Assembly (NCBI GenBank): GCA_028554795.2
Contig: JAPYKE020000281.1
Coordinates: 124,001-188,000, forward strand
Length of the DNA: 64,000 nucleotides
Source of the DNA: Sinohyriopsis cumingii
Taxonomy: Eukaryota; Mollusca; Bivalvia; Unionida; Unionidae
Reading direction: 5' to 3'
In this document: piece by piece, positions 1 to 64,000 of the stretch
Layout of the letters: each line of letters starts with the position of its first letter
Position numbering within the stretch: position 1 is the first letter of the stretch
The notes under the pieces: generated by a model
Told to the model about the DNA's origin: nothing
The model's input: only the letters and a program-made list of their open reading frames with translations
Databases searched by the model: none
Position numbers and translations under genes: made by a program

Positions 1-211
1 CAAACTTTCATAAGTGTACCATGTACAGAATGTACGTGTTTGCTCTCTGCTTAAATATCCACATGGTAAACTTTCTGGAAATGTTTTGCGAGCAAGTTAA
101 TTGTACCCTGTGGAAATGTAAATATGATATATGTTAAATACCATCGACAATATTGTCTGAAACAATGTTTATATTGTTAAACATCCTTTACAGTAATCTG
201 TATACAGTGGT
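1..211. other. Non-coding, nothing recognised
   Basis: AT-rich sequence with no open frame of useful length and no recognised repeat. It may be the 3' flank of a gene outside the window, but nothing here proves that. Confidence 0.4.
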
Positions 212-268
212 CCACCTCTTATACGCCACCACTTCTGCACCAGGAAAGTGGCCGTATAAGACAGGTGG
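212..268. repeat. Imperfect hairpin, dispersed hairpin family member 1
   Basis: The left arm at 212-229 is complementary to the right arm at 248-268, with small bulges. The loop is about 18 nt and contains TTCTGCA. Similar arm and loop motifs (GACAGGT, GAGACCA, TTCTGC) recur at 2829-2887 and 30679-30729, and weakly at 22432-22480. This suggests a short dispersed palindromic element. No coding content. Confidence 0.6.
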
Positions 269-329
269 TTTTTCGAGAAGGGGACTATATTTGTGACAAG
301 TATATGCACGTAGTAAGAAAGTTAGACCA

Positions 330-1150
330 TAGTGGCCATCTTAGAAATATTATTGCTATTCATTCTGAACAGAAAGGGTTTTCGCCTAAAAACCTGTGGT
401 GTCTAGTTGATCCTAAGTGATAATGTTGCTGATCTAATGCCCAATATGGCGACCATGGCAGCCATCTTTATATATTGCTGTCAGTACTCTTTCATAATTG
501 ATAGCCATAGCAAGATGGGGTTTTGACTTAAAGACTTCTTATGGTGTCTAGTTGGTCCCAAATTAAACAGGTTTCGATCTAATGTCCAATGTGGCCACCA
601 CAGCAGAAAGTCATTGTTGATAAAGGGTTTCTGCAAGAAGACATTTTATGATGTCTGGTTGGTCCAAAATAAAATGCTGCTGCTCGCAAAGCCAGTATCC
701 ATCTTGAAAACGTTATTGGTACTCTTCCAAAATGGTTGGGGTTTTCACTAAAAGACATCTGTGATTTCTAGTTGGACCTAAATGAAAGTTGTGCCAGTGT
801 GATGTCCATTATCTCTACAGCAGCTATCTTGGAAAAGTTTTATCACTACCAGTCCTGAATGGAAATACATACTGACATTCTGTTTTCACAAGAAGACTTC
901 TTATAGTATCTAGCTGGTTCTAGGTGAAAATGCTGCTGCTTGTACATCCAATATATTTGCCCCAGGAGTCATCTGGAAAATCTTATTATTTCTTTTGAAT
1001 GGGTGGTCGTATCAGCATGGGGTATTTGCAGAAAGACTTCTGAGGATGTCTAGTTGAATCTAAATGAAAATGGTGCTGATCAATGGACTAGTATCATCAC
1101 CTCAGCATCCATCTAGAAAATTGTGTTATAGCTACTGGTGCAAATTGTTT
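330..1150. repeat. Degenerate tandem repeat, about 110-145 bp unit
   Basis: A motif like TGTCTAGTTGGTCC recurs at about 400, 545, 652, 765, 907 and 1047. Each copy is followed by similar text (AAATGAAAATGCTGCTG, then a block ending in CAGCCATCTTGGAAA). Spacing varies from 107 to 145 bp and the units are well diverged, so this is an old array of about six units. No protein frame runs through it. Confidence 0.65.
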
Positions 1151-1379
1151 AATCACTTGGACTTCAGCAAATTTCATGTAAGCCAACATTTTCTGAACTT
1201 TACATATTAAATTATAAATATGTTTCCTCAATGTTTTAGCAGTTCAGTTGAGTCTAGCAAGATTTGTGATCATGATTTAGTTGAATATTCTACATTGCTT
1301 TATTGTTGTATGTTGTACACCCAACTTTGAACAGTATATTGCATAAAATAAATCCATTATATATCCAGTTCTCTTGAAG

Positions 1380-1910
1380 TTAGAACAGTATAGACCCAGA
1401 TCTACTGTTGTACAATGGACTGGCACATCCAGTGTCTTTGCAGCTCAGTTGAACTTAAAACAAGGTAGACCCAGTTCTAATGTTGTATAACGGACTGGCA
1501 GGTCCAGTATCTATTTTGCTTACTTGAAAGAACCATATAGACTGGGATATGATTTTACATAATGGACTGGCAGACGCAGTATCTATTCAGTTTACCCGAA
1601 AGAACAGTATGAACCCATAGCTGATGTATGATGGAATAGCAGATGCAGTATCTGTTCAGTTTACCCAAAAGAACAGTATGAACCCATAGCTGATGTATGA
1701 TGGAATAGCAGATGCAGTATCTGTTCAGTTTACCTGAAAGAACAGTATGAACCCATAGCTGATGTATGATGGAATAGCAGATACAGTATCTGTTCTTCTT
1801 ACTTGAAGTTACAAGAGGGTAGACTCTGATCTGAAGTTTTATAATGAAATGACAGATCCAGTGTCTAACTGTTCAAATGAAGTTTTAGATAACACACTGT
1901 AGACTCTGAT
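1380..1910. repeat. Minisatellite, 69-bp unit, old and young units together
   Basis: Units begin with GAACAGTATGAACCCATAG at 1602, 1671 and 1740, exactly 69 bp apart and almost identical. Upstream from about 1380 and downstream to about 1910 lie clearly related but diverged units (GACCCAGATCTAC...GGACTGGCAGATCCAGTATCT). The middle of the array therefore looks recently amplified from an older, degenerate array. Confidence 0.8.
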
Positions 1911-2828
1911 CTACCAGCACATTCTCCACTGTTTGCAGTTAGAGGCATGTGATCCACAAACAGATATTGACATCAGTTAAGTTTGTCTTGCATGTGAAGC
2001 AGTTACAAAATGTGATTAATCTTTTTTATATGGCATTTTTGTTGTGTTTGTGTCTACATTGTTCTTTTGTAGTTAGATCTGTTTTTCTTGTGCTTGCATT
2101 TAGTCATTAAACTTTTCGTATGTATTTATTATGGAGGGTATTAATTATAATGCTAAAAGAGGTCGCACTTATATACTTTGTGTAGTCAGGTGCCTTTGTG
2201 TTTGGAATGTACTTCAGTGGATTAGATTCAAAACAACATTCAACAGAATTCATGTTGTACTGATATATCTCTGCTTGCCTGATACTTTATGACAGAGGAA
2301 TTGGAATAATGTAATTGTTTATTTACCCGTGTAAACAAATTTTTACTTATCTTTCACTTGAATTTGTATGTTGTCAAAACTTTTATTACAGTAAGATTAC
2401 ATCATATTATTACTATCTTCTCAACAAATGAAAATGATTTTTGAATTGTCTAAGAGAAATTCTAAACAATATTTTGAGCAGAGTGAAAATGCAGTTAATA
2501 TTTTGTGCTGTGTTGGAATTATAAAGCAAAACATTAATCTGTTGTTGCATACTGTTGTAACAGCTGTGACTTAAAATTGTGTTATCTTCATTTTCTCTTT
2601 GTTTTGCACATTTTTGAGATATTAAACTAAATGAAATATCTTTCCAAGTCTGTTTTGTCTGAAATTATTTAGAAGACAAATGTTGATAATATTTTCAGTA
2701 AATTCTTCACCCTCCATCCACCAGAGTATTAACTCCACTTACTCGCTTTCCATACACCGAAGTCCTAAGCCCACTCACTATAGTAATAACAGACGTATGT
2801 AGTTAATTTTTCTCTTCAGAGTAGTAAA
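1911..2828. other. Non-coding, nothing recognised
   Basis: AT-rich DNA without a convincing gene, RNA gene or repeat. Occasional AATAAA-like words occur, as expected at this base composition. Confidence 0.4.
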
Positions 2829-2887
2829 ACCTGTCTTTAGCAGAGACCAGTCCTTCTGCAAACATAAAATGGTTTCTGAAGACAGGT
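2829..2887. repeat. Imperfect hairpin, dispersed hairpin family member 2
   Basis: The left arm 2829-2849 (ACCTGTCTTTAGCAGAGACCA) pairs with the right arm 2870-2887 (TGGTTTCTGAAGACAGGT). The 20-nt loop contains CTTCTGCA, the same loop word as in the hairpin at 212-268. A following purine/pyrimidine-biased stretch (about 2905-3000) gives a low-complexity frame that I do not consider coding. Confidence 0.6.
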
Positions 2888-5500
2888 GATTACTTTCTTC
2901 AAATTCCTTCTCTTCCTCAACTTCTATATACTCCTCCTCCTCCACTTTCTCCTCCTCGACTCCTTTTCCTCTTCTTCCTCGACTATCTATACCGACTAGA
3001 CTTGTCGATTCCAACTGCTCTGTTATCTCACTTCCATCTCCCCTCTTAGATACTCAGGACTTAACTGAACCGAAGTTCTCTACCCCAAAAGCTTCCTCTG
3101 AAAACAAGGACAGTACAATATTTTCCTTAGCCCTCTCATTTCACACTACACCCAGCCGGGCAGCCTATCATCATATAACGGCTATTAAATTTTTTGGGTC
3201 TCACATTCATTCACATTGAAATACGTGTACATTCTTGTATGTAAAGCAACATTGTAATAAAAGCATGGTATCAATTACTTCTCATACATATATCAATAAA
3301 TTACGTCACATCAGTACATATTCCTAATCCCATCATACTAAATGATATCACAGCAATTAGATGCATTTCTTTACATTAACTCGTACAAAGTACACAAATA
3401 TTCAAATATCAATGCTCTGATATATCCATATAGCAATATTAACTAATCTTACACACTTCAACCATTTTCCAAATTCATAATTTAAGCATGTGTAAAATCT
3501 AATGTATCACATGATTAAATGCACTAGTTTGCTATGAAGTAACCTTATAGCGAATTACAAAATTAATTCTAATCACAGCTAACAATCTATATAATTCTCA
3601 ACATAATACTCAAGCTCATTTCTCAAATATGCATGTAAATTAAACACTACAAAGGTAATTCTACATACAAAACGATCCTAGTAATTAAGTATACATGCTA
3701 CACATAATTACTATTACAATACCATAATATTCTGCAAAAACATTCGAGCAAATAACTTGATGACTTTACGAAGCTTTGTCTTTTCTTAGAATCTTTTAAT
3801 GCCAAATTATGAGTGGCTTCCTCGGAGTAACCCTGTATTGCTCAGCAATCAATACACGACTTATGAGCTGGGCCTGAGCAAATGTGACACCATAATTACT
3901 CTACATGTATATATTTTTTTTCATTTATAGTTCTTGTCAAAATATTACATTCATTCATCGAAAAGTTGAAAGACTTTCTTTTGAAGTTTATGTATAGCCT
4001 TGTATAATATGAATGGCAATGTTAAGTAACGTAATACATACTTAAGCTGTCCATAAATTATAAAGCTTGAAAACATGTAATACATTTATTTAAAGCCAAA
4101 AGCTAAAAATCTACCTGACCAATGACATGAATGATAAATTAATCAGCTCAGTAAGCAAAAGGAGATAACAAGCATGGTTAGATGAACTCTTGATAGATCT
4201 TTGACTGAGGTACTTTCAGCATGGTGTTAAGGATTCAGATAAAATTGATAAAGAAGTAAAGAATACAAACCATTACAGTAACTGTAGAATTAACTAATTC
4301 AGTTATTACACTTTTAAACTCCACTGATAAATAATTTACTGCCACACCCGACTCACTACAGGGCTAACATGGTGGGTAGATATGACAATATTGGCATTGT
4401 GTGAGTTTTCATAACATTTGAGTTAAATGTGCATCCATCATTGTTTCATAAATGGAATGGAAAGGGATTTAGATGATTGTGGCACTTCAGTGACATCATA
4501 CAAGAGAACAAAAGTTAATTTCAGACAAAAAGATATTTATAACACTTCAATAAAGATGCAGATTTTCAAATTACAGTACATTTCATAAAAATAAGCAGTA
4601 ACTGATTTGAAAAGACAGATCAGGACATATCAGGAGATTTTCAAACTTTGGTCATGAGTTTTGACCTTAGAAGGGGAAGAATTTTCATTGACCTGATGTT
4701 TAGCATGCAAATGGACACAAATTACAACTACTGAATGAATGTACATTTTTCTAATTATTACAATATGCTCACGTTATCAGGTCAGTCCTTGCACAATAAT
4801 TTCATTTATACACTTATATGTACCCTTATGCATTTTTAGCCTTTTTTAGGAGATCATTGCTGGTTTATTTAGTTGGCAGCAATCATCCTAGTTAATCTTA
4901 ATACTTAGGAGATACAGTACTGTTACTAGATCAAAATATCTCTTCAGTCAGCATTGGTGTCTGCATTGGAATGTAGCATTGTCAGTCCAACTCTACCGAG
5001 TCCACCTAAGAAGTTGAAATTATTTCCCCAGGTGGATAGATTCAGATTGCTGACTGCAGCCAAAACTACTCGGGACTGGTACTGTCTGGGTCTAATGTTT
5101 TAATGACAGTAAGATTCTCCACGTGATGTACAAGCACATTCATTATATCATTACACCCTTTGTAATTTTAAGCCTAATTTGCAGACACAATCATCATCAT
5201 CACTATCTTTAATAACAATCCCAAAAAATCTGGAAAATGATTATAACTTATTAGTGTTAGTGACAGAGACAAAGTCCTCATTCACCTCATGTTTTATGGA
5301 TTACAATGGCAATTGGTAATCTGTATTTTATTGTGGTTTATATTCATGTTTACAAAGGATTCAATCTGGTCCATCGCATTGTTATCAGTGTTTGTGATGC
5401 AGTCATTCATAGCTGTGTCAAATGCATATTTGTCAAAAAAATCGTGGTTGATGGTTGCATTCAGCAGATGGTCGTTCATGATAGTGAGCATATTGTTGTT
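2888..5500. other. Non-coding, nothing recognised
   Basis: AT-rich with no recognisable protein, RNA or mobile element. At 5099-5113 a 15-base stretch matches the unit of the 26-bp minisatellite near 56 kb. Confidence 0.4.
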
Positions 5501-5533
5501 ACTATTATTATTTATTATTATTATTATTATTAT
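5501..5533. repeat. (ATT)n microsatellite
   Basis: Short ATT/TTA triplet run. The hydrophobic open frames overlapping it are low-complexity artefacts of the repeat. Confidence 0.8.
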
Positions 5534-8500
5534 ACAATCCAGATTGGTTTTTTCTTGTGAACAATATAATAGTCACTTTGTGAATAATTTTGTCTGTTTG
5601 CAGGAGAACTTTTGCGGTATTCAGTAGTTGGGAACTTTATATTTTGACTGGATCTGACAATGGATCTGGTACCAGAAATGGGAGATTATGTTCGGCTATA
5701 CGGTTGTTGGCACATGTAACTTATATCCACATTAGGTGCAGATTTTGTGAACATGGATTTTGGTATGGCATATTTGTTATTGCAGTAAATATGTTTTTAT
5801 GGGAAGGGGTTTCTTCATGACATTTGATTTAAAGATTTTAATGTCAGCTTTACAGGAAGAGCCTAATTCATGTGTTTTGAACTTTATTGCAACCACAGAA
5901 ATTCCTGTTTCCAACCACCAAAGAATTTCATGTGATTTTGGTTGCTTGGAGTTTGTTGTTTTGGCATTGTTATGCTTAAACACTGTGACACACTTTAAAC
6001 ACCCAAGTCAAACCAAACCAGTTTTATGCCACTTAAAGTCCCAGTGTCACTGTTATATACAAAAAGTTGTATATGCCAAATTAACCTCAATAATGCAGAA
6101 TATTGAAAGATTATTGGCCTGAAACTTGACTTGAAAGTAGATAATATCGATGATTCATCACATTGTGAGCCGTATAATTTCTTCCTTGAACTGAAAAACA
6201 TCACCATTTTGGCATGCATACAAATTATTCTGATGTTAACTTCCGTGATTTGAGTCAAACGTTGGAACACAAGATTTAATAATGTCACCATTGTCAACAG
6301 AAATCAATATTATCCTACGTTGGATACTGTACTTGATACTTATATTATTCAAGGTTATTTTGTTACAAATATAAATTGTATGCGAAATGAAGGAAAAAGG
6401 TTAAGCATGTTGTTTATGGTATATGTACAAACTTTTACATTTAAAATTCAGATCTACTTAAAAGAGTGGGCCCACCTCTCTTCATTCCCTCTCTACTCAA
6501 TTTATTTACCATGTGTGAATGTTGTTATTAGATTAGTCACTCGCGGAATTGTGGAAAGCATGATGTAACTACTTTCGGAGGACTCCTATTATGTTTGCAC
6601 CACTTAACCACTTAGTCCATCCCAGCATGTCATGCTGGTTAGCACTTGATATCATAACAGAATATAGTTTTAAAAAAAAGGGTGTAAGGTATCTAAGGGC
6701 TTGTGTTTTTGTAATTTTGGTTGCTATTGGTGAACCTTAATGCACATTCCTTAACATTTCCAACTGTTTTTTTTTTTGTTTTTTTTTTGTTGTTGTTGTT
6801 GTTTTGAGTAGTTGTGTTCTTTGATGACGTATATGTCTGGGTGCGGACATGATTGAAAACATGCCAAATTGTATCAGTTTGTAGTTATTGTGTTCTAGTG
6901 ACAAAGGGTTGAAATCGCTTTAAAGCTCAGGCTTGATTGAACACGTCAACTGAGAGTGACATGTTTGGATCACTCCCAAAAATGAACAGAATTACTTCCG
7001 ACTTCGGTGACGGAATTAAGAGGTGATACCTCTCTAAACTGAATATCTGAATGTTGTTTAAACTTAACATCTTGATTACTTAAAAGAACGTTTAGTGTCA
7101 GATTGTTATATTTAACAAATCATTTCCCTTCCTTTCAAAGTTTGGTTAGATTAGTAGAATGGTGAAATTTATGGGGGGTGGGGGGTGGGGACGGAAGCAT
7201 TGTGACTTTAAGCTCTTGAGTAATAAAGCAGAATCAATTAGGATCTTTAATCCTGTCCAAATTACTTTTGATCATACATATTATAGACTCTGGTCGATAT
7301 CAACATTTAAGCACCGAACTTATCAGAACATGCCCAGCGGAAAGAATCAAAGCAATGTTTATTGCTTTATGCTGATCGCTCTTTAGTAACCCATACATAA
7401 TCTATTAATGTCTGTAAACCTGTCCAAAGTACTGCTAATCGCGCTTAATCCACCTTGGCAAACTTTCAGCTGACTTGACCAACAGGATCAAAGGGTAAAA
7501 TTAGCATCTACCTTATCTTGTCCTGCTTATGCACTTAAAGTCTCGTGATCACGGGCAATATTACCGTAAATATACTACACTAGAACCAAAATTTGAAGAA
7601 AAAAAAATGAAAAAAAATTAAATTGTTCACTAATAAATTTACATACACCTCTAAACTCAGGAGAAAAATCTGGAAGTTTCGCATTTATGTAAAACTGTTG
7701 TGTACAAATACGAATACATTACAGACTGAAATAGTTAATTATTATATGCTCATTTTTCAATCCGTTAACTTTACATTGCCAGAATCGTGCAATATTTTTC
7801 GATACGGAACACCTTGATATTGCACGCACCTGCACGACACGTGTGCATAAAAATAGTATAGTGTATTAGGAACTTCTTTGTAAACAAACCATGTACACTG
7901 ATTTAGTAGAGACTTTGGGTGATTAGATTTGTTTGTTAATTAACTGAAGCAGCTGTTCCCTCTATTTGAAAGGAGAGATGATTAAGTGAACAATGTGGAC
8001 GAGTTTACTGAGTCACAAATTAAACTTTCGAACAAGCAAATGAATATACGTGGTATTCACAATGTCCACAACAAGCGTGAGAGATGCAGTAATGAAAATA
8101 CCATTTTGATCGTTCAATTACGAGAAAAGTTCGTAACTTTTCATAAATGCAATGGTTCAGAGTATGACCGGTGCTCTCTGGGGTATATCAATAGCTCAGA
8201 AAAGAATGCAGAGGGCAAGGACTATCACCTGTATATTGGAAACGTGCCATTTTATATCAAAATACTGAAGTCTTTGGCGAAAAAATGCAACTGAAGGTTT
8301 CGGAAAAAAAGTAATTGTCTCAGAGCCAATAAGCCAAGACGACGAATAATTCTTATTTCCGCTGGCTGAATGGACTGTAACACACCAGCTGCTTTGCAAT
8401 TTTCCACGTTAACTTTGTTGATACGATTTCGGATTTAGGCTAGCGATAGAGACCATACAGGTCATAACATAGCTGGGGTCCCTAAAAAGAGGGAAGTGAC

Positions 8501-8635
8501 AAGGCATAAACGTGTCTTCTTTAGCTGGTAATTAAAATGGCAAAAAATATCCCTTCATTATTGCATCTCGAATTTCCTTAAAATATACTGCTTAGTTCTG
8601 CAAATCCGAATTATATGAGCTATGTCTTGGGTTCT
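5534..8635. other. Non-coding, nothing recognised
   Basis: Several short open frames exist but none has recognisable domains or codon structure. Low-complexity T/TTG runs lie near 6765-6805 and a G-rich patch at 7171-7190. Confidence 0.4.
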
Positions 8636-8712
8636 AAACTTGATTACACACTGCGAAATTGTATTGTAATTTCGGCTACATTTCCAACTGCAATAACATT
8701 CTCCTTACTGCA
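8636..8712 (-). repeat. Dispersed repeat, inverted copy of 23024-23097
   Basis: The reverse complement of this stretch closely matches 23024-23097, sharing TGCAGTAAGGAGAA, CAGTTGGAAATGTAG and ATCAAGTTTT in order with few differences. It is a dispersed repeat whose full extent cannot be set by eye. No protein frame is associated with either copy. Confidence 0.6.
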
Positions 8713-10946
8713 CTCAAAATGAAACGAACGTGATATTCCATGGTGTCTTTTTGATGATTACAATTGAAAGAGTTCATATTTTCCCCACATTATGATTCCA
8801 AATATTCAATGACAGGACAGAAATACGCACACAGCTGAGTCAACTCCCTCCCTATTCAAATCACAGACACGTGTGCCTTGTGTGGAATTGACACAGCTAA
8901 TTAATCTAGTCAGTAATCAGCGGAGTAGAGTTAAATCGACAAAATAAAATAAATCTATTTATTACATACTAACTGGAAAAGCTGTTGTAATTCGAATTCA
9001 TTTACAATATGACTAAATTTTAAGAAGTCCAAAACGACACTTCTTTTTGAAAATGGTGTCGAGCGTGCGACTAAGTTCAAAGGTCTCATGGCGGTGCTTT
9101 GTTCGCATTAATATTGTTATTGTGTAGTGATGAATCTACGGTTGTGTATTACTTTGGAATACAGCATAAATCAAATTTGTTTCTTGTAGTGTATTTTGTG
9201 TAATTAATCCTTAGGTAGAATAAGAAAATGATAATAAAAAGTTAGTGCATTTGTTTGGGAAAATATGCACTCGTTTTTTTCGGATGGATAATTTACTCCC
9301 TATAAGTGCTGTATCAATGCCAAAAAAAGCTTGTTTATATTTTCTCATACATATGCAGTAATCTTTATATAAACACATTGATATATGGCTAAATTTACGG
9401 AACAAGTGGGAGATCTGGTAAGCTTTACAAGCAAGCCTAAAATGACTCAAGTCAGAATTTACGGTAAATAAAGTTGAAATGCTTAGTATAAGAAGTATAT
9501 GTTTTAAGTTCAATCAAACGACAAATCTGAAATCCTTCATAGATTTGTAAGAATGGAAAAAAGAAGAGCAAACATTCTTCAAGAAAAAAGTACCTATTGC
9601 AGACAGATTTCTTGGTAGCATGTTGATAATACTTAAATAGCAAAGTATTTTCTGAATGCTTTTATGTCATTTTAAATGACAACTACAAATGCAAATAGTA
9701 TTTAATAAATCTTTGCTACGATGCTGTATGTCCTGTTGCTTGCACAAATATCTCTCAGTTGTGGAAACAAGCAGGATCCAAGATAATCGTTGTTTACATA
9801 ATGTTTCAGCAAAACATACTTCTGTCACCGTGAGTTTTTCGAATCATCAAACTAGAGTAATTGCGAAAGAATTTGAAGTACACGTGCATTCAAAATTGAT
9901 CCCAATTCTACCAATAATGCAGCAAAATGATAGTCTGTGCTTCCTGATACATGGAACTGAAATATCAATGGCTGCGGTTAAACTTTGTGTTTATCCCACA
10001 TTGAATCATAATGTTTAAGACCTTTGTTTGAAACACTGTCATTATCATTTGGTTGTAATGTTCTTTAAAAAGTTTTTTTTTAATAGGATTTCCAATTTGA
10101 CACAGTCGAGCCGATTACTTAAATATAGTGACTTTAATCACCCCCCCCAAAAAAAAAAAAAAAAAAACTTTGGTTCCCGTTGCTGACTCCCTGCCACCGG
10201 GCTCCTCATCACATCAAAGGACGTGGTTGTTGTAAGGAAGATTTCAAATAATGATCTGTTAAATTGAAAATAAATGGCTTGCATGTAGGCTGCATGACAA
10301 ATCTCCAAAATATAATACTTTTCAATCATTAAACCGTCAAAAAAAAAAAAAAAAATTAAAAAAATCGGGCGCACATAACATCAAAGTAGCCAGTTTTCCG
10401 TTTTAGTTGATAGTTTTGGATCTGTGTTACCATGTCTTTAGAAAGTCAAGCACAGTTTGTCAGTTATCTTTCTAAAGCATGATATGCCTCTGTTCCTCCC
10501 AAAAGATATAAACGGTAGAAGAGGTCTGGGGGAATAGGCAGATTCAGTTACAAGACAGCTTAAAATCCATCACAACACCCTAAACAATGTTTGTGTGACA
10601 AGATGATTAGTCGTAGAACACTGAAAGAAAGGAACACTTGCATCAAAGCAGCAATGGACCAAAGCAAGAAGCGCCTTGTTCGGAGACTAACGCTTAGCCC
10701 ACAGTCATGTGATGTGAAATAATCATTCAAGAACGCTTTTTCTGATTCTGCTAGTAACACCAAATAGTTCTGAAGATGACGGACACCAGCTGAATGATTT
10801 GTAATAAACCGCATCTGATCTGATGACAAACATTAGAAAGAAGATAGTAGTATATATAGAGAGAGAGATTTCTAAGTCACAAAATGTACACTTTTTATTA
10901 CTACTGTATTTCTCAACCCATGTTCAGTGCGGCTTAATACTATAAT
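8713..10946. other. Non-coding, nothing recognised
   Basis: No supportable gene. Homopolymer tracts are present: C8 followed by a long A run near 10140-10167, and an A run near 10338-10355. Confidence 0.4.
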
Positions 10947-11335
10947 TCTGGACCATCCCTATTAACATTTTTACGTCTGTATTTCTGGACCATCCCTATT
11001 AACATTTTTACGTCTGTATTTCTGGACCATCCCTATTAACATTTTTACGTCTGTATTTCTGGGCCATCCCTATTAACATTTTTACGTCTGTATTTCTGGG
11101 CCATTCCTTTTAACAACTTTACGTCTGTATTTCTGGACCATCCCTATTAACATTTTTACGTCTGTATTTCTGGGCCATTTCTATTAACATTTTTACGTCT
11201 GTATTTCTGGGCCATCATTATTAACATTTTTACGTCTGCATTTCTGGGCCATCCCTATTAACATTTTTACGTCTGTATTTCTGGGCCATCATTATTAACA
11301 TTTTTACGTCTGTATTTCTGAGCCCTCGATTGTTT
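10947..11335. repeat. 37-bp tandem array, about ten units
   Basis: The unit CCATCCCTATTAACATTTTTACGTCTGTATTTCTGG repeats with a 37-bp period; successive GACCATCCCT starts are at 10951, 10988 and 11025. Later units carry small substitutions (GGGCC for GGACC, CATTATTAAC for CCCTATTAAC). Related half-units seem to trail off to about 11410. Confidence 0.85.
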
Positions 11336-12974
11336 ACATTCTATTTTTTAAATTTATATCAACAACTTGCTTACGTTTCCTTGTTGTATTTCTGCACCAC
11401 CCATTGTTCCCTTGTCTATTATTGTATTTGATGACAACTTTTTTCCACTACTACGGGTTTTAAAATCTAAACAACTATTAAAAAGATAAAATTTTAAATG
11501 TTCTAAACTACCTTTTAATAAAAAGGAAATCATATTAAATTTTCTAGGTATGTACGGTGTGTGGTAGTAACAGAGACACTATTCATGAAAATATTTATTT
11601 TACTTATCTTGATAATGAATTTCAAGTTTTAAATTTCAAGAGTGGTAAATTAAAAAAATGTTTTGAGTTGAAATAAGTAGCAATACAAATTTGACATTAA
11701 TCGAATCGTGTTTTGTGTATTTTGCATACAACTTTTAAAAGTAGTTTAGACAAAACTATGAAGTGATTAACATATCGCTATACGTCATTGAAACCCCGAG
11801 ATATCTGATATATTAGAACAGCCGACAAATGTTATTTATGGTACACATGATTGCTATAACGAGAGTTACATGTGTAATAGGGGCTTCTCCGATATTCAGG
11901 CCCCGCATCCATGATTGTGAAGACTGCAACTATGTATCATAAACAAATTTAAATCTCTTTAAATTTCATTTATTTCTTTTTTAACATAATACTTTGTTTT
12001 TATATTATCTATTACGCTAATGAGTAACGTTGTTATCTCTACTCTGGAGATCGGTCACTTTTTATATGCAAATTCAATTTTCTTTTGTATCTCTCCTTTT
12101 CCCCAAGCGTTTGCCTAAATGTCGAAATAAATTACACAAATGTATTATCACATCCTTTGAATCTTTCTCCATCAAAGGATACATCCCTTTCACGTGTTCA
12201 TGACGTAGTTTAAAAAATGTGTGCCAGGAATAACCTTCGCTGGCCCATTCAACAAATCCATATTTTCAATCCTATAGTACACGGGAATCCTTATTTAGAT
12301 AAGAAAAGTGAGTAGGTGATGTTTGGTGGGCTAAATAGAAATATCAGGTACACGAGTGTTTCCACATCTCTGAAACATGGATTGGTCCTTACTAGAGTAT
12401 TTCCGGTATCTTACTTCCAAGATGGTCTCGGACTTTAATTATAACCTGAGAGGAAAGATCAAAGAGCTTCTATATCTTTGAGTCTTTAAACTGCATTTGA
12501 AAATTTCAAAAGCTTTTATTCTATTTTTATGTCGGAATAGCTGTTCTACGTGTTTGTGCCGTATTTTTTTTTTTTTTAAAGCGTAATTTCAACTCATCTG
12601 TGCCATTATATCAGTACTCACTCGGGAAAAGTGTGGTTTCTTAATGGAACTAAGAGGAAGAAATCACACGACCAAATATAATATGAAATTTATCATACAA
12701 AGGTCAGACTAGATATACCAAGGCATAGAAAGACATATGAACCTTAATATAATAATGATATATGACTAGATGAAATCACCCCCTGCAGAGAAGTATATTT
12801 TGTATGGTCAGATATTTTTTTAATTATACCTCACACAAATAACAACGATAATGATTGCCACACTGGAAACAATAAATCATATCTCCTCCCAAACTAGTGT
12901 TGCCCCGTCTTGTTTGATTGGGCATAATACAAAATTTATTGCCCTTGTTTGGGGTGATAGATTAGTTTGCCTGC
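11336..12974. other. Non-coding, nothing recognised
   Basis: AT-rich, no gene or element recognised. Confidence 0.4.
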
Positions 12975-13023
12975 GACAAGTCATGTTCCAATCGGGCCTC
13001 GCCTTCGTGGAACATGACTTGTC
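12975..13023. repeat. Perfect 16-bp inverted repeat with 17-nt loop
   Basis: GACAAGTCATGTTCCA at 12975-12990 is the exact reverse complement of 13008-13023. The 17-nt loop is GC-richer than its surroundings. This could be the core of a miniature palindromic element or a transcribed hairpin. No matching second copy was seen elsewhere in the window. Confidence 0.75.
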
Positions 13024-14050
13024 TCGGGTTTAGAAATGTTCCTATGTGTCCCTAAAAAAGCCACTGCATGTGTGATATCAATTCAACCATTTATTACTCC
13101 AGAAGACGTATGTCTGCCAAGGCAATTCGTTGTACATATACGGCTACTGGATGTCTTATTTATTTATTAGAACTGAAACTAATAACCGAATATCAGATTA
13201 GTTTATTACGAATATTCGAATATAAAACTAGTACTCAAATATTTGTTTGTTTACGTAGAGAAGTTGGCAGTAATTTCTAAAATAAGCCAACAAAGCAAAA
13301 TGTAAACAAAGCAATGTTGAATAATCTTAGAAGACAATTAACTTCAAACAAGCAATATCAGCCGAAATTCACCCTCCCTCTCGCAAAGTAATCATACTAT
13401 CGAATTCTGAACAATCAGACTAATTACAACATCACCATTTCAATTTAGTCATCCTGGCATTCTTGAAATGATATCAAGCAACAAGGTAAGTTGATGAAGG
13501 AACTGGTCATATCAAAGTCAATTGTGTATAAATAAATTTAGTCGACGTATCCAAATTCAATTCTGTTTTATTAGTCACATCTTCGTGCGTATTCATTTAT
13601 AAAATCAATTTCTTCCTAGAGAAATTTATGAAGAAAAGAAATTAGACCCCCACATAAAACTGAACAGGCAATCTTGTTTCTACCCTTCTTTACTAAATGT
13701 ATGTGGTCAGACTTTTATACTTTAAGGAACGCTTTAGGGTTGAATTCGAAAATAAACGGATGGACCCCCACTTACGTTCATCTGATTTTTAGTCTGAATT
13801 CTCAAATTGTGACTCAAGACCCCTATAATGTAATCTACACTAAGATGACTGTTTTAACTGTTTTACAGAATCATTCAAGGCGTGAGGAGGGTGGAGTCAA
13901 TAAATACTAAAGTGGACGAAGAAAACAAGACGGATTTTGATAGCTTTATTCACATCGATGGGTATTGGAATCATATTGAAATACATTCAACAAATATCCG
14001 ATTAGCAAAATGCGGTATTCATTTCAGCTCTATTGTTTAGTTACGGCCTA
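13024..14050. other. Non-coding flank of TRIM copy A
   Basis: No gene seen. The last few hundred bases precede the degenerate TRIM-like copy A. They show no RING or B-box coding sequence, so copy A is 5'-truncated relative to copy C. Confidence 0.4.
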
Positions 14051-14106
14051 TCTAATGATATTGCCTGACTTTAACTTCGCTGTAAGTCCATCCTTTAAAA
14101 GCTAAA

Positions 14107-14889
14107 GGTGTCGGGGAGATTAGAATATCATGGATATAACTATATAACACTCATCTGCTCAGGTGCTTTTCATTTACATGGGGGAGAGATGATCCTGACT
14201 GATTATGAAAACAGAACATACAACCTCTGCGATTCAACTTATAACTTCATTACTAGTTGCACTTTGGCATCAGGGCCAAAGAGCATATGTTTACTGCACG
14301 AACATGGAGTCGCCGTCGCCTTACCTGACATGAAGACTGTCCAGTTACTGTCCCTCAAAGACAATTGAATCACAGATAGAGGAACAGCAAAGTCCAGGTA
14401 TTTTTGTTACAGTGTGGTTGCGATGAGCAGGGAGGATGTCGTAGCAAAGATAACAAGAAATGGACTCGTTACTGGAGCCCTGTCAGCAGGACAGCAGAGG
14501 AGAGATGTCTCCATGAGTTTCAATGTCCCTTTTTTGGTCCCATTTTATCCTGAATAATTCCAAGTCATGTGTCTATACCTCTGTACAATTGAATAATTCA
14601 GCATACTGTTTTGGTCTGACAGATTGAAGGCAATACTTCGTTTACACTTCTAATGTTCTAGTAGCTCCAGTTGGTGTATCCGTTGACAAGGAAGACAGTC
14701 TCTGTAGTGGGATGTGACTCTTATAATATCCATAAACTGTCGCCAGAAGGATCTGCGCTTCAGGTTATCACATCTGGTGTTCCTCGATGTCCAAACAGAA
14801 TTTTCTTTGACAAGAACAGAGGACGTTTAATCGTGACATGTCAGAGCAATAAGCAAAGCATACAGCTTTACGTGTTTGTTTATCAGTAG
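14107..14889 (+). pseudogene. TRIM-like NHL-region pseudogene, copy A
   Basis: This matches the C-terminal, NHL/beta-propeller-like half of the TRIM copy at 36516-38512 along its length. Shared words include GGGGGAGA...GAT, ACTTATAACTTCATTACTAG, GTCAGCAGGACAGCAG, CCATAAACTGTC and a terminal VFVYQ followed by a stop at 14887-14889. It is broken several times: a stop at about 14366, frameshifts around 14400-14670, and loss of part of the central propeller. No RING, B-box or coiled coil precedes it. In intact relatives (TRIM2/3/56/71-like proteins of molluscs) this half is thought to bind a target protein or RNA. Here it can only be a relic. Confidence 0.8.
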
Positions 14890-15690
14890 AAAACATATTG
14901 AAGCATGACTATATGCTTGTTCTTTTCTTAATGAAGATTTTCTTTAGAAAAAATTCTTTTGTTGTTACTTCTAATACAAAAGGTTATGCCATATGGACGA
15001 TATGCTTATTGTGTATGGATGTTTCAAAGAGATATTGTTTTATCAATATTGTTATGTTCAAGTGTCGTAATTAATGTGTTATTAGAAATCAGAGTTCATC
15101 ATCACAAATTTATGCAATCATACTTTAGCTCCCAATTAACGGTCGAAAAGAGTGGAGTGGGTTAAAATGTGCATACTACACACACAATATTAGCGAGTAG
15201 TCTATTCTAAGGTATGTGCCTAATTCTGATGCATGTATATATGAAAAATATATGGTCAAGGATATATGAAGTTCACGGGTGGCGGGAGTAATTGTTTAGA
15301 TTTTAGGGTTATGGCCGATGTCGAAATTCTTGTTGTACTTATATATCTCTATTTGCTCGAATTTGACAGCAGCATTGGAAGGAAGCATTTAATTTTTTAG
15401 TTAGGCTTCTAGGAAATAATACTTATTTTGTTACCAGTATATATATTCTGGTCGATCACGATCAGATAACGACGAGCCTCTGCGTTACTCATTGCCAATG
15501 GCTGAATTTGTATTTGGCAATTATCAGAAAAATGCCAGTTGAACTCAGATGTTGGAATCGCTACACTGGCAAGTCCATGGCTTCAACTCGCAGGACGGAA
15601 AGGGAACATAGCACATTATGCAAAACATGAAAATATCTCGTTTAAACTGCATCGTTTTATAAAAGCGAAAAATCAAGGAAACAGACAAAA
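14890..15690. other. Non-coding, 3' flank of TRIM copy A
   Basis: The first part (14985-15165) resembles stretches downstream of copies B (about 17690-17830) and C (about 39580-39770), so it belongs to the duplicated unit. The rest is unrecognised. Confidence 0.45.
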
Positions 15691-16104
15691 TCTACACATG
15701 AACTTATAAGCACAGCTGCATCCCGCTAGCCATGATATATTTGAATAAAGTTCTCAGCATCAACAGCTACTCAAGTATCCGGAAGAAAAGCATAAAAAAC
15801 TGAATTACATTCACAACTGTACACGAACTTGCTTAACAACAGTGAAACATTGACATTATAAATACCTTAAGATTCAATGCCGCTGGTGTCACTATTCGTG
15901 ATGAATGCAAAAGTGTCATCCCCAAGACTAAGCTGAAGTAGAACAACACTAATTTTTAATGATATTATTTATTGAAGGACTGGTACTGACACTTTCCGTC
16001 GGGTTTATTTCGGCTGGATATCGCAGTTATTTAGTAAAGGGCTGCGGAAAGATTTTAAAATAATCGTTGCTGCAAACAATCGACGTCACAGACTTTTCCA
16101 AGAG
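15691..16104. other. Duplicated 5' flank of TRIM copy B
   Basis: About 15700-15880 resembles about 35830-35980 upstream of copy C (shared TTTGAATAA, TACTCAAG, AAAAACTGAATTAC, TAAAACAT-like words). This indicates that the duplication included upstream, possibly promoter, DNA. The part homologous to the RING and B-box 1 exon of copy C is not recognisable here. Confidence 0.5.
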
Positions 16105-17595
16105 AATATTAATGTCAAGGCCATGAAGCAGTATGTTGTACAGACTGTTTCTTTTCTAACCATAGAACATGTGACCAAGTGAAAAGTATGAGTAAAGATC
16201 TTCCATGTATTTTAAATGACATAAAGCCTGAAGAAATAATGGAACAGATGAAGAAAATCGAAAAACACCTGTAGACCTTTACAACGACGAATTAGTCAAA
16301 TATTATCAAATTAGATCAACAATAAATAACTCTACAGCTGAAATTCGGACTATTAGAAAGATAGTTAACGAAAGGCTCGATGAAATTGAGAGAATGGTGA
16401 CAACAGAGGGAAACCGAATTTGCAATGAAGAATTGATTGGGGGACAGGAGGAGAATCTTCAATACCAATGTTTAATAAATGCTGTTAGAAAGTCTCATTT
16501 ACTTTTCGAATCAGCCCTGACGTATGGAGCAGACACTCAAAAGTTTCTTGTGCGTAAGAAGTCTATTTCCCGGTTGAAATCTTACAAAGTTTACATCAGA
16601 GAGAAATATGAAGAAATTAAGTTCGTCAGAGTTTAGCTAGAGCTTGGCAGCTTCGTGAAAGTAATACCGTCTTCAGATCTCTACAAAATAGCTAAGCTTT
16701 GAACAGTCCAAGGAAGATCGTAAGAGTTTCCCTTGTTATGGCATTAGTGACAGCCTTGCATTTTCCATCACGAGGAAACTTTCACGAGAACGTCCGATAA
16801 AGTTAGCCAATGTATTGAACATGGAGTGTCTAGAAAAAAATATAGCATTTTACACAGGCGGTGATTGGTTTCCTGGTGGAGATATGGTGCTGGCAGACTC
16901 TAGTAATATAGTGTGCATCCTGTATGATTCAACTTACAACGTCATCACCAGTTTCACCTTGCCATTAAATCCAAGTAGCATATGTTCCTTGCACGATCAT
17001 GAAGTTGCCGTTACGCTATCTGACCTAAAGACAGTCCAGTTCTTGTCCGTCAGAGACAGTGCCATCAGCGACACAGAAACATTAAAGACTAGGTATCTAT
17101 GTTTCAGTGTGTCTACCATCAGCATTAATGATGTGGTTACTGGTTGTACCAAAGACAGTGATAAATGTTACTGGAGCCTTGTCAGCAGAACAGCAGGGGA
17201 GACGTACTGCCATGAGTTTGATTGCCATTTATAGTAATCGGTGCTATCGTTGCTCTGAATAATTACAGTCTCGTGTCTACATCTCTGTTGAGATGAATAA
17301 TTCGCTATACTGTTTTTGTCTGAGTGATGCATTACAGTACTTTGTCTACACTTCACATGATCTACAGTGTCCACTTGGTATAACTGTTGACAAGGAGGAC
17401 AGTTTGTATGTAGAGGGATGCAAGTGTAACACTATCCATAAACTGTCTCCAGAAGGTATAACACTCCAAGTAATCACGTCTGGTGTTCCTCTGCGTCCTT
17501 TGCGAATTTTCATCGACAAGAGCAGAGAATATTTCATGATGACAAATGATAGTGGTAATCAAAATGAAAAGCTTGATCTGTTTACTTATCAGTAG
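16105..17595 (+). pseudogene. TRIM-like pseudogene, copy B (B-box 2 to NHL region)
   Basis: Homologous to 37040-38512 of copy C. It begins inside the second B-box (ACAGACTGTTTC...AACCATAGAACATGTGACCAAGTG), continues through a coiled-coil region with a matching GAGAGAATG...GAGGGAAACCG block, and ends in the NHL-like region with a stop at 17593-17595. Visible lesions are a TAG at about 16274, indels near 16300-16340, a TAG in the linker at about 16634 (end of the 16394-16636 frame), frameshifts before 16815, and a TAG near 17232. The open pieces 16394-16636, 16815-17234 and 17293-17595 keep recognisable protein similarity. RING and B-box 1 are missing. It cannot encode a full TRIM protein. Confidence 0.85.
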
Positions 17596-19960
17596 AATGT
17601 AACTCCTTAGCATGGATAAAGTGCGACTATATATGTGTTCTCGTTTTTTGTTAGATTTTTTTCTGTGATGAAATTATCTGTCCTCATTGATTAGTTTACT
17701 TCTTACGTATGAAGAGTTCAGAGACATATTACTGTCCATATTGCTGTTTAATGCATGATAAACGTTTCACTATTACTCAGGTTGGTAATTAAAATTTCAT
17801 CGGTACATATTTAATCATTTCATAGCTCCCGAATTGTTAGGTGCAAGGGATTAAAACCTTCAGAATAATTGTTTGGTATAGTTAATTTGTATTGTTTGTT
17901 AGTTTTTTTCTATTCGTTTTTATATTATTCTATTTATATGCTTATCCAAAATCAAGTAATTGTGAGTTGGACCTTACGTCCAAAATCAAAGGTCATTTTC
18001 TACTTGACATGAATCATTGATTTTTGTTGTAAACAGCTAATATATAGAGGTATAGTTTCTCTATGAGTATGGTTTTACTAATAGGATTATTAGTTTAGTA
18101 TGAGTCGAGGACATTGTGTTTACCACATTTTATATTCTAAATATAATTGTCTTGTAAATAATAGGAACATTCTAGAAGGTTATTTTCCATTATGTAATGG
18201 TTTATGTTAAAAAATGTTTATTGTGACCTGGTATTAATAGAGGACTATATAATCTTGTGTTTCTATAAATCATTCCTTTGTGCTTAACATCTGAGCAGAA
18301 TAAATTGTATTATTATTATTCTGTCTAATAGGTCATTTGGGCTAGAATTTTATTTATTCAAACTATTTATTCACTGGAAATAAAAAGTGCTCATTATAAA
18401 TAACATTCTTGGAAAAAGAGCCTTGCATTTGTAGTGAAATTTAAAGTAAAGGTATATTCTTGGATTGTGTTATTATGATCCAACAAAAGACTGATGGCAC
18501 ATCACCACTACGTGGACCCCCATAAGCACATCAACACTTTCAGCGTTGGATTATTTGGATTTCTACTAAAGTTTATTCAGAACTTTAATCATTAGGACTT
18601 GTGTTTGTCATTCTAGGATTATTTGGGATTTAATTTGCAATACGTAAGTTCCTTTTTTTAATTACATTTTCTCTTTGTATTCTAGGGAAATAAATTATTT
18701 ATTGAATTTTACAAAGCTTATAGCTTCTCACTCTTTTCTATTACTAATTTCAAGACAACAGAATCGTAATATTATAATTAATTGAGGATGAATTGATTTT
18801 ATGACTGATATAGTTGGCTCATAACGCATGAAAACGTATCTTTTGGGTATCTCTAATTTGAGTGTGTGTGTGTGTATGTATGTATGTATGTATGTCTACG
18901 TATCCAAGTATTTGTCTATATAAATTACAGATATCAGACTTATTTTACTATTTAAATGTTTATTGTTTGATATTATACCAAACTTAAATTTCGATCACTT
19001 CACTAAATAAACACACAACGTAATAAGCATCAAAGTTTCCAGAATATCACGTCTTTACACAGTATGTAACAATTACAGCATGATGAACCTAAATTCTTAG
19101 CCAATAGGTTAGAAATTTTATTATATATGGTTTTGTAAAATGAATGCTTAATCCGCAGTTCCAAATGATGACATCATTGCATTAGTACTTTATCTGTATG
19201 ACGTCAGTTATTTTCATGCATTATGCCACGGCACTAGGGATTATAGAAAAGATTATTATAATACAACTTTACTAAAGTAGGAAACAATGATTTCAACGAA
19301 ATTTATAAAGTCAAAGAAACGTAGGAATCTTGTGAAATCGTTAGCGACCCGCGATCTGCCTGAGAAAGTAATTTTACAAAAGATAAAATACAGTAACTAA
19401 TGTAAAAAGGAAAGAGTGTTGCAGCCATGTACATAACAAATGTTTCTGAAAGAAAAACGATCAAAAACTTAAAAATGTAATTTATTATTATTTGTGTACA
19501 ACAGAAGCCATTTGAAAGTGAGGTAGCTTTTAATCTGCTACCAGGGTAAAACAAAATAAATAAAAAATGGATTACGTTTAATATAATAGTTTACCAAATT
19601 GTTTTATTTATTGTATAGGAATAAGAAATCTATATAGATTGTATCAGCCCCGTTATAAAATTATCTTTTTCGATCATATTTTGTCCTGACTTTGGTCAAA
19701 TATTACTCAAAATGGAGAAAATATGTTTACAAGTGTCTGATAAACGCTTGATCCTGCATATATTTTGCATATACACATTTTATTACTTAACTAATGGATA
19801 TTTTTCTAGAACAAAGACATGGAACATTGCTGATGCGGTGATGTCTTGATATCACAGCAACGTTTGTTGAAGCTTGTCAACCCTATTAGATTCACCATAG
19901 TTTGTGGAGGACATGCACAATTTTTTAGGACAGGTATGTATAATTTGGTATTAAACGATC
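17596..19960. other. Duplicated 3' flank of TRIM copy B, incl. empty LINE target paralogue
   Basis: About 17890-18780 matches 38560-39530 downstream of copy C (for example CTTTCAGCGTTGGATT and TTTATTCAGAACTTTAAT). About 19110-19540 matches the LINE target region 23582-23876 plus 30023 onward. About 19600-19920 matches 30180-30485, ending in ATTCACCATAGTTTGTG. No gene. A short GT/ATGT microsatellite lies at 18862-18894. This block gives the pre-insertion reference for the LINE at 23877-29758. Confidence 0.65.
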
Positions 19961-20692
19961 ACGTTCAAGGCCATTGCGACTTAAAATTGGATTTAACACA
20001 ATAACTTCTTGTACATTAAGTTACTTAATCAAAATTTGTTGATAGCCTGCACTTAGGATACAAATAAGTTTTTGGGGTGTAAAGTTCGAAGGTCAAGGCC
20101 ATCTTATGTGTGATAAGCAAATACAAGTACCCGGTAACTTCAGTACAAGACCGCTCACCTTGACAAAAGGTCAATATCACTGAAATCTGTTGAACAGTAA
20201 ATCTCCAGAGTTAATTATGTTCAGTGTTTACATATATGACTATTAACATAAATCGGGGGAATGTTGAACGTTGCATGGTACTCTTAATGATTCGTGAAAT
20301 AAAATAAAATCTTCAGCTTTTTATAAAATCAAATAACCTCCTCAATAAATCCATCTACAGAATGTATCAACTTTTCACAGTTAAGTGTATGGAAATCAAT
20401 ACAGTATTCATGCTTAATTGTAAATGGACAACATTTCTAATTTATAAAGAAATCGTTCTTAACCAGGAAAAATAAACAAAGGAAAAATAAACGAAACGTT
20501 TTGTAAAACGCTACCTCTGTCTACTCAGTTGACAGTTACTAGCACATATAATTATGTTTTTTTTTTAAAATATCAGAATAGAAGTTGATCAGGACAGCTA
20601 AGTTTTCAAAACTGAAGAAAGAAGCATTGAGATTACATTGCTATATTAACATTTTGGGATGTTGTCCGCTATATTTCTGTGTCTATCTGATC
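19961..20692. other. Non-coding, nothing recognised
   Basis: AT-rich with no gene or repeat family that I could identify. Confidence 0.4.
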
Positions 20693-20699
20693 GCGCGTG

Positions 20700-20772
<73 letters not shown>
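20693..20772. repeat. (GT)n microsatellite
   Basis: About 40 GT units, interrupted once by TATA near 20715. Cys/Val-rich and His/Thr-rich frames over it are artefacts. Confidence 0.95.
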
Positions 20773-20774
<2 letters not shown>

Positions 20775-21363
20775 TTGGGTGCAATTGTCTGTAATTGAGT
20801 TTTCTTCGTAACCTGAACAGTGAAGTAAAGTAAGCTTGTATCATGATTGACGTTTGATTTCAAGAATCTATGAATGGTGGAATAAGTTTGCTAGAAGTCC
20901 ATGCGGTAACGGGTGACTTGTTAATGAAATTTTATTCTTTTATTGCACTGTTATGCAACATAGGTTTTCATGTTTTAATCAGAATTTAAATTTCAGCCCA
21001 AATATTTTAGAATGTTTTTATTGATACGTTTTCAGAATCATATACATGTATTAAAGCGATGGCAATTGCAAAACATTCAGATTTACTATAAGTATTATCA
21101 CTTATCGTGAATTCTGTATTTTTTGCGGATGCCACGTTTTGTGGTTTCATGTTTGTTTCAGACCACAGACGTAAGGCCAGCGATGAACAAATGATTGATC
21201 AACCCATGGATTAAATACCGAGAAAGCATGATTTTTGAATATGCTGAAAACGTTGCCGCCCTAGAAAGTAACTGTATTCATTAAATGCAAAAAAGTTTGA
21301 GACTTACAATAATTGCCAAAACATCTTAATATAACTATTTTGCATGACGGGTAGCATAAATTA

Positions 21364-23023
<1,660 letters not shown>

Positions 23024-23097
23024 TGCAGTAAGGAGAACGTGATTTCAGTTGGAAATGTAGTCAAAATTACAGCGTAATTTCGATGTGTATCAAGTTT
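23024..23097 (+). repeat. Dispersed repeat, partner of 8636-8712
   Basis: Inverted relative to the copy at 8636-8712. See that entry for the shared words. Confidence 0.6.
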
Positions 23098-23123
23098 TCC
23101 ATGACATGGGTCATATCATGCAT

Positions 23124-23124
23124 G

Positions 23125-23156
<32 letters not shown>
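23124..23156. repeat. (AAT)n microsatellite
   Basis: About 11 ATA/AAT triplets. Flanking DNA to 23581 has no recognised gene. Confidence 0.9.
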
Positions 23157-23612
23157 TTCTTCCACTAAGCTTATCACAAAATAAACAAAATTTAATTAGC
23201 TTCAATTTTTCAAAATACCATGTACTGTCATATAACTTAAGAATTACGGCTTGATACTACATTGTACCAAATGTATTGGAAATTGAAGGATATAGGTAAG
23301 ATTATCAATAAATATTGGGATTTATTAAAATTATCACGTAAAGCAAATGTTAAATTGCTACACGAAAGCAAACCGACACTTGCTTATAAAAGGACTAAAT
23401 ATCTTAAAGCTGAAATATTTTCAGCATGTTTTTTTATGTTTTCTAATTTCATGGTGTTTGTTTTTTGTAATCATATCATTATATACGTTTTTATGTTATA
23501 GGTGTTGTCTAATGTTGTGAAGCGCATAGAGCTCCAAAGAGTAGGTGCTATACAAAGTCCTCATTATTAGTATTATTATTATATATGGTTTTGAAACATC
23601 ACTGTGTAATGC

Positions 23613-23876
23613 ATAGCTCCAAATGACGTAATCATGACAATAATGCATATTCTATATGACGTGAAATATTTATTGTATTTTGTTCTAATACTATGGCCTT
23701 TTTATAAGGTATTATTCAATTATTCTGATCAACGGAACAACGATTTCATAAGAAGTGTATGAAATCAACAAAAATTCTATGGCATCTTGGTAAATCATTA
23801 GCAAGTCATAATCTGTATGAAAAAGTAAACTTTACTGCTGTAAAACTTTAAGAATGTTGCAGCATTATATAAATTT
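23613..23876 (+). repeat. Left copy of 264-bp target-site duplication
   Basis: Identical to 29759-30022 except at two positions (23643 A versus 29789 C; 23791 T versus 29937 G), with no length change: the offset is 6146 throughout. The right edge coincides with the start of the LINE 5' leader. The right partner begins where the LINE (GAT)n tail ends, with a 2-base AT ambiguity. Confidence 0.88.
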
Positions 23877-23958
23877 GCTTGACTTGTTTACTGTTTAAAA
23901 CAGACGTTATTCCTGCTTTCAAAACATTGCGCTGAGAAAACACACAGACTAATTGAAG

Positions 23959-26001
23959 ATGGCGGACTGTTCAGATGGACGTTGCAGTGCTTATGTGCAA
24001 ATCATGGATAATTCTGTTTATGAGACTCGCTCCAGGAAGAAATATACTGAACTGGAAACAGAAAATGAAGGTGATTGTACTGTACATGGGAATTGTGGTT
24101 TAAATGCTTTTTATGACGCAGATTTGGTGAGTGATGAGCCTGACAATGCAAACAAGGCAGATCTATGCTCGCAACCTCAGTACACGAGTACACAGAATGT
24201 TGATAATACATGTTTTGACAGAGATGCCCAAGATTCGAGTCACCGTTGTAACAGCCCAACATATCAAGATGTCATATCTCAGGTTCCCAATCAGGACTAT
24301 ATTAGAAGACTTGATCAGGAACTAGATAATCTACCCAGAGACATGTATATTGAGAAATTGCTAGAGGTTTCACACGACAGTGAAGATATTGTAACCTGGT
24401 ACAGGTCAGTTTTATTTAGTAGAGCACGAGGTTTTCCTGGCTGTCCATCTGGATATTTGGTTGTTAGAAAAAACAGAAATGGTGTAAGTAGTTTAATAAA
24501 ATATGCAAGGGATTGTTATTCTTTAGCTATATTTATAAAAGGGGATCCTTGCGAGATCGATTCTATTTTTAGCAAGAAGAAATCAAACCCTAATGTACAA
24601 GCTGAACATTGTGAACATGACGATGAACATAGCTCAGGGCAAGCAGAACAAGTGATTAATTCAGCAAGACTCTCGCTAGCGGAAATCAAGAGTGATTGCG
24701 GTCATCTACAACAAACTGTCGTTTCACTCAGAGAAGAGATTATATCTCTGAAGGCAACCCAAATCACATTGGTGAATATGAATGACCTTAATGCATTCCG
24801 TGCTGATGTAAACAATAAGGTACAGACACAATCTCAAACAATAGGACTGCTCCGTAATGAGATTACGTCACTGAAAACTACTCAAAGCGTGTTGATGAAA
24901 GAAAATGAAACTCTCCACACCATCACCGAGCAACTTAGAGTTAAGCTGATGAAATCTTTGAGTAAACCCATGTCTTATGCGGATGTCGTTCGCACGAATA
25001 GTCCAGCTGTAAGTAACCTATCATGTAGTCCCAATGGATGTGGTGATAGCTCTCCATCAGTTGCTGCTCAGAACAAGATTCATGTGTCTAACTGTTCATC
25101 TTCCGTCTTGATTGACTCTAACAAAACTGGTTGCGATACACACTGCCGCCTATCAAGTGAATCTCAGAACAGAACTGCAGTGTCCAACTGTTAGTCTCCC
25201 GTGTTGGTTGAGGCTGACGACTCTACACCAGGTAGAACGGCAGTGGAGTCACGAACCGGTGTAACGGCCCAAACAACTATGGAAAAGAGTGGGGTCAGTG
25301 CTCTGCAAACTCTGGTTTCAAAAAGTTCGGATATAATTTCACAGACTTTCGTTAGAAGACATATCGCCCCCTTCGATGGAAATATCCCACAGATTTATAA
25401 AGCCAGTGTTCATCCTGATGTGACAAATGTTGTGCGCACACCCATTCAGAATCAAAATAAACTGTTAACTTCGACTTCGACCAGGATAGAGAACGCTAGG
25501 CATCCGATTACTAGCAACAGTAATGTGAAAGGTATAGACTTGAAAACCCCTCCTAGCAAGATACCTACCGTTATTGGGGGTCAGGTAGAAAGACCTAGAT
25601 CATTTGGTAAATCAGGTTTAGAAATAGGTTCAGAGAGTATTGTTGGACATGAGGATGTTGATGACAAAAATGAGAATATTGTATTTGAAGGTGTAGTTAG
25701 ACGTAGAACAAGGCGCTTTTATGTGGGTGGCATTGGCGTCAAATCTACTGCTGAAGGCCTCGGTAAATTCTTGAAAGAATACGATATAGATCCGTTATCC
25801 ATAAAGTTTATCCACAGTAGACGTAATTGTATATCGGCCAAGCTGACTGTATATAATTCAGACTGCGACACTGTTGAAAATGATGTAACATGGCCAAAAG
25901 GTGTTTATGTAAGAAGGTGGTATGGGAATCAATCTTGGCGAGACAGGTTTAGCAATCGCGATCAGGAGGCAAATGAAGGTGCAGGATGCGATATTCTGTG
26001 A
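23959..26001 (+). pseudogene. LINE ORF1 protein, one in-frame stop
   Basis: ORF1 proteins bind the element RNA and act as nucleic-acid chaperones. One frame runs from ATG 23959 (context GAAGATGG, good for translation) to TGA 25999-26001, about 680 codons. It is interrupted only by TAG at 25192-25194. Visible parts: an acidic N-terminal region; a coiled coil at about 24640-24960 with two related heptad-rich blocks (LREEIISLKATQ and LRNEITSLKTTQ); a Ser/Asn-rich linker; and a C-terminal basic domain starting RRRTRRFYVGGIG (about 25699-25960) that looks RRM-like. The stop falls in the linker, inside a local duplication (VSNCSSSVL against VSNC-stop-SPVL), so a Ser codon is the likely ancestral state. 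It could be a recent nonsense mutation or a sequencing error. Confidence 0.8.
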
Positions 26002-26037
26002 CTAGGGTGACAGTTAATTGTTCATCAATTTGCCATT

Positions 26038-29000
26038 ATGTTCTGTCGTAAGTTAATGTGTTTTGTCATCTTTGTCATTTTAGTCCTGCTTTCACGATGC
26101 ATAAGTATTAATATGCCTATATTGCAAGTTAATATGAATCTTAATATACTGACCTGGAATGTTAGAGGAATTATGTCCTCTGCTCTTAGCTTTAGTGCAA
26201 TGCTGGATAAATATAATGTTGACGTAGCTTGCGTAACTGAACATAAACTATTACAGCACATACTTCCATTTTGCGATACTATTCGTTCTGATTATAAATG
26301 CACTGCTAAGGCAGAGGATATTTCCTCTAATTGTATGTTAATAAAATGTGGCAAAGGAGGAGTTGCAATCTTCTGCAAAACTTCTCTCATGAGATATGCT
26401 AACTTTATAGATGAAGTTAATAGTGACAGAGTTGTTGGCATAGAATTCAAATTTCCTGATATGCAAAATGTATATATTTTTTGTGTATATATACCGACCC
26501 TATTATATGGCATAGATTGTTACAAAGCGCAAATTGAGTTGATTCAAAATCTCTATGATCAGTACTCACAGCTGGGGGACGTGTATTTTACTGGTGATTT
26601 CAATGCAGTAGCTGAACCAGCCACTTTCAGAGATTACAAAGATAGAGTATTTCATGAGTTCTTGCGATATAATAATCTAGTGAGTGCTGGACATTTAATA
26701 ATATGCACTGGTTCCCGCTATACGTTCACCCCAGCAAGAACGATGATTGATCATTTTGTACTGTCGGATCAATGCATAGGTAGATTACGAAGTGTGCACA
26801 TTGTTTCAGATCACGAAGAGCACGCGATATCTGACCACCTCCCTATCCTTACTTCCCTTCGTACAGTGACCTGTGGGAGAGACTTCAGACAGTCTATGAA
26901 GAGAAACAACATAGCCTGGAATAAATTAAACGCTGATATCTTGAAAAACTATCAATCTGAGCTGGACCTTCGCCTGAAAACTTTAGATATAGATACTATT
27001 TCGGACACTGTTGATAGCTTTTACCAGCACATTGTTAATGCAATACAGCAGTCAAGCGACATCGCGCTTCCAAAGTCTAAATTCAATTATCATGCCAAAC
27101 CATATTGGTCAAATGAACTCAAAGAAGCACATAAACTTCAAAGACAAGCTAGGTATACTTGGATAAATGAGGGAAGACCGAGGGGTAGTCAATTTAATTC
27201 TTACAGAGAATATAAAGATAAGAAGAGAGACTTTAGAAACGTTCAAAAACTGGCTGTGGAAAAATATATGGGGGAGGTGTATGAAGAAATTGAAAAAGCA
27301 CATGAATGCGATGTAAGACACTTTTGGAAAATGATCAACATTAAGAGAGGGAACAATACAAATTTTTGTCAGGAACTATCAACTGATGGAGTTTGTGTCC
27401 GTGATGATGATTCCATCTCAAATGGCTTTGCTAGATACTATGAGGACATTCACACGCCGAATTTAAACCATAGTTTTGACGGAAACTTTTATGAATTTAT
27501 AGAGAGAGAATTAAATCGGGGTCTACAGGACGAAGTAAGCCATATCGAGGCCTTACAGACCAGTATCAGTTTAAATGAAGTAAGAGAAATCATTAAAGGT
27601 CTAAAGAAATCAAAAGCATCGGGCCATGATCAAATTTGCAATGAACATTTGATCTATGGCAGCGACTACCTCATCGAGTGTATGACAATTTTATTTACTC
27701 GGATGATTGATCAATCTTACATACCTGTAGATTGCAAAAAAGGGTTAGTAATACCACTGTACAAAGGTAACAGAAAATCAAAGAACTCCCTCGAAAGTTA
27801 CAGGCCTGTTACTTTACTGCCTGTTATCTACAAAACCTTTGAGAAAATTATTCATGAACGTTTGGTAACTTGGCTCAAAGATACTAATTCTAGTATACCC
27901 AGTTCACAACAACATGGTTACCAAAAAGGTTTAGGCTGCACAACAGCGAGTTTTGTGCTGTTGCAATCAGTACAATATAATGTAAACATGGGTTCACGGG
28001 TTTTTGCTGCTTTTCTTGATACAAAAAAGGCATTTGATACCGTGTGGCACGAAGGACTGCTTTTTAAATTATTCACGTTGGGAATTACGGGTAAATCCCT
28101 TTTGATATTTTTTAACATGTATACAAATTTACAGAGTAAAGTTCTTGTAAATGGGCAATTTTCAGATTGGTTCTCAATTGGCCAAGGAGTGAGACAAGGG
28201 GGTGTTTTGTCAACCTTGATGTACACAATATTTATAAATGACTTGCTGCTACAGTTAGAAAATAGTGGATTTGGAGCAAAGATTGGATCCTTAGCTGTGG
28301 GAAATCCAACCCTAGCTGATGATATTTCACTTTTGGCTATATATCCTAGCAATCTACAAAAGCTGTTAGATATAGCATACGACTACAGTAATAAGTGGCG
28401 ATTCGAGCTTAGTGTTACAAAGTCATACATTATCATTTTCGGACCCCAATACAAGAATTTTATCAATATGAAATGGTATCTTGGCCCGTCATGTTTGCCG
28501 GTCACCGATTCGGCAACACACCTGGGTCACCGGATTAACTCAAAGCTGACGTCGCATGACGCAATACTCGATGCATGCAAGAAAGGGAAAAAATCTTTTC
28601 ACGGTCTGTTTGGTATTGGCATTAAACCGAATGGTTTAAATCCTTTGGTTGCTGCAAATGTAATTAAAAAGGTAATTTTCCCTTCAATGTTTTATGGAAG
28701 TGAATTATGGTGTAACATTTCAAAAAGTGACCTCGCTTTATTGGATAAAACTCTGAGGTATTTTGCCAAACATTTACAAGGTTTTCCAATACATACAAGA
28801 TCAGACATTGCCCTGGGAATGCTAGGATGGACATCAGCGCAGTCCGAAATTGATAGAAGAAAATTGATGTTTTTACACAGATTGTGTTTGATGCCTAACA
28901 ATGTACATACTAAACGTGTGTTTAACGTTGCGTTATTTCACTTCATTCTGAGCGGATGCATGTCAAGCTGCGGGTTAATTTCAAATTTATATTATACCTC

Positions 29001-29565
29001 AAAGAAGTTTGACTTGCTCGGGTATCTAACTGATTATTTACATCATTCTGAAATTCCAGATAAACATAATTGGAAAGAAATTGTAAGGTCAAAAATTGTT
29101 GGTCTTGAAAATAGCCTCTGGAGAGTTCGTATGTCTAATCAAGCAGATTTTGATAGATTCTCTTCGATACACGAATACTTACGACCTGCCTCAGTGTGGC
29201 AGTCGGCTAAAACTAGACAACACACTAAGGTATTTACATATGTAGCTAAACTATGGGCTGCTGTTCCACAAACACAGCTTGATATGTGTATTAGATGTGG
29301 GAATGTTTATAAAGACTTGATACTTCATTGTTGTGTTAGTTGTCTTTATATGTCGAACTTTCGAAATTCTTTCTGGGATTTCCTTACTGATAAATTTCCC
29401 CTGAGCCTGCACATTACGTTATTTAATGCGGAAGATGAGCTGCAACTACAATATCTTTTAGGTAAAAGGTTACCATCAGGAGTAATCGACAAAGAAAACT
29501 CCAAGCTATTCGTCCTGTATGCAGCATACTTTGTCATGCAATGTGCAGCTATCTTCTGTAAATAA
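26038..29565 (+). CDS. LINE ORF2: endonuclease and reverse transcriptase
   Basis: This encodes the target-primed reverse-transcription machinery, nicking DNA and copying the element RNA at the nick. It is 1175 codons and open throughout. Endonuclease: TWN at 39-41, E68, GDFN at 186-189, IDHF around 237-240, SDHLPI at 265-270; the expected catalytic residues are present. Reverse transcriptase: LYKGNRKS (about 574), SYRPVTLLP (588-596), FLDTKKAFD (659-667), GVRQGGVLS (717-725) and the catalytic box LADD at 759-762, with Leu-Ala in place of the commoner Tyr/Phe-Ala. C-terminus: C1084, C1087, H1097, C1102 (CX2CX9HX4C). The endonuclease fold starts near residue 35, so the hydrophobic first 25-32 residues may be untranslated. 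ATG at 26113 or 26134 is an alternative start. The frame is the same as ORF1, with 36 bp between them. Confidence 0.92.
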   Translation: MFCRKLMCFVIFVILVLLSRCISINMPILQVNMNLNILTWNVRGIMSSALSFSAMLDKYNVDVACVTEHKLLQHILPFCDTIRSDYKCTAKAEDISSNCMLIKCGKGGVAIFCKTSLMRYANFIDEVNSDRVVGIEFKFPDMQNVYIFCVYIPTLLYGIDCYKAQIELIQNLYDQYSQLGDVYFTGDFNAVAEPATFRDYKDRVFHEFLRYNNLVSAGHLIICTGSRYTFTPARTMIDHFVLSDQCIGRLRSVHIVSDHEEHAISDHLPILTSLRTVTCGRDFRQSMKRNNIAWNKLNADILKNYQSELDLRLKTLDIDTISDTVDSFYQHIVNAIQQSSDIALPKSKFNYHAKPYWSNELKEAHKLQRQARYTWINEGRPRGSQFNSYREYKDKKRDFRNVQKLAVEKYMGEVYEEIEKAHECDVRHFWKMINIKRGNNTNFCQELSTDGVCVRDDDSISNGFARYYEDIHTPNLNHSFDGNFYEFIERELNRGLQDEVSHIEALQTSISLNEVREIIKGLKKSKASGHDQICNEHLIYGSDYLIECMTILFTRMIDQSYIPVDCKKGLVIPLYKGNRKSKNSLESYRPVTLLPVIYKTFEKIIHERLVTWLKDTNSSIPSSQQHGYQKGLGCTTASFVLLQSVQYNVNMGSRVFAAFLDTKKAFDTVWHEGLLFKLFTLGITGKSLLIFFNMYTNLQSKVLVNGQFSDWFSIGQGVRQGGVLSTLMYTIFINDLLLQLENSGFGAKIGSLAVGNPTLADDISLLAIYPSNLQKLLDIAYDYSNKWRFELSVTKSYIIIFGPQYKNFINMKWYLGPSCLPVTDSATHLGHRINSKLTSHDAILDACKKGKKSFHGLFGIGIKPNGLNPLVAANVIKKVIFPSMFYGSELWCNISKSDLALLDKTLRYFAKHLQGFPIHTRSDIALGMLGWTSAQSEIDRRKLMFLHRLCLMPNNVHTKRVFNVALFHFILSGCMSSCGLISNLYYTSKKFDLLGYLTDYLHHSEIPDKHNWKEIVRSKIVGLENSLWRVRMSNQADFDRFSSIHEYLRPASVWQSAKTRQHTKVFTYVAKLWAAVPQTQLDMCIRCGNVYKDLILHCCVSCLYMSNFRNSFWDFLTDKFPLSLHITLFNAEDELQLQYLLGKRLPSGVIDKENSKLFVLYAAYFVMQCAAIFCK

Positions 29566-29643
29566 GGTACTGAAACTTGCAACTTATGAGTTGACGAACA
29601 CTTTGTTGATTGATATTGTGTAAGAATTTGTATTCCAATATAG

Positions 29644-29645
<2 letters not shown>

Positions 29646-29682
<37 letters not shown>

Positions 29683-29758
29683 TTTATTGATTGTATTCAG
29701 ATGATTTATTCTTATATCATGTAATCTTCCATGGAAGGAAATAAAGATGATGATGATG
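29646..29758 (+). other. LINE 3' end: T tract and (GAT)n tail
   Basis: A run of 34 T (29646-29679) follows ORF2 by 80 bp. The element ends in GGAAATAAAGATGATGATGATGAT, with five GAT triplets at 29746-29760. Short microsatellite tails, not poly-A, are known for several LINE groups. The AATAAA just before the tail could serve as a polyadenylation signal. Confidence 0.75.
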
Positions 29759-30022
29759 ATAGCTCCAAATGACGTAATCATGACAATACTGCATATTCTA
29801 TATGACGTGAAATATTTATTGTATTTTGTTCTAATACTATGGCCTTTTTATAAGGTATTATTCAATTATTCTGATCAACGGAACAACGATTTCATAAGAA
29901 GTGTATGAAATCAACAAAAATTCTATGGCATCTTGGGAAATCATTAGCAAGTCATAATCTGTATGAAAAAGTAAACTTTACTGCTGTAAAACTTTAAGAA
30001 TGTTGCAGCATTATATAAATTT
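29759..30022 (+). repeat. Right copy of 264-bp target-site duplication
   Basis: Partner of 23613-23876. Sequence beyond it (30023 onward) continues the similarity to the paralogue at about 19440-19920. The right flank is therefore the natural continuation of the pre-insertion locus. Confidence 0.88.
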
Positions 30023-31069
30023 TAGGAAAAATAAGTTAAAATTAAAATTTATTATTACTGGTATGAAACAAAGGCCATTGAAACATAAAGAAGTTTGTCA
30101 TTTTATATCAGTGTTTTCAGATCAGAATAAGAGACTATGAAGTTCTCTACTGCCAGGCGAGGGGTAATAGACGGGAGTATAGCAATAACCTTTATTTTAA
30201 AGGACAAGGACTACGAAATCTATAACAGAACAGATGTAACACTATCATGTCTTTGTCCTGATTTGAGTTAAATATTACGCACATAGGAAAAATATTTTCA
30301 CAGTTGTGTGAATCAACACTTTTAATTGCATGCACATATGCATATGTACTTTTTATTAATTGATCCATCGATTGCTTATAGCTTTTAGAAAATTGGCGTC
30401 AAACATTATAAATGCAGTAATGTCCTTCAATGGCATCAATGTTTGCCGAGAACTGTAAAACCTATAATATTCACCATAGTTTGTGAAAGGAATACTCATT
30501 GGGAAAGAATTCTAATAATTTGGGTGATCTACAGTCAATATCACAGTAATTGAAAGAAGAAAGTTTAGTCATATATACAGTGCAAAATATGATTTACGAC
30601 GACCGTAACTTTAAGCTCATTCTTGAAGTCGCCATGAAAGCTAAAGAACCGATCTCTCCTTAGAATATAGTAAAACACGTCTTCAGGGGAGACCACCCAT
30701 TCTGCCAGCAAAAGGTAGTCTATCAAGACAGATGATCGGTCATAAAAAGGTATTGTATACGAGATCCAGTTTTAAAAGGTGATGTTGAACAGAATTTTAG
30801 ACAGAAAAAAACGAATGATTATTGCACATATATTGTTTACTTTTTCATGCAGTCATCTAAAAGTATTCAAACACTCATCCATTAGAAACATTTGCATTTT
30901 ATGAGCTCTACTTGTCAGAAACAATCGTAATCCGCGTTGTGTAGTCCAGGAGGATTATGCATTCAAGAGGCGAGTTTATGGCACATACTTCATATAAGGA
31001 AGTATACAGTAGTATCAATTTAGGGTATTTGCGATCAAGGGACTACTTGCCAACAATCTCCTTTTGCGT
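30023..31069. other. Duplicated non-coding block, with hairpin
   Basis: About 30180-30485 matches about 19600-19920, and 30630-30830 resembles 22390-22560. A hairpin of the dispersed family lies at 30679-30729 (arms 30679-30697 and 30714-30729; loop contains ATTCTGCCA). No gene. Confidence 0.55.
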
Positions 31070-31209
31070 GCGGTTGCTCATGCAATGGGTCTTGTGAAAA
31101 GAGTTGAAGAGATCAGCAGAACAGCCTTTGGACACTTTGGGCCGCTGTAGTGTGAGCCAGTAAAGCTGATACTCAAGGATAATGTCAGGCATTACAGTAT
31201 AGCTGCACA

Positions 31210-31650
31210 CAGGTGAGTATTATTCCCTTTGTTGTCCGAGGTGAAAGAAGAATTGCTGTATATCAATCAGCAGGAAGGCGTTATCGATAAAGTAAATGAG
31301 CCCATAGAATGGTGTGCACCAATGGTACTTGTCCCAAAGAAGAATGTGTTGATTTAAAGAATCTTAACTAGGCTGTCAATAAGGAGAAGACATATGCTCC
31401 CACTCCAGACGATATATCACCAAAGCTTACAGGTTATACAGTCTTCACCAAACTTGATGCAGAAAGCGGATTTTGTCAAATACACATACATCCAGAAAGT
31501 TGAAAAGCTGACTACATTTATTACACAGCTGAGTCACTACTGCTTTAAACGAGTCTCATTGGTATTATGTCAGCATCAGATATTTTCCAGAGAAACACGT
31601 CCGAGCTGCTACTGGTTATGAAATGGAGGATAATGACCGAAACCTAAATT
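31210..31650 (+). pseudogene. Gypsy-type reverse transcriptase, broken
   Basis: Around 31255-31345 the translation resembles the start of Gypsy reverse transcriptases (an EWCAPMV-like block), and around 31410-31610 the fingers/palm region with FTKLDAESGF. Several stops and frame changes separate the blocks, and the catalytic YxDD box is not intact. It continues into the frame at 31655-32269. Confidence 0.7.
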
Positions 31651-31654
31651 TATT

Positions 31655-32269
31655 TTGGAGAAGCTCAAAAGGAGTGGTCTCAAGCCCAGCAAAGAAAAAT
31701 GTGAGTTTAGGAAGAGGAAACTGGAACTCTTCGGTCACGTGATCATCTCAGATGGCATACTCTCCAGTCCAGCAAAGGTTGTCGCAGTGAAAGATATGAG
31801 TGAGCTTCGTCGCACCGTGGGCATTATCAACTACCTTGTTAGATTTCTCCCAGATATGTCTAAAATAATGCGACCAATTATGGACCTGGTGAAATCAGAA
31901 CTGCCTGGTATCATGATAGTCAAGGAAATGTTTATATATACGCAAGATGTAGCATTCTACGACCATGTAAAGTTAACAATTGTTAGTACTAATGCCAGCA
32001 GTTCGGGTATTGGTGGTGCATTATTCCAGCAACATGGAGAGAAGCTCAAAACGATTGCCTTTGTTCTAGAAAACTCACCTCTTCAGACGTTAAATATTCA
32101 CAAATATAGAAGGATTGCCATGCACGTTTTTAGGGCCTGTGAGAAGTTTTTACTAATTCTTGTTGAATTTGATTTGTTCAGATTGCATACCGACCACAAA
32201 TCTTTTATTCCACTGACTAACACGCATGCTTTAAATAAAGCTCATCTGATGTGTCATCGATGCGCTTGA
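31655..32269 (+). pseudogene. Gypsy-type RT connection and RNase H fragment
   Basis: A single open frame of about 204 codons. The N-terminal 30 residues match the end of the reverse transcriptase (KCEFRKRKLELFGHVI). The next 60 match the connection region (INYLVRFLPDMSKIMRP). The C-terminal 100 match RNase H (NASSSGIGGALFQQHG, RLHTDHKSFIPL). Degeneration shows in the RNase H: the first catalytic Asp position reads Asn, and the acidic residue expected in the middle helix is absent. This would be inactive even if translated. Confidence 0.8.
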
Positions 32270-32629
32270 GACGCTTAAACTCAAAGGCTGAGTGCGTAGC
32301 TGGGAAGCTTTTGGTGGTTCTCTACACCCTTTCACAGAGCCTTGAACAAGGTCTTGAATCCACATACGAAGATGAAATGGACTTCTTTGTAGAATCGATG
32401 GAGGCATGCAGGCCAATTTCCGATAGGAAGTTAGAACAAATAATATAAGGTTCCATGAGTGACCACAATCTGTAGGTTGCAATGGCTTTCACCAGAAATG
32501 GATGTTCAGATCAGATAAATAGCTGTCCCCTTGGTGTATATCCAAATTTGGCCGTTCGCAGTGAATTTCCCTTGCAGAAGAACCTGTTTTCTCAGTGACA
32601 TAGTTATCATACCTACACTCTTACGGTCC

Positions 32630-33460
32630 GAAATTCATGTTAACATCCACGAGAGTCATCAGGGAGTAGCCAATGGCCGAGAAAGAGCCCATAATTGTGT
32701 GTGGTGGCTGGGAATAGCAAGACAGATCTAAGACAAAAGAGGAAGCCAGCACAGAGGCGATAATCAGCGAAGACAACCTCTCTACCAGACAGACCAAGAC
32801 ATACAATTGCAATCGATATTTGTAAGGTCATGCAAAACAGATATATTTTAGCTATTGACAACTTCTCATGCTATTTGGAAACTGTGTACCTTGCTAAGAC
32901 ATCCTCACACCATGTAATTGGAAACCTAAAATTCACATTTGCACCATGAGGAATCTCGGAAATTGTAATATCATACAATGGGACCCATTTCAAGGAGTTT
33001 GCTGACAAATACAACTTCAAAACAAGCATTTGCCAGTCCCTATTACTCACAAGCAAACTTATTGAACTTAAATTGACGTCGCATCGCCTAGAAGGCATGG
33101 GTCGACGACCCACAAGCAAACGATGAAGCCGAAAGTGGTGTCAAAATAGGAAAGTCTATACTTAAAAATAATGGTGTATTTCTTGCCTCGATGGCTTATA
33201 GGGCCACATCAACAGTTGTTTCATAGGCCAGCCCAGCCCAATTGATGATGGGACATTATATAAGGAACATCTTGCCCACTATTGCAAAGAAACTAAACCT
33301 CCAGTGGCAAAACCTCAAAATCGTCAGGCAAAGAGATTTTACAACAAAACGGAGATATAAGTTATATTATAATAGGCGCCACTCTGCACATACTTTACCA
33401 GATATTGCTGAGGGAGACGGTATCGAAATCAAACGGCATGGAAATGATAAGAAGTGATCA
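32630..33460 (+). pseudogene. Gypsy-type integrase, broken
   Basis: The N-terminal zinc-region similarity is at about 32645-32735 (HESHQGVANGRERA, WWLGIARQI). Core-domain similarity is in pieces at 32800-33060 and 33105-33230. The frame at 33242-33457 resembles the region after the core. The second acidic catalytic position appears replaced (NGT context preceded by Tyr), while the Glu-containing block near 33120-33140 (NDEAES) survives. Multiple frame changes mean it is non-functional. Confidence 0.7.
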
Positions 33461-34061
33461 ACACTGAGCACATTTATTCAAGCCGACAAAAGACCGTAGA
33501 CGTTACTTGCTAAAATCTCCCCACAGGATCTACAGGCGCAGTATAGCAGATGAAAAGTTCTAAGAATCCACTTCCACTTCCGGTCAATACAGACTCATAT
33601 ACAGACACAAAAGCTCCACATTGTCCAGACAAACCCATTCGAAGTCCAGCAAATTGACTGTCAGTAACATGCAACCCGTGCCATCACCTGGGGATATGTT
33701 TACCCAGCATGACCTTATGTAGCCCACCTCCAACAAACTAGAAGTACCCACTGGATCCAACACTCCAGTGCGGATGTTGAGTTTGAGGGTTATCTGAGAA
33801 CCAGACAGATTTTGTGACTTTCTCTATGGTAGTGACTTTCAGAAATGAGCTAACGCGTGAATAGTGTAGTACTGTTGCTGAATTAGTGCATTATTACTGG
33901 ACTTCAAAGTTGTATGGTATATAGTTCAGTTCTCAGATTCATTCAAAAGATAAATAAGACTCAAAGACAATGCTTAATGGTTTCACTTTTGTCATGTTCA
34001 CGGAATTGATTCGTTATTTTGTTCTCTCTAGTCATAAGCAAAAAATGATGTTCGCTTAATG

Positions 34062-34290
34062 TAAAAAGAGGGGAGATATGTGGTTTTTCATCCAAGTTCT
34101 AATTACTATCTGCTCTCCCATTGTAACTGTAATATTAAATAGGAACTACTCCCCGTATATAAGTGGTGCTGCGATCCTACATGGAAGCTGGTTGCTTTGT
34201 ACTCAGGACAGTTTTTATATTGTTAATTTTCATCCGACAGTGACCTATTGCAGAAAAATGAGAATGATTTTACATAAAAGATGCAAATAA
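34062..34290 (+). other. Candidate polypurine tract and partial 3' LTR
   Basis: AAAAAGAGGGGAGATA just before TGTGG at 34079 has the form of a Gypsy polypurine tract abutting an LTR that begins TG. The following about 200 bp includes a TATA-like TATATAAG at 34159 and then AT-rich DNA. No second LTR copy lies within the window, so the LTR call rests on position and tract only. Confidence 0.4.
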
Positions 34291-35825
34291 AAATTAACTA
34301 GTGATTTTTTGTAGAAAGCATGCTTGTGAAATTTTGACTGAGGTAATCAGGTTAATTCCTTATGCAGCTGGTGGCCACCATCAACCATTCTTTTGATATT
34401 CATTTTTTACAGCAAAGAACTATTTTGAATATGTTCCTGTGACAAGGCGGTTGAAAGAGTCATTATGTGCCTTATGCTTGATTAAAGTTCACTATCACTA
34501 TAACAAATAGCATAATTTTCATCACCCCTCAACCATCTCGAATTTTAGATATTTACCTATGTACCAGATATACGTAAATACTTAAGCCAAGTTGACTGTT
34601 TATTTGCAGACCAAGTTGCGCATTTAATCTCCAATGCTAGTCTAAATGTGACAGAAAGTCACGAAACAAGCCAACCCATTTTCAAGCTTATCTCAAAGTA
34701 AATGTAAACCACATTACATATTTAATTTCTGTGTGAATTTATAAACGCTAGGTATATGATAAAAAGGATCATGCCTTCTACACTAAGGAATTAGGGAGGT
34801 GTCAAAATGCGTGTGAGGATAAATACCGTTTGAGTAACAACTTGGGACTTCCTCGTTTGCATGACAGGAAGTTTAAATACATTTTATACCAATGCGTTCA
34901 CATATCTAGATAATACAAAATTAAATATGCATTGTTTATGATAGTTATTAAATATAAAACACTGTATCTTGCGTAATATATATCTGAAAAATGTTCTCTG
35001 ACCCCATCAGTAATTTCATCTTTAATCGTACAGTATACAGGAACGTGATTTGTAAAACAACAGGGTACTGATGATATATGGTGAACTAGGTAGAAAGTTT
35101 AAGGCTGGGTGCATATCTCTTATTATCTCTACATTACTCGAACCCGACTTGGGAATTTCCAATTTATTGCTCATCTGTTGGCATTTGACAACACGTAAAT
35201 CATGTGAGTGAGATAAGATAAAAACGTTGCACACTTTTTCGTCACGGGTCAGTTTACATAACTGTTACCATTGTATGGCCTTAGAAACTTAGGTATATCG
35301 GATCCATGCTGACAAAACGATATATATTTCATCATTCAACACGGATAACCACACTCCAATGTCGATTACGTATATCGGTATTTAGTTTTCTGACTAATGC
35401 ATAAATGTATAGATGAATTGAAATGTACCAGGCTGAACAATACGTAAGACCTCGGGCTATGTTGCCCATAGCCCAAATTACCTTGGGCGACCATTCACCA
35501 TCATCCCATGGTAATTGTCACTAAGTAAATGAGTTGAATGATTTTAAACGTCTTCGTGAAATGTTAAATTTGATCAAGGTTGAATAGCTTTTAGTATTCC
35601 TTCATGATTTACACTTCACGAGGCATCAATATCGTCTAAAACATTGATGTTACACGTCTCTTATAGTCAGGTTTGTATTTGCAAGTATTACTCGGGTGGG
35701 TGTTGGGATCAATCCATGTGCAGTTTCCTTTAAGATAGAAAGGGGATTAGCAACATTGTACAATATCATAACATCGAAAAACCGCAGATCACCAGGCAAA
35801 ACGAATACGGAAGTCTTATAAGTGG
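34291..35825. other. Non-coding, nothing recognised
   Basis: AT-rich, no gene or element recognised. Confidence 0.4.
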
Positions 35826-36515
35826 AGATGCGTCACCACAACCATTATAGATTTGAATAAGCTCCCTTTCTCAATAGTAACTCAAGACTCCGATGAAACC
35901 TTAAAAACTGAATTACAATCACTACATTACGAGACTACAGTAAAACATCGAAATTATAAATTTAAAATAAATTAAGACATCGATGATAAAGAATGCATAG
36001 AAAGTTAGCAATTAGCGACAATTGTCCCCTACATTACCGTTTTTTTTTTTTAAAATGAAGTTTGTGTTGACGTTTTTGTCAGTTAAAATACCACTATTAT
36101 TCATTCTTTGTGACAGATGACATTAGCTATGTTTATGGTCAACAGAATTGTCTTTTTTGTCTTGCCCAGTTTTCATATCCGAATGACCACTAATGTGACC
36201 GTGTTACGTCGTTCTAAATTATTTATCTTGACGGATTTGAACTTGTCCGAATTTGAATATATTTCAGGTAAAAGGTTACAGTTGTGAGCATTCGTGTTTA
36301 CAGCACTGCATATCATTACTTTGCATAGACGGGATAAGTCTCTTTTGGCAATGGTATCCGCATGAATGCAATGGACTAAATATATGTATGCAAGCGGAGG
36401 AAAATTCCGATTAGATAATATTGTTTATCACAATAGTTCAGATCAAAGTACGGTTTTGTTTTCTCTTCGAAACGTAACATTTTACACTTCCTAATCAAGC
36501 CAGCATTTTATCGAA
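35826..36515. other. 5' flank of TRIM copy C
   Basis: The first 150 bp resemble the flank of copy B. The remainder would hold the promoter and 5' leader, but no convincing TATA box or initiator can be singled out. Confidence 0.45.
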
Positions 36516-38512
36516 ATGGCCAGCATGATTGTAGAGTCAATATCGACATACGGACTGGTTTGCCCGATTTGTTTCGATGTTTTTACTTCACCTCGCCAAC
36601 TTCCATGTATGCATTCGTTTTGTCAGAAGTGTTTACAGGATTTTATATCTAAAAAAGATGACAGTAAAGGAGAGTTTGGAAAGGAATTCCTGTGTCCAGT
36701 GTGCAGAGCGATTACAAATCCACCAAAAACCAAACAACCTATCGGAGAATGGGCTTCTCTATATCCGCAAAGCCCAATTTCTGTGCTAGAAGGACCAACA
36801 GTGAAAACAGAAAGGTATTGTAGCGGCTGTCAGTATGCTGGTGAATCCAATACGGCGCAGGGGTTTTGCGTCATGTGTGAGGAAACATTGTGCAATACAT
36901 GTTTAATAGTCCATAGGAGAACTAAGTCGACCAGAGAGCATAAAGTAATCAGTATGGAAGAATTAAACAGCAATAAAAATACCAGATGATGTTCGCTGAA
37001 GGGTTTGGGTGTCCTGACCATCAAGACAAAAACATAGAATACTATTGTGAAAGCCACGAAGTAGTTTGCTGTACTGACTGTTTCCTTTCTGATCATATAA
37101 CTTGTGACCAAGTGAAAAATTTGAATGAAGATCTTCCAAGTCTCCTAAGTGACTTAATGCCTGAAGAAATAATGGAGCAGATGAAGACGATTGAGAAACA
37201 CCTGCATACCTTCACAATGACGAATGAGTCAAATATTGGCAAATTAGAGGCAGCAATCACCAATCTTGCGGCTGAAATTCGAGCTGTGAAACAAAAAGTT
37301 GACGAGAGGCTGGATGAGATTGAGAGAATGATGACGACTGAGGGAAACAGAATATACAGAGAAGAAAAGATCCGAAAACAAGAGGAGAATCATCAGTGCA
37401 AATGCTTAATTATTGCTGTCAGAAATTCATATACCTTTCTCGAGTCAGTCCAGAAGTATGGGACAGATACTCAAAAGTTCTATGTGTCTAAGAAATTGGT
37501 TACCCACTTGAAATCATACATAGTCCAGATCAGAGAGAAATATGAAGACATATAGTCTGTTAGGGTTCAGTTAGAACTTGATGGCGTCGTGGAAAAACTT
37601 CTTTCTCCAGATCTTAGTAATATAGTGAAGTCCAAGGGATATCATAACAGTTTTCCTTGTTCTGGTATTAGTGAGGGTGTTGTTTTTTCTAGCACGAGGA
37701 AACCATTACGAAAGAGCCATATGAAGTTAGCCAACGTGGTGGACATGCAATGTCCATGTAAAAAGATACCCATATACACGGGTGGTGTTCAGTTACGTGG
37801 GGGAGACATAGTACTTGCGGATTCTAACAACACGACATGCATTCTGTATGATTCAACTTATCAGTTTTTAACTACGCACATGTTACCATCAAAGCCAATG
37901 AGCATAAGTTTGCAGCATGAAAATGAAATCGCCGTTACGTTACCTGACCTGAAAACAGTCCAGATCCTGTCAGTCAGAGACAAGTACATCAGAGACACAG
38001 GAACTGTGAAGACCAGATATGTATGTTTCGGTGTAACTTCCATCAGTATTGTTGTTACCGGTCGTGTGGATGACAACAAGAAATGTTACTGGAGTCTTGT
38101 CAGCAGGACAGCAGGGGAGAGGTGTATTCATGAGTTTGCTTGTCTTGACCTTTCCGGAGCTTATGTCGCTACGAATAATTCCAAGTCACGTGTCTATATC
38201 TCCGTGGAGCTGGGTAACGCTTTATACTGTTTTGGTCTAACAGACGGAAGAAAGTACTTTGTCTACACTTCAAATGATTTAAAATACCCACGTGGTGTAG
38301 TCGTTGACAGAGAAAACAACGTTTATGTAGTGGGAGGTAACTCTGACAATATCCATAAACTGTCTCCAGATGGTATTCCTCTTCGAGTTATCACATCAGG
38401 TGTTCCAGAAAATCCTATCAGACTTTTCTTTGACGAGAATAGAGAAGGTTTCTTTGTGACAAGTCGTAGTATTAATCAGAGCACGAAACTTCACATGTTT
38501 GTTTATCAATAG
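36516..38512 (+). pseudogene. TRIM protein gene copy C: RING, B-boxes, coiled coil, NHL-like
   Basis: The best preserved member of the local TRIM family. Such proteins are E3 ubiquitin ligases. Segment 1 (36516-36989, ATG in good context GAAATGG) has a C3HC4 RING with C16, C19, C31, H33, C36, C39, C60, C63 and B-box 1 with C102, C105, C118, C121, C126, C129. Segment 2 (frame from 36986 to a TAG at 37553-37555) has B-box 2 (C9, H12, C21, C29, C32, H37 of that piece) and a coiled coil. Segment 3 (37556-38512, same frame as segment 2) is the NHL-like region, including YPRGVVVDRENNVYVV. A small insertion plus a deletion near 36975-36990 shifts the frame between the B-boxes, and one TAG separates coiled coil from NHL. 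There is no intron-like sequence at either break. It is a recent pseudogene or a gene with sequence errors. The truncated RING/B-box 1 protein (157 residues) could still be made. Confidence 0.85.
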
Positions 38513-40335
38513 AATACAGCTGTTTAGGATAAATGAAGTGTGTTTTGTTAAGTATATTTATTTTACATTGTTTATTAGGTTTCTAATATTTTTTATTCCA
38601 TTATATGTTTCTGTAATGTAACATGTTGGCCCTAATCCTGTCCAAAATCAGGTTCATTTTCTACTTGATCTGAATCTTTTTTTATTTCTTCTTACAACTA
38701 ATACATCGCTATACAATTCTGTATGTGTATGGGTTTCATGTTAGGATCATTATTAATCCATGTACACATGTTTATTTTGGTCTGGGTCTAGTTTATTGTA
38801 ATTTCCCTAAAACTATACCTGGCGTACCTGACATATCCCAGGTTCTATATTATAATTCATGTAACAAAACTTCTAATTATAACTAACATTTTATCTTGTA
38901 AACATTTAGAACCTTTCAGATTAAAATTTTTCATTAGGTATTAGTTTTTTTACATATAGAAAATGCGAATTGTGACCTGAGGTCAAATAGAGTACTATAT
39001 GATCTTGTTACTGGAAACACGATTCATTCGTGCTTCAATATCTAGCACATTTAATTGTATTATTCTTGTGTCCAGAAAGTCATATGGACAGGAATCGGAT
39101 TTATTTCAAATTATTTAATACAAGTGATTCTTCTTTGGAAATAGAGCGCTCTTCAAAAATAACATTCTTAGAAATGGAGACTTGAATTTCTACTACGAAT
39201 TTCAAATAAGGATATATTCTTGGATAGTATTATTATGATTCAATAAAAGAATGTTGGCACACCAGCATGATACAGGCCAACACAAGCACATCATCACCTT
39301 CAGCGTTGGATTTAATTTGTATTTCCGCTAAAGTTTATTCAGAACTTTAATTATTAGGAATTGTGTCTGATTCTAAGATTTGGCATTTAATTCGCAATAC
39401 CTGTAAAATTCTTTTTTTTTTCATTTTCACTTTGTATTCTACAAAAATAAATTATTTACTGCATTACAAAGCTTGTTGCTTCTCATTCTTTTCTGTTACC
39501 TACTTTAAGACCATAGAGTCGCACTACCCCGTCTGTCCTAGTTCTTTTTTAAGACATTTATTCAACAGTGAAATTATTTTTCATCAAATATACGATATGC
39601 TTACTGTGTATTTAAATTTACGAAATGTACATTTTTGTCAGTATTACTCTCTGATGTATTATTGATGTTTCACTATTGTTCAAATGTAGCAATTTAAGTT
39701 CTGAGAGATTGCAGTTTCAGTCAGATATCTTATGTCGTCATTTTATAGATTCCGAATTTTCAGTAGCAATAAACTCAAATTTCCATATAGCTTATTGATT
39801 AGTATTCTACAATATTGGAAAGACTGACGTATTTCTCTACTACCGCAAGTGCGTGTGCATTTCTTGGAGAAAGTCTGTTTTTAATGATGATGCCATTTGT
39901 AATTACCGATATGGATTTGAATAAATACATATAATATTTTTCATTAATGTATTCAAAGATTCTTTCCAAATACCTATTTTTGATGTAATTATTTTTTGAT
40001 GTATGTATGCATCTATCTATAACAGTACTTGCATCAATAGATTACCATTATAAGAATTTTTGTATACTATTTTATATGTTTATTATTAATGATACAGAAT
40101 GCCACTTTCGGATAAAATACCTAACTATGGATTATAACAGCAATTTGGTATGGGGATAACTATTTAGACTCATACAGGAATTTAACACAGGACTGATACT
40201 ATAGAACATAAGGGAAATTTAACGTATAAATGCCATTGTAGCCACGTTGGAATGTATAGGGTAAACGGGAATTTAACATATTACTTCTTTGATCAATATG
40301 TTTAAAATGGTGGGTCAGCATGGGAAAATCACTTA
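38513..40335. other. Duplicated 3' flank of TRIM copy C and unrecognised DNA
   Basis: About 38560-39530 matches about 17890-18780 after copy B, and 39580-39770 resembles segments after copies A and B. From about 39780 to 40335 I recognise nothing. Confidence 0.5.
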
Positions 40336-41149
<814 letters not shown>

Positions 41150-41440
41150 GAAAACAGACTGTTACTATTGTAGTAGCGTTCATTTAGTAAAGAAATTTAC
41201 TTTAATTCAGTACTATACTTTTTGGCCGTTGCCGTACGAAGCAGTTTAGTGAAGAAACTAACTTTTACTTGTTGCAGTAGCGTTAGTGTTTGGCCTGCTT
41301 TTTATTTGTCGCACTAGCGTACAATTTAGTGAACAAACGAGGCATGCTACTGTTGGCCAGTAGCATGCATTTTAGTGAAGAAAACTAAACTTTGCTGTTG
41401 CAGTAACACATCATTTAGCAGTGAAACTGACAGTTTGCTT
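41150..41440. repeat. Degenerate tandem repeat, about 60-70 bp unit
   Basis: A core like GTTGCAGTAGCGT...CATTTAGTGAAGAAACTAAC recurs about five times with irregular spacing (for example near 41170, 41235, 41275, 41315, 41360 and 41400). Overlapping open frames show no domain. Confidence 0.6.
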
Positions 41441-41797
41441 CTGATCCATTTTTGCTGTCTTGGTTCTACTGAAGTGCAAGACATATTTACAATTTTTATT
41501 TTATTTATCCCTGGGCGGGATGATTTTGCGTATCTTTTTCGCCCAAAGGAAACGGTACCGGTTTTCCATGCTATGGTTGTATTGTGAGCGTCCGTTGCCG
41601 TTTCTGGGTCAGGAAAATCTCAACAAAAAAGCCAGATAAGTCTAGCGAAAGTGGTACATACACACACATTCAAGGTAATAACAGAATCTATTAATCTAGT
41701 ATTGTACAGTTACGCCGGGAATGCATACTACTGACAGACTACAACAGTATGTCATGCCATCAACATAATTCATCTTTCAACTTGATCACCAATCACA

Positions 41798-42290
41798 CAT
41801 GTACAGCAGGGCCACATGTTTACTGAATGATCATGAAGATGCCGTGACGTTTCTGGCTTAAACACAGTTAAGTTCCTATGTGTAAAAGACAACTCCATCA
41901 GAGACATGGGAACAGTCAAAACCAGGTATTCATATTATGTTGCGGCTGCCATCAACGGACCGGAAGTGATGTTGCAGGTTTTACAGATAAATTGGAAAAA
42001 TGTAACTGGCGCCTTGTCAGTAGAACAGCAGTTGAGATTGATAGCCTTGAGGCATATGTCGTTCAGAATAATTTCAAGTGGTGTGTAAACATTTCTGTGA
42101 CTACGAATAATTTATTGCACTTTGGAAGGCAGTAATTTGGCTACATTTCAAATGATATACAATGTCCACGTGGTATAACTGTTGAATGGAAAGACATTGT
42201 ATATGTAGAGGAATGTAAGTCTAACAATATCCGTAAACTGTCTCTTGAAGGTATTACATTTCTGGTCGTCACATCTGTGTGCCTCAGTAT
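41798..42290 (+). pseudogene. TRIM-like NHL-region pseudogene, copy D
   Basis: A heavily decayed relative of the NHL-like half of copy C. Matching blocks include CATCAGAGACATGGGAACAGTCAAAACCAGGTATTCATATTATGT (against the copy C stretch near 37990), AACTGGCGCCTTGTCAGTAGAACAGCAG, ATACAATGTCCACGTGGTATAACTGTTGA and AACAATATCCGTAAACTGTC. Multiple indels and stops, and no upstream TRIM domains. It is the most diverged of the four copies, judging by eye. Confidence 0.75.
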
Positions 42291-42578
42291 TATCTAAAAA
42301 AAATTATCTATCAGTGTTCAAAGTAGCCTGTCAAGATAGTTCTTATCTTATCTTTTTGGTATCATATCTTTACTTATTTCTAACAATAGAGAAATTGAAT
42401 AACACATAACTGATCACATCAGTCAACTGAGAATCCTTCAAAACAGGGCTTTTTTCATAACTTTGAATAGATTCAAAATTGAATATTTCTCATATATGTC
42501 TCAAAGATGAAGTTCAATTACAACAATCAGGCAAAGAGTAAAATTATTTGAATTATTTTGTGAGCAGTGATGAAACCT

Positions 42579-42583
<5 letters not shown>

Positions 42584-42644
<61 letters not shown>
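42584..42644. repeat. (TA)n microsatellite
   Basis: About 30 TA units. Sequence from 42645 to 43480 shows nothing recognisable. Confidence 0.95.
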
Positions 42645-42651
<7 letters not shown>

Positions 42652-43480
42652 CATAATTAGACACACATAGAGAAGACTGAAAATATAATAGGAAGATGCC
42701 ATCTACTTATGTGGTTAATATTAGGAATGGGCCATTATCTCCCTCTGTGCAAACCTAACATGAATGGATCAGTATGGTCCTCCACTGGAATTTAACATAT
42801 ATAGGTCACTGCGTCACACAATGGGAGTTGAAGAGAAGACATGGGTTGATATGGTCTGATAAATGTCGCCTTTGAAAAGTGCTAAATTTACTTTTATCTT
42901 TATTTATTGACTTTGATACTGATTATTTCTTCCTTCAGTTTTCATGGCCTATACAAATTTATTATCTTTGTGTATTAGTCATCTCTGAGAATCTAAAACA
43001 CCAATGTGAAAAAAAATGATCAAAGAATAAAATAATGCAAGTCAGTTGAAATAATTGGTAATGTAATACTGTATCAAATACATATATTTATTACATAGTC
43101 GGTACACGTTTGCCATTGTATGTGCAGTTTCATACTTTTGATATCACAACGTGTCACATATCACTTAATGTGATTCTGATTGGTCCGAATATGCCCATGA
43201 ACCTTTTGTGCAGTATTCTCTTTACTGTTTGTCTGCGATCGTGGCCAAACATGTTTTACCATGCCTTCTGGAATATATTATTTTGAATGAAGATTGTGGT
43301 GGCCATTTTTCGGGCTATATTACTGCCTCAATCGCCATTTTGCGCTGATAACAATGCGCCAACTTATACTGGTTCATGAAAATAGTCATCAGTATTCTAC
43401 GCTAGGGACAATCAGTAATCTGATCAGCAGACATTTATCAACTGGGAATTTCACTCTAAATGACTGTTAAAGTCTTATTT

Positions 43481-43543
43481 CTTCTTCTTCTTCTTCTTTT
43501 TCTTCTTCTTCTTCTTCTTCTTCTTCTTCTTCTTCTTCTTCTT
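43481..43543. repeat. (CTT)n microsatellite
   Basis: About 20 CTT triplets with one T-rich interruption near 43497-43501. Confidence 0.95.
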
Positions 43544-43610
43544 GTATTTACTAGTACTGATGGAAAATAATCATTCATTTAATCTCTTATCTGACCAGTT
43601 TATATCCACC

Positions 43611-43913
43611 GCTCCGGTGGTCTAGTGGTTAGAGCGTCCGCCTCGGATGCGGGAGTTCGTGGGTTCGATCCCCGGCCGAGTCATACCAAAGACTTACAAA
43701 CATGGTACTAACAGCTGCCTCGCTTGGTGTTCAGCATTAAGAGTTAGTGTTAGGACTGGTCGGCCTGGTGTCAGGATACTGTGACTGGGTGGTTCATCAT
43801 GCTACATGTCTGCAGCATGATGCCCCAGTGCTAGACATCACTATAAAATACCACACTGCAGACATCGTAGCGATATGACTGAAAAATTGTTAAAGCTAAG
43901 TTAAAAATCAAAA

Positions 43914-43948
<35 letters not shown>
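43611..43948 (+). mobile_element. tRNA-derived SINE with conserved core and (CA)n tail
   Basis: The head is tRNA-like, with a perfect RNA polymerase III box A (TGGTCTAGTGG, 43618-43628) and box B (GGTTCGATCCC, 43662-43672). The acceptor and T stems are mismatched, so it is not a working tRNA. A body follows with a TCAGCATTAAGAGTTAGTG...GGACTGGTCGGCCTGGTGTCAG core and a CACA tail at about 43918-43948. Head and core resemble V-SINE-type molluscan SINEs such as RUDI (recalled from the literature; a search is needed). It lies inside a 50-bp tandem array. TCTGACCAGT on both sides (43590 and 43949) may be a target duplication or simply array units, so the 5' limit is uncertain by about 10 bp. Confidence 0.85.
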
Positions 43949-43949
<1 letters not shown>

Positions 43950-44120
43950 CTGACCAGTATGTGTAGTTCCAAATGGTTGTTATTCATTCAGTTTCTTATC
44001 TGGCCAGTATGTAAAGTTCTATATGGTAATCTTTAATTTCGTCTATGTCTGACCAGTAGGTGTAGTGCCATACGGTATTCATTCGTTTAGTCTGTTATCT
44101 GGCCAGTATGTATAGCTTTT
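43949..44120. repeat. 50-bp minisatellite interrupted by the SINE
   Basis: TCTGACCAGTATGTGTAG-type units start at 43949, 43999, 44048 and 44098 (period 49-50). One more partial unit is upstream of the SINE at about 43562-43602. Each unit includes CATACGGTATTCATTCAGTTTCTTA-like sequence with moderate divergence. Confidence 0.8.
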
Positions 44121-46133
44121 ACGGTAAAATATAAAACAAAACTGGGCGGTCTAAACTACATATTTGCTGACAACACATGAATACAATGATAAAAAAGGAT
44201 CTGTTCTGCACCGAAGGGGCTGGAGACTATTAGGAACAATGGTGACAAAAAATCTTTGTAGGGTATTATTCGATGGGTATGCTCTAGACATGACCTGCAT
44301 GTATTGAAAAGTGAGAACCACTGGATAAACCAGTGCCATATATCGAAATGGATGGTGTTTATGTTATTTATGACAAGTACAAACATGTTTGGAGGATGAG
44401 ACAAGTAGACAAATAAATAAATAAATCCCCAAACCCCCAAACCATTCTGCTGTGTAGAATAAGCTCGACAATGGAATAGATTAACAGTCTCACTATTTCA
44501 CAATCTGCAAAGCCAAATATCATGACCTCAAATGTCTCGATCTCGCCAAATCTGTGACAGGAGATAAATGGAAATTTGTTGCAGTTTGTCTCTAGTTATC
44601 TCCTCCAGCATCTGTTCATCATTTTGGTTACCATCCTCAACCATCTGGCTTTGAAGCTTCGCATCCGATTAATAACGATTTTTCTATCTAAATGTATTGT
44701 ACAGTTCCTTAGTCGGATCAACATCTTTCAGCTACACAGAATGTTTTTTCACGACAGATACTCCTTTTTTGAAAGGCATTTTGAAAAACCTTAACAAATT
44801 GGAAGGACTATGATTTTTTTTGTACGAAATGAAACTTCTATAACTTGTCTGGGAAATGTGTTCATGTCTTTCACGTGTTGTATATTCACTGGAAGCTGAA
44901 TCCAGCATAAGGGCTACAACTGCAGAGACTCACATTGTAGACTTGGTTACCTCCCTTCCACCATTAATTCTTCAATATGAAGTGTTTCATATGTAAGCTA
45001 ATAAATAGTCTTTAAAGTACTTGACAGACTGGAATTACTGTGGTTTCCAGAATTTCAAACTGTGAAACTACATTTTAAAATAAAATCACACAATAACATT
45101 TTTTACTCGACTTTGGAAGTGTCTGCGGGCATATGTACATACATTATATTGATTGCTAGTTTCTTTAATTATTAGTTGGGTATAATATTGACCATGAAGT
45201 AAATGGAATTACTTTAGTGTAAAAAGTTCGCTTTAATAATGTACTACTGATGCTTCTCTTCCTAGTTATTTCAAAATGATTTAGAATTCACTATTGTCTT
45301 GCGTATACTTGTTAACACAAGCGATCAAGAACTGGATGCTTGTCTTCTGTATTGATGCGTTTCTAATCAGCACAATGCGTATAATGCGTGATTCACCAAT
45401 CCTACAATGAGTTTTTATGGCCGACGCGTTAAAGTTGTGAAGCTGGAAGGTCCTTCCATTATTATACAGTTTTGAAATTAATAAATTTGCAAGTTATTTC
45501 ACAGCATATGCTGCAGCATGATACGAATAGTGAATTATTAGTAACTATTTGAATATTATTCAGTACCGTTTTGTTTCTTCCCAACATTATTTTTTTAATA
45601 TATATTTAACCACGTATTTGCGTACAGATGCATCTGTTTTGTAACATTTAATGGTCTTAATGTTCAATTAGGAGCCTATACTATCGTGTCTCGGGCACAT
45701 TTGACACCAAGGATCTGGCTTCATCTGCAAATACAAAGCAAAAAATCGTTTAATTATTGTTCGTAGGCCTTTCTGATCTTTTTCTTTCGTCTTTGTTTCA
45801 GAATGTTTTTATCTTGCTATAGTCGTGAAAACCTGCATTAAGACATACTCGGTTATAACGAACTAATTTAATCTTTGAGAAGTGCATTTTTGCTCCCGAA
45901 TTCAATTATATTAGCCTATTCATTTTCAATAGTTATCTTTAGATAAATTGGACACTAGCTTGGATCATTGCGTACATTGTTAATAGCGTCTCTTCTTCGA
46001 CATCGACTAAGTAATCTAAAATAAAACCGAATATATAATAGAAAACAAAATTCACTCAGAATGCCAGATATGGACGAATGTAAAGATGTAATTATGATAT
46101 CCTTATTATTCTCTTGCATTATATTCCCTTATG
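44121..46133. other. Non-coding, nothing recognised
   Basis: Several frames of 60-95 codons on both strands show no domain or composition that supports coding. Confidence 0.4.
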
Positions 46134-46195
46134 TTATATTATATTATATTATATTATATTATATTATATTGTATTATATTATATTGTATTATATT
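46134..46195. repeat. (TTATA)n pentanucleotide repeat
   Basis: About 12 TTATA units with two A-to-G changes. Confidence 0.9.
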
Positions 46196-46904
46196 AGATG
46201 CTAAACAAGAAAACGTAAGAGACTCTTAATTAGTTCTTGTTAGCATAAATGGAAAACAGGTGCGTGCATGAGTAAACGCGCTGTCGTATCACACTAGGAT
46301 TATGATTCTTTAGTTGACGATACAGAGTGCCCATATTCCATTTCAATCAAATCTAGTGCAAATATCTTCCTTCCATAATTCGTGACACCGCGTATAATCA
46401 TGTAATAAAGCTCAAGTGCATTATGTAATGTTAAAGAAAAAGTGGCATCGGGAATGGTTTTTTGTTTCTTTGGTAGTTGTAAAGTATGTATTTTACTCCC
46501 TGACGTAATAATGAATGTACTGTTTTAGTTTAATTTTATGGTGGTTCTTTATGTTGCAGGGATGTGTGGATATGTCAAAATCATGCATGGAAAACATATT
46601 CTCCAACACGAAATGATATATATTTTTGGACCACCGCATCTAACGTGCACAAAATTAGCAAAAGAATTTGAAATTCGTTCAACCAGACCAGTTATAGTTT
46701 CATTGCTTGCACTGGCATTTAGCTTTTTGAGTATCTTAGACACCATTTTTTTGTAGTCCTTCATTTTATAATGGTCATTTAGTATTTCTTTAATGAAGTT
46801 GAAAGTCGCATCCGATTCGGCTACGTTATCGAGGCTGTAATAAACTTCGTGATTTTATCCAGGCATCGTTTAGAAGATAGCAAGCATCTCTTTATATTTC
46901 TCAT

Positions 46905-47008
46905 ATGGATGACATTATTGTTGACTTGTTATGGATGACATTATTGTTGACTTGTTATGGATGACATTATTGTTGACTTGTTATGGATGACATTATTGTT
47001 GACTTGTT
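46905..47008. repeat. 26-bp tandem repeat, four identical units
   Basis: ATGGATGACATTATTGTTGA plus CTTGTT repeats at 46905, 46931, 46957 and 46983 with no visible differences, so it is a young array. Confidence 0.95.
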
Positions 47009-50000
47009 ATGTTTTCAAATGTTTCCTGCTTCTGCCTTCCGTCCATCAGGCAACATATTAAACATGTGTTTGCACCTTCTACGTCATCGACATCTGTCAC
47101 TCTCACCAAAAATTACCACCAACTAAAATCTCAAAATGTACCTCTCCATTTATTTAAACTAAAGTTCTTTACACCAGTATAGGCTTGAAAATGGTTTTTC
47201 TAAATCCGTAAAGCCTCTTTGACAAAAGCAGACATGTATATATTTGGTGTGCAACTTCATCCTCGTTCAGGTCTCAATGAAAGTGAATGCATTGGCGAAT
47301 ATTAGCTGATTTTCCATGCAAACTAGCATCCTGTGTACATCTTAAATCAAGTCAGATACCATGATGATATTTGTACTAAATGTTAACGACTATATTACTA
47401 TATTACTACATTTTTGAGACATTTCTGTGTTTGCTTATTTTCAAAGACACCGATAACGTCAAATCTTTCGAATTGTTGCAATCAGTTTATTTAAAATGAT
47501 AAGGACTATCTTAAAATGATATGTTTTAACAACCGTTTCCTTAAACCGATTACTGTTGTGTAGTTTGCTTACTGCTCAGTCTCTTCTGTTTACTGATAAT
47601 GTGTACCTTTACATTGAACGATATGGACTCCAGCCTGTGTACTGCCCGTGTATTGCCACTTGTTGTTTGGGTTTGACTATTGGAAACATAGGCAATGCGT
47701 CTGTGTGTTGGATTTAGAAGCTGAACGCAGTATGTTCACTTTCTTTCTTGTTTTATAGTTAACTGCTTTATGGTCAGAAACTAAGTAACAGAAAGAAGCT
47801 AAACCAATAAAGTTTTGTAAAATTTAACAAAGAATTTAATTATCAAAGTCATAAGTGTAAATAAACTTACAACACTATGATGTGAATCAAGAATAATCGT
47901 GATAAAACTTTATGAAAAAATTAAATGAATGAAAAGTTCTTTATAAATTTAAAACGCGGAAATGTACTGGTCCGCCATGAATTGTGACGTTGTCAAGATG
48001 GCGTCATCCAGAACTCCTTCCAATAATTAATTCACAACAGTTCCGAAAAAATATTACAATCCAAAGAATGAGGACTTTCTATTTCCACTGAAGAGTCTAA
48101 GCAAATGTTTTCCTCTTGAATAATATCTAAGTAAAACATAACAGTAGGAACACAAGAAATGAGGATGACTTCAAAATATCTGAATCAATATGGTTTTTCA
48201 GTTATCTCCTTATACACACGTATATTTCACAATATACTACACTAGACAGATCACACTAGTCATTTTGCGTCAAACTTGTCTATTCATGTGACCTAGCCGA
48301 TCCAATAGGAAGTTACTGAATTCTTCTAGAAACAACGAAACCCCATCAGCCAATAAGAAATTAATCCAAAGGCGCCATTAATTCACTATTGACTTATGAT
48401 TAAGATTATTATTAACAATTGCCAACACATACACAGGCATCTGTTTAAAGATCCTATGCAATACTTAACTCTTAAGACACTCAGATATCCTACACTATTT
48501 ACAGCCACGAAATTATATTAATAAAAGTTAGATAAAATCATGTATCAGAAGCTATTGGAATTCAACCTTTTAACTCTATTATGTGTCAACTAGTTTATAT
48601 CAGGTTGTTGCTGCTACCGGAAAATATTTGTATTGACCTAGAAATTGATGAGCCATAACGACATGTTTTTTTTAAATGTAAATTTATGTAAATGCAGGTT
48701 ATAGTAGTCATAGGCTATTAAGCAAATTTAGGGAATTATTTAAAAGAATATGTGTCTGCTGCAAAAGATAATTTTCTAGTCTTCTTGGTCTTCTAGTGCA
48801 CTTTAAAGGATTGTTATATATATATTGTTGCGGAACTCAGTCGGAACGGCCTTGACTTTTCCGTCAAGTAGAGAAAGAAAAAGGCCCATTAAATTTGTCG
48901 CCATTGAGAACTATATTCTGAACTACTTTCGTGCACATGGAACACCATGGGGACATAAGGAGACCAATTGTCATTCGGAATTGCCTCAGCATTTGCTGTC
49001 ATGACATATGTCATCTACTCCACCAGCAGGAAATCGTTAAACACATGAAATTGATTTGTATCACTGCAACTGTGTCCCAGCGATGTTCCAATCGCAAACT
49101 ATACTCTTAACTGCTGTGTATTGAAAATATCCGTTTTATATAATATATGTTTATTAGGCTTCTAGTCAATTCTGTAAGTTGCGCCGTTCTGAAAACTCGT
49201 CATATTTAAAGCAGGTGTTGTTGATGAATAGCGAGCTGTGCAAGGGGTTCCTTTCGGACTGCATTAGCATTCAACGTCTAAAAAACTCACTTCAATATAG
49301 CACTGCGTATTACGGCTTCCACTAGCAAGCCGTATTTTGAATGACGTAACTCTCCTGATGCCACTGTATCACCAATCAGGAGTCACATATGTTCTAGATA
49401 TAAGTCTGTGTTATTGGCTTGCCAGTTTAGGCCGGCGAAAAATTGAATAAAAATCAAAGGAAATGACACGATTGTGTATGGAGATTATGAAGTTCTTCAT
49501 TTTGACGCAGTTGGTTGTGATGTTTGCTGACGCTAAATTGTAAGATCCTCAGCTATGTATTCAATCAGTGCAAGTAAAGAAAGCATGATTTTTTGTCCTG
49601 TTACGTAATTGACAAAATCTCCCCATTCCGCATTAAAGTTATTGTAGAAGAGATCACAGCAAATTAAATCAAGATTGAGTGAAATGTAGATATCAAAGAA
49701 TACGGTTTTCTGCATGTTTTATCATCGAATGTACAACATTTTAGCAGCGGGATTATATAATGTCCAAATCAAAATAAGTCATTTTTGAAAACACTCTACA
49801 TATCTTTTTGTACTGTTCATTGTTTATTTTCAAAATGGTTGTTCTTGACAAGCTTGTCGCTTGCCTATAGAGTGTCTCTGCCGCCTCATAGTACGTCTTT
49901 TGTGGTTTTGACTTTGAACAGCTCGGCTACACATGCACCTCAATCACGAGAAATGATGGAAATAGAATCTTATCCTTAGAAATCGATCGAAACTTGAAAT

Positions 50001-50245
50001 ATCTTTTCGGATCGTAGGATGGCATATTTAAAATATCTATGCACACTATATGCCCTTTATTATGAAGACTTTCTTGAAATAAAAGCTGCTCGTTCACCAT
50101 CTTCGATACATCAAACTAAGAAAAAACATGCTAATGGGACAGGCGAGAGAGAGAGAGAGTCTACTTTACATTTGTACATCAAAGAGAAACACAAATAACT
50201 ATCAAAATGTACCGAGTTGCAATGTCTAAAACAATTATCAATATA
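47009..50245. other. Non-coding, nothing recognised
   Basis: About 3.2 kb of AT-rich DNA in which I recognise no gene or mobile element. Confidence 0.4.
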
Positions 50246-52620
50246 CTAAGGTGGTGTGGAAGTCTGCAACACTGAGCAAGCTCTGTCTGAAGCTCTGTTA
50301 AGCCAGCTAGAAACCACAGACTCTGATACCAACGACGTAGAGAAATGCTGGGCGGCCTTCAAACAGCTGGTGTACCCTACTGGATCTGAAAGCCTTGGCG
50401 TCACTGCGCGAAAGCACCAAGACTGGTTCGACGAGAATTGTGACGAAATATAGTCCCTGCTAGAGGAGAAGCGTCGTCTCCATCGTGCATACAACATCGA
50501 CCCCAAGTCCGCTGCAAAGAAAGATGCCTTCATCTTAGTCTGCCAAGCTGTGCAGAAGAAACTGCGCGAAATGCAGGACACATGGCTGAGCCGAAAGGCT
50601 GATGATATTCAGTCCTTTGCCGACAGACACGACATGAAGAATTTCTATAGTGCTCTTCCTGACGTTCATGGCCCAGTAACATCAAGCACAGCCCCTCTCT
50701 TGAGCTCTGATGGCAGCACTCTCATAACCGAGAAGAAGAAGGTACTGGATTGCTGGGCTGAACACTTTGACGCTATCCTAAACAGACCCTCTTCCATCAA
50801 CGACGAAGCGATCAAGCGTCTACCCCAAGGGAGATCAACGATAGATTGGCTGACCCTCTAACAGTGCTGGACACTCATAAGTCCATTGAGCTCCTGTCCA
50901 GGAGCAGACTCCATCCCGGCTGAGATCTGCAAGTCTGGTGGGCCTAAGCTAGTGGAAAAACTAAAAGAAATGTTTTTTGGGGGATGTGGAAGATGAAACG
51001 CATACCCCAGGAATTCAAACATGCATCCATCACCCACATTTACAAACGCAAAGTCAATCTCTGTCCTGCGACAACCACAGAGAAATCTCTCTATTCTGCA
51101 TCGCGGGCAAGGCCATCGCCATGCTACTGCTGAACTGAATCGCAGAACACATTGATCATGGCTTACTGCCAGAAAGTCAGGGTGGCTTAAGAAATGAGAG
51201 AGGCACCATGGACATGATCTTTGCTGCCAGGCAGATGCAAGAAAAGTGTCTTGAACAAAACGTCCAGCTATACACCACCTGACTAAGGCATTTGACACTA
51301 TCAGCCGAGAAGGCCTTTGGAAAATCATGACCAAATTTGGCTGTCCAGAAGTCTTCATTGAAATGGTGAGGCAATTTCATGATGGCATGCTTGCTAGAGT
51401 CCAGGATCAGGGTAACCATTCCGAACCCTTTGCAGTTACGAATGGTGTGAAACAAGGATGTGTCTTAGCCCCCAATCTCTTCAGCCTCATGTTCTCAGCA
51501 ATATTGATTCTTTCAAGGACAGCGATGTTGGAGTAGGTCTCCGATACCGTCTGGATGGAAAGTTGTTCAACCTGAGGAGACTTCAAGCCAAAACCAAAGT
51601 TGAGAACATTCGCGACCTCCTGTTTGCAGATGGCTGTGCCCTCAACTCCAGCACGGAGGCATGCATGCAACAGAGCATGGACCTTTTTTCCACAGCGTGC
51701 ACCAACTTCGGACTCACCATCTCTAACAGCAATACCGAGGTTCTGCATTAGCCAGCTCATGGAGAAGATTACCTGGAACCATCCATCACTGTCAATAGCC
51801 AAAAGCTCAAAAATGTAGACAGGTTCACATACCTTGGCATCACCCTCTTACAAGCAGTCCACACAGACGACGAGGTTAACACCAGGATTACCAAAGCCAG
51901 CGTAGCGTAGCATTTGAAGACTCCGCTCAAATGTCTGGGATAGGAGAGGCATCAAGCTTGCCACCAAACTCAAAGATTACGAAGCGGTTGTTCTCCTCAC
52001 CCTCCTCTATGCTTGCGAGACATGGACTCTTTATACCGCCATGTAAAAAACCTGAACCACTTCCTTATGAGCTCCCTGAGAAAACTACTGAAAATCAGAT
52101 GGCAGGACAAGGTACCGAACACAGAGGTGCTTACTAAGCCCGGTATGACAAGCATCCACACCATGCTGTGCAAGGCACAACTCCGAAGGGCCGGATATGT
52201 CTGCATGTCAGCAGAACGCCTACCTCAGGTCTTCTGTGGAGAACTACACCAAGGCATGAGATCACACCGTGGTCAAAAAAGAGTTATAATGACACCCTCA
52301 AGGCCTCGCTGAAGAATATAGGTATTGATCCTGACAGCTGGGACAGCGTCACTGCTACTCGATCTGCTTGGTGTAGTCAAGTCAATGCTGGTTCAGCAGC
52401 CTATGAGCAGAAAAGACTGGTGGACGCAGCTGCGAAATATGATCTGCGCAAATCCAGGAACAGAAGTTCCGCAACTCCAGGTCAGCAGCCTGTACATCCA
52501 TGTCCCGACTGCAATATACTCTTCTGGGCCCGGATCGGATTGATCAGCCATCTCCGGACCCACCCCTGGTAATTCGATGACATTAAATGGCCCTCATTGA
52601 CACCGATGGACGAACATCAT
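50246..52620 (+). mobile_element. Decayed LINE fragment, ORF2 C-terminal two thirds
   Basis: This is a 5'-truncated relic of a non-LTR element common in invertebrate genomes; the endonuclease domain is missing. Consecutive blocks in changing frames read through a pre-RT linker (50256-50861, with SRKADDIQSFADRHDMKNFY and CWAEHFDAILNRPSSI). Next come the RT palm (51290-51760, TKFGCPEVFIEMVRQFHDGM and NGVKQGCVLAPNLFSLMFS), then the thumb and C-terminal region (51770-52570). It ends in a C2H2-like finger (CPDC-X12-HLRTH at about 52498-52560) just before a stop. The catalytic FADD box at about 51624 reads FADG, so it was inactive even apart from the stops (for example TAG at 50451) and frameshifts. 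Base composition is clearly GC-richer than its surroundings. Confidence 0.88.
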
Positions 52621-52621
52621 C

Positions 52622-52622
<1 letters not shown>

Positions 52623-52680
<58 letters not shown>
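52623..52680. repeat. (TA)n microsatellite at the LINE 3' end
   Basis: 29 TA units directly after the LINE 3' untranslated stub. Confidence 0.95.
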
Positions 52681-52683
<3 letters not shown>

Positions 52684-53007
52684 TGCAATGTTTTACGTTT
52701 ATATCTGTTACAAGCATCTGGGACATAAATTTCTGTGTAAAAATAATTATGTTTCAAAAACTTACTCATCAAGGCGTAAGAGTAACTCGATGACCACCAG
52801 CACAGTTTGAATATCTGAACCAGTTGACATTTTGTTTCGCCAGCTTTGTAATTGGTGAGACATATGTGGTTCTCATTCCGTCGAAATCAACGATGGTTCA
52901 GGTTTTGGTTTAAGATTTTCCGTGCAAGTCTAAAACCCTGTAGGAGAGATAGCAATTTTCCGTACAAATCTCAAACCGTGTAGGAGAGATAACTATTGTA
53001 GTTAAGC

Positions 53008-53036
53008 GGGGGGGGGGGGGGGGGGGGGGCGGGGGG
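53008..53036. repeat. Poly-G tract
   Basis: 22 G, one C, then six G. Likely to give assembly or sequencing length errors, and able in principle to form a G-quadruplex. Confidence 0.9.
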
Positions 53037-53369
53037 CACATTACGAACAATTGGAAAATACATTACAGACCCCCCTTGGGCACATTTATGGACACGACTT
53101 TTCAGATCACCCTGGGCACGTTTACAGACAATGGGAATTGAACATAGGGAACATTTGGTCTCTATACGGACAAGGGAAAGTGGGGTTGTTGTATAGGGAC
53201 AAACGGAATGGAACAAGTGAGGTGACGTCATGGTACTGAAGAATGATAACATGTGGCAACGGGCTGACCTCAATCGGGCAAAGCAACAAGTCGCAATATC
53301 AAAGCACCGAAAACAAAGGTCAAGCATCATCAACGGATCATTAACCGAATCAACACAGGAAAAACCTTA

Positions 53370-53640
53370 CTTGCAAGCAGTATGGGGAAATATGTCCTGG
53401 CTAATCGTGGAATTGGAGCAAAGTGCCCCAGTTGCGTTGATGATGAAGATCTCCAGCATGTTTTCAATATATATCCTAAATATGACGAACAAAGGAAAAA
53501 AATTGATCAATACACTAAGGAGAATTATTTCGTCATATTCTTACCCAGAATTCCTTTACCAAAGTGACCCAAACCCCAGTCAAACGATTGATGCTATGTT
53601 GATTTTCCTTAAGGAAATTGACAAAATCAATAAATTATAA
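53370..53640 (+). pseudogene. Possible LINE ORF2 C-terminal scrap
   Basis: One frame (53382-53567) reads GIGAKCPSCVDDEDLQHVFN followed by IYPKYDEQRKKIDQY. This resembles the zinc-finger-like end of many LINE ORF2 proteins (CPxC...H...C-P-x-Y-x-x-x-R), with the last Cys replaced. It is the only recognisable piece. The upstream part of the longer frame from 53230 shows nothing. Low certainty, since only about 40 residues carry the signal. Confidence 0.35.
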
Positions 53641-54062
53641 GTCAGCTATATCCATACTTAGACCGACTGGACACTTAGGACGAGTACATAAGCAATATAT
53701 ACTAAGGTAACAACTTAGAAACAGAACAAATTAATAAATTAATTAATTAATACATTTATCATTAGACTGTACACTGTACGGCTGGGTGGGAAAGTGGGGG
53801 CCGGAGTGGCATACGGTTTACAGCCCGAATAGGAGCGAGTACCTCCAGTGCGCGGGCTGATGCTACACTTGCACCTATCACCCACCTCGGCGCCATGAGC
53901 TGCCCAAATGTATAGTCTATCAGGCAATGTGAGAAGTAACCGGTTATTAGGACAACAACTTACATACTAACATCTATTTTCTATCTTTCTTTCCCTACTT
54001 AAAGTATGATGAATCGTAATAAAAAAAAGTATTAATTATAACTGGCCAACAACATTAAAAGT
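53641..54062. other. Non-coding, nothing recognised
   Basis: Contains a short (TTAA)n-like run near 53730-53755 and a GC-richer patch (53780-53910), possibly the 3' part of the preceding LINE scrap. No gene. Confidence 0.35.
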
Positions 54063-54310
54063 ATAAGGTGGCTTAAATCCCAGCCATCAGTGCCCTCTGC
54101 AAGATGCGGCATAAAAAAGACCATAAATTAACTAGAAAATTATAATAACAGCCCAAAAATAGACTTATAAGGTGGCTAAAAGCCCAAGCCATCAGGACCA
54201 GCCACACAAGGTGGCACCACATTATATAATTAGGAATTATGACTTTAAAATATTGATCCATAAGGTGACTAAAAACCCAGTTATCAGGCCCTTCGCACAA
54301 CGCGGGAAAG
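54063..54310. repeat. Three degenerate tandem units, about 95-104 bp
   Basis: ATAAGGTGGCTTAAATCCCAGCCATCAG at about 54063 recurs at about 54167 (GGTGGCTAAAAGCCCAAGCCATCAG) and 54260 (GGTGACTAAAAACCCAGTTATCAG). Each is followed by a C-rich stretch (CCCTCTGCA, CCAGCCACACA, CCCTTCGCACA). Confidence 0.7.
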
Positions 54311-55990
54311 GGATGAGTACATGTATTGCATGAAGGAATACCAAAAGACAAATATAAAAATGATGGAAGTTAAAGGATGTCTCAATTGGCGCAAAAGCAC
54401 AAAAATAAAACATTGCGGCAGATACAGTGCTGGAGGCGTCAGGTGTAGCATCAACATAATTATATCAGAGACAGTTAATCTTCACTAAACCTTTGTATTA
54501 ATCGTTTGATTTCATAGTAATCAGTCAATGGATCTTTGTTTTATGTCTGGATTTGTGAATCTCTGTAGACTGACCTTCTTGAACGTAGTAGATCTTCAAG
54601 CTGAACTGTGAATTTGGCCGAATCAAATTTAACCACATCAAATATGTAATGTATTTCTTATTTAATACAGCACCGTTTTAACCATCTACTTACTGAATTT
54701 AACGCTGCTTATCTGTCTATGTTATCATCATTAGAGGTATAATGTTAAACAGTTTAATTTTTTAAAAATGTATTGTGGTAATTCTTATCGATTTTTGAAA
54801 TGGTTTTTAAATCACGTTGTTTCTCTCTTTTTGATGTTTTGTTTTACACCCCAACTCTCTTTGATGTTAGTTTTATCTCAGCTCAAGACACAACATATAC
54901 ATAAGGTCTCTTGACAGGGACATCGTTGTTTGCATGTTAAACCCAATCACCTATCTGAAATTTTTTAAATTCGTGCAATATATATTTATGCCATATTTTA
55001 TGATTTGCACAAAAAAACACAAGATGAAATATAATTAGTGTTTTCCGTTGTTATGGCTGCTCCGTCTGCTAAACGTCTTCTGACTCTAAATTGTCTAGTC
55101 ATGTTAATGATTTGTTAAATTATCCCAGTTAGCGCTGATCATGTTTGATTGTGATATTTGATGTTCTCGTATACGGCTTTCCAAAACTCGCCAACAAAAA
55201 TGATTTGTTTAATAATCTCCAAATACATAATACTTATGATCAATGGTAAGAAGTTCATTGCAGACTTAGTTAAACTGATTGGATACCTTCTCTAGCGTAG
55301 TCTCTTTCAATCAGATTCTCGCTCGACTCTGAAAGATCTACTGCCAAAGAGAGTTTCATCAAGGTCTCTACATTTGATTCTTACCGGTAAGTGTTGCTCA
55401 TCTTTTTTCATTAGATTTTCTTTCTATCCCTCCAATAAAAACGTGATACGCCATATTTACTATAAAGAACATTAGTACTAATTTGTGTGATGCAATAAAT
55501 ACAAATAGGTTTATAATGTTTAAGAGCTGTTTCTTGAGCGGTGATACTTGCCACTGTATTTATGGTGTTATTGTCACAGTCCGCACAAATTACGGCATTT
55601 TCGTGCAGAAAAGGGAATTCATATTAATGTCCTAAACATAAACAAAAATATGATAATTGTGCTTTAATGTGACCAGAATCTTGCTCACAAACCTTCCGAC
55701 TTTACCTGATCATGGGAAAAACTCGATTTGAATATTCTAGTGGCTGAACAAGACAATTTCTCAGGTCAAATGTAATCTCTAAAATCTTCACCTGATATAT
55801 GCATACCTTTTTTACTTATACAAATATTTGCTTGTGCTTACCGGGAACAAACCTACAGAAAGTGTACAAGTGAATCTGGATCTATAATATTCATTAAGAT
55901 AGACCTTTCAGCGAACGTTTCAACTCAGATCTGTGGTCGACAAATTAGTAAGCAGATCCGGACCTATGCTTTTCTTTAAGATAGACTTAA
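54311..55990. other. Non-coding, nothing recognised
   Basis: AT-rich without recognised features. Confidence 0.4.
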
Positions 55991-56745
55991 GTTAGGGAAT
56001 GCATGGTTTAATGACAGTAAGGGACTGCATGGTTTAATGACAGTAAGGGACTGCACGGTTTAATGACAGCAAAGGGCTGCATGGTTTAATGACAGTAAGG
56101 GACTGCATGGTTTAATGACAGTAAAGGGCTGCATGGTTTAATGACAGTAAGGGACTGCATGGTTTAATGACAGTAAGGGAATGCATGGTTTAATGACAGT
56201 AAGGGAATGCATGGTTTAATGACAGTAAGGGACTGCATGGTTTAATGACAGTAAGGGACTGCACGGTTTAATGACTGTGAAGAGCTACATGAAAATAACG
56301 AGAGTTATGGAATTATTGGTTTAATGACAAAAAAGGGACTACCATATGGTTTAATGCCAGTGAGAGTTTATATTGTCTGATGAAGGTAATGATCTATATT
56401 GATTACTGGGAGAAAGTGACTACTTTGTCTGACGACATTATTGGTTTATAGTGTCTGATGATAGTTAGGGATACATGGTTTGATGACGGTAAGGAACTAT
56501 ATGGTTTAATGACAATACATGACTAGATGCTTTAATGGTATGTAGGGACTACATGCTTTAATGACAGTAAGTGTTTCTATTGTCTGATGAAAGTAAGTGT
56601 TTACATTGATTGATGACTACCTTATTTGATGACAGCTCGGGTTTACATTGATTGATGATTATCTTATTTGATGACAACTAGGGTTTACATTGTTTGAAGA
56701 CAGTAAAGGCATATGTTGTTTAATAACAGTAAGGCAATATCTGAT
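55991..56745. repeat. 26-bp minisatellite with degenerate tail
   Basis: The unit GGTTTAATGACAGTAAGGGA plus CTGCAT repeats about 11 times between 55991 and 56278 (for example starts at 56005 and 56031), with few changes. From 56279 to about 56745 come increasingly diverged units (TTTGATGACAGTAAGG, TTGTCTGATGAAAGTAAGTG, TTGATTGATGA), so the young core sits beside an old decayed half. Confidence 0.85.
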
Positions 56746-57281
56746 TTGATTATACTATGGGATTACTTTGATTGTATTTTGTCTCGTGTATTATACGACT
56801 TAACTGTTTCGTTTTGATCTGTCCTGGGAAGTCGCTGAATTTCGTTGGGTTTAACTCTAATACTAATGTCAATGGTGATTTCGTTGTTTTCACAGATGAT
56901 GCTGTTCGACTCGGATTGAGGAGTCGAAGGGTCTGGACCAACCTGTATGCGAGGTAGGAAGGCTCCATAGGAATCATTATGTAGGCCAGGAGGAGTTATC
57001 TATATGAAATCATTCCTCAGTCATTCATCGTGAGCGATGGATTGGGAATATTCATCACCGTCGTCGGGAAGTCATGAGATAACAAATATATTTGTTACTG
57101 TACTGTATAAGACTTCGCACTTAAAATGTACTATCATTAAATGTATGAAAATCCAGTGCACCTTCTTTCTTGTTGATGAACATATACATCGACAAAATTT
57201 GCTTGATAAGTCCATACATTGACCGTATCCTCTGACAAATAATACCATTTATGATACTTGCTGATGAACTATTCAGTGACC

Positions 57282-57282
<1 letters not shown>
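56746..57282. other. Non-coding, nothing recognised
   Basis: Open frames of about 60-75 codons lie on both strands at 56750-56977, without any recognisable domain. Confidence 0.4.

Positions 57283-57349
<67 letters not shown>
57283..57349. repeat. (TA)n microsatellite
   Basis: About 33 TA units. Sequence to 58900 has no recognised gene. Confidence 0.95.
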
Positions 57350-57352
<3 letters not shown>

Positions 57353-58923
57353 AGTTATATTTAACACGAGCCGTTGCACAGCATGGACTTGCAAAAGATT
57401 TTAAGGCATATTGTCGATTCTGTCTTGTGCTTAAAGATAATATTCAATTAATATTGATACATGTAATTACCATAATGAAGTATCTGATACCATGTAATAA
57501 AATGTATTCATACTAATTTATTGTTATTTATTTACATCATAAATGGGTGGAATTTGCTTGTCATAAATGTAAATGCTAGGATGACATGACACTGAGATGG
57601 AGATTTAAGCTTATATTCAATTGAGGAATATCGCACATCATTTCCTCCTTTACTTTCTTCCATTGATGTCAACTCATTCTCAGTTAAATCGTTACTAGGT
57701 TTTTCTGTCTTTGTCCTATTTAATATGTTTCTTTTGAGCTCTTGCTTGTATTGGTTTGTTATAGGGGACAGGAAGCTACTGCATCGTTAATCGTTTGTAG
57801 ATTGCAAGTCTTTTCAAGTTTTTATTATCCATTTAATTAGTGTCAAAATGTCAAAGAATGGTAAAAAATTCATTGCGTGTATTGATCTGTTATTTTAAAA
57901 GATACTTGTGATAATTGTTGAAGACAATTTCAGCATGGATTATACACGATATTAATAAAACCTCAAGCAGATAGAAGCTCTATGAAGTTCGAAATCAATA
58001 TGTTAGCACCTGACGGAAAGTGGAAATAACTTTCGTAAGTTACTGGTTTGAACAAGAGAAGAAAATAAAGGATACAGCTAAATTGTGAACATCTAGGCAT
58101 TTCTTTACAACAACGATCATTACCCTCTATTGAACAAAGAACCGCATAATATTTCTTTACTGCACACAATCTACAAAAAACGAATATATTGTCAAGCAGA
58201 GGTTGGATGATTATCAATAAATAATTCAAAATGAGAAACTTCCTCGTGGAGCTCATGCTTTACTTTTTCCGCATTATCGCTTAATAATTCAAAGGGAAAA
58301 ATTCCACTGGAGAGCGAAAATCACTTACTACACAAACAAAGAATTAAATATGTACGTGATATAAAGTTTCTGAATCATATGAACTCCAACGTTGAAACAT
58401 ACGACAAATATAAACGACACAAACAAGATATCAGCAAAGAAACATGAAACCATAACAGCTCAATTAAGACAAATTTTCGAAAGTATAAAAAGCAAACGTT
58501 TGACACAAAACATCTCCCGCACTTAACTGTACATGATTCACCATGGTTATTTCAGAACCACGCATGATTCTAACAATGCTTATCTACCAATTATATAAAA
58601 GCTTGAAGAGTAGGCCCTGAAGATACAAGTCCTGGTGGTTGTTGAAATGGGAATATCAGGACAATATTGCTGGTGGACAAAGTTGAACATGGCAAGACAA
58701 AAGGCAGATATTTCTTCGAACTTCCAGCTACAGCAGCATTACATAGCCTGTTCTTATTGTCACAATAATTTTTACTTATATTTTCGTGCCCCTTTAGATG
58801 AAATATGTTATACTGTTTCTAGCGGCTTTAATTTATACAGGTTATCCGTATAGTAATTTGATCTGTGTGTTTCTGTGATTATGTTGATTTGTATTACCAT
58901 ATTACTTGGCAACACAAATCTCG

Positions 58924-59015
58924 CAACATCAGGACAACCTAGTCTAATCTAACTTTGACATCTGATATGTGTTTCTGGAATAATTTGATAAGAAACGTCT
59001 CTTGTAATTAGTTTC
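58924..59015 (+). repeat. Dispersed repeat, partner of 62746-62840
   Basis: Shares AACATCAGGACAACCTAGTCTAAT, AACTTTGA, ATGTGTTTCTGGAA and AATTAGTTT in order with the copy 3.8 kb downstream, in the same orientation. No coding content. Confidence 0.6.
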
Positions 59016-59681
59016 CATCAGACTTCTTGCCTTATCGCCTGAAAACGTAAGTGTATGTGTCATATGAATATTCTCTTTAATCGATACCGTCGTCAGATCG
59101 AACACTGGTTGAAAGTCGGTGGTATATATTTAAACTTTATCATACCAACGAGGTTCTACATTATAGGATCGATCCCAGAGTATCGGTTTTGCTAGTACAT
59201 GGATCCATTAAGGCTTGAATTCATTGCATTTTCTTTTATGATCATAACTTGTCAGCAAATGGCATACATTAAAACCGTCAAGAACTTTGAATATTCGATT
59301 AAAAACCACAGCTACTTATACTTGAGTTTCCTGTCATTCCTGAACATAAATTCAGTAGGTTAAAACATAGTTGATTTGTAAGGGTGCTAATTTATGTCGA
59401 TCTATTAAGAGCATCTTAATTTGGGCAAGAGAACAATTAATTAGATTTATGGAGACAGGTGCTTGTTAAATCGCTATACTGCAATTATTTTTAATGTCTG
59501 TGTCGTTAGAGGAAGTGATTCTTAATTAAGATTCGTTTCTTTAACAGTCAGACAGAACGGAAGAAAAAGGTTAACTTCGATCTTTGTATCGAAAATGTCA
59601 GAGTTGAAATTGCCCAGAATAATTTATTTGGAAATCTAGAAGTCAGGCTGATTGCAAATTTAGCGCCTAGTTATAAAAGGC

Positions 59682-59683
<2 letters not shown>

Positions 59684-59765
<82 letters not shown>
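59684..59765. repeat. (TA)n microsatellite
   Basis: About 40 TA units, the longest TA tract in the window. From 59766 to 62745 I see no gene; 61552-61567 matches 16 bases of the 56-kb minisatellite unit. Confidence 0.95.
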
Positions 59766-59767
<2 letters not shown>

Positions 59768-62745
59768 CCTGATTGGTTAAGCTAATTAAGGGGAGTTTTT
59801 CCCACACGAAATTTCTTGGTTTTAATATACCTTACCACAAAGTTTAGTCAGTCTATGTTTTCTACAACAGCAAAAAATAAATGAGTCTCCGAAATTGAAT
59901 TTAGAAGAAATTCTCTCGTAAAACATTTATCCGACCGGATGTCTGGCGGTAGAAGCGAGCAAAGCTTGAAAGCACAATATATCTGCGTCAATCTCATGTA
60001 ATTCCTCGATGCCAATATAATGATTACTTGAATTTACTTGCTAATATTTGCATGAATTTATTTGTTTAAATTCGTATATAAATTTTCTTTATATAGCTGT
60101 GTTTGAGTTCATCTATCTGAATTCGTACAATGATCTTATTTATATAAGTTTGACGAATTGATTGAATTTGTCGTCTTGATTGTTATAAATATCAGGTATT
60201 CTAAGAATTTCATGCATTACTTTAGCTGATATGAGCTGCGAGAATCCGTGTGAATTCTCCAATCTTAGATGACTTCACGAATAATAAAGACTTGAGTGCA
60301 TAGTGACTGAAATTAACGTTGTTAAGCCATGAAGTTAGATTTCATGTATGCTAAAGACTTGAATGTGTGCATTCGTTGAAAATAAAGTAGTTAAGGCATA
60401 TAATGAATTTCATTCATTCGTTTGTGTGATTGGGACGAGAACGGAACTGTTATGTCTCGTGTGATGTTAAAGTAAGTCAGTGATGAAATAGCCGTTAGGA
60501 AGTTCATTAATCGTATGAAATTAGGTTTGTTTATGGTCTGCAATATTTGGCTTAACCAGATAGCCTTTGGTATCTGTTTGAATTCCGATAGGACAATATC
60601 TGATATAACTAGAGGGGAGTAATGATCTATTCTCAGTAGGATATCTGACAGAAGATTTAGGTTGCTTCTCTGTTTATTTTGAAAGGGGAAATAGCTCCAC
60701 TGACGTATCCACTTACCTACTTATCTAAGTATCTACGTACTTACGTATCCACCCACTCACACAAAGTTTGAGGGCCGAAAGAGGCGAGACAAAAGAGAGT
60801 TCAGAGAAGAAAACAGCGAAAGGACCAAGAAGAACAGCCACAGTGAAGTCGGAGTGAACCGGAAATAAGCAGGTTATGAAGTTGTACAAGGCAATGACTT
60901 CGATTGTTCACTCGATTCTGTGATGAACCAGTTCTAACTTTTAAAACAGATCGGCTATTTATATAAGTATATTTTTGTTTGAAATTGTGTGAATGATTTA
61001 TTACAAAAGAGAAGTGTATCTTCATAATATAAATTATTATCACAGTTGTTTATGTAATTGATTAAATTGTTGTATTTCATGTACGGTTGCTCGTGTCATT
61101 TATGTTCTATAGTTCTGCTTAGATCTTTATTTCATTTATAAGTTTCACACTTTATATTAACATTTACTCGATCCGGCCAACACCTAGGGCGATCACCCTC
61201 TAGATAACGCTAACCAAATAAAGCGGACACCTTTAAGAAGGCACAATCCGCCAATCACCCCACCCCCAACACCTTTCCCCACCCTAACATGATTGATAAA
61301 TACCGCTCCTTAATGAGCGAGTCATTGGTATACCTTCACTGTTGACCATCATTTATTCTGGATGAGCGCATGGCCAAGTGTGCTAGGGGTCAGGAGCATG
61401 TGAGCTATGCAATGTTTTATCAATTTAGTATCATTGAACGCATGTATCATATAGCAAGAATCGAACACACAAAAAAAAAATAATAAAAAATTAAAGCAAA
61501 TAATAAAGGCATCAGTTTGTAAGAACGTAAAAATTAGCAATATCGTCTGCCACTGCATGGTTTAATGTTTTCATTATGGCACCACATCATTCCTATGGAA
61601 AACTGTTTACGTATTCTATTTTCAACTACAAGCTAATTATCAAGTGTGAATAAAGGTAACGGCGACAATTGCACTCACAACGGGTAAAGGTGTTTTCCTT
61701 CATGATATTACCTGCCATTATTTTCAGTTAATTATTATAACCATAATAATGTTATTAATTCTTCCAGCAAACACTTTTGTCGCGACAGTCCATTCACAAT
61801 ACTTTGATGATCAGTCTGGTCTATAGTTTTGATTTGGAATGATTATTCACACCAAATGCTGATTTTCTGAAATTTCTCGAGTATATAAGCTTTTTGAGAA
61901 GAACACCATCTCTATCTTCAATTCTTCTGAAGGACGTAATGTCCACAAAACCATCGCAAAAGTACAGTTCAAAAGCTTTTGTCTCCATTTGTATATGGAA
62001 TTTTAAGTTGGCTATGTTTTCCTTAATTTCATTCATTTTAACTTTATAGAAATACAAACACCAATAATCACGATTGATACAAGGATAATTATGCGAATAA
62101 AGCTTTAACTGTTGACCTCAGGTAAAAATAAAAATACACTAAACCTAAAACTATGTCTCCTAAAACGATGAAAAAAACAAATATTTCGATGCAAGAAAGG
62201 AGATGTAGGATCAGTATTTAAGAATTTTAATGGAAGAATGATTTCGTCCTTCGCGACTGCACGTATTTTCTCCGTTTCACATAGCAAATATATCTTTGAG
62301 TGTATTATTGAAGCTCTACCATTGCAGTAGAAGTTATCAGTAGGTGTTGGAGAAACAAGTGCTGGAAGTAGTTGGGATGGACTTATATCTTCGTCTTATA
62401 TTATCTGTCTATGTTTGGACGAAATGTTTCAGACTTTTTTTCAGTTGCTTTAATAATTAATTACAGGCCATGAGTACAATCATATGCTTTGGGTTCTTGT
62501 ACCCCGTCGAGTTTGATAGCGAAGTTACCTCGGATCTTGCTAGACCCGAACGTTCGAGCTTAAGCTGGTAAATATTTCGCTGTCAAAGGAAGCTCAAGAA
62601 AGTCACCCAGATCAAGATATTGTACTGGTGATGTGTTAAACATAAACGTTAAAGAATTATTTCAAAATTTAAAAAGACACTTTAAGATATTGTTCTTCTT
62701 TAGTTTTAATTTCATCAGTCTGCTCATTTTTCGTGTCCAATTTTG

Positions 62746-62840
62746 AACATCACCAGGGCAACATAGTCTAATGTAACTTTGAATATTGACATGTATTTCT
62801 GAAATACTTCATCAGAGACATTGCCAACAATTAGTTTTCT
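62746..62840 (+). repeat. Dispersed repeat, partner of 58924-59015
   Basis: Second copy of the repeat described at 58924-59015, with about one fifth of positions differing by eye. Confidence 0.6.
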
Positions 62841-63084
62841 TCTGAATCATAAAATGTACTTAACATATGTCTATTACGAAAAGTAATGGGATTTGATCTG
62901 AATGGATGCTTGGATTAAATGACAACACAACACGATGTGATGAAAGACGGGAGTTAATGAAATGAATGAAAATATGTATATACTCTACAAATTCAGTGTG
63001 ATTCTTTTAAGCTCTAAACACACGACTCATTCAATCGCTTTACACAAACATTCACAAATGGGAAACAAAAATGTGATTAATATA

Positions 63085-63310
63085 TTTTCAATATGAAGGA
63101 AAGATTCATATAATCTCACGTAATGAAAGTATGATTCAAATCTCATGTAATCTCATGTAATGAAATTAAGATTCAGATAATCTCATGTAATGAAAGAGTC
63201 ACATCATCTAACGTAATGAAAGTAAGATTCAAAAAATCTCATGTAATGTAAGATTCAAATAATCTCATGTAATGACAGCAAGATTCAAATAAATTCATAT
63301 AATTAAAATT
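63085..63310. repeat. Degenerate tandem repeat, about 30-40 bp unit
   Basis: The unit AAGATTCAAATAATCTCATG plus TAATGAAAGT recurs about six times with small indels. The remaining sequence to 64000 has no recognised feature. Overlapping frames around 63345-63646 on both strands lack domains. Confidence 0.7.
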
Positions 63311-64000
63311 ACTCAGTTGTACTTAATTGAAATAATATAGTCAATTGAAACAAATATATAACTCGTGTCTCAGTCATTTGTACAGCCGAATGACTCATGA
63401 ATACTTGCAAAAACATGCAAACGTGTCCATTGTCTTGGGTTGGCCCACAATTGTACTGGCCGCACACACCCATCATGGATACACCATGCGCACAGGTTTA
63501 CAAAACAGAAGTTCCGTCCTTGTATGGCGTTGATGGGCACACCAGCTTCAATCCCCATACAGACATACAGACGGCAAGACCGACAGCCTAATATACCCTC
63601 ACACACATACGCACAGACAGCTACAATAAAACCAAACTGGTCTTAATAACCGGTACAGAATTAAAACTTATAGATACATGCTACTAAATTAAACTCTTAA
63701 TAGCAACTTGTAACAATTCAAAAGTTCACAACGTTTCAAATCCGCGTAGTGGTAAAGGCATCATTTCACGCTACAGTATTAAAAACTGAATATGCTTCAG
63801 TTATCAATTATAATAAAATTGTAACACTTTAAATGGAGAACGTACACTCCTTGACAAGTTTTAAAAGACCAGTGGTCAGTTAGACAAGTAATTTGTCTTA
63901 ACTCTACAGGAGAATGAGTATTAGTAAGGGTAAAATACCCTTGCATACCGTACTTTTAGTGTCTCCTGCAACAAGCGATCTACGACGAGATACATTCTAG

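Follow-up and report, generated by a model that had tools for sequence, protein, structure and literature searches.

Recurrent long target-site duplications in a young APE-type LINE family of Sinohyriopsis cumingii

The stretch of the Sinohyriopsis cumingii genome analysed here (64,000 nucleotides, hereafter the window) in all likelihood contains a single insertion from a young family of APE-type LINEs whose members often, but not always, make target-site duplications (TSDs) of about 100–600 bp, by a mechanism that we infer. Long TSDs are a recurrent property of this family and not the outcome of one event.

The insertion in the window lies between two direct repeats of 264 bp on the forward strand, the left one at 23613–23876 and the right one at 29759–30022. 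By alignment, they are identical at 262/264 positions without indels, exactly as the initial annotation had described them, and they differ by A at 23643 versus C at 29789 and by T at 23791 versus G at 29937. Random pairs of 264-mers from the window (n = 19,812) reached an identity of 46% at best. The last base of the left copy (23876) directly precedes the first base of the LINE (23877), while the right copy begins inside the (GAT)5 tail of the LINE, the dinucleotide ‘AT’ being common to tail and repeat. Thus, the exact abutment claimed earlier holds at both ends, with a 2-nt overlap on the right, except that position 23877 is probably not the 5' end of the family. A search of the window's own 2.9-Gb assembly with the 264-bp sequence returned two places, which are the two copies in the window. 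These observations, together with the paralogous site described below, support the interpretation of the repeat pair as a true TSD arising from LINE insertion.

The element itself occupies 23877–29758 (forward strand, 5.88 kb) and is nearly full length, without the ~31 nt or more of 5' end that are present in other copies. Its reading frames comprise ORF1 (23959–25998, forward strand, 680 codons from the ATG and including an in-frame TAG at 25192–25194), which gave only weak matches below the cut-off in a Pfam search, and an open ORF2 (26038–29562, forward strand) that encodes an endonuclease-reverse transcriptase. ORF2 harbours an APE-type endonuclease domain (Exo_endo_phos, PF03372, 26149–26814 on the forward strand, 50.7 bits against a cut-off of 24.5) and a reverse transcriptase domain (RVT_1, PF00078, 27781–28503 on the forward strand, 85.4 bits against a cut-off of 29.6), and in the PDB it most closely matches chains of human L1 ORF2p and of R2 (E about 7e-18). 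An AATAAA motif followed by the (GAT)5 3' tail, whose last two bases are common to the target, is found at 29740–29760 (forward strand), and the 3' UTR includes an uninterrupted run of 34 T at 29646–29679. With endonuclease, reverse transcriptase, simple-repeat tail and dispersed copies all present, the element is an APE-type LINE (non-LTR retrotransposon); a modest TSD, generally 10–20 bp, is typical of LINEs without being strictly defining, and this family departs from it. Searches for ORF2 relatives in viral and prokaryote genome contigs gave pattern matches, none of which was confirmed, and the LINE tail pattern had 0 matches in viral contigs.

No further copy of this LINE, of any length, was found in the window, the only likeness to it being a 75-residue reverse transcriptase stretch (51285–51509) and one 24-bp match at 36256. 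The former is the sole reverse transcriptase match within a region of broken reading frames with the look of an old LINE (50454–52569), apparently the remains of an RTE-type element; in the stretches searched around these remains (~50.4–52.6 kb), direct repeats were limited to matches of 11–13 bp. Elsewhere in the window there are pieces of a TRIM-type gene at 36495–38509 (a RING domain over the cut-off, with weak B-box and NHL-type matches), to part of which the DNA at 16103–17623 is 73% identical, a minisatellite-like array at 10940–11327 (copies about 91–93% alike, shifted by 74 bp and by multiples of 37 bp), a fragment with an RNase H-like domain of the type found in reverse transcriptases at 31637–32266, ~1.6 kb beyond the right repeat, and a marginal tRNA-like match at 43611–43683 (29.2 bits against a cut-off of 29).

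A diverged paralogue of the insertion site at 19000–19948 (forward strand) holds a single copy of the repeat and no LINE. When the segment 18990–19950 was aligned to the left flank, one copy of the repeat and the right flank joined together, identities were 36/46 just left of the repeat, 178/256 within it and 323/467 to its right; the one-copy construct scored 143 versus 87 for a two-copy construct, bearing out the single copy that the initial annotation had placed at about 19.1–19.9 kb. The similarity said to run through both outer flanks does extend into the right one but is broken on the left, where 46 bp adjacent to the repeat are followed by 248 bases without counterpart and then by a further block at 23174–23294. 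Since the paralogue carries one copy and the genome only two places, the 264 bp are host DNA that was single before the insertion, in agreement with the earlier proposals that the repeat did not pre-exist and that the LINE insertion produced a long TSD.

Two other origins of the repeat were rejected. The 264-bp sequence is neither part of the element nor the end of other family members, as the genome search found only the window's two copies, and 3' transduction is contradicted by the paralogue, in which the 264 bp run directly into the flank that follows them. We likewise give almost no credence to a 264-bp tandem duplication that was already in place and received the LINE exactly at its junction: tandem and paralogous duplications do occur in the window, but the one-copy paralogue contradicts this scenario, the left repeat does not show the ordinary TSD running on into the second unit that insertion at a tandem junction would give, and independent insertions flanked by unrelated repeats show this geometry again.

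Those insertions were collected by querying the same assembly with the LINE's first 600 bp, a search in which 40 places, the window copy included, were scored from 145 candidates, leaving 39 other copies spread over many contigs. Complete stretches were retrieved for 19 of these 39 copies, namely search ranks 22–40, a choice independent of TSD. In 17/19 the LINE was recovered as one contiguous match of 5.8–5.9 kb at 98.9–99.6% identity, and the family is young. Five fetched copies with common flanks (cluster C3) were counted as one insertion, giving 15 distinct insertions, and 12 remained readable once L034 and L039 (without a contiguous 3' end) and L035 (in a tandem repeat) had been left out. 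TSDs longer than 100 bp flank five of the 12: 619/610 bp at L037 (no mismatch, nine gap letters), 246/221 bp at L042 (four mismatches, 25 gap letters), 239 bp (239–240) at L050 with identical copies, 185 bp at L051, also with identical copies and extending up to 196 bp if bases shared with the element are included, and 123 bp (up to 126) at L052 with one mismatch. Three more have TSDs of 11–53 bp (53 bp at L036, 45 bp at the L043 cluster, C3, and 11 bp, up to 16 with shared bases, at L040), and four have none above chance, L038 with 8 bp that do not stand out from chance and L041, L046 and L049 with no TSD. The same method applied to 182 mismatched pairs of left and right flanks from 14 copies yielded at most 9 bp; L042 scores 0 by this method because its repeat is gapped.

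The five copies of the C3 cluster (L043, L044, L045, L047 and L048) share a further peculiarity, a stretch of about 153 nt between the 45-bp TSD and the LINE. This extra stretch closes with a run of A that is fused to the LINE within the LINE's own A-run, and from its sequence it resembles a chimeric cDNA produced when reverse transcription jumped to a polyadenylated RNA as template; the whole segment seems to have been tandemly multiplied, as the five copies have common flanks.

Of the other 20 copies, eight were assessed by position only, by querying the genome with their 600-bp left flanks, no letters being fetched. In three of the eight, a further match began at roughly the element's 3' end, corresponding to TSDs of 132 bp at L016 (98%, its end lying 20 nt before the 5' end of the element), 109 bp at L008 (100%) and 176 bp at L013 (100%). 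The other five (L014, L005, L020, L022 and L012) were unreadable because their flanks are repetitive; at L014, the 3' end is indeed where a 454-base match (84%) begins, but this stretch matches tandem repeats in many places. As short TSDs are invisible to this approach, its 3/8 leans towards long ones. The L016 flank also matches a place 0.37 Mb away (query 1–580, 83%), the match stopping where the L016 TSD stops, a hint of a second one-copy paralogue. At L012, a young high-copy repeat of at least 575 bp (L012:724–1298, with at least 39 further places at 99% identity among the matches listed) ends 25 bp upstream of the LINE copy.

TSDs were thus tried at 27 of the 39 copies, and they exceed 100 bp in 8/15 readable insertions besides that of the window, while the figure free of method bias is 5/12. 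The initial annotation had proposed looking for flanking repeats of more than 100 bp at other copies, and these are evidently there; the ordinary short TSDs that it regarded as telling against its reading turned up in part, with one of 11 bp and four insertions with none. The same results make it very improbable that heterozygous alleles were wrongly joined on both sides of the LINE during assembly. The two mismatches between the 264-bp copies could reflect heterozygosity, the matter being judged from the assembly alone, without reads, but TSDs above 100 bp occur at eight other loci, and the copies of 239, 185, 109 and 176 bp are identical to each other within each pair.

Comparison of the 5' ends at 30 loci, the window's included, revealed that 22 extend upstream of the base matching 23877, that five (again including the window's) start exactly at this base and that three start further in. 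The upstream sequence is of two classes, either a leader that measures at most about 31 nt and ends in ‘...GAATTT’ (9/30) or an additional 127-nt unit, above which most loci have a similar leader (13/30). The 127-nt unit, whose final GATTTT stands before GCTTGAC, has the appearance of a 5' module that was duplicated and has diverged. As 22/30 loci carry more sequence upstream, 23877 is probably not the family's 5' end and the window copy is probably slightly 5'-truncated; alternatively, it may have been made from an RNA starting at 23877. ‘AATTT’ is a possible 5-nt microhomology at its 5' junction.

By homology with known LINEs, insertion presumably proceeds by target-primed reverse transcription. 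The element's endonuclease would nick the bottom strand at the left edge of the target stretch, and the 3' end at the nick would serve as primer for a cDNA begun on the LINE RNA's (GAU)n tail, a step that fits the 2-nt AT overlap. No closely placed second nick would then follow; the 5' end would be joined at a top-strand break 100–600 nt downstream, at the right edge of the stretch, with short microhomology in some cases, and fill-in would duplicate all the DNA between the two breaks. The distant second break would be opportunistic, and second-strand cleavage in this family would be uncoupled from the first. Long TSDs at several independent insertions, the one-copy paralogous site and the abutment on the element ends speak for this scheme, while the wide variation in TSD length, the 3/12 insertions with 11–53 bp and the 4/12 with no convincing TSD speak against it. 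The initial annotation had offered either very distant nicks or repair over a long resected gap. The former fits the scheme proposed here, whereas the latter alone appears insufficient, since the top-strand end must lie 264 nt past the first nick for DNA to be duplicated. The same final structure would result if the break were an ordinary one close by and the left top-strand end then invaded the sister chromatid or homologue, copied 100–600 nt and joined the cDNA. The variable lengths would suit such copying too, but it needs an extra step and leaves no trace separating it from a distant nick, and we consider it unlikely.

As to whether element or host is responsible, large L1 TSDs arise in human cells deficient in nucleotide excision repair (NER; XPA, XPC, XPD) and have been explained by the use of a distal, unrelated nick (PMC5223499). 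A repair defect of the lineage could likewise give long TSDs to all LINE-mediated insertions, and the L1 TSDs of the NER-deficient cells (median 1495 bp) have a spread that includes the lengths seen here (PMC5223499). However, XPA, the NER factor that we looked for, is represented in the same genome by an XPA_C domain (88.1 bits against a cut-off of 25). Moreover, a SINE with a CAA-rich tail matched the fetched DNA four times, and the two matches readable at both ends have TSDs of 14 bp (in the L037 stretch) and 15 bp (in L033, inside a tandem array). The short SINE TSDs, a small sample, and the presence of XPA_C weakly disfavour a general repair defect, which we hold to be improbable. The long-TSD trait seems to belong to this LINE, the control being two SINE copies only, and its cause would be the element's own machinery rather than the host.

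LINE TSDs are described as modest, generally 10–20 bp (PMC6895275), and human sperm Alu insertions had TSDs of 8–18 bp in 51/51 cases (PMC12633430). Akin to the large TSDs of human L1, which include values of 242, 275 and 277 bp (PMC5223499), those described here belong to an APE-type LINE and are variable and hundreds of base pairs long. In that report, L1 TSDs above 100 bp accounted for at most 10% of HeLa events and for 3/9 in complemented cells (PMC5223499); in contrast to such repair-deficient or complemented lines and HeLa, we deal with genomic copies of a natural family in a genome where XPA is present. In the HeLa study quoted by PMC2912911, 6/6 full-length L1 insertions had TSDs of 10–17 bp and extremely long TSDs went with 5'-truncated ones, whereas here nearly full-length copies have long TSDs.

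Long TSDs also occur outside APE-type LINEs. The R2 group, to which R9 belongs, combines a restriction-like endonuclease with an rDNA target, and R9 is reportedly rDNA-specific, going by the title of Gladyshev and Arkhipova (2009). R9 of bdelloid rotifers resembles the present family as a LINE with a TSD above 100 bp, in its case 126 bp (PMC6895275). Unlike R9 and the R2 group, however, the family described here has an APE endonuclease, copies dispersed over many contigs and TSDs of variable length, and at the window site no rRNA match reached the gathering score. HERV-K (HML-2) is, by contrast, an LTR element whose integration chemistry differs from that of a LINE. It resembles the present case as a retroelement flanked by hundreds of duplicated base pairs, with TSDs of 111 and 250 bp and a putative one of 450 bp, for which its authors allow pseudo-TSDs generated by recombination (PMC5488345). 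In the literature searched, in which few subscription journals were covered, we found no natural APE-type LINE family with TSDs habitually above 100 bp. Comparable TSDs are known from human L1 in repair-deficient cells and from R9. The initial annotation described the locus correctly, and the recurrence of long TSDs across this natural family is the stronger result.

Second-strand cleavage by LINEs is still poorly understood (PMC6895275). We tentatively propose, as a reading just short of evenly balanced, that this family has no coupled second-strand cleavage, its endonuclease making the first nick only and completion depending on chance or host-made breaks 100–600 nt away; long and variable TSDs would then be a heritable trait of the element, and many insertions would in addition leave the host with a small segmental duplication. 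TSD surveys that collect short lengths only, as exemplified by the 5–30 bp collected in PMC2912911, will miss such families. A natural family whose second break often lies 100–600 nt off, beside two ordinary-looking SINE copies, would separate both cuts by genetic means and allow a protein-by-protein comparison with short-TSD LINEs, and for the host it means that many jumps of this family duplicate hundreds of bases of its DNA.
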